Shown here: positions 1-64,000 of the stretch, piece after piece
Position numbering within the stretch: the stretch's first letter is position 1
Layout of the letters: each line of letters begins with the position of its first letter
Source of the DNA: Nymphaea colorata
Taxonomy: Eukaryota; Streptophyta; Magnoliopsida; Nymphaeales; Nymphaeaceae
Direction: 5' to 3'
DNA: 64,000 nucleotides
NCBI RefSeq assembly: GCF_008831285.2
Contig: NC_045141.1
Span: forward strand, 16,850,106 to 16,914,105
Program-made: the position numbers and the translations under genes
The notes under the pieces: generated by a model
What the model was told of the DNA's origin: nothing
Database searches by the model: none
The model's input: the letters and a program-made list of their open reading frames with translations, nothing else

Positions 1-1381
1 CCTTTTTCCCACTCATGCTTTCTGTTGAATGTGTGCCCTTGTAAATTGATTGACGCATCAAACATTCCCTTGTGAAGCAAACGGTGCCCAGTTTTATTTT
101 GTTGGTGATTTTTCTAACATTTGAACTTACAAGAAATTGTCTCACGTGGGAAGCAAAGTAATGACCACGGGCTTCAAACACATGGGCGCAGTTGATCTGC
201 CACCAATAGCTGTGGCTCTCTTTATATGATACGGTGCACTACACCAAAAAAGGTTTTTACCGGCCTATGGTGCCGGGAGAAATAACTCCTGGCGCTCAAC
301 AAGCGACCCGGTTGGTTTAGTAGCAGACGGCCACACTACCGCCACTGAATAAATGACGGCACCACGTAAAATTTCCACAGTGCAATCCAAGCCAATTATC
401 TTGTTACAGCAATGACGAAGGCACGTTTGAGCTGATTGCCCACTCCAGCCCATACAAGTTATCTTATTTTCATATTGGTGTCCATTATCTTTTTATTAAT
501 TTATATATAGTTGCACCCTTCAATTTTGAAATTTAAACTACTAATGCCCTTCAGCCAGAAATTTCTGGCTCCCACTGTTAAAGCATCAAAATCATAAGAA
601 AAAAGAGAATTTCAGTGCCTGAAGCACGTCATGCTTACCTCATAGCAAATAATTAAATATTGAGACTAAACTGTCTACGTATTTTTGTCATGTGCTATGG
701 TAAAAGCTGCAAGAAAAAGCATCTTTATAATGACAATGAAAACAAAAAGATGCTCCTATCATGAACCTAAGGTGCTAGTTAAATAAGTTTATGACTCTCC
801 CCTGATTCTCACACCTTTCAGTTTTTTGAATGGTTGTCACAAACATCGTTCTTAGCAAAATATCACAAGGTTCCCCTCTAGCATTTTTCGGCAAAGTTGT
901 TCTCTTGGGGAAAATCTCAATAATTTTTTTAAAAAGTAAAAAATCAGAAAAACTTATAAAATTTTTGAAAATTAAAAAAAAATCAGTATAAAATTGTCAG
1001 ATTTTCAAAATCTGGTGACCTTTTACCCATTTTTTCGTTTTATTTGTTTTTCTTATAAATATCATGATTCAAAATATTTGTGGCACTGTTTTTGAATCCC
1101 ATGTTGGTTGTAGAAGGATATAGTCATAGATCATTAAACAGGAGAAGCTTTCATGAACAGCTTCCTTTAATATTTGCTTTCATTTTAATAAATAAAAATA
1201 TGTCTAGAACTTGTTATGAATGCAATAAAATACTCTTATTGCTCAACCAACAGTCAGACATGGCACAAGCACGAGTGTCCGCATGCAAATGTCTACTACA
1301 ATCACATAAAACAAATAACCAAGTAAAATGCTTAAATTTCCACATATACATGCTAAAGGCATGGAAAGAAAATCCAAACGA
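1..1381. other. Intergenic, downstream of RNL-A
   Basis: No convincing gene is visible. The stretch is AT-rich with homopolymer runs around 900-1060. The only structure noted is a possible CACTA-type transposon end near 237. The short open frame at 1080-1385 (+) has no recognisable domain and lies just past the RNL-A stop, so it is more likely 3' flanking sequence. Confidence 0.5.
237..300 (+). mobile_element. Possible CACTA-type transposon terminus
   Basis: The stretch begins CACTACACCAAAAAAGG and runs into TTTTACCGGC followed by GC-rich sequence. This is the usual look of an EnSpm/CACTA 5' terminus in plants (CACTA, A-run, then TTTTACCGGC-like subterminal motif). I could not find the matching inverted end within the window, nor a 3-bp target duplication, so it may be a fragment. 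Confidence 0.35.
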
Positions 1382-4300
1382 CTAGTAAAGGAATCTCAAG
1401 TTGATGTCCTCTTTAGCCACTTCCACTCGTAGTTTGCTCAGGTTATGCCCTACAGTTGTCCACAAGCGAAAAATCTCATCATCACAAACAACAGTTCTAA
1501 GGCTTATCATTTGTCTCACTGATGCAGGCAGTTCCCTCACACTTAAACACCAGCTCATGTCAAGCCTTTCCAAACGGTGCAGTTCACCAATTCCTATTGG
1601 TAAGTCCTCGATGTTTGAGCAATGAGACACGTCTAATATTCTGAGACTTGCAAGCTTACACACGGAGTCCGGTAGACCCTCCAAACTAGTACAAGCATGT
1701 AGCCTTAGAGCCTCTAATCCAGTTAATGAGCCAATGCTCTCTGGCAAGCCATTTAAATCAGGGCAGTTTGTGATGCTCAATCTCTTTAGATTGGAAAGGT
1801 TGCAGATTCCAGGAGGCAATGCGTCTAAACCTTTGCAGTAGTCTACTTCTAGCTCTGTTACAGCAGGGAAGACCCTCGGGATATCCAGTGGCAAATAACC
1901 ACCATCTTGACTAACCTCACAAAGCACCAGTGATAGCTTTTGCAGATATTGCAATGGCTCTGTAAATGTAGAAAGCAACGGGACCAATATCTTTTGCAGT
2001 CTGATTCTCCGGAGATTTTTTAGAGAACCAAAGGTTGAGAGCCCACTGAGTGCTGCAGGATTGGAGCTGTGATTTGCAATAATCAAGACCTTGAGATTTT
2101 CCATTCTCTCCAGAAATGGAGGCAAGCAATATGAGTTAGCTGTGAAGTTAAGGATAAGAACTTCAGCATGAGGAAGTGCCATATCAAACCAGTTCCAAGG
2201 ACCCATTTCACCTGCATACCCATCAAATGTTCCAACATAGGGTAAGCAACGGAAAAATCAGCAAAAATGAATTGAAATTTTCACATTTACCGGTTTGTAT
2301 GGATACAATCCGAGCTAGGGACGTCTGTTGCTGCATTTTAGGAAGGTCGACTTGTTTCAAAAAAAGCATGACATTCTGTTGCGCATTGTTATCATCATTC
2401 CCCTGGTTGGTATAGATAGCCAATTCTCTCAGCAGATCATGCTGAAGAATAAAAAGGTTACTGAAGCTTCCATCTATGTGTCCAGCTGCATCCCTAATAA
2501 GCAGTAAGGCATTACAAAACCAGAATTATTAGAGAAGACAAACATTCTAATCCTGTATAAAGGAAAGGAAAGTACTGTGTTCTTTCGATGAGTGTGAACA
2601 GGTTTCTTCTGGAGAGTTCAACTAGAGCAACATAGGCGTCGTCTTCATCAAAACCACGGATTTCAATCCACATGTCAACGACTGAGGCAGCAGGTATCTT
2701 TTCGTCTTCAGGAAATGAACCCAGGTCCATAAAACACTCTTTGAGGTCTTTTTCCAACGAAATTAAGCTGGTGCCCAGAATATTCAGAAGAGCTTTGTGC
2801 TCCTTAAAAATTTGTCCACCTTTCAGAAGCATCTGTGCTGTCTTACGCCACTTTCTCAATGATTCCCGCCTCAGTGAACTTCCTATCACTTTTAGTGCCA
2901 AAGGGAGACCCTTGCAGCCTGCCACTATCTGCAATATAGTGATTAGAAGTTCAACTTTTTGGAAGAAAATAATAGTTAACAAACATATGTAGACATGAAA
3001 GTGTATCGTGCTAGGACCGAAAACTGACACAAAGCCATGCAAGTATATCAAATACTATATGCAGTCAACAAATATCCGCAACAGCTCTCAAGTAATCAAC
3101 ATGTGAACAAGAAACAAAATTTTGATGGGCATACGTTTGTTTAGGCATTTGCACGTCAAGAAGTAGTCCATTACATTACAACTAAATGTTGACTGGATGC
3201 ATACATAGGATAACTGGTAAGTACTTTAATATTAAGAAATATGCACATTTTTTAAGCAAAATTCAAAATTTGACGCCTTTAAATACTGACCTGTTTCACC
3301 ATGTCATCATCTGGTTTATCAATTGCCTGGTCAGAGTCAATAGCCAGGTGACAAAATAGATCCAATGCATCTTTCTGTCCAAGCAGTGGTAAGGTGTAAA
3401 TAGACTTAAGCAGCTTAAATTTGATTCTAGATGTAACAAGAGTTTTTATGCCTGCAATCTCAAACAGAAGCTTCTCGAGTACCACTTCGGACCAAACATC
3501 ATCCAGAACCACCAGGACAGGATGTCGTTTTCGTTTGTTTAAATTAAACATCAGCTGAGTATATGCGTCATCCTCATCTATGAACTTAGGTACAGAATTG
3601 GGATTGACCAGCCTTGCCCACAGTCTCTGATAGATCACCATCAGATTGGGAGATTCTGAAACAGTTAGAAACACAATTTCTCCGAACTTCCCTAAAGATG
3701 TGAAACCATGAACCCATTAGCAAACATCAAGTGTATAAAGTTTGAGGAGACCAATTGTCAAATCAAATGGATGCTTCTTTCGCTGAATTAATGAAAAATT
3801 GATTATCAATATGAGATGTAATTCCTTTGTTTGCAAACAACAATAGCATGAACTACTTTACAATTTCAAGAATTATCAAAATCGTCATCTTTGGTATTTA
3901 ATAAAAAATATCAGTCTATAGAAGAAAGGATGAAAATTTTGCAAGGTATAGAGAGTTATGGATTAGAGTTCAAGAGGAAGAAGAGGCTCCTAAGAATAGA
4001 GATTGGATATGCATGAAAACCTAAAAGGTTGTCTGCTACAAGAGAATCACAAGGAATGCAATTACAAAGTCAACATAAATATTCTATTGTCCTCTTTAAA
4101 ATAATGTAAACCCTAATAAGCAACTTTAGTTGTTATATTTATACGTTGTTAAAATTGAACGCTTAAGCACTGTAAGGTTTAGGCCTCTGGATATTTGCAC
4201 AAAAATCTCGTAGGAATGATCTATTCAGTCACACGCTACAGTAATTAGGAAATAAACAATTTATTTACCTTTTCATCTTTGAGGTTTACATAAACCAATC

Positions 4301-5447
4301 AGATTATGGAGGTCCTACCACCAATAACTCATGGTGAACAATAATTTATAACTGCTTAAATCAATTCAGAAAGGGTAAGTCTTAAGTGAATCTTCATTTC
4401 CATTTGAAATAAGACATGCGCTTTCGGCAGTATAAATAATTAAATACCAAGAAAACTAAATTTTGGACATATATAATGTAATTTAGAGGAAATTGGAGGG
4501 AGGGAATGATAGCTAAGAGCTATACCAACTTTTTTTTAGAGTGTGGTTTTCTTTGTCCACATTTCTTGTCATGTTTTTCCATCTTTGGCTTCATATAGCA
4601 TGATTAGATAATTCAATGATCCTTACATTCACTAATTTTCTAACTTCTACAAATCATTAATGTCTGCACCTCTCCTATACATTCACATATTTACATGCAC
4701 ATATGCAGAAAGCCAACAAAATTAACATTTAAGATATGGTGGTGCAACAAGGCATGTAAAAGACAGAAAAACAGAAGATAAAGTACCTTTTACTGCCTCA
4801 TCTTGGCAGAGTTTTGCCACCAAGGTTGTTTTACCACATCCTCCAGGTGCACATACTCCTACCACATCTTGACTGAACAACCTTCTTTTTAACTCTTCCA
4901 GAGCAGCTCGTAACCCAACAATCTTACTTGGAACTTCAGGCATAGCGTAGCTACAGTAAGGAATATCATCTTGAACACTGGAACTGGTACTGATGCTACT
5001 AAACCTCCTAAGCAACTCTTTCATGTCTATTCTGCTCCTTTTTGTTTCTACCCATAAGTTACTTTGCACTTCCACATCTAGAAACGTTCTAAACTCTGTG
5101 TCTAACTTGATTAATTTCTTGGAATACTTGTATTTCTTCCAGAGATTCCACTTGCGCACTTTAGAACACTTTTTGATCAACATCTGGCCATACTCTAATT
5201 GTTCACGCAATTCAGACATACGGTTTTTCATTTTAACTGTCTGAGCATCATCAATCTGTTTGCCATCTCTTAGTTCCTCATCAATTTGTTCAACCTGCTG
5301 TATTGAATATCGTAAACTTGTTAGGGTTGCTTTTAGCCTCTGGAAATGCTCTCCGAACTCTGAAACATTATCACGTGCCTCTAGAACTGCCTTTAGTAAC
5401 TCCGCGACCACAGCACCTACTAATGCTCCACCAATTAAATCAGCCAT
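1382..5447 (-). CDS. RNL-A: intact RPW8-NB-ARC-LRR helper-type NLR, 5 exons, 815 aa
   Basis: Exons read by hand: 5447-4787, 3691-3291, 2928-2576, 2493-2291 and 2211-1382. All introns are GT-AG with phases 1, 0, 2, 1; the total is 2448 nt. The start is the ATG at 5447 because MADLIGGALVG is the expected RPW8 N-terminus; an upstream in-frame extension is unlike the family. Residues 1-150 are the RPW8 (CC-R) domain with a glycine/alanine-rich first helix. NB-ARC follows: P-loop GGCGKTT (202-208), kinase 2 VLVVLDDVW (279-287), GLPLAL (361-366), CFMDLGSFPED (419-429), and QHD (489-491) in place of MHD. LRRs start at about 540. Length and five-exon layout match ADR1/NRG1-type genes. In the family such proteins oligomerise at the plasma membrane as calcium-permeable channels downstream of sensor NLRs. 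Which clade (ADR1 or NRG1) I cannot decide by eye. Confidence 0.93.
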
Positions 5448-6959
5448 TTCACTGTGACTCTTAGGTGCAAAGAAATCGTTGTAACTCCTGGTACAGCAGT
5501 CTAACCATCGTCTTGAAGCTTCACTAACAAGTACATTTTCTTTGGTTCTCACATTGCCCCAAAAATTACATAAAAAGTGTGTCTGTCATCTTAGAGATCT
5601 TTCGATCTTCTCGTCTGTGTTCTTTCTTTCTTCCTATGAATTAACACGATTTTGTTGCGGACAAGCAAAACAGCTGCAGCAAGTTCATGAGAAAAGTATG
5701 TAAGCTTTCAACTCTTCACCGAAAGAGTTATCCAAGTCTTTAAGTTTTGGAGGAAAACAGCAAAAACTTCTCACTGCACTAGACCAGGAAAGAGAAAAAT
5801 GAAACAAAATTTTAAATTCAAAGGGCATTGTGAAGCGATAATGAGGCAAAGACAAGTGCATCTCATGCCAGAGAAATAAGGCCTGAGGGTGTATACAGAA
5901 ATAGATCTTATAGGAAAGGAAGCAAGCACAATACGATTGTCCAGTTCACAGGTAGTGTAATGGTGGCAATTACTTGTGCACTCAAGGTTCGTTCTCAAGT
6001 TCCTACTTCCTAGTCTTATTTTGTCAGCAACAAGGAGTACAACTTCTTCAGGACCTATGATTCTCAAGATCATCCTTTTTAACTGCCAAATGCTTAGGCT
6101 CCACACTTACCACTCCTCTTAGGAAGCACAAGAAGTAGAAAGAAGCTGGGCTACTTACAATATTTTGGACGTTTGCTTCTCCTACTAATGGAAACCTTTG
6201 CAGCATTTTATTCCTAGACAATGAAGACCACCTCAGGTCCCATTGATGCAACTGCGATCAAATAACCGAACATTGGTCCCACTTGTTCCTGAAAAATAGA
6301 CCGGCAAAAGAAGTAGTTCTTATGCGCCTTGCCGCCAATTACCTATGAGGGAAGTTGTCGATATCCAGCGCGAATAGCCATGGTGTAATGTTTTTTTCTT
6401 TCGTCCCCCCACCCCCCACACAACACCCTTTTCTTTTTCTTTTTTTTAACAGACGTTTCCCACTTCCAATCAAGCTGAAAGTGGTGATCGAAAAGAAAAG
6501 GTAGCCCTGATATGGTGAGTCCACTAATTGGACCTTCTTCTGGATCTAGAATCCAGCTAGGCTTACCTTTAGGGGTCAGCTCCAGAACACTATGGTGGCA
6601 CTATTACCATGAAGATACAGGAGTGTCAGCAGCTGGAAATGGAAGGCATGCATATTACTCGGGAAGCAGGAGAAAGCTGAGAAAAGGGGAATAGAAGTTA
6701 CACACACCAGGGCCAACGAAAATAATATCATGCTATAGAGCTATGCCAGAACAAACTCAAAAACCTTAAGTTGTAGCTGGACTGAACAGGTGTCCTCAAA
6801 ACCAAAAGGAAGAAACAAATCGAGCATATCATGAACTTGATCGTCAGCAAAACCCAAATCAACATAAGAAACAATTATAGAATTCATCCTAAGCTCTCCC
6901 ACAGCACCAAAGAGTAAAGAAAGAGGCAATTCATCGAGAAATTTCGCATCAAGATAAGA
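5448..6959 (-). other. Likely 5' leader / leader intron of RNL-A
   Basis: The TATA-containing module that resembles the promoters of the other RPW8 genes lies at about 7.1 kb, roughly 1.7 kb above the RNL-A start codon. In RNL-C and the RPW8-only gene at 33 kb it is only about 115-200 bp away. A long 5' UTR, probably with an intron, would explain this, but I cannot fix its splice sites. No coding domain is recognisable here. Confidence 0.35.
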
Positions 6960-7200
6960 GCAGAAACACACCTAAACGGACGTCAACAATTTGCAGCAAC
7001 TGAACGGGTCCTCTTCGTATTTGCAGCTCCTCCTAACTTTCCAAGGCGGGACCCCGAGAGAGAGAGAGAGAAGCAAGCAATTCCTCCCTGCACATCGATG
7101 GATGTTTCCTGTTGTTCAGCGAATATATAATCTTTAAGACCAGGTTGAAGGAATTTCCTCGAAGTGTAGTGCACAGCGCACTAAACATTTCTGAGATCGA
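6960..7200 (-). promoter_or_regulatory. RNL-A promoter and leader module
   Basis: On the minus strand there is a TATA box (TTATATATTC, 7121-7130), then a CT-rich run (7056-7072 reads as GA repeats on +), then the leader block TTTAGGTGTGTTTCTGC near 6975. The same leader block occurs in front of the RPW8-only genes at 33.5 and 45.7 kb, and TATA boxes in similar surroundings precede RNL-B, RNL-C and the 25-kb RPW8 remnant. This conservation is the reason for calling it a promoter; the start of transcription is inferred. Confidence 0.5.
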
Positions 7201-8022
7201 CAATGGAGAAAGCAAACAGGAAAACCCAGTCGACGAAGAAAAAAGTTGCCGTGGCCTGCCGAATTGTCTTGACTTATTGGCTGGCTAGAAAAAAGAAATG
7301 CGAAAGCCTTTGGAGGGAAGGCGCGTGGAAGGGAGGAAACGTTCAAGAAATCCACCTAACGGCCTTCATTTTCCAGTTTTGTTCTGAAAATAATATTTTA
7401 AAAAATAAGAATAAATCAGAAAAATAGTTAATATTTTAAGATGTATCGGTTAAAATTATCTCGTGTTTGCGGTTTATATTCAGTGGCCGAATTGAGAGCC
7501 ATTCTGACGACATTGACTCCAAACTCGGCTACGCTTGTGTTCAGCCTCATCTCTACCGTACAGATGATGTTTATTTAACATGTCAAGCGTACGTTACAAG
7601 CTGACTTAGTAAATTAATGGGAACTGGTGGTGAGCGACAATGAAAAATAATTAGTATATCTAAGACAATTTGGGTTGTGGACGAAAGAAAACATTTAAGA
7701 ATACATGGTTCAATGCAATTCTTTTGTCTCATATGTCTTGTAGATGTGACCTTAGAAGTAATTTAGCAGGACAGGAAGTTAACGCGTATCAAGTCGCCAC
7801 AATGACTCCCACGACACCGAAAGTTTGCTGGAAAAATAAACCAGAGCACAAAATACGTAAATAAAGAAAGTAAAAAAGAGAGGTTTTTTTCTTTCTAATA
7901 ATTATAAAAGACAACATAAAAGGTTTTCTAAGGATTATGGATCAAGGCTTTTATATGGGTTGAAGATAGAAATGATGAACATCGCCAAAATCACACCTGG
8001 TTCTTTTGGGCATCCACATCCA

Positions 8023-8300
8023 AGAGTGAGCTTAATTTACAAGGTTTATCATTTGCTACTTCCTCCAAGCAGAGATTGGTTACTTAACACGTTGTTTGAC
8101 AGCAGCATGAGTGTCCCATGAATATGTCCCAAAGATCGGGTAGATTCATATAACATTATTCGAGAGTGAGTTTAATTTCCAAAGTTTATCATTTGCTACT
8201 TCCTCCAAGCATAGATTAGCTACTTACGAGGTCGTTTGGCAGCAGTATGAGTCCTCCATGAATCTACGCCAAAGATCCGGCAAATTCATATAACACTTGA
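8023..8300. repeat. Two diverged ~143-bp tandem copies
   Basis: The sequence beginning near 8023 (gagtgagcttaattt...) recurs from about 8165 with scattered substitutions. Both copies contain tttatcatttgctacttcc and end in an attcatataaca motif. A third, weaker copy of the distal half may follow near 8400. It occupies the space where the lost 3' half of RNL-B would lie. Confidence 0.6.
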
Positions 8301-8497
8301 ACTAGTATTCTATAAATCAGCTCGAACTTTGATAACTAGTGTTTTATGAATTTGCTCAAAATACTCACAGAGTATCCTTCTTACCAAATGGTTTCTAAAG
8401 AGTTGTTTGATAATAGTAACACATTGTTATTGTCTCATGAATCTACCACAAAGAATGAGAGAGGTTTGAAAAACACTATAACAAGAGTTCCATGAGG

Positions 8498-8606
8498 CAG
8501 ATTAATGGGCAATAACTATGTGTGACTGTTGCCAAATGGTTTCAACGCTCAGCAGATTAATGGGCAATAACTATGTGTGACTGTTGCCAAATGGTTTCAA
8601 CGCTCA
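8498..8606. repeat. Perfect 55-bp tandem duplication
   Basis: The block 8498-8552 (starting cagattaatgggcaataac) is repeated immediately at 8553-8606 without visible mismatch. The identity indicates a recent duplication, in contrast with the diverged neighbours upstream. Confidence 0.85.
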
Positions 8607-9077
8607 AGCTAGTAGATCAGCTTGGCTAATCATCCAAACCCATGATGTGTTGAAGAGCTTTACAGACCAGAAGCAATTGTTCCACCCGAATCAGTCACTA
8701 AAGACGTTCTAAGGGGTCCATATTCACACTGGTTTTCCAAAGATGCTAGTTTGTTATGGAAAAGCGGGCTTCTCCCAACTTGGCGGAACATTTGGACAAC
8801 TAGAAATGATGTGTTCTGTTATCAATAGCGTCTTAGTCGAAAACTTTTGTGATGTGCTTCCATCATACAATGGATGAACTGTATCTATTGAACACTGCTC
8901 TATCTATTTCGAGTTTACACTTTACAGTGACATTCTGTCATTATATTTTGTTGTTGCCTTAACATCTTGTTAGGGGACCTCTCTCTCATATCGTCTATGA
9001 ATTTTCCGTGACAGGAATTAAGTCACTTAAGAATCAGAAAGGAATCTGCTTAAATCAATCTTCCTCTTCTGCATCTT

Positions 9078-11326
9078 CTACCTTGTTCTCCAAGTAAGAT
9101 TAAGCAAATGTTTCTCCGAAAGTTCAAAAAGTTTGAGAAAGGCCTTTTTCTCCGTTAGGTGGTATAGTTCAACCCACATGTCTATGATGGAAGCTGCAGG
9201 CAACCTTTTATCTTCAGGAAAGGAACCAATATCCAGAAAACAGTCCCGGAGCTGCTGGCACAGGAAGTCTATTGTGGTAGAGAAAACGCGGAATAGATCT
9301 TCCTCGCTTTTATAAATGTCACCTTTATTTTGCAGGTCTTCTGCAATACCGTCCCATTTTTCAATGGGTTCACCGTTTAGCCTTCCTCCTATATGTTCTA
9401 GTGCCAGTGGTAGTCCATCGCATCTTTTGATTATCTGCAAAAATAATCATATGACCTGATGATTAGAAAATGCCATCATATATTACTCAGCACATTCGCA
9501 TGCTTAGTAGAAAATATTTGAGTGGAGTGAGAGTATGACACTAGGCTCTGTTTTTCAGGAGAAAACCTTGTTAGGTTACTCTATTATAAGTATATAGTGG
9601 AACTCTGTAGTGTTAAGAATCTGCCGGAATCAACAATTCAAATAGACTCGGAAGCAAATAGAAAACCTTGTTAGGTATATTATAATTATATGCAGAGTCT
9701 ATTCATTTTAGGTTTTTAAAACCAAGTCAACTGAATTGCTGAATCGGCCAGGGGCAGCCTAAGCCATTCGATTCATTCTCATTTTTACAACAGGGCAAAT
9801 ACCAACTCAATCTCTACAATCTCTAATAAGTATCAATTGCATCCAACACAAGTTGGCAAAAATAGATTAAAAACTTGGACTCGGGTAGATAAAAGCAGTT
9901 GATCATACCATAAAAAGCGGGCAGGTAAATAGGAAAATGAATACCTGCTCTGCTGCCATGGTGTAAACCGGTGATGTTTTTCCCGCTGCATGATAGAATA
10001 ACTGCTTTGCTGCCTCCTTTTCCAGCTTTGGCAATGGATAAATTTCATCCACTATATTCTTTTTCATCTTTTCTCTAGAGATGACGATGGTTTTTAGACG
10101 CTCTGTCCTAAACAAGAGATTCTTCAGATCCTTCTCAGACCAAACATCATCTAAGACAATCAAACGATTCCCAGAGCACTTAATTTGCTGCTCACTCAGC
10201 CCATGCGCTATCTGCCTCACAGCATCTTTTACGTCTTCAAACCTGGGCACCTCTCCACCAAGCAACTGAGACCATATTCTTTTGAGAATGTCCAGTGTAT
10301 CTGGCGATCTCGAAACCGTGAAATAGAAGATATTCTTACCGAACGAGCCTGACAACAGCCGACCCAGTAGACAAGTGAGGAACCAGTATTTGACAGGTTC
10401 TATTCCACTATAGAGGGATGAAGAATTTAAAATTGTGGCACATATATATATTTGAAGTTATTTTAATCATAAAAAAAATTCAGACTGCTACGTGTACTGT
10501 ATAGTGTATGTCAGCCAAAGCTTGTGTTAGTCCAAGATCAACTATCTAAATGCACGCAAAATTGATGGTTAAAATCATCGTTTTAATTTACAAAATAACT
10601 GCAATCACGATTTACCGAAGAAAGTTAGGAAACACAAATTTCTTTTCAAAACAATGAATTCACCTTGAACGTCAAATCTGTGAGACAGACAAAAAGGAGG
10701 AACGTCATTGAGCAATAGAAGTGAAAGGCACCTGTGATATCTGGGTCCCTGCAGAGGCTGTTCACCAAGGTGGTCTTTCCGGAACCCCCCATCCCACAAA
10801 CGCCAACCACCTGATGCTTCTTCAATATCTCTTTCAGCTCATTCAGAGGCGTCACTATCCCAAAGACCTTACCAGGGAGAGGAGGCAGAGCAGCAACAGA
10901 ACCTCCTGACATAATTCCAGTCACCTCGTCTCCTCCCAGCAACTTATCCAACTTGGAATTTATTTCCCCCATCCTCGAGCTCAGAGCCAAAACCCCCATC
11001 AAAGTCGCAGTCCGTCTGCTTTCCTGAATCGCTTCTTCTAGCTCTTGCAGCCGCCTGGAGTAGTCGACGTGCTTGCGGACGTTCCAGCAGGAAACTTGGG
11101 CACATTCGCTTATGAGATCTCCGCCCCTTGTCATCTCGCTGCACAGAGCCTCCAGCTCCGGATTCGTCGAAAGTTTGTCCAGTACTGGTCTTAACCCTTT
11201 CAACGCTCTTCCAAGCCGTTTGTAATGCTCTTTAAACTCACTATGTTGCCCAGCCACTCGTTGGATTACATTCCACAACTCTTGTGCTGCAACGCCAGCA
11301 AATGCACCAGCAAAAATTTCCGCCAT
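9078..11326 (-). CDS. RNL-B: truncated RPW8-NB-ARC protein lacking MHD motif and LRRs, 451 aa
   Basis: Exons 11326-10732, 10348-9945 and 9434-9078 carry the same first two intron positions and phases (1, 0) as RNL-A and RNL-C. Start is the ATG at 11326 (MAEIFAGAFAGV). The RPW8 domain occupies roughly residues 1-150. NB-ARC motifs are complete up to RNBS-D: P-loop GMGGSGKTT (178-186), kinase 2 LIVLDDVW (261-268), GLPLAL (340-345), CFLDIGSFPED (398-408). The third exon still carries a donor-like AG/GTAGAA at the position where its relatives splice (after 9082), but reading through it gives an immediate TAG at 9080-9078. No QHD exon or LRR exon follows. It could be a working short RN protein, possibly a modulator of full-length RNLs, or a 3'-truncated pseudogene. 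The intact frame over three exons favours recent or ongoing constraint. Confidence 0.8.
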
Positions 11327-12560
11327 CTTCCCTGGTTTTCCGGCGACACCTGCAACGCCCCTCCCCTTTACTTCCGCTGCAAATATTATAGAACAAAAAA
11401 ATGGACATTTACAGATGGAAAAAACAAAAATAGGAAAAACAACGTGGCGGGATTCCTCTAACAGCAGGAGAATGAGAATTTAACTTCGCTGCTAAGTTTT
11501 TCTTGAGGCATCTACAAAGATGCCACCAACAAAGAATGGGTTCTTTCTAAAGCAAGAAAAACCGTCAATCACCCTCAAGATTCTTTTCTTAATACATGTA
11601 CCTTCTTATAAAGACTCAAATTAATAGTGTATTCCACCTGAATATATTGGGATGCCAATAGATTCGATCCCAATTGGATGTACGCTTCACAGTGCTTGTT
11701 TTATTGGATGTTCATATATGTAGATTTGGAAACAAATGAAAAAAACTCTATATCATATCCAAATCTGACTTTTAATTTGAATCCGACTTATAAACCAAAT
11801 CTGAACCGCATTACCAACTACAGCAGTAGTTCACGTCATAATCTTCTTTCCTGTTAAAGGGGACTTGGCAGTTTAGACACGGTACGAATCACATGGTTGT
11901 TGAGTCAAGGATATAAGGCGAGAAGAAACAGAGAACAAGGGTCTGACCATGACAGTCTTCATTTGGTTAAGGTTCCTGAGGACTCCCAAGTGAGGTAGCG
12001 GGAAGGAGGAGGGAGGCGAGAGTGGTTCAGTTACAGCCTTACAGAAACAACCGTCGTCTTCATCAATCATCATCTTCGTCGCAAGCGTGAGCAATAGGAA
12101 GCATGAGAGAAACAGACAGACAACGAGAGAAGGAAAGACTTGCTCGCTTCCGATATTGATACAAAGCGTTCTACGCCCTTTTACTTCTTCCTTCTTTGAC
12201 CTTGGTTGCCTTCTTCTGTGCAGCTGAAGAAGACATTGGAGCAAATCTCGTGAAGCGAGAGAGCACGAGTAAATCACAAGCAAACTCCAGCGGGCAAAGA
12301 AATATTCCACGGATTTAGATCCCAACCCTCAAAAGTGAATTATAATCCATGACAAGAACTCCCGGTTTTACATCTGAAACACGCCCTAAGTTTAGGGTTA
12401 GGATTGCTTGTTATTGAATGGGAAAAGGAAAAGAAAACTCACATGAACTTGAAAAATGAGGAGCTCCTTTCAAAGAGAAGCCAAACGAGGGAACCGGCTT
12501 ACCTTGCCTTCGGACTTGTCTGCTCGGTGGAGCAGTTCTAAGTCCTTTGTTTTTTCCGTG
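11327..12560 (-). other. Upstream/leader region of RNL-B
   Basis: The interval separates the RNL-B ATG from its putative TATA box at about 12.57 kb, so it is probably a long 5' UTR with an intron. It includes a stretch of degenerate 'aaatctga' repeats near 11.7-11.8 kb. An open frame at 11873-12325 (-) begins at a TTG and has no recognisable domain; I do not call it. Confidence 0.35.
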
Positions 12561-12640
12561 TCAGAATTTATAGAGACCATTGGAACCCGGTGGGAGAAAT
12601 TTCTTCGAGAAATAATGGGCGGCTCGTTGAATCTTTTTCA
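12534..12640 (-). promoter_or_regulatory. RNL-B promoter module
   Basis: The block matches the upstream region of RNL-C: gttctaag, a pyrimidine run, a TATA box (TATAAATTC on the minus strand, 12565-12573), then cctggtgggag-like and gttgaa...caaagaggaga blocks. The distal part also matches an orphan fragment near 43.1 kb. Function is inferred from conservation between paralogues. Confidence 0.5.
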
Positions 12641-12705
12641 GACCAAAGAGGAGACCGTTGGTTGATAATTGCCATGCAAGGCACTGAATTAGTCTTCGGA
12701 AGAGG

Positions 12706-12831
12706 AGTCGGCAGATCCTCCAGCACTTGCACATTCATTGAGCACAGAGTCGGCAGATCCTCCAGCACTTGCACATTCATTGAGCACAGAGTCGGCAGAT
12801 CCTCCAGCACATGCACATTCATTGAGCACAG
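12706..12831. repeat. 42-bp minisatellite, three copies
   Basis: Three consecutive 42-bp units (12706-12747, 12748-12789, 12790-12831), each starting agtcggcagatcctccagca, differ by about one base. A single related unit is present in the orphan fragment near 43.19 kb, and RNL-C has a shorter relative near 23.51 kb. The array lies just above the RNL-B TATA box. Confidence 0.9.
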
Positions 12832-14859
12832 AGCGGCACCCAGCGACTTCACCATTTTCATTTTTTTTAAACTTTAATAAATCTAATAAATCAGAGATAT
12901 TTAATTTTTAAGGACCCACATCTGTTAATATTGCTTGACTCTGTTGTTCACACGGCACATATTGCTATGTCTCTTGAGGCACATAACGTGGTGATGTCTA
13001 AAACAACAATGAAACCATGAAAAACAATTGGTATATCGCAGTCAATTTATGTTATATACGAAAGAAAACATTTGGAAATACATCTTTTAAGGTGTTTTTT
13101 GATGTAATATGCCCTGTGTCTTTAGAATTGATTTTGCCATTAATTAAGTCGGCCATTCTTCATGCCTACATGTGAGCTTCCCAAGGCTGAGCACAGCCCC
13201 TGGTCGGGCCCCCCAATACCTGGCTCAACTTAGGACTGAGCACTGGCTAGAAAAAAATGGCACTGGGCCGGCCCGATCATTTATCAGGCTGGCTCAGATG
13301 GGCCCAATAAATTTTTTAGATATTTATTTTATTAATATATATAATATTTTATTACAATTAATTATAGTTATATATTATTATTATTTTTAGTTTGATCAGG
13401 GCGGGCCTTGGCCTGGTTTAGGCTTGGGTTTTAATAGTCGGGCCAGTACCCAGGTTTTGGGTGTCGAGCTGGGCCAGCCCGCCGGATGCCCAAGCTTATT
13501 CCCAAGCCATGTGAAAATCATGGTTTTTGTAAGGCCACAACTTTGATGACAAAAGAAGATGACTTCTTACTAAACAACCAATATAAACCAAACCACGTTT
13601 TGAGGTAAATTAATAATTTTAAACACATTTGCATATGCATGTTAATTAAAGCATGTATATATAAATGTGTATTTGTTGTCCGATGTCTACGGGTTTTGTT
13701 CCATTTATTATCTAGGACTCAACGATGGGTATGCAACGTTTTCTAACGAATTTGATCGAAAAGATTGAAATAGGTTGCCAACTCAATGGACAAATTAAAT
13801 CATATAACCCCAAGTTTTCAAACATGCAACCTAAAGTAATTGATTCCAAAATCTGAAAAAAAAGGGTATAAATCAAAGCTGTTATTGAAATATTATTCAT
13901 TGCCATCCCTATTGAACACCCACTGCCCTCCAGCAGTAGAAATTAGCCCTACCATTGGTGATTATTGAATATTATGTGTTGACATCCCTATCAACACCCA
14001 TCAGTAGTAGAAATAAGCCCCACCAAATATGAGTCAAGGATCTAACTTCTCTTACAATTATTGGTTATTGAAATGGAAAAGAAAAGAAAATCCCCAATGA
14101 GGTTGGCACATTGGGATCCAGTAGGGACTGGTAGGCGACCTATCAATATTTCAAACTCTAGAGTGTCAACTCATTATGCTGCAAATAAAAGGTCAGCGAC
14201 GTGCAAGTTGAAGCACGGCGAAAGTGACACCTCCAACCATCAAAACATGGTTTTTGCAAATTGAAGTACAGTGAGAGTGACACTTCCAATTATCAAAGCA
14301 TGTCTTAAGTTGAAGTGCAACAGGAGTGATACCTCCAACCCCATCAAAACATGCCTTGTATCCTGTGAGACCAAGAGTAGAGTCAAGGTTTCAACCTTGT
14401 CCAGTGGAAATTTCAACCTTGCTCAATAGAAAGAAAAAAGAAAACGAAAGATAACATAAACTTGAAATTTCAAGAGGTGCTCCTTTCCAAGAAAAATCAA
14501 AAGTACTTTGCCTTGGTGCTTCGTCCCCTTAGTAAGATATAATCACAAAAAATGCATTATTTTGAAAAAGAATGTGAAAAATAAGAGAAAATGAAATGCC
14601 ACTTAAAACTTAAAAAAACACATTTTTTTAAAAAATGTTAAAATCACGTTTTTCTTTTTTCATTTTTATTTTTATTTGTTACAAATCTACTTATCTTTTA
14701 ATGCTTGTGTAATTATTTTCTCACTTATTTTATTTTCTCTTTATTTTTATTTAAAAAAATCATTTTTCTCACATTTTTCAAGCCTACCGTATTATACCTG
14801 AGAAAAAACTCATCGTTTAAAACTCCGAAACATTATTTGTGAATATCGTCAGAAACGTT
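12832..14859. other. Intergenic repeat-derived DNA
   Basis: No gene is visible. It holds a copy of a GC-rich dispersed repeat (13160-13500), short repeats of the type 'aagtgacacctccaa' around 14.2-14.35 kb, and AT-rich sequence related to the 42.8-kb MITE family near 14.55-14.83 kb. Confidence 0.4.
13160..13500. repeat. GC-rich/AT-core dispersed repeat, copy 1
   Basis: Two GC-rich arms rich in ggcccgg/gggccgg flank an AT-only core (ttagatatttattttattaat...). Similar structures recur at 18.3, 18.8, 19.4, 25.5, 25.8 and 33.9 kb. It looks like a non-autonomous element family, but I could not define ends or target duplications. Confidence 0.5.
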
Positions 14860-15490
14860 TAACAACCAAAATTTTTAACAAAAGTTAACAACAAATACTT
14901 TCCTCCACACTTGTCCATAAAATTAGGCTCCCCTGAGAAATATACTGAGATTATAAGATCTTTTTCATGGAGGGCGGCCCGCCACGACAAATTAAATGAC
15001 TAAATAAATTTTACGAAATTTTTACATTACCAATGGAGGAGTCATTTTCACCTTGGAGAGGTGAAAGCTAATTGAAGCCAAACACATTATTGATCACTTG
15101 ATTCAAGAGTGCCACACGTCTATTTTTTAAAAAATTATGTTCTACTTATCTTAACTTTTTTTATTTTTGATAAAAAATAATCAAATCAAATACTCCACGG
15201 TATCCACCAAGAAAATTCACGACATGGGTTATATGCAATACTTATTTTTTAGCATTGTTTCAAATTAGAAAGAAAAAAATAACTTTTAGGGGTTGATGGC
15301 TTTGAGTAATGAAAAAAATTCATATTCATGGTTTCAATTTTCTTATCATCATGCACAACCTTATTTTACGATAATACTTAAGTTAAAACTATGAGCTTTC
15401 CATTTGACATATGTATACAACCATTATAATATCATATAACCATCATAATGGTCAATGGTCATGTAGCTATCGTCTTTTATCATGTCACAC
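14860..15490 (+). repeat. Dispersed repeat, inverted partner of 48.1-48.8 kb
   Basis: The sequence is, with substitutions and small indels, the reverse complement of about 48115-48790. Shared landmarks include ctttcctccacacttgtccat, agtgccacac / gtgtggcact and tttcttatcatcatgcacaacc. It is probably a transposon-derived segment, and contains no recognisable coding domain. Confidence 0.65.
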
Positions 15491-16189
15491 CTTCCATTAT
15501 GATAAATGATTGCTTCATAATGGTCAATGATTCCTCGATAGACAAACAAAACCAGCAGTGGAAGGTGAAAAGCATAGCTGGTTATAACTAATATGTGTTG
15601 TCTAATTGTATGTACATGATGTTTTTATTTCTCATAAATGTCTCCATTTTCTGGTCTGGCGTAATTGTTTTTACTGAGAATGTTCCAGTCAGAGTCCCAA
15701 AAAGGAGACAGATAACATCTTTTATATGTACATTGTGCAGTCAACATGCACATCCTAGGCTGGCAAGTCGAACAGAAGTAAAAATTTGGCACTTCATTCA
15801 CAATTTTGATGTACAAAAAGGTCTTTGGGCTTCTGCATTTAACCTCTTTACAAAAATGAAACATGAACTAATAATATAAGTTACCAAAGCATACAGTTTA
15901 AATTGCAGATCCACTACATGAAAGATAACAGGGGGCACCAATTTAACATGGAGAAAGAAATATAAAAGAACGATATTCACATTTCACTGTAAATCCATGT
16001 GCATTAGCCAGCAAGCAACATGTAAGGGTTTCAAGAAATGCAGAGATGCCAAAACAAGTGCAAGGTATTCACCACACAAGAATGTTAACTGGCTAGACTA
16101 AGATCAGTCTTCGACCATGCAAGCCAACTTTTATATACAAATGAAAGAAAAGAAGATGGCAGATTTCAGAAGCACAAAACGGGGCCATG
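15491..16189. other. Intergenic
   Basis: Nothing identifiable. Overlapping open frames on both strands near 15.6-15.9 kb have no recognisable motifs. Confidence 0.4.
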
Positions 16190-16460
16190 GGTGATGCCTA
16201 TCTCTGGAAGATGATTTCTTCTCTTTGGCTGATACCAAAACCAAGTCATTTTCCTTTTTCATTTTCTGCCTTACAATTTCCTTCTGCTTTTGTCTCCTTT
16301 CCAAATATTCCAACTAGTCCTTGGTGAGCTGTGGATCTTCTTCCTCATTATTTTCATCTTTATATGCCGCTTCTTCTTCTTCTTCCTCTTCATACTGGTC
16401 ATTGTCTTCGTACTGCTCATCTTCTTCATATTCATCCAACTCTCTATCACTCTGCTGCAA
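16190..16460 (-). pseudogene. Remnant of an acidic N-terminus, SPT2-like
   Basis: The minus strand reads an acidic stretch with EYEEDEQYEDNDQYEEEEE, then PQLTKD, an in-frame TAG, and LEYLERRQKQKEIVRQKMKK continuing in the same frame. Acidic Tyr/Glu run followed by a (L)EYLE-R-(K/Q) basic helix resembles the N-terminus of plant SPT2 histone-chaperone-like proteins. The stop codon interrupts it and no downstream SPT2 domain was found, so it is a relic if the assignment is right. Charged low-complexity sequence makes the family call weak. Confidence 0.3.
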
Positions 16461-17340
16461 CGAACATCCAATTTGTGGAACTGAGTTATTACCAATTACA
16501 ATATGTTAAGACTTAAGTACACAGGCACAAAAAAGGTTCATGGAAAAAAATGATGATTCATATGTCAAACCAGAAAACTGCTTACATATCTATCAGGTCC
16601 CCGCATTGGTTTATAACCATCAAAACCTTCTCAACTCATCTCAAGCATGTATCCTGCAAATCTGTGATACCCGTGCGTTGACTAACCAATATATATTTTG
16701 CTTTATATTCTGTTACAAAATCATATACAAGCAGAGACACAAGTATCTGACTTTACACTGCCCCAATTCTAGTCAGAGCAAAGTTCTTGGGACTGCCGAA
16801 AATGCACCACATTCACTAATATTCATCTTTATCACGGTAGAAACCAGTAGAAGTGTGCATTCTCCTAAGCACTAAGCAGAGGAGGGCCAGTTCTGAGCTT
16901 GTCTTTGCAGATTAGTTATATCGTATGGCAAGCCGGCAGAATTCCTGTAGACGACAGCAATTTGTTGGCACCATTTCTGAATGTATTTCCACTTTTCAAT
17001 TACCTAAAGAGCTTGTTTAGTGTGGTCAGATGCTTCAAGTATCAGAAGGGCATCACCCAGATGACATTCAACTATGCAACCACTGGATACTAAACGGATG
17101 AAAGTGAACAGATGTTCCCATGGCTTGTCAGCGGTAAAACGATTTAGAATTAGAGGTTTGTGATGAATGAATTTGAAAACATCAGCAGGAGAGAGAGAGC
17201 TGAAAACGAACTTAATTAAGGAGGCCAATGTACAAAGATACACCAGCTCGCAATGAGTGTTGAGAGGGGAACAACAAACTTCAAAACAGAAATTAAGTAG
17301 AAACTAGAAACGAAAACGATGGAAGGTCGAAACAAATTCA
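16461..17340. other. Intergenic
   Basis: No recognisable gene. An open frame at 17004-17243 (-) lacks known motifs. Confidence 0.4.
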
Positions 17341-17344
17341 TGAA

Positions 17345-17510
17345 ATCCTGAAGGTGGCTAGCTCTATGATGAGAGAGACTTCACTCCAAACCAAGGATGC
17401 AATGGCCGAACGATCGTATGTTGCATTCCTATAAAGAATATCATTCCTGATAGTCCAAATTGACCGCCAAAAGACAAACAGTCAGATCTTCCAAAAGATA
17501 ATATCCATGC
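17345..17510 (-). mobile_element. LINE (L1-type) polyprotein remnant
   Basis: On the minus strand the frame reads FVFWRSIWTIRNDILYRNAT and continues into SLVWSEV. The W-S-I-W-x-x-R-N-D pattern is typical of the C-terminal region, after the zinc-binding reverse-transcriptase domain, of plant LINE polyproteins. A stop codon lies a few residues upstream, so this is a dead fragment. Confidence 0.5.
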
Positions 17511-17637
17511 TTTGTAGAGATTTCAGGTTCTTTGTTACTTTTTGTAGTCACGGGCTGAATTGGAGTTTGAAAATATTTCATGTTGACAACCTTTTAAGTT
17601 GAGCACGATGTGTTGGATGTTATTTCTGTCTCATATG

Positions 17638-17819
17638 TTAGTAATAATATAACCGGTCGGTCTTCAGACCCTTATTTGGTTTATATTTCTTCTCAATTTG
17701 AGTTTAATTTTAATTTCACTATTTAATATTAGTAATAATATAACCGGTCGGTCCTCAGACCCTTATTTGGTTTATATTTCTTCTCAATTTGAGTTTAATT
17801 TTAATTTCACTATTTAATA
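17638..17819. repeat. 91-bp tandem duplication
   Basis: The unit at 17638-17728 (ttagtaataatataaccggt...) is repeated at 17729-17819 with one visible difference (tcttcagacc versus tcctcagacc), so it is recent. Confidence 0.85.
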
Positions 17820-18329
17820 AGCCGCGTCTCAACTCTCTTGTATGTCAGACACATACACACGACAAACTCGACAAGAACGCAAACTCCGACGGCACAAATT
17901 ACAAAAATATTTCGTGGTAATGTGCTGCTGAAATTCAATGGACAAATTAAGTATTATTAATCACAACTTTGAAAGAATCTAAAGTAGTTGATTTAAACAC
18001 CAACAAACTTTGGTACACATTAAAGCACAATAAACTGTTATTAATACCCTATGATGTTTATAAGATAAATATTAAGGCCTGTTTGATAGCCCCAAGGATT
18101 CGAGGACAAGGGCAAAAAAAAATTTACATGTAAATTTTATCAAATTTTAGTTGTTTATATAAAAATTTTGAAAAATGATATTTCAGTCCACGTCAAAATT
18201 TAAAAACGTTAGTTCAACCCTTTTCATGGAAAACTTCAACTCTTCCTTTGTTGAAGGCATATCCTAAATCCTTTTATTGCAAAGTAAATTTCACCTCACA
18301 AAAGCAAGGGGTTCACTACAAGTCTCACT

Positions 18330-19620
18330 CTGCCTTTGCGCAGGCCAGGCCCGATATCCCGAATCTCGGCTTAGGACCCAGATCGACCCATTTGACAATA
18401 AAAAAATTATAAAATAATTATTTATAAATATAAAATTTATTTTTAATAATATAATACATGTTATATAATAATTTTTTTTTAAAATTATTAACAGGCCAAA
18501 TCTGGCTTGACTGCGCCGACCTAGGCCGCACCATCCAGCCCTGGCTTGGGCCCCACCTGGCCGAGTATGAATATGGTAGTGGGGGAATGTGGTAGGTTTT
18601 TGTGGTATAATTTAATTTATGGGTCCCACAGATTAAAATCCCTTTATCTCTCAAAGTTGAATCGAAAATCACATTTTTTAAATAATTGTGCTTATATTTG
18701 AAAATTGTGAACTTAGCTATGAGGAATGAGAAAAGTTATATCATGAATGTGGCCTAAAGCTCATTGTAGTTAAGGGTGGGTATCGGGTCGGGTTGGCCGG
18801 TCAGGTAAGACCCAACCTGGGTCGGTCTGACGGGCCCAAATCCTGAGCCCAGGCCAAACCCGATATCTCGGGTCTCGGTTCGGGTGGGGCCCAACCCGCC
18901 CTGTTTGACAATAAAAAAAGTTTAAATATAAAATAAAATTTTATATTATAATATACATATTATTAAATTTAATAATAATAAACAAATATTTTTTTTAATT
19001 GTTAATGGGCCAGACAGGTACCCTGGCACATGCCTACTCTTTTAAGCATTTAAAGAAAATTAATAGGAGAGGAATCAGATACATTTTGTGGTTCAATTTA
19101 ATTTATGGGCCCCAGAAACTAAAATCCTTTTATCTCCGTGTGCTAATTTCTCCTTTATTTAAAAAAACTATCAAAAGTACCAATGAGAAGAATTTTGGAA
19201 ACATTGTTTAAAGATTCTCTTTTCCAAGATCAAAGTTAAATCGAAAATCACATTTTTAAAATAATCATGCTCATATTTGAAAATTGTGAACTTAGCTTTG
19301 AGGAATAAGAAAAGTTACATCGTGAATGTGGCCGACCTGCTCCTTGTAGTCCCTTTTTTTTAAGGGTGGGCGTCCGCCCAGCCCGGCCCAAGTCGGCCCA
19401 TCAGGTCTAAGGCCTGGGCCCTACCAGCCCGTTTGATAATAAAAAATATTTTTTAATTATGAAATATTTTTTATAATATAAAATTTATTTTTAATAATAA
19501 ATACATATTATTAAATTTAAAAATAATAAATTTTTTTTTTTTTTAATTGTTAACGTGCTAGATCGATCCGAGCCGAACCGACCCCGGCAGCACCATCAGG
19601 CCTGACCGGACCGGGTAGTA
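18330..19620. repeat. Cluster of three GC-rich/AT-core repeats
   Basis: Three copies lie at about 18330-18560, 18770-19030 and 19365-19620. Each has GC-rich arms containing gggcc/cccgg words around an AT-only core. Between them a second repeated sequence (tttatgggtccc / tttatgggcccc, then aaattgtgaacttagct) occurs twice, and again near 31.3 and 43.35 kb. No coding capacity is seen. Confidence 0.55.
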
Positions 19621-19745
19621 GGTACCTCTCGCCGGTGGCAAAGGCCTTTAAAAAACAAATAGTGGGAGAATCTGATAGGGCATGATGATCAAATTTATCC
19701 AAACATATTGGAGACCAAACAAACCAGAAAAGGAAAAAATCATTG

Positions 19746-19910
19746 CCTATAGACAACGACCAAGAATCAATGAATAAAAGACGATTCCAAGTTACAAACT
19801 ATCCCTGCAGAAATGCCAAGGTCACTTCTTCCATTGCCTACAGACAACGACCAACAATCACGATTCCAAGTTACAAACTATCCATGCAGAAATCTCAAGT
19901 TTATTTCCTC
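19746..19910. repeat. 91-bp duplication spanning the RNL-C stop codon
   Basis: The segment from 19746 (cctatagacaacgaccaa...) is repeated from 19837 with an 11-bp deletion. The second copy contains the RNL-C stop codon and last codons; the first lies in the presumed 3' UTR. Confidence 0.75.
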
Positions 19911-22900
19911 TCTGCGCACTTCTAGCTTACTGGGGTCGAATCCACAAGAAATCCACAGTGAAGCAACTTCCTCATCACAAACCACCTTCTTCAAACGTTC
20001 CATTTGCACCAGAGAAGGAGGCAGGTCCATGATGCTTGAGCAGGATCTCATGTCAATCTTCTCCAGGCTGCTCAGTTTTCCTATTTCTTCAGGAAAAACA
20101 CCCAAACTATAACAGTTTGAGATATCCAAGAACCTGAGTTCTGAGAGTTGGCTCACCGAGTGCGGTAAGCGTTCCAATGTCCCGCAGGCCTGCAATCGCA
20201 GGACTTTCAATTTTCTCAGTTTATCAATGCTCTCTGGCAGACTAAGCAAGTCAGGGAAATTGGTTATGCTTAACTTCTCCAGACTGGAAATGTGGCAGAT
20301 GGTATCCGGCAATTCATCCAAGTCAGTGCAGTAATCTATTTCCAGATCCCTGACACTTGGAAACAATGAAGGGATGTGCAGTAGATGGCGAACGTCACAG
20401 AGGACTAGTGAAAGCTTATGCAGATCCTGAGGCTGCACAGGGGAAGCACCTGTTATTATGGAAGTGACAGTTTCTCTAAACTTCCACACTCTGGACCACA
20501 ATAGGGATCCTTCTTCCACCATCCGCAGTGGCTCAGCGGGCAGTGATATCTTTCTAAACATTACCCTCTTTAGTTTATTTAAAGAAGACAATAGGAAGAG
20601 TCCATCGAGTTCTGCACGGTTGGAACCATGATTGGCAACAACCAGAACTTTGAGATTCTTCATATTTTGCAGGAATGGTGGTAAGAAGTAGGAAGTTGCT
20701 GAGTCGAAGTTGAGGATGAGGACTTCAGCATTAGGTAGGTCTAGATCTGGCCAGTCCCATCTTTTCATTTCCCCTGCACCGAAACCAGAGAAACGGCAAT
20801 GTTCAGAACCCCATCACCAGAACCACTCACATGGGAGCACCGCATGTGTTGCAGTGAAACGAGTTCAATGTAGTCCTGGGCCAATATTAAGTTTAGTTGC
20901 AGAGTCATGGTGATTACCAGTGTTTATCGAGGCAAGCGTTACTTGGCTGGTTCGATTCTTTTCCCGCGTCCAAGTATCTGGGATGTTGCCCTCTTTCTTT
21001 TCCATGATCAGCCTCGTATTATTCTGGCTCGCATCTTTCTTTTTCATCTCGAGGATGGTCAATTCTCTCAGTACATCGTGCTGACATACAGAGAGACTAC
21101 TTATACTCCCATCTGGATCTCCAGCAGCACCACTGAAAGATTAATTTGTCATCAGTTACGTAGCAAGTCAAGTGGATCAAGTTTTAGTAGCATAACGCTA
21201 AAATTGCTCCATGGCTGAAATATATAATGATACGGCACCACCAGGTTTTATGTAGAGCGATTCCTGAGAACCAGCTCCTTGAATCAGGGTATCAAAATTG
21301 TAACCAGAACCAATTTTAGAAAGAAAGAGGGAAAGATCCCTACAGAGTTCAGGTACACTTTGCTTTCTGCAATTTTGTTCTTTTGCTGCAAAGGTGGTCA
21401 GGGGGAGGCAAATCCCTGCTCAAACACTTAAGAATTGACGACTCAATGAAAAAAGGATTTTGTAAGTAATAAATTCATAGCATAAATATAAACCTAAAAC
21501 TTGTTTCGGGAAATTTTCATACCATTTTCTGTCAACGAGTTTGACAAGATTTCTTCGGCCTAGTTCTCGAAGAATCACGTAAGCGCGATTCTCATCCATG
21601 TCACGTGTTTCAGTCCACATGTCTATGATTGCGCTCGCAGGGATCCTCTGGTCTTCCGGAAAAGAGCCGAAGTCCAAGAAGCACTCGCGTTCTTCCTCCG
21701 TCAACGGTGTAAGACTGGTGGAGAAGCATTCCGTGATTATCTTTTCCATGATCCCACCAGTCTGTTCAAGTCTATTCGCTGTATCTTGCCACTCCCTCCC
21801 GTCTTTCTTCGCCAAAGAGCCTCCTATCAGCTCCAATGCTAGAGGGTGAAGCTTGCATCCTCTCACTATCTGCAGAAATGGGAAAAAGTGCTTCACAAGG
21901 AGAAGAAGATGGAGTTTTTTGTTTCTTTCTATTGAGGCTGGGCATGCTGATGCAAAATATACCTTGTCTATTAGGTCCTTATTTGGCTTCCAGGATCTTT
22001 CAGGGTCGACTCCATTGAAAGCATGGTGCTCAAATAGTTTTCTAGCATCATCCTCTCTCAGCAAGTTCATAGTGTGACACCAATCACATACACTATCGAG
22101 TTCAGTTCTTGATGTTATGAGAATTTTGGAACCTTTTGCACCCTTGATTGCTGACACCAGATCCCTGATGATGCCCTCGTCGTCGATCCAAACATCATCC
22201 AAGACTATTAGCACCTTCTCCGTTCTTCCCCTCAGACAAGATGCAAGCTCGTTGATTGCATCCCGTTGGTTCACGAATGTGCCAACATTTACATGCAACT
22301 TCTCAAGTAGTCCTCGACAGATCCTTTCCAGATCAGGCGAGTGAGAAACCGATTGAAAGATGAGTTTCTCGTATTCATCTGGAGGAGATGAAAGGGAAAA
22401 AAAATTTTAAAAAGGGAAATAATTACCCAATTTTGTCTTAATTAAATGCTAATTACTGATATTAAATAAAAACAAAAATTGTCAAAGGTGGATGTCGGGG
22501 CCGGGCCGGGGGTGCATGCTGTCGCTGTTCCAAAGGTGGCTGTTTGCTCTAGCATAGGTTTGTGGCAACGATGGAACTTAGCTAGACTCGGAAGGGAAGC
22601 ATACAAACACAATGACAAACGAAGGGAACGTGATTGAGCAACGGAAGGCGGAAAGTACCTTTGATATCTGCTTCCCTGCAGAGCTTGTTCGCCAAGGTGG
22701 TCTTTCCGCACCCACCAATCCCACAAACGCAGACCACCCGATGCGTCCTCAATCTCCTCTTCACCTCCCCCAGAGGCTCCTCTATCCCAAACACCTCTGC
22801 AGGGAGAGGAGGCAAAGCAGCAGCAGCAACAGAACCTCCCCCACCTACCACCTTTTCCAAGTTGCAGTTCATTGCCTTGATGCTCGATTTCACTTCCAGA

Positions 22901-23238
22901 ACCACCCCCAGCGTCTCGGCCCCTATGAATCCCTGAATCGTTTTTTCTAGCTCTTCCAGTCCCTTGGAGTAGATGGCTCGCTTGAGGGGGTTCCAGTGGC
23001 GAACTTGGGAACACTTGCTTATGAGAACTCTGCCCCTTTCCATCTCACGGAGCAGATCCTCAGCCACTGTCTCCCTCGACGTCTGTTGGTCGAGCATTAC
23101 TCGTAATCTTCCCCACAGTATCTCCAGCCGCTTGTACTGCTGTTGGAACTCGGAAGGAGCGCCCGCCAACTTTTTCAATAACTCCCACACCTGTTGTGCG
23201 GCAACGCCGGCAGCAGCCCCGATCACAATTTCTGCCAT
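19878..23238 (-). CDS. RNL-C: intact RPW8-NB-ARC-LRR helper-type NLR, 5 exons, 817 aa
   Basis: Exons 23238-22659, 22378-21963, 21869-21523, 21132-20918 and 20773-19878 join with phases 1, 0, 2, 1 and total 2454 nt. The ATG at 23238 gives MAEIVIGAAAGVAAQ, an RPW8 start; the longer upstream frame reads through promoter sequence. Motifs: P-loop GIGGCGKTT (173-181), kinase 2 VLIVLDDVW (249-257), CFLDFGSFPED (395-405), QHD (465-467). LRRs run from about 520 to the end (EEINLRFLHG), with repeated L-x-x-LP-x-x-(I/V) units. Two oddities: the usual GLPLAL is KLHPLAL (338-344), and exon 2 begins DEYEKLIFQSV instead of the GKFGEIVFLTV type seen in RNL-A. It is probably active given the clean frame, but the altered GLPL loop could change nucleotide handling. 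Confidence 0.92.
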
Positions 23239-23289
23239 CTTCGCCAGCACCGAATTACCAAACCTCCAAAACGAGGAAACTACACCGGA

Positions 23290-23420
23290 GTAAGAAAGCC
23301 GCCAGAGAGAGAGATGGTGAGGAGTTCTAAGTTTTTTCTGTTTCCATAGCAGAATATATAGATCTTTGGTACCTGGTGGGAGGGAGAATTTTCTTGGGGA
23401 CATCGTGGTCGACACGTTGA
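23290..23420 (-). promoter_or_regulatory. RNL-C promoter module
   Basis: A TATA box (TATATATTC on the minus strand, 23353-23361) lies about 115 bp above the ATG, preceded by acctggtgggagg and followed by gttctaag and a GA/CT-rich run at 23301-23313. The same order of blocks is seen upstream of RNL-B and the RPW8 loci at 25 and 33 kb. Confidence 0.55.
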
Positions 23421-23599
23421 ACATTTCAGAGCTAGCAAAGAGGAGACCGTGTCCGCGGGTTGACAAATGCCATTGTCGGAAATTGCTTCTCGCAGAATCA
23501 GCGTTAGGAGGCGGAGTCGACAGACACTAATTATTTGCCCACCTAACGAGCCAAGGAGCAGCGCGCAGCATACTTTGACCAACAGTGGATGTGACACCC

Positions 23600-24674
23600 G
23601 TCGATGATTCCATGTTTTCTTTTAGTGTTTATTTTCAATCACGAGCTAATTTTTCATTTTTATTTTTAAAATATTGCTTTAATAAATCAGAAATATCTAA
23701 TTGTTAACGAACCGTATCTGTTAATATTGCTTGATTATATACTGCTCATGATTTAATATTCCTTTTCCTATTATTTCTTCTGCCGAATCAATCTTGGCGT
23801 CAGAAGAGGAAGTCATGGTTCTGTAAGTCATCGGTATCTGGAGTCGGATACAACACAAGCTTGCTGCACCAGAAAGCCATATCAAAATTCACGTTCAAAT
23901 TCAAATTCAACTCCGGCTGTACATGAACCGCCAACAGAGTGTGTGTGAAAATGAAATGGCTTTTATGATATACCCATTTTTGGCCGTTCCAGATGATTCC
24001 GGTGATCCCCGCCGTCGGTTGAAAAGTTCATCACTGGCTTCCGACTTTCCGTCCGCCATGTGAAAGGTACATGTCCCTTTAGTTCCAGATTTTGCATCGA
24101 AGGATTTTGTGATGCTAATTGTTTGCAGGAAAGCGGAATTCAGATGATGCGATCATGACACATACAGGCTTTTCATGATCTTCGTAAAACAATATCCCAA
24201 CCATTAAGACTTGCCTGCAGATCACGTTCGAATTGCGTGCACTACATGACTACATGTCTAATGTCATGATTTGGCTCCGGCCCTAATATATACAATCATT
24301 ATTATTGACCCTACATATAACCTACTTTAGAAGGTGATTTACGAAAATCACTCCAGGCCTATTGGTTTTCTCTCACAAGCATCCGGATGGAAAAAAAATT
24401 ATGCACCGGAAAAAGATGAAGACTTCGAGAACGAATGTTTTTTTATTAGAAGGAGCACAACACAACTTAGGCACACTCCCTTGCATACACCAAGATCATT
24501 ATTTTTTAAGACACCAATACCATCAACGCTATGATAATGGGCCATTATTTATGGCCACTACATGCATGCATGCTTATTAAACATGACATTGCAAATCCAA
24601 ATGAAGTCCTCCTAACCCCCACAACTTGCTTTGCCATCACTGCATGGCATTAAATTGCTCTGCCATCACTACAA
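23600..24674. other. Intergenic
   Basis: No gene found. Sequence immediately before the RPW8 remnant (24440-24660) includes words such as agaaggagcacaacacaac, cacactcccttg and acttgctttgccatcac that recur downstream of the RPW8-only genes at 32.9 and 44.95 kb, so it is part of the duplicated locus. Confidence 0.5.
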
Positions 24675-25132
24675 CTAGCTTCTACCGTCTCCTTCTCCGA
24701 CACTTGCTGCTGGATCAGAGGGAGAGGAGCAGACAAAGCAGCAAAAGAACCTCCTCATTCCGCCCACTTCGCCTCTTTTCAGCATCTTATCCATCTTGCA
24801 GTTTGTTTCCCTCATATTCGTACTCAGTTCCTCAATCTGCCTCTGCATTTCCGCCTGTACGAATCTTCGAATCGCTTCTTCTAGCTCCCTTAGCCGCCTG
24901 GAGTACCTTCTTTGCTTGGAAACGTTCCAGCGGGGAACTTGGGCACACTTGCTTATGAGCTCTCCGCCCTTCCTTAGCTCGTAGACCAGAGCGTCATCCT
25001 TCAATTCGGCCGCCTGTCTGTCCAGAATCTTGCCAACTCTTTCTCAAGCCGCTGGTACTGCTCTCTAAACCTACCTGGGCGAGCTGCTAGGTCTTTGACT
25101 ATTGCCAACAACAGTTCCGCGGCAACGGCACT
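24675..25132 (-). pseudogene. RPW8-only gene remnant, frameshifted and 5'-truncated
   Basis: The minus strand first reads an RPW8 N-terminal region without its start (LLLAIVKDLAARPGRFREQY, then QRLEKELA). It shifts frame near 25.03 kb and continues as ILDRQAAELKDDALVYELRK down to the tail MRRFFCCFVCSSPSDP and a stop at 24675. Compared with the intact genes at 33 and 45 kb, the first dozen codons and a few bases around the frameshift are missing. The tail family is the same (RFF-C-F-CSSPS). A promoter module is still present at 25.35 kb. Confidence 0.75.
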
Positions 25133-25299
25133 ATATTTGTATAGATTGGTGAAACAATTTCAACTTTTCTTTCGCCAAATAACTACTAAGAACTAGCGAA
25201 ACGCATCTAAACAGATGCTCCTGGAAAACAAACAGTATTGATCGGCACCTGAACAGCCTTCTGCTTGAAGCGATCGGAACTTCAAAGCCACGGTGGAGA

Positions 25300-25440
25300 T
25301 TAAGAGAGGGAAGTCTGGTGGGAGTTCTAAGTTTTTAGTTTCCAGATCACAATATATATAATGCTGGGAAGTGGAACTAAAATGGTTGCTGTGGGCTGGC
25401 TCCGACTAAGTCTTTGGAAAGAAGGCTAAGTAGATACTGG
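25300..25440 (-). promoter_or_regulatory. Promoter module of the 25-kb RPW8 remnant
   Basis: It contains TATATATATT (minus strand, 25351-25360), gttctaag (25324-25331) and the upstream block ctccgactaagtctttgg (25409-25426), the last nearly identical to that at 33.82 kb. Confidence 0.5.
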
Positions 25441-25499
25441 ATAACGTGTACGTTACAATGCGCACCTAGCGAGCCAAAGAGCGGCGGGGAACACTCGAA

Positions 25500-26070
25500 A
25501 CCTGGCAGTGGGCCGGGCTCATGAAATGGTCTTGGGTCGGCCGGGGACAGAGTTTAAATCGGGTGGCTAGGTTGGGTCAAATAAAAATTTTTAAATAACT
25601 TTTATTATTTATATATGTATTATATATATATATATTTATTTATTTATTAAAAATAAATCGGGCTGATAGTGGAGTACTTTAACGTTGTGTATACTTTTTT
25701 TTATTTTTATTTTTAAAAAATATTATCTATAAAAAATTAATAAATCAATACTGATCGCATTGGAAACCAAGCCATGGATGAAAACATGTAGGCCCGGGCA
25801 TTAGGCCCGCTCGGTTAAAATAAAAAGAATATTTTAAAAAATAAAATAAATCTTTAATTATAAAATATATTTTATTAATAAAATATATATCATTATTAAA
25901 ATAAAAATAAAATTAAATAATGCACCGGGACAACCCGAGCCGGCCCGGTATGTTATTGGGCTGGCCGGAGCTGGTTTTTCCAGGGTCAAACCGGGGTTCG
26001 ATGGAGCTTCAAATTAACTAGTCCGAACCCGATAACATACGAGATCCGAGTACTCAGCCCAATGCCCAAT
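25500..26070. repeat. Two GC-rich/AT-core repeats
   Basis: Copies at about 25500-25670 and 25790-26070 belong to the same compositional family as those at 13.2 and 18-19.6 kb. They sit immediately above the promoter of the RPW8 remnant. Confidence 0.5.
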
Positions 26071-26099
26071 CCTAGTCAATCCTAGTTCCTTTTCCATTC

Positions 26100-27990
26100 T
26101 TCTTAAAAGGTGAAATTACTTTATTCGGATTTCCCAGCTATTCATTCTAACCAAATGAGACTTTACCATTTTTTTTTTCTGTTCTTGCTATACCCTTATG
26201 TACGAAAAGAGGTTTTTACAATATCGATAAAAATACGTTAAACGTTAGTAATGATTTCACTGCCAACTTAACTTTTATGAGCATAAAGTAGTGTTAATAA
26301 TTGTACTGAGGTTTCCACCCTATATCAGTAAAAATTAATTTTATTTACGTGATGAAACATCGTTTTTCCCTTTTCCATATGCCTGCCGTCTTAGTTTCTT
26401 TAGCTTGAAAAGCTGGAACTAAATCATAGTCACATATCAATCCAACAAAAGCCTTAAATTTAATGGCCCAAATATGGGGAAGAGAAGAAATGCGGTGTTA
26501 GTTGAGGGTTCTGGGAGAAAATGACTATGGCGCTAATACATATATACGAAGGGAAAGCATAATCGTCAATTTTATCATTTTTCACATTAAGAAATAGATG
26601 ACCCGTAAGATGAGGTGGACCGACGTAAGCATAAGGATCAATTTTATCATTTCCAACAAGATTGACTCGATAAGAAAAGCAAATAGGGTTGATTTGGACA
26701 TGAACTCATTGTTTTTTATTTTCTAAATAATGGCTCTACAAAGTAACCATCAATAATAAGATGAGAGTTTTAGGGAAAAGGATTTTATATATGGTAGTAT
26801 GATGTGTTCAATGTATAAGAAATGAGTGACCTGTAAGATGAAGTGGAGTGGTCTACGAAGGGGTTGGCACAATTGACATAGAGGGGGTTGGTAGGCAGCT
26901 ATACTTCGTTATGAGACTATGTACCCTAACGAGACTATGTACCTTAAGAGACAAGGGATTAGGCGGGAGCTTTGGTTCTTTTCTGAGTTGTAGTATGAAA
27001 TATTCCTCTTGTTCACCTATAAAATAAAACAAGAGAGAGATTATTTTACAATGAATCACTAATGATTCAACATTCAAAATTTAGGTTTGAGCAAGATTGA
27101 CTCGATAAAGAGAGGAAACAAAGTTGACTTGGACAAGAACTCACTGTTTATTATTTTCAAAATAATGGGTATACGATGGCTGCAAAGTATGGATCAACAA
27201 GTTGATGGTTTTGCAAAAAAATAATTGTTTTTGGCACTATGGCATGTTTAGTATATGAGGTGAAACATAATGATCCATTTCATTATTTTTCACATTAAGA
27301 AATGAATGACCTGTAATATGAGGTGGACTAACGAGAGGCCATTTTCGAATATGAACTATCAATGATTCAAGATTTAGAATTTAAGTTCGAGGAAGATTAA
27401 CTGGTAAAAAGAGGAAATAGAGTTGGCTTGGAGAAGAACTTACCCTTTCCTATTTTTAAAATAATGGTTGTAGGATGATGGAAAGTAAGGACCAATATAC
27501 AATGAGGGTTTTGGAGAAAATGATTTTATGGTGCTATGACATGTTTCATGCATGAGGATCATTTTCATCATTTTTTACACTAAGAAATTGATAACCTGTA
27601 AGGTAAGGTGGACTGACGAGAGGTGAATCTGTAATACGAACCATCAATTGTTCAATATTCATAATTTAGTGTAATTTGAGCAAGATTAACTTATTAAAGA
27701 GAGAAAATAGAGCTGACTTGGAGAAGAACTGGTCATTTTCTAACGTGAACCATCAATGGTTCGAGATTCAGAATTTAGTCCAATTTGAGCAAAGATTGAC
27801 TTGGTAAATAGAGAAAATAGAGTTGACTTGGAGTAGAACTGGTCATTTTCTAACGTGAACCATCAATGGTTCAACATTAAGGATTTAGGTTAATTTAAGC
27901 AAAATTGACTTGTTAAAGAGGGGAAATAGAGTTGACTTGAAGAAGAACTCAGCGTTTCCTATTTTCAAAATAATGGTTATGCAATGGCTG
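26100..27990. repeat. Segment paralogous to 34.04-35.54 kb, with internal tandem units
   Basis: From about 26100 the sequence tracks 34060 onward (gtacgaaa...ggtttttacaatatcgataaaaatacg, then tttagcttgaaaa...tggaactaaatcatagtc). Within it a unit of roughly 250-290 bp recurs, marked by gacctgtaagatgaggtggac, agaggaaatagagttgactt and aaaataatgg. It carries no recognisable coding sequence. Confidence 0.6.
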
Positions 27991-27999
27991 CAAAGTAAT

Positions 28000-29440
28000 G
28001 ATCATATCATGTACTCGATATCAGATCAACCTTTTACCCTTCGTTAAGAAATCATGTATTATTTTCTTAGTTTTCAGATTCTGCCCACAGGTTTAACAAG
28101 TGAGTCCTTTCAATCATCCTTCAAAGTTAAAACCCAAGTTACAACCTCCTTTTTAACTGTGAAAATGTGTTCCATTTCTATGAAGAATAAGCGACTTCTA
28201 CCAGAAGGGACAACACCAAGATTGTGGAAACCATTCATATTTAGATGCCAAGTTTACCAACAAATGCAGAGCAACACTCATCCTCCCGACATTCCGCTAG
28301 AGAGTCTCTATAGGATAGACCAACGAGAACAGGTGGTTTCTTAGGCTTCTCAACATGAGGGAGTGTCGTCTCCGTAATGCGCAAGAGAACAATCCAGTGA
28401 TGTATATGAATAAATAAATTAAATGTGATTTGATGAAATTTTACGTGTGTTTTTTAGTCAAATTGATCATTGAAATTATTTAAACTGAACATGAATTGAG
28501 ATATCTTAATATCTTTAACGAATAATGGCTCGGCACGCACTGGATCTTTGGACTTGAAAATTTGCCTTTTTATATCCAGTGATGGAACTAAATCTTAATT
28601 GCAATAGTTTTACTTGTTTGTGTTTTCAATTTTCTCAAAACTTTGTCTTAGTTTTTGTATCATAGTATATTGAGTAATTTGGATATATTGTCCCTTTAGG
28701 GCCATATGCAACTAGACCGAAAGACGGCTCACGTTCAAGGGGTTTAAGGTTTAAATTTTATGGTCGTTGCCCTAAACCAGTGTGTTGTTTTTTAGGTTGC
28801 AAATGATAGCAATCACATAGTCGAGTTGAATGATGCACCATAAGTTCTCTTAAGCCCCAAAACAAGCTAGAAGTTTAGAAACATAATAGTACTGATTTTG
28901 GGGTTTTAATTTGAAAGCAATTTCCTCTAATTAAATTAAATATTAAAGGAAACTTAGATGGACCATAACTGAATTGTGAAATCGATCAAACATGACCAGA
29001 CCCACTCCTACATCAGGTTTGGGCCCCCTGTCCCATGAATCTTAGCCCACCCCTAACAGTTTTGACTTCATCATGAACAATGTAAAGAGTCAACACAACT
29101 ACATATTTAACCGCCATCTCATAAGCCATTAAAGATATTTTTGAATTTTCAATACAATTCTAAACTTCTCAAAACGAGGAGTTACATGATATGATAAAAT
29201 ATAATGCACAAATTACAAGTGTGTTTGGATGGGTCGGGTTTTCTTAGAATCGAGGCATACGGATCTTCCCAGTTCCAACCAGTGGCCGAGCCATATCAAA
29301 GCAGCCTCATAAAAATAGAGTACTTTGATATCCCACCATAGGTTTCTGGGGGAAGGAGAAGTAACGATGCACAAGTTGAAGTAGAGCACAGGCATCCACC
29401 CCTTGTACCAATGCAGATCTAAACTTTGTAGAGAAAAATT
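28000..29440. other. Intergenic
   Basis: No recognised gene. An open frame at 28054-28344 (+) has no family signature; an adjacent in-frame stretch after its stop may mean an old coding relic, but I cannot assign it. Confidence 0.35.
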
Positions 29441-29449
29441 GGGGTTTTA

Positions 29450-30110
29450 GCTTCCGGGACGCCCCAAAAGTAACTATGAATATGTTGCCATACAAATTGA
29501 GCTTTTGTAATGCATATGCATGCCTAAGAAGAAAAGCAGGAGCAGAGCCAGGATTTTTTTTAAGGGTGGGCCAAACAGTTCAACCTCAGATCCGGGTAGG
29601 GCTAAACTGAACAAGAATCTAAAAAACACATTGCACAACTAATTTTTTTAAATTTTCTCAATGTATTTTTTTTTTTCAATTAGTTGGGGTGGGACCATGG
29701 CCTAGGTGCCCCCCACTCCCTCTGCCCCTGAAGAAAAATGTTGAAGGACTATTTTAAAAACACGAGATGATGACTTGATTATCTCCCTTATCAATAGCAT
29801 AACCAATAAATGTACCTGATGACCATTTTAACATTCTCATTTCTCATCCATCTCAAAATGTTAAGGGTGGCCAGAAAAGTATGAACCAGATGTGTGAAAA
29901 AAAAAGAGAATAGGAGAAGAATCATTCATGTCAACATTGCAACAAAATTCATCCCCAAGAGTTTGCTTGATGGGGATATAACTCGCTGATCAATTGATCC
30001 GAAGAACCAAAAAAAAAAAACCGAAAATGCATAGGCAACAAAAGAGAACAAAAACCTAAGAACAAACCAGTTGAAACAAGAACCAACAATGCAACATCAA
30101 AATGACCTCA
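29450..30110. repeat. Dispersed repeat shared with 41.51-41.97 kb
   Basis: Both copies contain gcttccgggacgccccaaaa, then ttgaaggactattttaaa, agggtggccagaaaagtat and an A-rich end with caaaccagttgaaacaagaa. The copy here is interrupted by a 194-bp MITE (29537-29730) that the other lacks. Confidence 0.75.
29537..29730. mobile_element. hAT-like MITE insertion, 194 bp
   Basis: The ends are CAGGAGCAGAG and, as reverse complement of the other end, CAGGGGCAGAG. Flanks are aagaaaag and aagaaaaa, an 8-bp target duplication with one mismatch. The paralogous copy at 41.6 kb reads straight across the site, which confirms the insertion. Confidence 0.75.
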
Positions 30111-31350
30111 CAAAACAAAACCCAACAAAGTCTTGTAACAAAAACCATAGCCCCAGCTTTTCAAGCCAAAAGTTGAAGAAAGCCCAACAAAGCAAACCAG
30201 AATCACCCAAAGCATTCAATGGAAGCAAACCGACCCCTTCCACAGCTACACCAAAGAACTATCACCATATGCTCATAATCTACCAAAAACAATCGATATT
30301 TTGGGCTATTGCAGCCAGGGGGGGCTGTCAATAACAGAAGCAGATGGCGTATAACTTTGAACAACAAAACACTGGACTTGGAGCAATTACTTCGAGCAAT
30401 GCACTACACTATCAATACACAAAGAGTTGAAGGAGCAACCAGATTTATGTATTGTTGGAAGAAGGGAGCCTTATAAGTACTTGGAGGTATAACTGCCCAA
30501 CTAAAACAGCTAAAACATACCAAAGGTGGTTGTGCATGTCTCCAGCTCGTTCTTGAAGCACATAGTCTTCAAGGTGACACATACAGTCAGCTGCCTTCCC
30601 TTTTTTGAGTTCAACACTTCCAAGGTGAAAAATTACTGCCATTACTTGGAACACTGCATCCTGCTAACTAAAAGATTAATTTTATGCATTCAATCGTATG
30701 AGTCATCTACATAGTTCCTGCAGAAGTCATCATTGAAACGAGAAAAGGGTAGGTCTTGATAGCTAAGAAACTTGGTGCCTAGTCATGTACTTAGTAGATT
30801 AAAAAAGTTCAAGGAGAAATGTTTTCACATTTAATTGTTGTTGTTTACTGTCTTGGCATTTTCAAGTGCTTCTAACAAGGATTCAATTGCTGAATGCAGG
30901 CCTGTTAGTTTTATCTCATACATTCATATGTTATCTCATAAATCTTTTGTTACCTCATAATCATTATCTTATACTTAAGTTTAATGTTATTTCATACATC
31001 CATCTGTCTGTTATCTGATTGTCTCATAAACATTTTGTTATATCATAAACATTATCTTATGCTTATTTGTTATTTTATATACATTTGTTATATCACACAC
31101 ATGCATATGCAATGTTTAGACATGAAAGTAAATGCACATATTAGTAGTAGGGTCTCTACATCTGGCATATGTCCGTTATACACACGAGGGTGGTGTACAA
31201 AACTCGATCTGCGTGAATGTGGCCTACCTTCCCCTTGTAATCCCCTTTTTAAGCATTCTAAAAAAACAAATAGTGGGGGAATCCAAGTGGGCCTTGTGGT
31301 TTAATTTAATTTGCTGTATTTCTAATTGCCTTCCAATAACCTAAGTAAAG
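30111..31350. other. Intergenic
   Basis: No recognised gene. 30.9-31.1 kb carries short repeats of 'ttatctcata(a)catt' type. A copy of the 'tttaatttg...aagcattctaaaaaaac' repeat is at 31.2-31.3 kb. Confidence 0.4.
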
Positions 31351-31359
31351 TTAAGAATG

Positions 31360-33560
31360 TTCAATGAGTCGAGACAACATGGGCTTGACTCGAACTCGAC
31401 TTGAACTGAGTTCGAGTCGAGAAATGAAGTCATTCATGATTTGACTTTTTTGAACTGGATTAACTTTGAGAGTCGTGATGATAATATATATAACATGCTT
31501 CATAGCTGTTTCACAAAGTAAAGATAGTCCAAGTTGGTTTTTCATCTTGATTCAAGCTTAATTGAGCTCAGTTCAAACTTTTAAGCTTGATCTGAGTCTA
31601 ACACTAACTAGTCAACTTGAGTTTGAGTCGAACTTGTTCTATGGCTTGGCCCAAATTGATGAGAAGAACCTCGGGTATGATAAAACCTTTACGAAAGCAT
31701 TTTGGCGGACGATTCTTTTCTATACCTATAAAATTTGGCCAAAAAAGGGGTTCTTTTCTAATCATTGGCTGGCCGGTTGTGAAGAAGGTTTTCTTTACAG
31801 ATTCTAAAGGGTCAGCACAACTTCTTCTCGAGTCAACCGAAAGTTAGGATTAGTTTCTGTGGCACTTGTCTATAAAAGTAAAAGTAGGCTCCTAAGAAAT
31901 ATAAAGATTTCAATCAAGTTCATAAGATTCTAATTAACAGGAGCACCCGTTTCACATCTCTCCATACAAGTGAAAGCACATTAATTCTGTTTTGGCGGAA
32001 TTATGATATTCCACCTATTGCTTTTTAGTATGATAAAAAAGGATATTGTTTTTTGTGTTTGTGTGAAAGCTACATTTTCATCGTTACTGCCAAAGAAAAT
32101 ATTTCGTTGCCCTTACAAACAAAAACGTCTTACCTATTTTTTTTTTCAAGTTACATTTGTATCCAATTAGCTACTGTTGTTTGTTTTAGAATTGCTAAGT
32201 TAGAGAAACTATAGTTTTTTATGGAAACTATGGCCTTTACAAAAAAACAAAAATCACAATGTGATCCCTCTTTTTAAAAATATAGGCAAAAGATAGGCCC
32301 ACAAGAAGAAAAGTCCCTTTGTTTCTCCGGCCGCTCAAACTTCCAAACCTTACATTATTTAGAAAACGGTCGAAATTATAAATGGCATGTGAAATAAGAA
32401 TCGCTAGGTCTGGATGAAAGATAAGTCGAGAGTCAAAGAAACATTGTGTAAAGCTTTTCTTTTCAAAGTTTTAGCTATATACCCAGGATTGCCTTGTTTT
32501 GGAACCAATAAAACTAACTTCCAATCAAATGACCTGTCTAGTCACGAATCAAGAATGAATGAGTCGAATCTCGAGTCATCAGGTTTTAAAACACTGCAGA
32601 TAACAGCTTGTAACAACAGATATAAACACCCAAAGATGCAATGCAGAAAAATGTTCTTTTCTACGGTCAATTCACTCTTGCTCACTTCAGAATTCTTGGC
32701 TCTTGAATATCCTCCTTGATTCGTGCTCTTTCTATATAGAGGGAACGACGGCGTTCAAAATAGATTAGTGAAAGGGAGAGACTTTTGGAAATAAATGAGA
32801 CCAAGAGAGGGCTCCATGCCTCTTGGTTTTCGAAATGGAAAAACATATGCAATGGAAAAATTTTAAGACTTGGTCAAGAATTAATTTTCATTAGAAGAAG
32901 CACAACAGATCTTCGGCACACTCCCTTGGTACTTAAAACATAATATTGAAAATCAAAACGAAGTCCTCCTAACCTCCCATAACTTGCTTTGCCATCACTA
33001 CATGGCTTTAAATAAAACAAAGACTGCCAGACAAGGTGGCATTCACTACAGAATCACATTAACTGCAAAACTGGCTTTAACTGTGTTCCCCTCGATCCCT
33101 TTCAGCTGGATCAGAGGGAGAGGAGCAGGCAAAGCAGCGAAAGAACCTCCTGATTCCACTCTTCTTTGACGTGAGTTCCTCAAGCTTCTTCAGTGTATGC
33201 ATCCGTACGAATCGGTCAATCTCTTCATCTAGCTTCTTTAAGCGCTTGGAGTACTTCTTTTGCTTGAGGAAGTTCCAGCGGGAAACTTTACCACACTTTT
33301 CTGTGAGCTCTCTGCCCCTCCTTAGCACGTCATTCAATTCGGCCGGCGGCACTCTGGCCAGAATGGGTTCCAAACATGCCAAGTCTTGCTGAAGCCGCTG
33401 GTACTGCTCTCTAAACCTACCCGGTTGAGTAGCGAGGCCTCTGACTATTTCCCACAACTGTTGGAAGACAACGCCAACAGCTACGTCAACCAATGCCATC
33501 TTCTTGGCCGGTTTCAAATCGCCGACAGGTTTGCAGAAACACACCTAAATGGATGCTCCT
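31360..33560. repeat. Segmental duplication A1 (pairs with 43.45-45.74 kb)
   Basis: Colinear with 43.45-45.74 kb: shared blocks include gaactgagttcgagtcgagaa, attcttttctatacctataa, gcttttcttttcaaagtttta, and agggctccatg near the RPW8-only genes. It carries the RPW8-only gene at 33.1-33.5 kb. The partner has a solo LTR inserted where this copy is continuous. Confidence 0.8.
33077..33499 (-). CDS. RPW8-only protein with Cys-rich basic tail, 140 aa
   Basis: Single exon. The ATG at 33499 gives MALVDVAVGVVFQQLWEIV; a 15-codon extension upstream would start at GTG and is not used. The protein is an RPW8 domain: hydrophobic N-terminal helix, then RFREQYQRLQQDLACLEPIL, a basic KCGKVSRWNFLKQKKYSKRL stretch, and amphipathic helices. 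It ends in SGIRRFFRCFACSSPSDP plus a charged tail. There is no NB-ARC. Size and architecture resemble Arabidopsis RPW8.1/RPW8.2, which act at membranes in powdery mildew resistance. The Arg/Phe/Cys tail could be a membrane-anchoring or S-acylated region (inference). The promoter module sits about 200 bp upstream. Confidence 0.85.
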   Translation of the reverse strand: MALVDVAVGVVFQQLWEIVRGLATQPGRFREQYQRLQQDLACLEPILARVPPAELNDVLRRGRELTEKCGKVSRWNFLKQKKYSKRLKKLDEEIDRFVRMHTLKKLEELTSKKSGIRRFFRCFACSSPSDPAERDRGEHS

Positions 33561-33639
33561 GAAAAACAAACAATATTGATCAGCACCTGAACAGCCCTCT
33601 ACTTCCTTTTCACAGCTGCTCAATGGAACCTTCAAAGTC

Positions 33640-33860
33640 ACGGGAGGAGAGAGAGAGGGAGGTCTGGTGAGCAGTTCTAAGATTTTAGCCTTCAGACCAC
33701 AATATATATAATGCTTCAAACCTGGTTGGACAAACTTATTCAAGTGCGAGGACAAGGGGGCGTGGACCATTTCAACCGAAAGAGGAAACCTTCTCGGTTG
33801 ACAATATAATTGCCATGGTATGGTGCCGACTAAGTCTTTGGAAAGAAGACTATTTGGCAT
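33640..33860 (-). promoter_or_regulatory. Promoter module of the 33-kb RPW8-only gene
   Basis: TATATATATT (minus strand, 33701-33710) with gttctaag (33674-33681) and a GA/CT-rich run (33645-33660) on the gene side, and cctggttgga and gccgactaagtctttgg (33825-33841) beyond. All blocks recur in the same order at the sister loci. Confidence 0.55.
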
Positions 33861-33879
33861 ACGGGGCTGACGTGGGCCG

Positions 33880-34010
33880 ACTCGGTATGCTTCTTTCAAA
33901 CCCGAACCCCGGTCCAATCAGACCGAGCACTAGGCCCAAGTTCAAACCAGAAAAAACCAGTTCCGGCCTGTCCAATAACATATCAAGCCTAGGTACCCGT
34001 TAGGTACCGG
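33880..34010. repeat. Partial GC-rich dispersed repeat
   Basis: It contains cccgaaccccggtccaatca and ggcccaagttc blocks like the copy at 25.9-26.07 kb, but lacks most of the AT core. Confidence 0.4.
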
Positions 34011-34039
34011 CTTCATGCTCAGCTCTATTTTTTTTAATT

Positions 34040-35540
34040 CTCGTTTATTGTTCATTTTCCTTAAAAAATGAAATTGCTTAATTTCGATGTACCAAATCAG
34101 ACTACCATTTTTTTTTTCTGTTCTTTCTGTACGAAAGGAGGCTTTTACAATATCGATAAAAATACGTAAAACGTTAGTAATGATTTTACTGACAACTTTA
34201 CTTTTTTATGAACATAAAGTAGTGTTGTTGATATTTTTACTGAGGTTTCCATCCTATATGAGTAAAAATTAACTTTTATTTACGTGAAATATTAAATGTC
34301 ACTAAAAATCTGTTTTCTATATTTTGTGTTTGTTCCTTTTCCATATGCCAACCGTCTTAATTTCTTTAGCTTGAAAATCTGGAACTAAATCATAGTCACA
34401 TATCAATCCAACAAAAGCCTTAACTTTGATGGCCCAAATAGCACATATGGGAAAGAGAAGAAAGGCAGTGTTAATTGAGGGTTTTGGGAAAAAATGACTT
34501 TATGGCGCTATGATATGTATAATTCATATATGAAGAGAAAGGATAATCATCAATTTTATTATTTTTCGATGATGTGGACATATGTAAGCATAATGATCAA
34601 TTTTATCATTTCAATCAAGATTGACTCGGTAAAAAAAGCAAATAGGGTTGACTTGGACAGGATCCCATTGTCTTTTATTTTCTAAATAATGGTTCTACAA
34701 AGAAACCGTCATGAGAGTTTTGGAGAAAATGATTTTATATATGGTGGGATGATGTGTTCAATGTATGAGAAAGAAATGAATAACCTCTAAGATGAGGTCG
34801 ACTGGTCTCTGAAGGGGTTGGCACGATGGACATTGAGAGGGTTAGTAGGTAGCCAGACTCCGTTTTGAAACTTTGGTGTGCCTACAATCTGTACTGCAAA
34901 AAGTAGATACCGACACCTACCTGAAGTGCAGCGGAGGCAGCATACCATGACATACAATGACACTGAAACAAAACTATGTATTTTAGGCGATAAGGGATTA
35001 AGTGGGAGTTTCAGTTCTCTTCTAAATGATAAGATGAAATACACTTCTTGCTCACCTAAAAGATGAGGTGGGCTAACGAGAGGTAGTTTTTTTTACTATA
35101 AAACACTAATGATCCAACATTGAAAATTTAGGTTGACTCGGTAAAGAGAGGAAATAGAGTTGACTTGGACAGAAACTCAATGTTTCTTATTTTCAATATA
35201 ATGGGTATAGACGTCTGCATAGTATGGATCAAAAGTTGATGGTTTTGCAAAAATAACTGTTTTTGGCACTATAGCATGTTTAGTACATGAAAAGAAGCAT
35301 AATGACCAAGTTCATTATTTTTCACATTAAGAAATGTATGACCTGTAAGATGAGGTGGACTGACGAGAGGCCATTTTCGAATAAGAAATGTCAATAATTC
35401 AAGATTTAGAATTTAAGTTAAAGGAAAATTGACTAGTAAAGGGAGGAAATATAATTGTCTTGGAGAAGAACTTACCTTTCCTTTTCTCAAAATAATGGTT
35501 GTATGATGATGGCAAAGTGAGGATGAATTGTTTGCACTTC
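34040..35540. repeat. Segment paralogous to 26.1-27.5 kb
   Basis: Colinear with 26.1-27.5 kb, including the gacctgtaagatgaggtggac tandem-like units (34788, 35054, 35341). With the promoter and RPW8 gene it indicates that the 25-kb and 33-kb RPW8 loci arose by duplication of a block of at least 2.5 kb. Confidence 0.65.
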
Positions 35541-36384
35541 CAAAATTTTTTATTTTGGTTTTCGAGTGCCCTAGAAAAGTGAGTTTTTATTTGAAATAAC
35601 AGAAAAGGAGACTCGCATGTCCATATGAGAATTGACCGTTTTCGGTACCTTTACGGAGGGTAACCAATCTAAGGGCTATGTTTATTTTTTATACATTTCG
35701 TTTTGATTTAAACATCTTTCTATTCTAAATGCGATGTAGTGTTTGAGAAAATTTTAAGAATTTGATGTTTTAAATTTTTTCGAAAAGTTTTTGAAGAGTG
35801 ATTTGAGAGTATAAAACACTTTAATTTGAGAAATCTTTACATATATTATTTGGAAACATTTGAAGATCATATTTTTGAAGTCCATTTAGTGTTCTCTTAA
35901 GAAATTAAGTAGGTTTGAGACTTTGTTCTAATTTGGTTGCTACCTATTTGGAGCTTAATTTCATCTTGCTTAAGTCCTTTTAAATAGGTGCTTGCGATCA
36001 TCGTGATTTCACAAGTGAAATGTGAATGTATAAAAGCATTGACCCGACATGATTAGAAGCAAATCATTCATCTAAAAACATTTTTACCATCACATGCATC
36101 TGAGTTTTTCATTTTTTTATTTATAAAATTGTTATAAGTATTTTTACGAAAAGAAAACATTTTTTGAAAATGGAATGAAGTTGTAGACCATCAAGCATGA
36201 TTCTAATATTGGTTTAACTTGAGTTTTGACATTAATGATCTAATATTGGTTCAACTTGAGTTTTGACATTAATGAAGTCAGCAAATGAGAAATTAAAACC
36301 TTAGATCTTAAAAGAAAAATATCCAAAAGAATGAAAAAGAAAAAATACTTTCATCCAAGAATACTTTAATCCAAGAAGAATAGG

Positions 36385-36420
<36 letters not shown>

Positions 36421-37614
36421 AAAATTACAAAATAAAAAATTTAGAAAGAGATATATATGTATCATTGTACGTACTTATATATATATATATATATATATAG
36501 ATATATATATATATATATATAGACACATGAAAGCTCATGAAAGAAAAGTATTAACTGAAATGGAGAGGGAGAAAAAAATTTTAAAAGAAAAGAGAAAGAT
36601 AGATTTTAGAGAAAAGAAAGTCAAACACACATATATATATATTCATTTATGTATGTATGTAAAATTTGTAAGAGAATATGTTAAATGATAGACAAAGAAG
36701 GATAAAGAAAGATAATCATGTGCACGTATACATATATAACATGTATTTAAGCATATGCTTACATGAGAATTGAAAATCAAGAAATTACTTGAAAATATCT
36801 GACTTTAATTTTTTTATGTCGACCGGAGATGAATTTGGGTTCATGCAAGAGCCTAGACTATGTATCCAATGCCTCATTAAATAGGACTCTTGTTTTCGAA
36901 AATCTTTTCAAAAACATGATTCAAGATACTTTTATACGTGGACATTAAACCATAACCATTTTGTTTATTACAAGAAAATCTATTTCTTCCACAATTGGAT
37001 ATGAAAGAAAATCAAACCTACATGAAATAAAGAGCAACGTAATAAAACGCTCATTAGAGTTGTTAATCAGATGATTAAGATAGAAACTAAACATGAGAAT
37101 GACATGAAGATGCATTTTGACATGTACATATTTGTGAAAGGTTTTTTTGGGTTGGACAAATCTCAACCTCAATAATCAATATAACAATGAAAAGATCTCA
37201 ACCCAAACACTCATTTTCACTGTGCATTTGCTCATTAATTAAGGAAAATTAATCTATCATTCATAAGCATCATCTCAAACATAATTGATGAATAGAGCGA
37301 CATGTCAAATATATTTTTTGAAATAAATGAAAAAAATAAAATTTATTTTGTCTTGCTTGTGCTCCTGGTGCACCTCTCAACTCTGGAGATGAAATATTTA
37401 GAGTTTTCTTGCATGACCATGGAGAGGTGGCAAGAGGAAATGAAAATAAATGATATGATGATAGATACCTTAAATATAGATGATATTAGGATTGAGTATC
37501 CTCCTTTGAATTATCTTAGGGTTACCTCGGATGAAGTTTTAAGATGATAAAGGTATCTCCCCAAGAGATCCCCTCATGCTCCCTTGAAGAGTTTGAACTT
37601 GGAGAAACTTGCAC
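35541..37614. other. Intergenic with microsatellites
   Basis: AT-rich, no recognised gene. It contains a (GA)n run at 36389-36416 and an (AT)n run at 36476-36522, plus a 30-odd bp duplicated phrase near 36.2 kb (ctaatattggtt(c/t)aacttgagttttgacattaatga). The open frame at 37302-37547 (+) has no known motif. Confidence 0.5.
36389..36522. repeat. GA and AT microsatellites
   Basis: About 14 GA units at 36389-36416 and about 23 AT units at 36476-36522 with one interruption (tagat). Confidence 0.9.
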
Positions 37615-38557
37615 TAAGGGGGCGTTTGATGCATAGGGAAGAATTTAACATGGTAAATTTTCCTGAAAAATTTTTCTGGAAAAAAAAAACAGGATGAAAT
37701 TTAACCCTCTTCCGATTTAAGGTCATGTTTGATACACTGGAAGAATATAACCTGTTAATTTTAACCTTGTTTGATGCACAATGAAGAATTTAACCTGATA
37801 AATTTAACCATGTTTGATGCACATGATAGAAAATTTTAGGGGACTTTTTTTAGAAATGAAATAAGTTGTATGACAACATTGCGGCCTTCAATTGATGAAC
37901 TCCAAGAAAGCTCATGTTCCTGGATCATCTCATCCATGAGCAAATTCAATCAGAGCTCTATCCATGTGATCTCTTTTGATATTGAAGTTCAACCCAAGAA
38001 TTTCTTTTGTTACAAAATACCAATGATTAGGAATTTTTGTTTCTTTTAAATGTTGCCTTGATATATCTTATCGTAATGTCAAGATCGGGTCTTCCCTTTT
38101 ATTTCCATCAGTGAACTGTGGTCACTGCTTTTCCTAGTATGTGTCAAGTGTTGCAAATAGAGTTTCCAACTTTTGACCTCTTTCAATGTGAAAAAGCAAA
38201 AGAGAGAAAGGAGAAATGACAAGTCATATACGATTCTCAAGCATTCGTTCCCAAATCAACAACATTTATATAAAACCAGAATATCTAAAACAAAATAATA
38301 TTACATTTTTCATTTGGTAACTGAAACACCCTATAAACTCTACACCAATATGCCAAAAGTTTTATTTCTTCAGCACTCAAACACACATATAGTAACACTC
38401 ATAAAAAGAAACAGCAACAGTAGCAAGGAGGGTTCTTATAGCAGAATCTATTGGTGCAACAGGGAGGTCTCTTCTTTCTCATTTTGTTTGAAGAGAAACA
38501 GGACTGCGCAGATTTCTCATCCAATGAGGGAAATGCCTTGGAGCAAGAGGGCATCAG

Positions 38558-39031
38558 CTAGCTTCTGGTTTGCTGCTTGTGTTGGGTGAACTGAATCTCA
38601 AAATACATACTCACTGGCATTGGAGAATGTTCCAATAGACTTTGGATTGCACAAGATTCCAGTCTCCACAACTCCTGTTCCACAGCATCCCTTTCTTGTT
38701 TCAAAAAACCCTGCCATAGTTCCAATGGCAGTGGAAGAGTCACAAAATCAACAGAATTATTTATGATGCCCCTGTCAAAATATTGGACCATGATTAGTGA
38801 TGCAACATATCATAAAAGCTAGAATTTTTTATTTTGCTCATGCCGCTGTCAATGAACTAATTTGAGTGTGATTCGTGCTAGTGCCTGAATCATTTCAGGT
38901 GGCAGATTGGACCATGTCATGTACAATATACATGATATTCTTTCATTAATTCCTTCACATATGCCTCCTAAACCTATTCTCAAGGAAGAAGGTAAGCAAT
39001 TTGAGCTTGACATCTGGAGCCCATTAGACAA
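38558..39031 (-). other. Unidentified possible coding relic inside the element
   Basis: A frame at 38558-38791 (-) reads LPLPLELWQGFLKQERDAVE followed by further helix-like sequence, and 38849-39031 holds a second open stretch. Neither matches a family I can name. They lie downstream, in the same orientation, of the kinase fragment and may derive from the same captured gene. Confidence 0.25.
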
Positions 39032-39160
39032 GTAACCTCTGTGTGATTATTCTGTTGGAGTTGGCACAGTTGTTTGCTGACCTTACTGTTGCCTCAACCA
39101 TTAAAATGGATGTTGTATAAGCTCTGCCTCTGCTTTTTCAGAATTGTCAACAGAATCTAT

Positions 39161-39300
39161 TCATCTAATAGGAAGTGAAGTAGCAGATCTAAGAACAGTG
39201 AGCAAATCAGATAAATGAGGTCTTTTAGAAGGGAAGTTGTTCCAACACTTCTGCATCAAAGACTTCAAAACAACGGGGCACTCAGTCGGCTGGAGTCGGC
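39161..39300 (-). pseudogene. Protein-kinase C-lobe fragment
   Basis: The minus strand reads VVLKSLMQKCWNNFPSKRPH and continues LSDLLTVLRS. The L-x-x-x-C-W-x-x-x-P-x-x-R-P pattern is kinase subdomain XI, closest in style to Raf-like/tyrosine-kinase-like plant kinases. The rest of the kinase domain is absent. A 10-bp triplet repeat (39285-39314) lies at its N-terminal edge. Confidence 0.55.
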
Positions 39301-39314
39301 TGGAGTCGGCTGGA
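39285..39314. repeat. Three tandem copies of a 10-bp unit
   Basis: gtcggctgga occurs three times without interruption. Confidence 0.9.
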
Positions 39315-40159
39315 GACCACAGGCGACACATCAAACACTTTGTAAACGGAGGATGGGCCAAACATACAAAACAAATAAGCTAATAAAGATATTTCAATAT
39401 ATAAGGGCATGAGCAACTCAATCAGTCGTAACAAAGAACAATGGAGGTGAAACGAAAATCTATGCTCTGCTAAAACAGAAGGGGATTTAAGACTCTGGCG
39501 ATGTAAGGTGAAACGAGGGAATGCAGCCTTTTATGCTCTGCTAAAATCGCAACAAAGGGGATTTGAGAAATACCAGAAGTTGACAAAACGAGGGCAAAAG
39601 CAACAGCGACGGCGGATCGGCGACCATGGCGTTGGCGGATGCTGCCCTGTCTTCCCTGCTGGTCAGATGCCAGAAATGAATATATTAGGGCAACAATGAA
39701 AGGGAGAAAAGGAAGGCATCAGAGAGCAAGAGAGAAAGGGAGAAAGAGAGAAAGGGAAATGCCAACAAAACCTGCGAGCGACGGTGATTAGGGCACTGAT
39801 TTGGAAGAAGACGAGGGCATCAGAGAGCAAGAGAGAAAGGGGGAAAGATCACCGGCGACGGCGGAGTGGCGACGGTGGGAGCAGCCTCTGGTGCGACATT
39901 GAGAAGGTGGCAGGGTCGAGCGAGGAAGAGCTGCGGGCGGATGGAGGAAATAAAGGGGAAGGGTGTCGAGCGGGGGAAGGTGTCGAGCGCGGGGGAGAGG
40001 GCGTCGAGCAGGTGGAATTCCACCCGCTCCCATTTTACGTTAAACGGGGTGAATTTCACCCCGTTTGATGACATTTTAGTCGGGCGGGTAAAAATTCACC
40101 CGTCCGTACCATTTTTTCGAAAAAATGCCATTTCAACCAGGCAATCAAACGCCCCTTAA

Positions 40160-41510
40160 AGGTTGGACAGGAATAAGAGAGAAATGGAAACAAAAAACAA
40201 AGGAAAACTCTAGATTTTCATGCAAATTTCAAGTATTTTTGAATGATTTTCAATTTTTAAAAATAAGTTTTGACTAAGTGAAATACACCATTAGCCCTAC
40301 AAATACCCCTTTGGAGTGTGGGTAGGGCTAATGCCCACCAGGCCAAAACCACCTTAGCTGAGAAAAGGGTCTGCACATCATGCAAGCACTATCTCAATGT
40401 GCCAGGTGCTGGCGCATCAGCACGCAATAGTGCATGATGTGGGACTGCGCGCTCACGCTTGACGCACGATTGCGCATGCCAGCACGCTGGCGCGGCACTG
40501 CTGCACCGAGTTCTCATAAAGGGGGGTGAAATGTCCCTCCTATTGTCTCGTATAGACCAATAAGGGGTGAATTTACCCTCGCTAGCCTCCAAGGGGTCTG
40601 TTTATAAAATAAAATAAAAAAAACATGAAAATCATATTTTTAAATGTATATTTATAAGGGATAAAAATGGCTTTTCTTTCTTTTTTTACAAATGGGGCCG
40701 ATTTCATTTTGAGTGGCTTCAAGCTCATTTTAAATTCAAATTGGGTTCAATTGGTCGCCGATGCATTCTAGTGAATGATTTAAGCTCAAAAATACATCTT
40801 GATAAAACAAAGGGAATATCTGTGCATGCGCACGTAGCGCCCAATAACATCAAATTTTCTTGTTTTGATCTCGGCTTTGGATTTTGAGTTTGAAATTTTT
40901 GATTTGGATATAAACTTAGGTTTTGGATCTAATTTGCATCCAAGAGTTGAGTTTGAATCTTGTGACTAAAGTTGGGTTTTGAATTTTAATTTTGTGCTTG
41001 GGTTCAGAAATATGTTTAAAAATTTATTTTGGATCGAATAGTCGTGAATTTGTTTTAGGTTTAGGATTGGGCTTAAGGTCTAAAAATTTAAATCGAAATA
41101 ACTGAGAATTTCTTTTGGGTGAAAATAAGTTAGTCTTTTTGAAAAAAAAATTGGTGATAACACCAATACAATGAGAGTTTTGAAGAAAAATGACTTTATG
41201 GCGTCATGATATGTTTCATGCATGAGGAGGATGAGAATCAATTTCATCATTTTTTACATTAAGAAATTGACAACCTGTAAGATGAGGTGGACTGACAAGT
41301 GGTCATTTTCTAACGTGAACCATCAATAGTTTGACATTCATAATTTAGTGTAATTTGAGCAAGATTGACTTGGCAAAGGGAGAAAAAAGAGTTGACTTGG
41401 AGAACAACTGGGCATTTTCTAATATGAACCATCAATGGTTCAACATTCAGAATTTATGTATTTTTAGCACGGAAAAATTGGGGCTTCATCTCTTTCTTGG
41501 GTGGTAAGAT
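40160..41510. other. Intergenic, with a GC-rich island
   Basis: 40310-40600 is conspicuously GC-rich for this window (tgcgcat, gcacgctggcgcggcac words), but no gene or TE domain is recognisable. 40840-41100 is simple-sequence-like text of 'ttgggttttgaat' type. 41160-41460 is a stray copy of the gacctgtaagatgaggtggac unit family. Confidence 0.4.
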
Positions 41511-41511
41511 G

Positions 41512-41965
41512 AGCTTCCGGGACGCCCCAAAAGTAACGATGAATGTGTTACCATGCAAATTGAGCTTTAATAATGCATATGCTTCCCTAAGAAGAAATGT
41601 GTTGAAGGACTATTTTAAATCTATGAGACAATGATTTGGTTATCTATCTTATCAATAGCATAACCAATAAATGTACCTGATAACCATTTTAACATTTTCA
41701 TCTCTCATCCATCTCAAAATCTTAAGGGTGGCCAGAAAAGTATCAACCAGATGTGTGAAAAAAAGGGAGAATAAGTGAAGAATCATTCATGTCAACATTG
41801 CAAAAAATTTCATCCCCAAGAGGTTGCTTGATGGGGATACAACTGGCTGATCAATCAATCTGAAGAACAAAAAAAAAAAAAACGAAAAGGCATAGGCAAC
41901 AAAAGAGAACAAAAAAACCTAAGAACAAACCAGTTGAAACAAGAACAAACAATGCAACATCAAAC
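41512..41965. repeat. Dispersed repeat, copy without MITE (pairs with 29.45-30.11 kb)
   Basis: Colinear with 29.45-30.11 kb and continuous across the MITE site (ctaagaagaaatgtgttgaa), i.e. the empty-site allele of that insertion. Confidence 0.75.
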
Positions 41966-42539
41966 CGACCATGGTCGATGCATGACAGAAAATGAGAGTA
42001 TGATCCATACTAATTAACCCACCAGGTTTGATGAAAATCAAACCAGGACAATGGTCAATGGCCAAAGAAAGATGGCGGTAGGTTGGTCTACGATCTAGAC
42101 GAACCAGGCTCGAGTGCAATATCCTGAATCTTTTCAAGAGCCATCCAAGCTGACAGTGTTGCACCAAACGCAGTAACAGGCAATGTTCGCATCTTTCCTT
42201 GCAAGAATATTCAGCAAGCTGTCAAAACTATTTTTCTCAAACCTCATCCGAAATAGAAATGAAAATATTTTATATCTGTATTACTGTGGTTCATGAATTC
42301 ATCCGCAACATTTTTACTCATATGGAAAAACCCATCCAATGGCTACTTTAGCTATTAAAGTACTTATACACCCAGAAACAAAAGTGTGCTGAAGATAATG
42401 AACGGCACCAAAGAGCCGGTTCCAAAAGAGCTGGACGATCACACCAAAGAGCAGGGTGCTGGTTCAGATTTTTGCAAGCCTCTTGCGACGACCATTGTTG
42501 GAACAAGTCAAGGTATCCCTTTTGGTGCGCTAGGAGTGT

Positions 42540-42700
42540 CCTAGCTGCTATACTCTTTTATGCTTGGCAGAAGTCACCGGTCTTGAATAGTGATGTTCAT
42601 TTGTCTCTCCGGAAGCAAGGCCAGGGCAGCTGCCAATTTAGCCAGGGCATCAGCCTGTGAGTTCTTTCCTCGGGAAATCGATCAAACTCTTCTTGTGTAT
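42540..42700 (-). mobile_element. Ty3/gypsy polyprotein remnant (RNase H region)
   Basis: The minus strand reads ISRGKNSQADALAKLAAALA followed by LLPERQMNITIQDR, a stop, then LLPSIKEYSS. R-G-x-N-x-x-A-D-A-L-A-x-L is the C-terminal motif of gypsy RNase H, leading into the connection to integrase. The in-frame stop and lack of flanking pol domains show it is dead. Confidence 0.75.
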
Positions 42701-42769
42701 TTTGAGCTTCGTAACTGCGGCGAACACCAATTCTTCTTTCCTTACATCATAGATTCTTGTTGAAGTGAC

Positions 42770-43109
42770 CACTGTCACAAAAAACGTGTCTTATTGGAAA
42801 AAAAATGCGTATAATACGACAAAACATAGTTAGCTGTATAATACCCATACAAAACGCGTCTTTTTTAAAAAAACGTCAAAAATTAAAAAACATGAAAAAA
42901 ACACATATTATACCTATTTTTTTTGTTTTTTTCATATATTTTATGATTTTTTATTTTTTATAATATTTAGGATTTTATTAAATGTTTTAAACATTTTCAA
43001 AATTTACCAAGATTTTCCTGCTTTATTTTCGAGTTATACAACTTTGTCATATATTATACATGTTTTTTTCCTCACTCTATAGTAGCCGTACATGTTTTTT
43101 GTGACAATG
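42770..43109. mobile_element. MITE with ~20-bp terminal inverted repeats, 340 bp
   Basis: The left end is CACTGTCACAAAAAACGTGTC; the right end reverse-complements to CATTGTCACAAAAAACATGTA. The interior is AT-rich with 'tattatac' words. Related copies without clear ends lie at 61270-61556 (opposite strand) and 62170-62420. No target duplication was found by eye. It abuts the orphan RNL promoter fragment. Confidence 0.65.
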
Positions 43110-43262
43110 CGTTGAACATTTCAAAGCAAAGAGGAGAGGTTGGTTGATAATTGCCATGGGCCAGGGCCGAGCGCTAGCTTAATGAAGCAGAGTCGGCAGA
43201 TCCTCGAGCACAAGCACTTTTATTGGGCACCTAACGAGCCAAAGAGTGGCTCCCAGCGTACT
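43107..43262 (-). promoter_or_regulatory. Orphan fragment of an RNL upstream region
   Basis: gcgttgaacatttcaaagcaaagaggag, ggttgataattgccatg, agtcggcagatcct and cacctaacgagccaaagag follow in the same order as upstream of RNL-B (12.62-12.75 kb) and RNL-C (23.41-23.57 kb). No RPW8 or NB-ARC sequence follows below it; the MITE at 42770-43109 marks its broken edge. Confidence 0.7.
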
Positions 43263-43801
43263 TCAATGTTGTCTACTACAATCTCTTATTATTGACCTAA
43301 CAATTAACCTGCTTTGGAAGGTGATATACGAAAATCACATTTTCAAAATAATTTGTGCTTATATTTGAAAATTGTGAACTTAAGTATGAGGAATAGAAAG
43401 GGTTGCATTGTGAATGTCAAAGCAACCATATATTCCATCCTTGTGTATGAGTCGAGCCAACACGGGCTTGACTTGAACTCAAGTTGAACTGAGTTCGAGT
43501 CGAGAAATGAAATCATTTAAGAAATCATTCATGATTTGACTTGTTGAACTCAATTAAGCTCAAGAGTCATGATGATAATTTATATATAACATGCTTCATA
43601 GCAGTTTCACAAAGGAAAGATAGTTCAAATGGGTTTTCCATCTCGATTCAAGCTTAATTGAGCCGACTTCAAGCTTCTTAAGCTTGAGCTGAATCGAACA
43701 CTAACTAGTGAACTCAAGTTTGAGTCGAACTTGAAGTACTATGGCTTGCCCCAAATTAATGAGAAGAACCTCTGATCTGATAAACCTTTATAGGTGGAAG
43801 A

Positions 43802-44125
43802 TGTTAGGAACAACACACAAAACTCTCTTTTCGCACTCTCAAGAGGAGGATAGAAGCAACAAAGAAGAAGACAAAGATTTACGTGGTTCGGAGCAATAAT
43901 CTTCTACGTCCACGGTCGCACAGATCTTTCACTATTCACTCTCAGATGAACACAAACACTATAAGGGAGAAGACCAAAAAAGATACTGCGGCCCCCCTCA
44001 CAACATAAGAATTAGGACAAACCCGCATTTATACAAAATGACATAAATGCCTTTACATAAGAAAATATTCTATATGCGGTATTGCATATGAGTGTTTAGT
44101 ATGGATCAAGTTCCATACACCAACA
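43802..44125. mobile_element. Solo LTR or TRIM-like insertion, 324 bp
   Basis: It begins TGTTAGGAACAACA and ends ATACACCAACA, the TG...CA form of Copia-type LTRs. Inside is tttacgtggttcgga, a phrase I recognise from plant LTR elements. Flanks gaaga and aaaga form a near 5-bp target duplication. The paralogous segment at about 31.69-31.71 kb has no such sequence. Confidence 0.7.
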
Positions 44126-45205
44126 AAAGATTCTTTTCTATACCTATAAAAGCGACATTTTCATCGTAACTGCCAAACAAAATCTTTCGTGGACCTTACA
44201 AACAAAAACATGTTAGCTGATTCTTTTTCTTTTTTTTTTTCAAGTTACATTTGTATTCAATTAGCTGGTGTTTTTTGTTTTAGAATTGCTAAGTTAGAGA
44301 AAGCATAGTTTTTATGGAAACTGTGGCCTTTACAAAAAAAATTTGCACAATGTGATCCCTAATTTTAAAAATATAGGCAAAAGATAGGCCCACAAGAAGA
44401 AAAGTCGCTTATTTCTCCGTCCGCTGAAACTTCCAAGTCTTACATTATTTAGAAAACGGTCGAAATTATGAATGGCATGTTAAATAAGAATCGCTAGGTC
44501 AGAATGAAAGATAAGTCGACAGTCATAGAAACATTATTTAAAGCTTTTCTTTTCAAAGTTTTACCTATATACTCAGGATTGCCTTGTTTTGGAACCAATA
44601 AAATTAACTTCTGAATCAAATGACCTGTCGAATCACGAGTCAAGAATGAATGAGTCGAATCTCGACAAAAGATGCAATGCAGAAGAATGTTATTTTCTAC
44701 GGTCAAGTCACTCTTGTTTACTTCAGAATTATTGGCTCTTGAATCACCTCCTTGGTTGGTGCTCTTTCTATATCGAGGGAACGACGGCTTTCAAAGTAGA
44801 TTAATGAAAGGGAGAGACTTTTGGAAATAAAGAGACCAAAGAGAGGGCTCCATGTCTCTTGGTTTTCTCTGGCAATCATGGAAATGGAAAAACATATGCA
44901 ATGGAAAAATTTTAAGACTTGGACAAGACTTATTTTTCATTAGAAGAAGCACAACAGATCTTCGGCACACTCCCTTGGTACCCCAAGACCACTAGTTTTT
45001 TAAGACCCCAATACCATCCACTTATCGCTGATAACTTCTCTCGTGATGGGCCATTATCGCCATAACCTCCCACACACAACTTGCTTTGCCATCACACTAC
45101 ATGGCTTTAAATAAAACAAAGACTGCCAGACAAGGTGGCACTCACTACAGAATCACATTAAATACGAACCAGTACTAACGAATTTACCCACATGCAAAAC
45201 TGGCT

Positions 45206-45658
45206 TTAACTGTGTTCCCCTCGATCCCTTTCAGCTGGATCAGAGGGAGAGGAGCAGGCAAAGCAGCGGAAGAACCTCCTGATTCCACCCACTTCGTTCT
45301 TCTTCGACGCCAGGATCTTCAGCGTCAGGATATTTACGAGTCGGTCAATTTCTTCTTGTAGCTTCTTTAGCCGCCTGGAGTACTTCTTTTGCTTGAGGAA
45401 GTTCCAGCGGGAAACATGGGCACACTTGCTTATGAGCTCTTCGCCCTTCCTTAGCTCGCAGACCAAAGCTTCATCCTTCAATTCGGCCGGCGAAAGTTTT
45501 TCCAGAATGGGCTTCAAATTTGCCAAGTATCGCTCAAACCGCTGGCACTGCTCTCTTAACCTGCCGGGTTGAGTAGCGACGTCTCTGACCATTTCCCACA
45601 ACCGTTCTAAGATAGCGCCAGCACCTATCTCAGCCGTAACTGCCTCAATCAATACCAT
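45206..45658 (-). CDS. RPW8-only protein with Cys-rich basic tail, 150 aa
   Basis: Single exon. The ATG at 45658 gives MVLIEAVTAEIGAGAILERL; the upstream in-frame extension would begin at GTG and was not chosen. It has an RPW8 domain with RLREQCQRFERYLANLKPIL and a basic KCAHVSRWNFLKQKKYSRRL segment. The tail is VGGIRRFFRCFACSSPSDP plus ERDRGEHS, identical at its end to the 33-kb paralogue. NB-ARC is absent. The duplicated TATA module of its sisters is missing upstream and is replaced by unrelated sequence from about 45.77 kb, so expression may differ. Confidence 0.85.
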   Translation of the reverse strand: MVLIEAVTAEIGAGAILERLWEMVRDVATQPGRLREQCQRFERYLANLKPILEKLSPAELKDEALVCELRKGEELISKCAHVSRWNFLKQKKYSRRLKKLQEEIDRLVNILTLKILASKKNEVGGIRRFFRCFACSSPSDPAERDRGEHS

Positions 45659-45769
45659 GTTCTTCGTCTGTTCCGAATCGCTGGCAGGTTTGCGGAAACA
45701 CACCTAAATGGATGCTCCTGAAAAACAAACAATATTGATCAGCACATGAACTGCCCTCTACTTCCTTTT

Positions 45770-47040
45770 TAGCTTGAAGATATTGAACCAAAGGTCTAGT
45801 TTTGAAGTATGTGGTCTCGAACGTAAGTGAAGACATTGCAGGAGTTTATTCGATCCCTGAAACATGTTTGGTATGTCAAAATTGGCCGAATTCAGCCTCT
45901 GTCTTTGAGAGAGAGAGAGCACTTAAAACGAGTGGGGAGCCAGATTCAGGGAAGGCAGTTTCATTGCCGTAGAGCTGCCCGTTCAATTTCCGCCTCCGCC
46001 CCTCGGTTCGATTCCAACCAATGGAATTATCAAAATCGAACCATGCACCGACGGTCTCGCATGAGGGCGTCCCCAAAACACCATTTACAAAAACAAGTAA
46101 ATGAGACCAGAAGAAGTGTAATTACTCGACTCCCTTTGTCTTCTTAACGTGGCGGCATCTCTCGAGGAAGAATGAAATGAAGCAGTTCCCTGGTTGGCCA
46201 GAAAAGGAGCGAAGCAAACTTTATAGGTCGGGATTTATATGCGAACAAAGAAATTTCATTGTGGACGCAAGTCGTGTGCGGGGAAGGTAGAGGGCGCTTT
46301 CCTGGAATTTTTTTGGCAGCAGCAACGTGAACAACCCGAACGACCAATGTGGAGGTCGGGGTCCGCCCTACTCGTCTGGGCCCCTGTGCCAGCTTCTCAC
46401 GTGTCTTCTCGATGGTTGCAGCTCCCCCGTGTCATTGACTGCAAACTGTTCTTCTGCGCTTCTGCTCTTTATTATTGATAAACAAACCATAATGACTAAC
46501 ATATTTTTGATAAGTTCTACAAGATTCCTCACAATTTTAAATATAAAATTAAATTTTTGTGGTGTTACAATCTAACTTCTTTACACCATATTTGGATGAA
46601 GTAAGAAATGAATGGAAAGGGAAGCTTCAATTGTGTTTGGATAACTAATTAAATGAAAAAAAATGAAAATTTGTGTTTGGAAGCAAAGGAAAAGAAAGAG
46701 GAGGGACAAAAAGGGAAAAAAACTTAGTATATTTTCAATCTCTTTTGAAATGAAGAGATTAGAAAGGAAAAAAAAAAGTTGTTTGTTTTTCTTACCGTTT
46801 GGCCCTGGTGCTCGCTCCTTACATTTTGTTACAACTTGGAGGGTATACAAGCTAGCAAACTGTCTTATTTCTCTATTGTATTGTAGGTAACTAAGGCAGT
46901 GCCTCGTCTACCTCTCTAAGGGAAGGCTGCCTCGCCTTTATATGTCTGTGAGTGCCTTGTTCTTTGCACTAGAGACGCAGCAGGCTGCCTCGCCCAAGTC
47001 TATCATAGGGAGGGCTCGATGGCCCCCCTTTCCATTAGAG
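45770..47040. other. Unassigned region upstream of the 45-kb RPW8-only gene
   Basis: A relatively GC-rich stretch (45.89-46.45 kb) has GA repeats and several overlapping open frames, none with a known domain. It might provide the new promoter of the RPW8-only gene or belong to a decayed gene. 46.58-46.85 kb is A/T homopolymer-rich. Confidence 0.35.
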
Positions 47041-47370
47041 ATGTCAACAAATCGGATTCGGATCAGATATACATTTTATCATATCCGATTTTTTAGATAT
47101 TCATATGTTTGGATTCAGATTAGGATTCGAATTTGGATGAAAAAAAAGTTTATACCATATCTGAATGCAACTTTAAAATCTACATTCAAATCCGATTTTT
47201 TTGTTATACTGAATCTGATCTAAATCTGAATTTTAAGTTATATCCAAATCCGATCGAAATCCAATTTTAAAGTTATACCTGAATCTGATCTGAATCTGAA
47301 TTCTAAGTTATATATGAATCCGAACCGAAACCAACTTTTAAATTATATCCGAATCTACGTTTTAAAGTTG
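47040..47370. repeat. Degenerate short-period repeat ('aatctgaatttt')
   Basis: Phrases such as atccgaatctgaattttaag and gttatat(c/a) recur irregularly every 50 bp or so. A shorter relative lies at 11.7-11.8 kb. Confidence 0.55.
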
Positions 47371-48110
47371 TGACCTATGAATGGTTGAACAAAAGGTTTA
47401 ATCAAATGCACCAACTTAAAGTCATGACATAAGAAGAATATAAATTGTATATGAATATATAATTTGATTAAGAGATAATGGCTTTCATAAAGTTGCATAT
47501 AATAATAACCAAATAGTTACCATATACACCATTTAACTTAAAGTATTTAAAATTATATCACATAAAATTAATTAATTAATAATTCGTATTGTATTTAATT
47601 AAACATTTTTGTGTAAACAAGCAAAACTATTATAGTTAAGACATCAGCTAAACAGGATATCTTAAATAATGTATTTATTTAATTAAAAATAAAAAAAACT
47701 TGTATCAAGAAATTTCAATAAAATGAGTTTTTTTTTAAATATGAAAATTGATCACAAATAAATATATTTAATATGAAACAACAGTTGAACTCATAAAAGG
47801 GTTTTATTTATCAAATTATCAATTATTTATTTAATCAATCAAGTAAATTATTTTGTATAATCATATAATATGTCAAAAAATCTTAGGTATTTGATACATA
47901 ACACATAATTCACAAATTCAAAAATAAAAACCAGCAAACATGAAAACTGACATTGCTATCTTGGTCTTCGACATGAAAGCTAACTACCTTTTTAAAGGAG
48001 AAATATGTCCAGAGCGTCGTACGTCCTCATATTCTACCTTCACAAAAGACGATAGAACATATGATAAATGATTGCTTTATAATATTAGTGTAGTACGTCC
48101 TCATATTATA
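47371..48110. other. AT-rich intergenic
   Basis: Nothing identifiable. Confidence 0.5.
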
Positions 48111-48114
48111 TATA

Positions 48115-48790
48115 TATGTAAAATGGAAAGCTACATGACCATTATGATGGTTAAAACCGCTATATGATAACGATTGCTTTGTAATGGTTGTATGTATATG
48201 TAAAATGGAAAGCTCATAGATTTTAAGTTAAGTATTATCGTTAAATAAGGTTGTGCATGATGATAAGAAAATTGAAACCATGAATATACATTTTTTTCAT
48301 TATTCAAAGCCATCAAACACAAAAAGTTGTTTTTTTCTTTCTAATTTGAAACAATGCTAGAAAATAAATATTGCAAAGAACCCGTGTCATAAAATTTCTT
48401 GGTGGATACTATGGAGTATTTGAGTTTGTTATATTTTTTATTAAAAATAAAAGGGTTAAGATAAGTATAACATAATTTTTTTAAAAAAGAGACATGTGGC
48501 ACTCTTGAATCAAGTGATCAATAATGTGCTTGGCTTCAATTAGCTTTCACCTCTGCAAGGTGAAAATGACTCCTCTGGTAGGCATAAAAGATTTTTGTAA
48601 AATTTATTTAGTTATTTAATTTGTCATGGCGGACGCCCTTCATGAAAAAGATCTTATAATCCCCGGGAACAAGCTTTAAGTCTTTATATTTCTCAGGGGA
48701 GCCTAATTTTATGGACAAGTGTGGAGGAAAGTATTTGTTGTTAACTTTTGTTAAAAAGTTTGGTTGTTGTGTACATTTCACAGAATTTCG
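48115..48790 (-). repeat. Dispersed repeat, inverted partner of 14.86-15.49 kb
   Basis: Reverse-complement relation to 14860-15490 over at least 600 bp with moderate divergence (ggttgtgcatgatgataaga, atgtggcactcttgaatcaa, atggacaagtgtggaggaaa). Confidence 0.65.
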
Positions 48791-48884
48791 GCTAAGGGGA
48801 CGGAGCACCGTAGTTCGTCGTAAACTCATATCTATCGAGCAGAGAATTGCCCAAAGTCTGAAGGCAAAGTATTTCAGTATTCTA

Positions 48885-49015
48885 GCTAGGGGTGGAGTCA
48901 AAATTTTTTTTATGAGAGAGACCGAATTAAAGTTTTAAAATTTTGCGTCAATAACAAAGACATCCTTAACTTTCTTTCACACATAGATTAGATGGCCACC
49001 CCTGTGATCCCCAAT
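48885..49015. repeat. Possible decayed MITE
   Basis: It begins aggggtggagtcaaaatttttt and ends ggccacccct, like the hAT-type dispersed repeats seen at 29.5 kb. Ends are only weakly inverted. Confidence 0.3.
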
Positions 49016-49189
49016 GAAAAACATTACATAATTAACGAATATGCAAACCTACCTTTGTAGATGAACACTGAAAATGTCCTTAACCTAATTCCTAAACAAA
49101 GAACACTGTTTTTTTTCTCTCTCTCTACTATTTTGACTATCTCTCGATTGATTGTATGACATTCCTATTCCACCTTGTTTCCTTGAGTG

Positions 49190-49330
49190 GTATGACCCCT
49201 CTCAACAGCCACGGTGTTCATGTGAAGATAGTGTTTAACCAGCATGTTACTGTCTCCGACATCAAGATAATAGCACCACAAAAGATCCCAGACACAGATG
49301 GTATCAATATAGGTGCCTCTTGCTATGTAA
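49190..49330 (+). pseudogene. Polygalacturonase (GH28) fragment
   Basis: The plus strand reads LNSHGVHVKIVFNQHVTVSD then IKIIAPQKIPDTDGINIGAS. N-x-x-x-V-T-V-S-x-(I/L)-K-I-x-A-P followed by (N/D)TDGI is the hallmark of plant polygalacturonases, where the Asp of this motif is catalytic. Only about 40 codons survive and no other GH28 motif (GHG, RIK) lies nearby. Confidence 0.7.
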
Positions 49331-49382
49331 ATATCCATGTTTGCATCATAAAGACAGATGTTTATAAATTAGTCACTTGATC

Positions 49383-49700
49383 ATGTGGGGCTTCTTCTTT
49401 TCTTTTTCTTTATCATTAACAATTTGGGGCTAAGCCGATCTTGGCTACCAGATTATGCCCAATTGATACGCCTTGATTAATTATACATCGGACCATTGAC
49501 ATCCTTGGACTTGAACATCTCGTAATTAAACTCCCCAAAGAGATGAATAGAGCTGTTATGATCCAAAACCATGTAGATTAATCTTGCTTCAAATATAACA
49601 AGAGATGGGTTGGGTGGTTCATATACATGATGCTGCTGGCTTGTTGTGGGTGACGACTGCATTGCCATGTTGGGTGGTTCAAAATTCATCAATATATCCA
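49383..49700. other. Intergenic
   Basis: No gene recognised. An open frame on the minus strand (49477-49692) lacks known motifs. Confidence 0.4.
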
Positions 49701-49719
49701 GAATCTCATGCGAACCAGG

Positions 49720-50472
49720 TCACGGCGTCAGGTTTGTTTGCAGAGGCAGACTAAGCCTTCAGTCGAACACAGAGAGCAAGAGTACCTGCATCACTTAAAG
49801 ACAAAGAAACCCCCGAGCGAGCTCAACGAAAGCAAGAACCTCGTGTGTCGCCGAGTTCAGCTGCTGAGCAGTGGCTTCCGACAACGTCGGCCGAATATGC
49901 CACAAAGATGACCAGCGGAAGCAGATGGAGATCGAACAGGAAAGGGAACAGGAGAAAAGGGCGCGAGAGTAAGAGATATCTTATTGATGCGAGCAGAACA
50001 ATCGTCAATAAAATTTCATCATCAACGCCGAGGTGGACACGTCTGTAAAGGTAGCTATAACCACGACCTGAAAACACTGTCAGTAAAACACGTCTCATAA
50101 CAATCCTGACACAGGTAAATAACGTCAATGACCCATACATACACTGACAGTGAAGAAAGAAACAATAGTAATAACCAGATAAATACTGACGGTGTGGATG
50201 GCCATCAGTCAAACAAAAAATCCTTATTGACATCCCCAACATACTTCAGTATGACTATGCCTATGCGTAGAAAGAAAAGGTCCGACTAAATATCAGTGAT
50301 AATCAACTTAGCACTGACGAATCCATCAGCCGTCAGTACACGTGCAGTCTTTGTCACGTCTCCTTACGAAAGTCAGTAAAAACCAGCTTTTCTGTCATCA
50401 ATGAAATCGAACTTTGACTAATGGCTCGCCTGCTGCCCGTCAGTAAAAGTTGGATTTTTTGTGCAGTAACCT
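49720..50472. mobile_element. CACTA-like element end with subterminal repeats
   Basis: The right end reverse-complements to TACTGCACAAAAAATCCAAC followed by TTTTACTGACGG, close to a CACTA terminus. Many short gtcagta / ctgacgg words in both orientations occur between 50.05 and 50.46 kb, as in CACTA subterminal regions. 49.72-50.04 kb is GC-richer and may be captured sequence. The left end was not located. Confidence 0.4.
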
Positions 50473-50822
50473 GTCTTTATCTCAAAAGTAAGACGTCTAT
50501 TTAATGACTTTAAAAGTTAAGCAGTAATCCGTTATTTACTCAAACATCAAACACCTTTTACAATTTTTTTTCTTTTTGCAATTCCCTAATATTGGAATTG
50601 TATAACAAGTTACAAAAATCAATGTCTACATAGTGTTTCACATATTAAATCCCAATAGCTAAATTTATTTGAGGTAGTATTTCATGTTCACGGATTTCAG
50701 ATCCGATGGTTCATTAAAAAGTGTATTAAACTGGTGAACTTTGTAGCGTGGATGTTAAATGCACATTACATATAAAAAAAACGAAGGTTTGAGGCCGGAT
50801 TAAGGGGATGTCGACTTTAAAC

Positions 50823-51780
50823 TAAGATATCTACTAGTGAGCAACGTGCGATTAAACTAAGATATCGAGAAAATCAAATCCAAACAAAATTCTCAAGACA
50901 ATCAACCCATGGAGCATATCTATTCGTCTAATTGTAGGCTGATTACTGATTAGATTAGCCAAATCCGATTACTCATCACAAATTCATAATATTTTCTGAA
51001 CTTCTACCGATAAATCTGTACTGAAACGGAACGAAAAAAACAAAATCCCCAGAACGATAAAGATCAATCCAGCGCCTACAAAACCACAAGAATGACAGAC
51101 TAATCAGATATGCCAAGGATAAATTCACGTCAAAAGATAAAATCAACATACTACTGAATACGCGATGACAGAACAAACAAAACCTGGAACTGATAAAGTT
51201 TCTGTAGGACTGCACATGCAAGATTTGGACATCTTACCTGCAAGTGATCAGACAGAAATGATCGAAAAAATCAACCCGAACGAGAAATTATTGCATTTCT
51301 TTTATCGTTACACCCACAATCTAGATATCTACTAGCGATCAACGTGCGATTAAACCAAGTTGTCGAGAAAAGCAAATCCAAACAAAATTCTCTAGAAAAT
51401 CAGCCTGCGAAGCATAACTATTCGTCTCATTGAAGGCTGATTTAATTAGCCCAATCCGATCGCTCATATACAAGCCTATAATATTTTCTGAACTTGTACC
51501 GATGGATATGTATTGAAACGGAACAGAGAAACAAAATCACCATAACGGTAAAGATCAATCCATCGGACAGAATCACGTGGAAAGATAAAATCAACCCACT
51601 GCCGCTCGAAGTTACGGAGTTCATAGTTTGAATGACAAGTACATAGAGTTTTTTGTGTAAACATTTTTTTGTTAAAAAAAATATTAATTGGGGATGATGT
51701 ACTTGGGGCGATAACGCCTGATTTGCCATATATATACACTGTTTCGGCGAACAAATTATTAAATACAGTTCCAGTTACCA
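50823..51780. repeat. Two tandem diverged copies of a ~0.4-0.5 kb unit
   Basis: Units starting gatatctactag at about 50826 and 51324 share gcaacgtgcgattaaac-type, ccaaacaaaattctc, aatattttctgaactt and aaagatcaatcca blocks. A third copy lies at 62.85-63.25 kb. They are in the region downstream of the NAT last exon. Confidence 0.7.
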
Positions 51781-52031
51781 AGATTGAGAATATTGTGTGC
51801 TTTTAAAAGGTGATTTTGAGCTTCTAGCACTATGTGCTCTATACTTCTACTGCTGGTAAACTTTTCCCAACCGACGATTTCATTGAAGACAAGGTTTCAG
51901 GACTTGTAGTTCAGAATGGACTTCATGGCACCTTTGTTCCTTGCAGAAAAAGTTGAAAAGCGGATAATCGCAAAGCTTCAAGAAATGTAGTTTCTTTTTA
52001 GTCATAAGTGGATCTCATACACCTGTTCTAG

Positions 52032-52253
52032 TTAATAAAGATATCTTGCTGGAATGAAGTCATGGAAGTTGACGGGGAATCTGTAGAATTCTTCGTTTCT
52101 GACATCTCCTTTCTCTCTTTGGAATGGGAGCCACCATGAGAGCCCTCTATCTCTGACAGAAGAAACTGCTTCCAAAGTATTGTCAAGAAGTGTTCCGACT
52201 ATGAGAGCCACAGTTGGTGAAGAAGTAAATACTGAATTAAGGATGTCATCAAA
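52032..52253 (-). pseudogene. Orphan last exon of a nucleobase-ascorbate transporter (NAT)
   Basis: After a canonical acceptor (TTCTGCAG, exon starting at 52253) the minus strand reads FDDILNSVFTSSPTVALIVG, TLLDNTLE, DRGLSWWLPF, then RNEEFYRFPVNFHDFIPARY and a stop. This is the C-terminal end of plant NAT/NCS2 proteins: last membrane segment, then DRG-x-x-WW and EEFY-x-x-P motifs. No other NAT exon is found up to the serpin gene, so it is probably a duplicated fragment. The terminal part recurs twice around 63.6 kb. Confidence 0.7.
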
Positions 52254-52396
52254 CTGCAGAACATAAGAACCCAACAAAATTTTGCTTTTCAAGCCAAGTT
52301 CAACCCTTAATTAACATGCAAATTTCATGTTTAATTGTCAAGAAAACCTCACCCATCCTGCCCCTGTTTTTACAGGACCATGGCCAGCAGAAGCGT

Positions 52397-53123
52397 AGAG
52401 TTGGGTCCTTTTTTGCTTAACTAAGTCAAACGATTGGATAATTGGATAAATCAGAGCAATTTCTTGTAAATTACTCTTGTATTACCCAAGAAATTTCTTT
52501 TGTAAATTGATTTTCCACTCACATTTGGTAACTGATTACATCCTTGATTAGGCTGAAGTAAATTTACTGCAAGTTCTGTCAGTGAGATTTATTGTAGTTC
52601 GAAACAAGCTCGGCTTGATTGCAGTTCTAGACTCACAGTGCAACTCGAACACATCTCAACTTTTGATCACACACTTTTCTCCTGTGCTGTGTATTTTTCA
52701 GCAACATCTAGTACAAAGGCGTGCGGAATCGACTGAACTGTGTCGCAGGAGAGGGTGTAAAAGACACCCCTCTCAAGACCCACGTTGAAATGGGGCACCC
52801 GATGACAGACAGGTGGTAATCAAATAAGTACTATTTTGGCTGCAACAGGGCACAAATTTTGCATGTAAATGGTGTTACATATTGGTAGAAGTTATGCTTA
52901 GGCTGGATTGAGACACAGATGTGTAAAACAGAGTTGGGTCCTTTTTTTGCTTACTAAAGTCAAACGGCTGGATAATTGGATAAATCAGAGCAATTTATTG
53001 TAAATTAATCTTGTATTACCCAAGAAATTTCTTTTGTAAATTGATTTTCCACTCTCATTTGATAACTGATTACATCCTTGATTAGGCTGCAGTAAATTTA
53101 CTACAAGTCCTGTCGGTGAGATC
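52397..53123. repeat. 195-bp direct repeat pair
   Basis: 52397-52590 and 52930-53123 match closely (agagttgggtcctttttt, ggataattggataaatcaga, ttgatttaccactc-like, ccttgattaggctg), separated by about 340 bp that does not repeat. Confidence 0.85.
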
Positions 53124-53724
53124 TTCCAAGTTGCCCAGTTTCTTTCACTAGATCTATTTCTCCAACTATATCCAATAAAATCTGAATTGAACTGCTTCTA
53201 TCAAACACTTCGGTCAAGTATCGTGTCAAAGGATTGAGGTCTGATTTAGCTTGCCTCAATCATGAATGTTAGCCATATGTATCATCATGACCAGAAGTGG
53301 AACTATTTTTCCTTGAAAAAGGAATGAAACGAAAAAGATTCACCAAGCTCCTTATATGAAGACTGGACTCTTGTCAGACCATTCTCGGAAACAGGGTAAC
53401 ATTTTTCCTTAATGCACACTCCCTCCACGATTCTCACAAAGAAGTGCGTAACTCTTATAAGCCAAAAAAAGATTCTATGCAGTGACTTATCTGAGAACAA
53501 GCTCATCAATTAGCAGTAGCGCAACTAATAAACATGAAACAAGAAAACTCTCAATCCGAAAGTGATTTGCAAAGTGGATGACATACAGTACAAAGTACTT
53601 GTTCATGACTTTCCATCACCCTTTTGTTACCTACACTGCATCTTGTGGTTCATTTCAAACTGGTTTTGTCCACTCATGACCGACAGGACAATGTAGCAAA
53701 AGCTCAAAGGGCTAAGCTTTTTTG
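53124..53724. other. Serpin 3' flank
   Basis: No further gene. A related sequence (tgcattttgtggttcat-like, caaactggttttctcc) occurs beside the serpin remnant at 57.9 kb, showing that the 3' flank was duplicated with it. Confidence 0.45.
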
Positions 53725-55386
53725 TTAAGCAGGCAGAAGAGGATTAAGTACATGACCAACAAATAGCAGAACCCCTGTTAGTTCTTCTCGTATTAGAAAC
53801 AAAAATGGATGATCAGCAACGAAGTCTACAGGTGGTCGTGGGGCAGACCGAGTGCTTACCACAGCACCAGTTGCCGAAGCAGCTTCAGTTCCTTCTTCAT
53901 TAACCTCAATAAAGGATTTGTGGAATACGCCGGATACAAACAATTTATTTCCCAAAGGCAAATCAACCATCTCAGTAAGTTCAGCTTGCTCAGAGAAGGG
54001 CAAAAACAGCCCCATCTGCTTGAGAACCTCAGAAGCTTCAAAATCATGAGAAATTTTGAACTTAGGAATCATGAACTGACCAACACTAACTTGGTTTGAA
54101 GGAAGATGCCTATTTATGAAATCCAGCTCTGAACCAATTTTTTCTACCAGATTATGCAGCCCATTTCTCTCATCAGGAAGGAAAAAATACATGGAGAAAA
54201 GCCTCTTATCCTCGCCTTGTCCATAAGGCAACTTGAGTACTTTGAAACCAGGAAAAGCAGCAATAAACTGCTCCTTCGAGCTAGTCATAAACATGACTTG
54301 TACAGATTCCCCGCTCAGAGGATAGAAAGAGCCTTCTTCGGTAACAGATGCATCAAACTCGTCTTTCCAAGCGCCCTTAAAGTAAAGTGCACTGGCAAGG
54401 ATAAGCCTAGTAGAATTGTCAACCGAGCCAGACGGAAGAAGTTCTTTAATAAGTCCATTAGTCTGGCCTTCCGCCCATAAGTTCACTTCATTTTTTACTT
54501 CAGTTGGCTGCATGTATACAAGCATAAAGTTACATGATAAGAATTCCATCAACTAAATTGGCTTTGTCACCAAACTTCAGGACAAGGAAATTTTCATTTC
54601 TACAGAGTGCCAATAGAACATCATGAGTAAATAACCAACGATTGATTTTCACAGTGATAAATTTGGAGAAATATGGTGCGCTATTTCCTCAGACAATCAA
54701 CAGTTTATTACTATTTTTCACTATGGTGCGATAAATGGTTTAGCCACTAATCACTATTATTCAGGTTCTAGAAAGTGTCTTCAATAAGAAAACTAAAACT
54801 AAGGCATGCATGCAGTACTGGATATTCAAAAGATCCAGTCACTCATCCTTTCCAGCATTCTATTAGTCATTCCCCAAAATGCTCTTGGCTCACTCAAGGT
54901 TATGTTCCAGCGGATACTTCCACGAATGACAGGGTCCATACTCTAGCTTATGGAGAAATACGAAGACCTGAAGTTCACGCTTAGAAAGTGGCTCACCTTC
55001 GTCTGAAAATCGACGGCCTTGGCTTCTGCTTCATAGACGTCCTTCACGATCTCCGCGAAGGCCGGCTTCAACGGCATGGATTCGTCGACCCAGATGCCGT
55101 TTGCAGAGTATAGCGTCGGACCTCCAAGAGTGCTCCCGTCGGCGAGAATCAGGGAAACGATCTTGGCAGAGAGCGAGTTGAGCTCCTCGTTGGTTGTCGC
55201 CCTCAGGAACGACAGTATCTGATCATTAGTCCGTCCTGTCGATCCAGCGGCCACCATGGAAAGGGCGATGTGGACGGTGAGGGGGGAGAAGACGAAGTTG
55301 ACTTCCCTCGCTTCGCTGATGGCAATGTGGCTCGCCAGGAGCAAGCTTGACTCTGTCTGCCTTTGGATTGAGTCGCGGAGATCCAT
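53725..55386 (-). CDS. Plant serpin (serpin-ZX type), 2 exons, 390 aa
   Basis: Exons 55386-54997 (ATG at 55386, MDLRDSIQRQTESSL) and 54507-53725, phase-0 intron with GTGAGC donor and TGCAG acceptor. 390 residues is the usual length. Visible hallmarks: NFVFSPLTVHIALSM, NEVNLWAEGQTNGLIKELLP, LILASALYFKG, hinge NEEGTEAASATGAV, and C-terminal DFVADHPFLFLIREE. Counting from the hinge Gly as P15, the reactive-centre bond is Arg-Ser (VVSTR/S), pointing to trypsin-like or metacaspase/papain-like targets as known for LR-type plant serpins. There is no signal peptide, so it is probably cytosolic. A TATA box lies 165 bp upstream. Two decayed serpin fragments upstream show an older tandem family. Confidence 0.93.
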
Positions 55387-55550
55387 CGGCCCCTCTTCCT
55401 GCCGTCTCTTCTTCTTCTCTGCAGTGAGGAAGAATCGCAGAAAACCAAGAGGATGAGAGGAGCTGGAAGAGGAACTTCCAACAGATGGGAACAGCTTGAG
55501 GCTGCTTACAAAATCATTGAATGTGGTGTGGATTTAAACTCTCATTTCCG

Positions 55551-55559
55551 GTATATATG
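55551..55559 (-). promoter_or_regulatory. Serpin TATA box
   Basis: GCATATATAC on the minus strand, about 165 bp before the start codon; the right spacing for a plant core promoter. Confidence 0.5.
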
Positions 55560-55599
55560 CAAGATACCAAACTGAGGAAGCCAAAGATGTCAACTTCAG

Positions 55600-57190
55600 G
55601 GTTCCCTCCCACCTTATCTCAACTTCAGCGGCCACCATGGAAAGTTTATTGATCCATATGCATCACGTGTTGGATAAGGATTGTCGTAAATGGTTGAGGT
55701 TTTCATGTTCTCAGAGTCACTCAGTATAGATTTGAATTGGCATACATCCAAGAGATCATCATGTGGACGAGTTTCTATGAATTTATGAGTTTACGCCAAA
55801 AGAAAAAGAAGATTGTTTTAGTGGAGTTGTTGAAATCCTCGGTCATCTTGAGCTCTGTCCAATTATTTCCAGTAAGACCATAGCCTCAATCGGATCCTCA
55901 GGCTGCCAGGTGAAATCCACTGCTGAAGCAAACGGCAAATTTCACAACTGCAGATTTGGGATCCGCGTTGCATTATTTTCAGGCACCGCTTCTTTTCAAT
56001 CTTTGATACACCGAGCCAAGGACGTGTGGCCAAAGTCGATCCCTTTTCTTGACTTGAATGGCAACTCAGATCTAAACATTAGGTATTAGATCTGTTCTTA
56101 CAAATTTTAGAGACATGAAACTATGTTGCAACTGTTTACTTTAATTCTTAAAATTTTAAGCTACCTTTGGAAGGCAGTAACAATTTATCCGTGTATTGTC
56201 TTCAAAATTATGCATTTAGATATTTTGTTATGTTTGACATGCATTCATATAGTTTGCCTTCACTTTGCATCATGCATTCAATTTCGAACCATGCACTTAA
56301 AATTAGGTCCATCTGAGAACCACGTTTGGTTAAACAATTGCATGCATGCAACAATAGCCCTTGCTATATTTGACCCGACTTTGATAAGGATACACGTTTC
56401 CAAAAACATAGTTTAAATTGCACATTTTCAAAATTGAACCTGTTCTCAAATTTATTTTTCCAAAACATTAGGTCCAAACATGATTGATGTCTAAACCTTG
56501 GATTTGACGTATCAAAATCTTGTTAGGCTCATACGATGCCTCGTCTCAGACCTGACATCGAGTCCATTATCGCAAGCCTAACTTGACCCATGCTCGAACC
56601 AACTTAAAATCACAGCCATAGCCAGGTTTATTTATTCAAGTTATAGCTTGAACCAAGATAAGTTGTGTGAACCTAGAGTAGATCAAACCAATGATGGTGT
56701 GGTGGAAAAAACTACAAATGTCGAGATAGACAAAGCAAGCATACACAACAACACTTGAATTCAGCCATTCAGCAAAAGAGCAGTAATGATTATTCAAATT
56801 TTGGTTTTAGTTAAAGGAAAAGCAGTAGGAGTAGGAAGCAGTATAGAATGCAACATGTTTGTCTGTTCAAGCAGCTCAGAATAATGTCTACTTGTATCAA
56901 GAAGGAGTCCATCCGGAGAGGGTGTTCGTTCAACATGACATTACGTTTCTGAACTTTTGTTTAACTCAAGCAAGCCCTTCCAAATGACAAGCCTTGAGAC
57001 AAAATCTCCCAAAAAATACTCTAATGCCGCCAAACATAAGTCTGAATTCATTAGTGTTCGGCAAACAAATTCTTCTGCAAATATAGAAAATAGCGCTCGG
57101 TTCGCTTTAAGTTTCAGACGACATTTCCATGCATGCCAGGGTCGTTTCTGTAGCTTATAGAGAAATAAGAGGACTTGAACCTCAGGCTCC
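55600..57190. other. Intergenic between serpin and serpin remnant
   Basis: No gene seen. 55.9-56.03 kb contains a gcaccgcttcttttcaatctt phrase echoed near 57.79-57.82 kb, consistent with duplicated serpin upstream sequence. The remainder is AT-rich. Confidence 0.4.
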
Positions 57191-57194
57191 CAAC

Positions 57195-57540
57195 GTGGCT
57201 TACCTTCATCCGAAAATCGATGGTCTTGGCCTCTGCTCCATAGACGCCCTTCACGATCTCCGCAAAGGCCGGCTTCAACCGCATGGAATCGTCGACCTAG
57301 ACGCCGCTTGCCGACGAGAGCGCCGGACCTCCAACCCTGCTTCCGTCGTCGAGAATCAAGGAAACGATGCGGGCGGAGAACGAGTTGAGCTCCGTCCTTT
57401 TGATCCAGCGGCCACCATGGAAAGGAAGAGGTGGAGGGTGAGAGGGGAGAAGACGAGGTTGACTTGCCTCGCCTGGCTCAGGGCGATGCGACTTGCCAGA
57501 AGCAAGCTCCACTCGTCCTGTTTCTGGATCGAGTTGGGCT
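57195..57540 (-). pseudogene. Serpin exon-1 remnant
   Basis: The minus strand resembles exon 1 of the intact serpin: IQKQDEWSLLLASRIALSQ, then VNLVFSPLTLHL, then after a deletion and frame change ELNSFSARIVSLILDDGS and, past a stop, RLKPAFAEIVKGVYGAEAKT. It lacks the start codon, about 15 codons that include part of helix D, and the whole second exon. The AAG/GTAAGC donor is still visible. Internal stop and frameshift make it a pseudogene. Confidence 0.8.
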
Positions 57541-57984
57541 CCTCTTCCTCTTCTTCTCCTTATCAGCAGCTACGAAGAATTGCACAGAACGCGGGACTTC
57601 CATCTTATAGTGCCCGGCGGTCCATCCAACGTGACGCGTTATGATTCTGCGAGAAGGAGATGCAAACTCAGTTAGATTTATTAATCGTCGCGACGCGTTT
57701 GCACTAACCCGTTTTGCTTGGTTGCCAAGTTAATGCTGATACTGTATCTCAATCAAGCTCTCCTTTTCTTGTCAAAATGTATTTTCTGGCACAGCTTCTT
57801 TCGAATTTTTCACACGCCAAAGGCTTTTCTAACAATTGCTGAAGAAGGGCTTATTGCCTAGAGCTGAAGACCTGCATCTAATCCTTCATTTCACTGCTTT
57901 GTTACCTGCAGGGCATCTTATTGTTCATTACAAACTGGTTTTCTCCATTAACAGCAGGCATGACTAAGAGACGAGAGGGACGAA

Positions 57985-58245
57985 GCTTAAGCAACCAGAA
58001 GAGGACTGCGTACATGACCAACAAAAAGCCTCCAAGTATGAGAAACAGAGATATGGATGATCAGCTACAAAGCCTACAAGGAGATTCTGACATGACCATG
58101 GAACAACTGGTCATTACCATAGCAGCAGCTGCAGTTCCTTCATTGTTGACCTCAATAAAGGATTTATGAACAATTTTGGACACGTAAGGTTCATTGCCCA
58201 AGGGCGAATCGACCATCTTCAGTAGTTCAGCTTCTGGGGAAAGAG
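57985..58245 (-). pseudogene. Serpin exon-2 3' remnant
   Basis: The minus strand reads LLKMVDSPLGNEPYVSKIVH then KSFIEVNNEGTAAAA, matching the region before the reactive loop of the intact serpin. The loop itself has diverged (MVMTSCSM...) and a frameshift leads to a stop; FVADHPYL and a VGHV-like end follow in another frame. It lies upstream of the exon-1 remnant, so it belongs to a different lost copy. Confidence 0.75.
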
Positions 58246-58949
58246 GCATACTATATAATTTCTGGATATTTAAAAGGTTCAAACAATTATATTTAGAAGG
58301 TCTAATAAATAACCTTTGTTTAGCACTCTGGATACTATATATGATTGGAGGATATTCCAATTCCCCGTTAAAATAATAAGTCACAAAAAAAATGCATTTT
58401 TTTTTTCAAAAGAGGCACATAGGCGGTAAATACGTGAGCCGTTTAAAACTAAAAAAAAAAGACATTTTTTAAAAAATGCAAAAACGATCTATGATATGAG
58501 ACTATCAACGCTACTTAAGGTTATATTATAAAAAAAAAAAACACTTTAAAGTCGTATGATACATATAACACAGTCACAAGCATTCAAAAATAATAATATT
58601 GAACGGCGAATGACAGCAACATCGAACCGGCTGGTGAATCAAATCGATCCACCACCATTTTCAGTTTTATGAGTCATTTCAATCAGGCTGATTTTGAGTA
58701 CAATGGTATGGCATACAAATTTTATATTCTTAAAAATGATAAAATAAAAAAAACATTATTAGTATTATAATCTACAAAAACCTCAAAATTAAAGAAAAAA
58801 TAAAAAAAACATAAAATCTTATTTAAAGGGAAATATTAAAAAAAATAAAAAAAATTAAAATTAAAGAAAAAGTTAAGTTTAAAAATATAATTTTAAAAGT
58901 TTTAAAATGTAATCGTACCCTGACACCGGTACTTGGGCAAAACTGGCGT

Positions 58950-59075
58950 GTCACATAGGTTTATCACAAAAAAAAAAAAACTCATTAATCCTTTAAAAAA
59001 AACTTTCAAAGAGTCACATAGGTTTATCACAAAAAAAAAAAAACTCATTAATCCTTTAAAAAAAAAACTTTCAAA
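58950..59075. repeat. 63-bp tandem duplication
   Basis: gtcacataggtttatcac followed by an A-run, ctcattaatccttt and ctttcaaagagt occurs at 58950 and again at 59013. Confidence 0.85.
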
Positions 59076-61269
59076 GAGTTCATGGCATAAATCCAAAGAC
59101 TGATTCAAAAGAAAATTTCCAATTTATTTGAGGCATTCAAAAAACACGTAAACAAATACGGATTATAAGACATAAAAATCTAAAACTGGTTGATAACAAA
59201 AAGTTAAAGTATGTTTTTCAATTTTTTTAATAAAGTAAGAATAATTTTCAACAAAAAAAATAGCAAAGAACAACTTTTATTTAAGCAAACATACTCATAT
59301 GTTAAAACATACTCTGAAAAATTAAGAAAATACGGAAAAAAACATGCATGTTCTTACGCTCAAAGGGAAAACTTCAAGCATAACGTGCTCTTCAATTAAA
59401 AATGCTCAAAAATAAATGATAAAAAAAAATGTTCTCAAGTTGTAAATAATATAAAAGATTGAACAACTTTTTATTAAAGGTCCATTGTGGTCTAAAGAAA
59501 AGCAAAAAAAAAAATCCATATAACATTAAAAAGTAATAAATGAAATTATTATAAAAAACTCATATTATCAACAAATATCCAAACAACACTTTTAAAACCA
59601 AAAAACTTTCAAAGAGTTCATGACATCATTGTAAGTGAATATCATGAACTCATTAAAGAAAATCTAAGTCTATTTTGGACGCTGAAAAAAAAAATCAACC
59701 ATGTGGTATAAAACTTATAAACATTTAAAAGTTTTAACATTACAAAGCCAAAGCATGTTTTTGAGTTCAAAAAAAAAAACTAATAACAATTTTCAACAAA
59801 AAATAGAAAAACATTGTACTCCTAAAGAAAACACGCCCACAAATTAAACAAAATACTTAATAACATGAGGAGCACGTTTTTAGGTTCAAAGGGAATAAAT
59901 CTTCAAGCGTAACATGCTCTCCAATTTGAAATGTTTGAAAAAAAAAAGAGACATTAAATAAAAAAAAAAGACCACATTCTCAAGTTATAAACATGTAAAG
60001 ATTTGAGCAATTTTTGTTCAAGGTTCATGTGGTTTAAAAAAAATATTTAGCATTAAAAACAAATAAAAATTAAATGAAATCAGTATTGAAAACTCACAAA
60101 TAGATGTTTATCATAAGAAAAAACTAATAATATTTTTAAAAATAAAAAAAATTCATGATAGAATTATAAATGAACAAGGAATTATTATAAATGAACACAG
60201 AATATGATCAAAAGAAAATCAATTAAAAAAAATTCAAATTTGAGGGACTAAAAAAAAGGCAGAAACAATCGGATTGCAAAAGATATATATTAAAATTTGA
60301 AAATGTTTGGTAGTAAAAAATGAAATTATGCTTTTGAGTTCAAAAGGTTGAAAAAATAAAGAACAATTTCTATGAGAAAATAAGAAAAACAACTTCTATT
60401 CAAGCAAACATGCTCATAAAATAATAAATCCAGAGGAAAATAACAAAAGGAAAATAAAATAAAATACATCCTTAAGTTCAAATGATATAAAACTTCAAGT
60501 GTGTCTCATTTAGTTCAAAATGCTCAAAAAAAAAAGGAGGGTAAAACCAAAATTTGTAATAAAGTTCTAAAAGATGTAAAAAGTATCAAAAACATTCATT
60601 AAAAATCCATGGTGCCAAAATAAAAGCGAAAAAAATACATATAATATTAAAATAATAATTGAAAAAGTTAAATTGAATGAAATATATAAAACTTACCTTA
60701 TAATTTTTACTACCAAAATCATAATAATGCTTTTAAAAAAAAACTTTCAAAGAGTTCATGCAGTATTGTAAGTAAACATCCTTTAATTCAAAAAAGAAAT
60801 TTCAAATTTACTTTAACAAACAAAAAAAAATCTTTGTTTATAAAACATAAAAAAAATCTAAAAAGGTTAGCAACAAAAATACAAATATGTTTTGAGTTCA
60901 AAGGACTAAGAACAACTAAAACAATTTCAACACAAAATGATATAGAAGAACTTATGTTCAAGCAAACATTTTAACTGCATAAAAACTCAAAGCTTATCTT
61001 TTTAATGTAACAAAACACAAAACCAAAAAAAAAAAAAAAATCAAAATTTGGCTAAGTCTGTTAGAAACTTGAGTGTGTTTTTCTCTACCATGATTTTAAA
61101 TTAAACAAAACAAAAGCTCTCTTTCCAACTCAAATAATATCCAATCAAACATATTTTCTTGAAATTAAATTTTAAAATGATTATATAGGAAAGTGAATAA
61201 TGTCTGTGGCAAAAGTATCCTCTTAAGATCAAAAGGAAATATCAAAACTTATATCAAACCATTTTCACA

Positions 61270-61556
61270 TATAATTTGTACGAGTATTATACGATGAAGA
61301 ATTTGTCCAGTGTGATACGACAAAGTTGTATATCTCGAAAATATCTTCGTAATTTTTAAAAAATTTTAAAACATTTAATAAATTCTAAAAATTATAAAAA
61401 GTTAAAATAAAAAAATAAAAAATTCAAAAAACACATACAAGAAGAGTTTTCTCATGTTTTTTATTTTTTGGTATTTAAAAAAAAAAGACACGTCTAATTG
61501 CCGTTTTATATACGCACTTTTTTCAAGTGTATGTGTTTTATATGACAATGTATCAA
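61270..61556 (-). mobile_element. Copy of the 42.8-kb MITE family
   Basis: It is approximately the reverse complement of the interior of 42770-43109 (gacaaagttgtatatctcgaaa, tttaaaaaaaaaagacacgtct), ending tgacaatg. Internal similarity is clear but the ends are degraded. Confidence 0.5.
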
Positions 61557-62760
61557 ACACAAAAATTTAAAGAAAATAAATTGCCAAAGTATCTCTTAAG
61601 ATCAAAAAGAAATATCAAATGTTATATCAAACACAAAAACTAAAGCCACTTAAATAATTGAAATAATAACCAAAAATTGAATAACAAAGGATAACAACTT
61701 CCCTGCAATTGAAATCTTGAAAATTTGAAAATAAAAACAAAAAGTAAGATTTGACTTCAATAGAAACAAAGATCAAATTCAAAATGAGGGCTGGAATACT
61801 TTGGAAATAATGCAAGCTCAAAATGAACAACAAAGTCAGACATGGAAGAAGAACAAACCGCCAACATACTTTTGAATTTATAAGAATTGTGAACCAATGA
61901 ACAGACCGTTGCATGCACACCTTTCAAGATGATCATAGACGATTGAGAATCAAATCACCAAGGGTAGTTACTTAACTAGGAAAAAAACATGAAAATAAGT
62001 GCATGTGCTTGTAAAAAATGTGAGAATCATTGAACATAAAATCAGAAATTAATTTTTACTGCCCTCACGACACAAGAAGATAACTAGTCAGGTGGCATGA
62101 TTTATTGCTGAAATTATTAAATTCATCGCCCAAAAATGCGGAGCCCTCAATAAATTTGTAATAACTAAAATTGGTTTCTGCATCACAGAACACTCGTATT
62201 ATTTGAAAAAAAATGTGTATAATATGCAAGAAATAAGTCAGCCGTATAAAATGATAATTAAATGTGTTTTTTTAAAAAAACACCAGAAAATAAAAACGTG
62301 AAAAAACAAGCAATATACGTGTTTTTTTCATTTTTCATTTTTTATTTTTATAATTTCAGGATTTATTAATGTTTTAATTTTTTTACAAATTATCGAGATT
62401 TTCACGATATATACAACTTTAAGTATTATACCTAAGAAATTCCTTGTTTATACCCATACACAATATATGAACATAATTGATTCCACAACATATTTAATTT
62501 AACTTGCCTAACACTTGCTGTGATAACTAAGGAAAAAAGTTCCTTCTGTTTCTATATTCCCACGCATCCAGAACCAAGATGCTTACGAGCAATGTGCATG
62601 CAAAAGATCAAATAAAGACAAACGAGGAAAAGGAACAGAAACAAAACAAACAAGGAACTATTTTTTTTCCCTCAATTGTTGAACTCTGCATGTTACCTTT
62701 GTTAGATGAACTAATTTTTTTCCTCTCGTTTAATCATTGCACATGCGAGATTTGAACGTC
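61557..62760. other. AT-rich intergenic
   Basis: Besides another MITE-family copy at 62170-62420 (cgtattatttgaaaaaaaatgtgtataat...), nothing is identifiable. The open frame at 61627-61920 (-) has no known domain. Confidence 0.45.
62170..62420 (+). mobile_element. Second copy of the 42.8-kb MITE family
   Basis: Same orientation as 42770-43109: tgtgtataata, gtgtttttttaaaaaaacacc, ttttataattt(c)aggatttatt and a tattatacct end. Confidence 0.45.
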
Positions 62761-63614
62761 TAACAATCTGCAAGTGACCGGACAGAAACGATCGAAAAAA
62801 TAAACAGGAATGATAAACTAATGCATTTCTTTTGTCATTATACACGCACAATCTAGATATCTACTAGCGATCAACGTGCGATTAAACCAAGTTGTCGAGA
62901 AAGCAAATCCAAACAAAATTCTCAGCCTGCGAAGCATAACTATTCGCTTCATGAAGGCTGATTAATTAGCCCAATCCGATCGCTCATCACGAGCCTATAA
63001 TATTTCTGAACTTGTACCGGTCGATATGTAATGAAACGGAACAGAGAAACAAAATCACCATGACGGTAAAGATCAATCCATCGGATAGAATCACGTCGGA
63101 AGATAGGATCAACCCACCGCCGCTCGAAGTTACGGAGTTCATAGTTTGAATGACAAGTACAAAGAGTTTTTGTGTAAACATTTTTTTGTTAAAAAAATAT
63201 TAATTGGGGATGATGTACTTGGAGCGATAACGCCTGATTGCCATATATATACACTGTTTCGGCGAACAAATTATTAAATACAGTTCCAATTACCAAGATT
63301 GAGAATATTGTGTGCTTTTAAAAGGTGATTTTGAGCTTCTAGCACTATGTGCTCTATACTTCTACTGCTGGTAAACTTTTCCCAACCGACGATTTCATTG
63401 AAGACAAGGTTTCAGGACTTGCAGTTCAGAATGGACTTCATGCTCCTTTGTTCCTTGCAGAAAAAGTTGAAAAGCGGATAATCGCAAAGCTTCAAGAAAT
63501 GTAGTTTCTTTTTAGTCATAAGTGGATCTCATACACCTGTTCTAGTTAATAAAGATATCTTGCTGGAATGAAGTCATGGAAGTTGACGGGGAATCTGTAG
63601 AATTCTTCGTTTCT
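62760..63614. repeat. Direct copy of the 51.24-52.12 kb segment
   Basis: Highly similar over about 850 bp to 51236-52126, including gatatctactagcgatcaac, ctcgaagttacggagttcat, ggtgattttgagcttctagc and the end of the NAT last exon. The divergence is small, so the duplication is young. Confidence 0.85.
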
Positions 63615-64000
63615 TCCGTCAGAGATAGAGGGCTCTCATGGTGGCTCCCATTCCAAAGAGAGAAAGGAGATGTCAGAAACGAAGAATTCTACAGATTCCC
63701 CGTCAACTTCCATGACTTCATTCCAGCAAGATATCTTTATTAACTAGAACAGGTGTATGAGATCCACTTATGACTAAAAAGAAACTACATTTCTTGAAGC
63801 TTTGCGATTATCCGCTTTCAACTTTTTCTGCAAGGAACAAAGGAGCCATGAAGTCCATTCTGAACTGCAAGTCCTGAAACCTTGTCTTCAATGAAATCGT
63901 CGGTTGGGAAAAGTTTACCAGCAGTAGAAGTATAGAGCACATAGTGCTAGAAGCTCAAAATCACCTTTTAAAAGCACACAATATTCTCAATCTTGGTAAT
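63289..64000. repeat. Near-perfect inverted repeat running off the window
   Basis: 63289-63614 (left arm, 326 bp) and 63675-64000 (right arm) are reverse complements with only a few differences, separated by a 60-bp spacer (63615-63674). The spacer is itself the reverse complement of about 52127-52184, so the right part is an inverted copy of the same 51.8-52.2 kb segment and not a simple hairpin of the left arm. Confidence 0.9.
63615..63743 (+). pseudogene. NAT C-terminal fragment, inverted copy
   Basis: The plus strand reads SVRDRGLSWWLPFQREKG then DVRNEEFYRFPVNFHDFIPA and stops at 63741-63743. It is identical in protein to the end of the 52-kb NAT exon. The left arm holds a shorter third copy of the last codons on the minus strand (63537-63614). 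Confidence 0.75.

Follow-up and report, generated by a model that had tools for sequence, protein, structure and literature searches.

The C-terminal tails of RPW8-only genes in a Nymphaea colorata immune cluster are RNL linker DNA read in another frame

In some tandem clusters of plant immune genes, RPW8-non-NBS genes are found beside RPW8-NBS genes, and fission has been proposed to account for them (Zhong and Cheng, 2016; PMC5039405). The RPW8-only proteins of that study were inferred from their domain make-up to have split off receptors, and work on conifers also names RPW8-only proteins (PMC6691002). In Arabidopsis, the activity of RPW8.1, RPW8.2 and HR is influenced by their variable C-terminal part, a short tail included (PMC6684095, 2019). 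The making of a C-terminal motif by a frameshift in a duplicated plant gene has been described for the euAP3 motif of the APETALA3 MADS proteins (Kramer et al., 2006; PMC1513400). Among the open-licence papers listed in literature searches, no title or abstract opening tells of an RPW8-only tail that arose by frameshift, and neither "frameshift" nor "frame shift" occurs in the main text of PMC5039405.

The window analyzed here is a stretch of 64,000 nucleotides (C4:16850106-16914105, contig NC_045141.1) from the 408-Mb genome of Nymphaea colorata, and its genes are those of a plant immune cluster. Its minus strand carries the RPW8 ORFs of three RNLs (A, B, and C), two intact RPW8-only ORFs (P1 and P2) and a broken RPW8 copy (R; Table 1). 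P1, P2, and R all score above the PF05659 cut-off of 30.4 bits and in this respect belong to the RPW8-only class. P1 and P2 are not RNLs, which combine RPW8, NB-ARC, and LRR: their ORFs are closed by a stop codon and, in the genes as read from unspliced ORFs, both NB-ARC and LRR are missing. A PF05659 search of the whole genome listed 20 matches, 10 on C3, 9 on C4 and 1 on C9. Loci compared from outside the window were RNL-D (L002), RNL-E (L003), RPW8 remnants, the C3 RNLs, a C9 locus (L004) with two RNL starts, F1 and F2, and a third P-like copy, P3 (L001), which is interrupted by a run of N.

Table 1. Features of the window, with positions counted from its first base.
Feature	Position	Strand	Evidence
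P1, intact RPW8-only ORF, 140 aa from ATG	33077..33499	-	translation; PF05659 49.3 bits
P1 tail IRRFFRCFACSSPSDPAERDRGEHS and stop, RNL linker DNA in the other frame	33077..33154	-	translation, alignment, shuffles, nhmmer
P1 relic of first NB-ARC codons, CCTCTGATCCAGCTGAAAGGGAT	33095..33117	-	nhmmer; shuffle test 2/2000
P2, intact RPW8-only ORF, 150 aa from ATG	45206..45658	-	translation; PF05659 50.6 bits
P2 tail and stop, 77/78 bases identical to P1	45206..45283	-	alignment
P2 relic of first NB-ARC codons	45224..45246	-	nhmmer E 3.9e-8 for linker and relic, 3.8-kb target set
R, RPW8-only remnant with P1/P2-type tail, RPW8 frame broken upstream	24675..25043	-	tblastn in two frames; PF05659 53.6 bits
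R tail MRRFFCCFVCSSPSDPAASVGEGDGRS and stop	24675..24758	-	translation; nhmmer 1.4e-14
RNL-B ORF: RPW8, linker, NB-ARC start	10646..11326	-	translation, Pfam, tblastn
RNL-B five bases absent from R, P1, P2; exact placement ambiguous	10909..10913	-	alignment
RNL-B linker region as originally placed, in-frame GGSVAALPPLP	10868..10915	-	translation
RNL-C ORF: RPW8, linker, NB-ARC start	22582..23238	-	translation, Pfam, tblastn
RNL-C NB-ARC and LRR ORFs after first ORF	19878-22406		
RNL-C linker region as originally placed, in-frame GGSVAAAALPPLP	22795..22850	-	translation
18-base core	B 10889-10906; C 22822-22839; R 24737-24754; P1 33133-33150; P2 45262-45279	-	

Among solved structures, the best match for the first ORFs of RNL-B and RNL-A was At5g66900 (8yl6), an NRG1; for the NB-ARC of RNL-C, it came close behind the RPW8 protein of 8zf0. 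The RNLs differ in completeness. RNL-B (5600-11326) has NB-ARC exons, and no LRR was found downstream of it (best match E 0.12). RNL-D (614-1507 of L002) is broken at the P-loop, and a search of the next 4.5 kb found no later NB-ARC exon; it is a second truncation of an RNL. Identity between RNL-C (19878-23238) and the C9 copy varies by exon, at 41% for the first exon and 43% for NB-ARC exon 2 compared with 84% for NB-ARC exon 3 and 78% for the main LRR exon, a pattern that may reflect either uneven evolution or a chimera. The minus strand of the window also holds two serpin ORFs (53725-55530), which together span most of the Pfam serpin model.

The original prediction held that the tails of the RPW8-only proteins are the RPW8-to-NB-ARC linker of the RNLs in another frame. 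Alignment of tail with linker DNA bears this out: the two are homologous and their frames differ, as seen in an 18-base core, in shuffles and in an nhmmer profile. The core, GGAGGTTCT(G/T)(C/T)(C/T)GCTGCT, is common to RNL-B, RNL-C, R, P1, and P2. The linker DNA reads GGSVAA(AA)LPPLP in RNLs B, C, and D, IRRFFRCFACSSPSDP in P1 and P2, and MRRFFCCFVCSSPSDP in R. The tail peptides are those predicted (RRFFRCFACSSPSDP in P1 and P2, RRFFCCFVCSSPSDP in R), although the P1 tail with its stop is slightly shorter than had been given. Similarly, a single linker peptide, GGSVAALPPLP, had been assigned to both RNL-B and RNL-C; it is found in RNL-B, whereas RNL-C has a form of its own (Table 1). Translation of RNL-C in the other frame yields GRFCCCCCFASSP, as expected, and the tail peptide, when used as a query, hit P1, P2, and R, three places in all. 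The tails of P1, P2, and R are thus confirmed as the linker DNA of neighboring NRG1-like RNLs in another frame. In the P-type frame, RNL-B and RNL-D read FCCCSASSPW and then a stop, which indicates that GCT codons, once read as TGC, by themselves make the peptide rich in Cys. The Cys residues of the tails are therefore largely an automatic product of (GCT)n Ala codons in the shifted frame, and the tail was apparently lengthened by later changes.

The change of frame can be located. The size gap at the switch between RNL-B and R, predicted at about five bases, is exactly five: these bases are present in RNL-B and RNL-D and missing from R, P1, and P2 (junction readings GGAATTATGTCAGGAGG in B, GGAATTAGGTCAGGAGG in D, GGAATCAGGAGG in P1 and P2, and GGAATGAGGAGG in R), and the frames differ because the three RPW8-only copies are shorter by this amount. 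The tails therefore have the marks of a frameshift-born C-terminus, since their DNA is homologous to paralogue coding DNA in another frame and the indel is identifiable. The linkers of the E and C9 copies are shorter yet remain in the RNL frame, which suggests that the junction stretch is prone to indels. A 48-base in-frame stretch before the linker is found in R, RNL-B, RNL-D, F1, and F2 and is absent from P1 and P2, RNLs C and E being partly shorter in this region; its retention places R closer to the parent form than P1 and P2.

A small indel had been proposed both to convert an Ala/Pro linker into an Arg/Phe/Cys tail and to detach RPW8 from NB-ARC. Five bases do account for the frame, but they were not the sole cause of the detachment, because a 24-base stretch is missing as well, as is all of the sequence from the P-loop on, and the 3′ flank common to R, P1, and P2 yielded no NB-ARC. 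The absence of NB-ARC from the P-loop onward extends to all three copies; a tblastn search for NB-ARC or LRR remnants downstream of them, with exons of RNL-E and the C9 RNL as queries (E 1e-3), found none but those belonging to RNLs C, B, and A. The split involved sequence loss together with the five-base change and, given the common flank, most likely predates the duplication that separated R from P1 and P2. As the sequences show, the five-base difference from RNL-B and RNL-D just before the linker shifts the linker frame, 24 bases at the linker/NB-ARC border are absent from P1 and P2, NB-ARC is gone from the P-loop on, and the GCT-rich Ala/Pro linker reads as an Arg/Phe/Cys tail that closes the protein. 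A piece of the flank of the RPW8-only unit, devoid of the RPW8 domain, lies 5′ of RNL-E (3896-4396 of L019). Elsewhere on C4, 1.1-1.4 Mb away, are inverted pairs of broken P1-like RPW8 copies (L005 and L006); these remnants end before the tail and are uninformative for its comparison, and the matches at L017 and L018 are weak and stop-containing.

Evidence for the direction of the change comes from the sequence downstream of the tail core and from a tree. A nucleotide profile built from six RNL linkers and the NB-ARC start was run with nhmmer against a target set of 3,804 bases; it matched R (1.4e-14), P2 (3.9e-8), and P1 (1.9e-5), and gave no match when P1 was reverse-complemented. The alignment of the profile to P1 and P2 spans a 24-base gap, corresponding to an in-frame GKVFGIEK or similar in the RNLs, and runs as far as GGGAT within the first NB-ARC codons; the P1/P2 stretch listed in Table 1 aligns with the RNL DNA for PL(I/T/N)ELK onward, where the RNLs encode PLxELKGM or similar. 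When the P1 sequence after the tail core was tested alone, 2 of 2,000 shuffles reached the observed score. P1 and P2 thus hold a relic of the first NB-ARC codons. The profile match of R ends at the linker, and its sequence after the core showed no NB-ARC homology in the single-sequence test, where 1,395 of 2,000 shuffles did as well. A tree of 14 RPW8 rows (R and F2 as partial rows) places R, P1, and P2 in one clade with support of 83/86, which is moderate and below the tool's starred level, and a fork at 100/100 unites them with C, F1, F2, B, D, and E, the forks among these neighbors being partly unresolved. Each of the remaining 11 rows, the C9 and C3 copies included, joins RPW8 to an NB-ARC start. 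By parsimony, the relic and the tree make the RNL the ancestral form, and the polarity that had earlier been inferred is now supported. P1, P2, and R very probably descend from one RPW8-only gene, itself derived from an NRG1-like RNL of this gene group, and we infer a single split before duplication.

Two other accounts of the likeness between tail and linker can be weighed against this reading. The likeness could be due to chance or to low-complexity GCT/CCT repeats, for the linker does contain runs of GCT and CCT and, with up to two mismatches, the degenerate 18-mer matches the genome 234 times, compared with 122 times for a backwards control pattern, so that only exact matches are telling. 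These number just six in the 408-Mb genome, against an expectation of about 0.1 if the four bases were equally frequent, and all six are RPW8/RNL loci (the sixth being RNL-D); in the five window loci, moreover, the core lies at the same site 3′ of the RPW8 domain. The 45-base tails reached best scores of 42-47 against the six RNL linkers, where the shuffle mean was near 19, and for each of the three tails none of 2,000 dinucleotide shuffles scored as high. The exact matches and the shuffles rule chance out, leaving it practically no probability. Homology being accepted, the direction might be reversed, such that a Cys-tailed RPW8-only gene came first and an insertion with fusion to NB-ARC turned its tail into the RNL linker. 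Nothing beyond the symmetry of the indel speaks for this order, although R is of RNL-like length and intermediates can be read both ways. It is opposed by the relic of NB-ARC codons downstream of the frame change in P1 and P2, by the 11 other tree rows with RPW8 joined to an NB-ARC start, and by the report of RPW8-NBS-LRR genes from moss on (PMC5039405). On the strength of the relic and the tree, we reject the reverse order as highly improbable.

Whether the tail was kept for its own sake is a separate matter. The retention of the tail in two intact copies had been read as a sign of selection, but the case for this is weak, as the near-identity of P1 and P2 runs 78 bases past the stop and the tail is open in R even though R is broken. 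P1 and P2 are identical at 265/343 bases of the body, 77/78 of the tail with its stop and 865/968 of the 3′ flank (Fisher, tail vs. flank 0.0047; tail vs. body 5e-7), and of 891 windows of 78 bases taken wholly from the flank, 5 show as little divergence as the tail. The next 78 bases past the stop differ at 2/78 positions compared with 1/78 in the tail (Fisher 1.0), and the two segments, taken as one, differ less than the remainder of the flank does (Fisher 1.3e-4). The quiet block is thus not confined to the peptide, and its pattern suggests recent exchange between the copies or UTR constraint. Codon counts in the tail, where the sites are too few, likewise do not demonstrate selection: over 25 codons, P1 and P2 differ by 0 nonsynonymous and 1 synonymous change, while P1 and R differ by 11 nonsynonymous and 3 synonymous changes (dN/dS 1.10), and all three differences in the first 16 codons are nonsynonymous. 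As R is broken, its changes may have arisen after its death. In the body, dN/dS comes to 1.13 between P1 and P2, ranges over 0.95-1.70 among RNLs B, C, D, and E, and lies at 0.66-0.82 for these against F1. The RPW8 body differs more between P1 and P2 (78/343) than does the 3′ flank (103/968; Fisher 9e-8; regions compared, 32050-33620 and 44120-45790), which may reflect diversifying selection or a mosaic origin. P2 and its upstream DNA (45493-48647) match P3, just outside the window, at 99.8% of 3,157 aligned bases, as a result of recent duplication or of an assembly duplicate.

It is fairly probable that the tail, its origin being the same, is a neutral by-product, an open out-of-frame read-through in young copies that are drifting or are kept for RPW8 alone. 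Its openness in the broken R, the P1-R ratio with the all-nonsynonymous early differences, the body dN/dS of P1-P2, the extension of the quiet block past the stop and the origin of the Cys residues from (GCT)n are all consistent with this. Several observations pull the other way: the tail is quieter than the flank taken as a whole and than most flank windows, the sole P1-P2 change in it is synonymous in the tail frame, R and P1 differ at 3/48 bases in the first 16 tail codons compared with 63/216 in the body codons compared, and the P1-P2 body indels are both 15 bases long, hence in frame, whereas 1 of 11 flank indels (terminal gap excluded) is divisible by three. The in-frame indels favor P1 and P2 as present or past coding genes. 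From the sequences, we think it rather probable that P1 and P2 serve some RPW8-only protein function, while a function of the tail itself appears doubtful.

An AlphaFold model with six window sequences as input predicts helices at residues 3-28, 34-54, 63-81, and 87-124 (mean pLDDT 62.8) and a disordered tail with pLDDT below 50. Fold searches with this low-confidence model returned unrelated helical bundles, with no RNL or RPW8 chain among the best 50 matches listed in each search, and phmmer found no significant match for P2 among solved structures (best E 0.2; At5g04720 0.32). By analogy with Arabidopsis RPW8/HR, the products of P1 and P2 could work at membranes as free helical bundles of the RPW8/CC_R type. 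Positively charged residues of α4 bind phospholipids in a membrane-binding study of NRG1, ADR1, and NRC (PMC10410763). The predicted α4 has eight Lys and Arg residues in each of P1, P2, and R, three to five in the sister RNLs B, C, D, E, and F1 (F2 not counted), and five to seven in RNLs A and G7-G10; a basic α4 is therefore not special to the RPW8-only copies, because RNLs A and G8-G10 are about as basic as P1 and P2. Such a helix, possibly with the basic-aromatic-Cys tail as a second anchor, could aid membrane attachment. That the linker frameshift in one step gave a membrane anchor of this kind and freed the RPW8 bundle from NB-ARC control, as a new kind of immune executor or regulator that stands alone next to the NRG1-like receptors it came from, is a further possibility that we regard as unlikely. 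If the anchor reading were true, GCT-rich Ala linkers would be latent Cys anchors in another frame, and a functional tail would explain a step in membrane targeting.

In comparison with known systems, the NRG1-type RNL helper NLRs (PDB 8yl6, At5g66900) are the likely source family, from which P1 and P2 differ in having neither NB-ARC nor LRR. Arabidopsis RPW8/HR and P1/P2 are both short RPW8/CC_R proteins; the C-terminus of the former has 14- or 21-residue repeats (PMC6684095), whereas that of P1 and P2 is a Cys/Phe/Arg tail, and direct reading of their translations revealed no repeats of this RPW8.1/HR4 type. The euAP3 motif resembles the tail of P1, P2, and R in being a new C-terminus from a frameshift, but it has been assigned to around the base of the core eudicots and reportedly evolves as coding sequence (Kramer et al., 2006; PMC1513400), whereas the tail is known from one genome and three loci and came with the loss of the downstream domains. 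The RPW8-only genes of Zhong and Cheng (2016) are alike in lying beside RPW8-NBS genes and in their proposed fission origin. The passages of that paper drawn on here give no molecular junction (PMC5039405); in Nymphaea colorata, the junction can be read, together with the frame change, the NB-ARC relic and a broken R of RNL-like length. The locus thus offers a testable case of an immune receptor domain that became a stand-alone protein, with a new C-terminus born from a linker. Fission and frameshift-born C-termini are each known; what this locus adds is the occurrence of both in one lineage at a readable junction.
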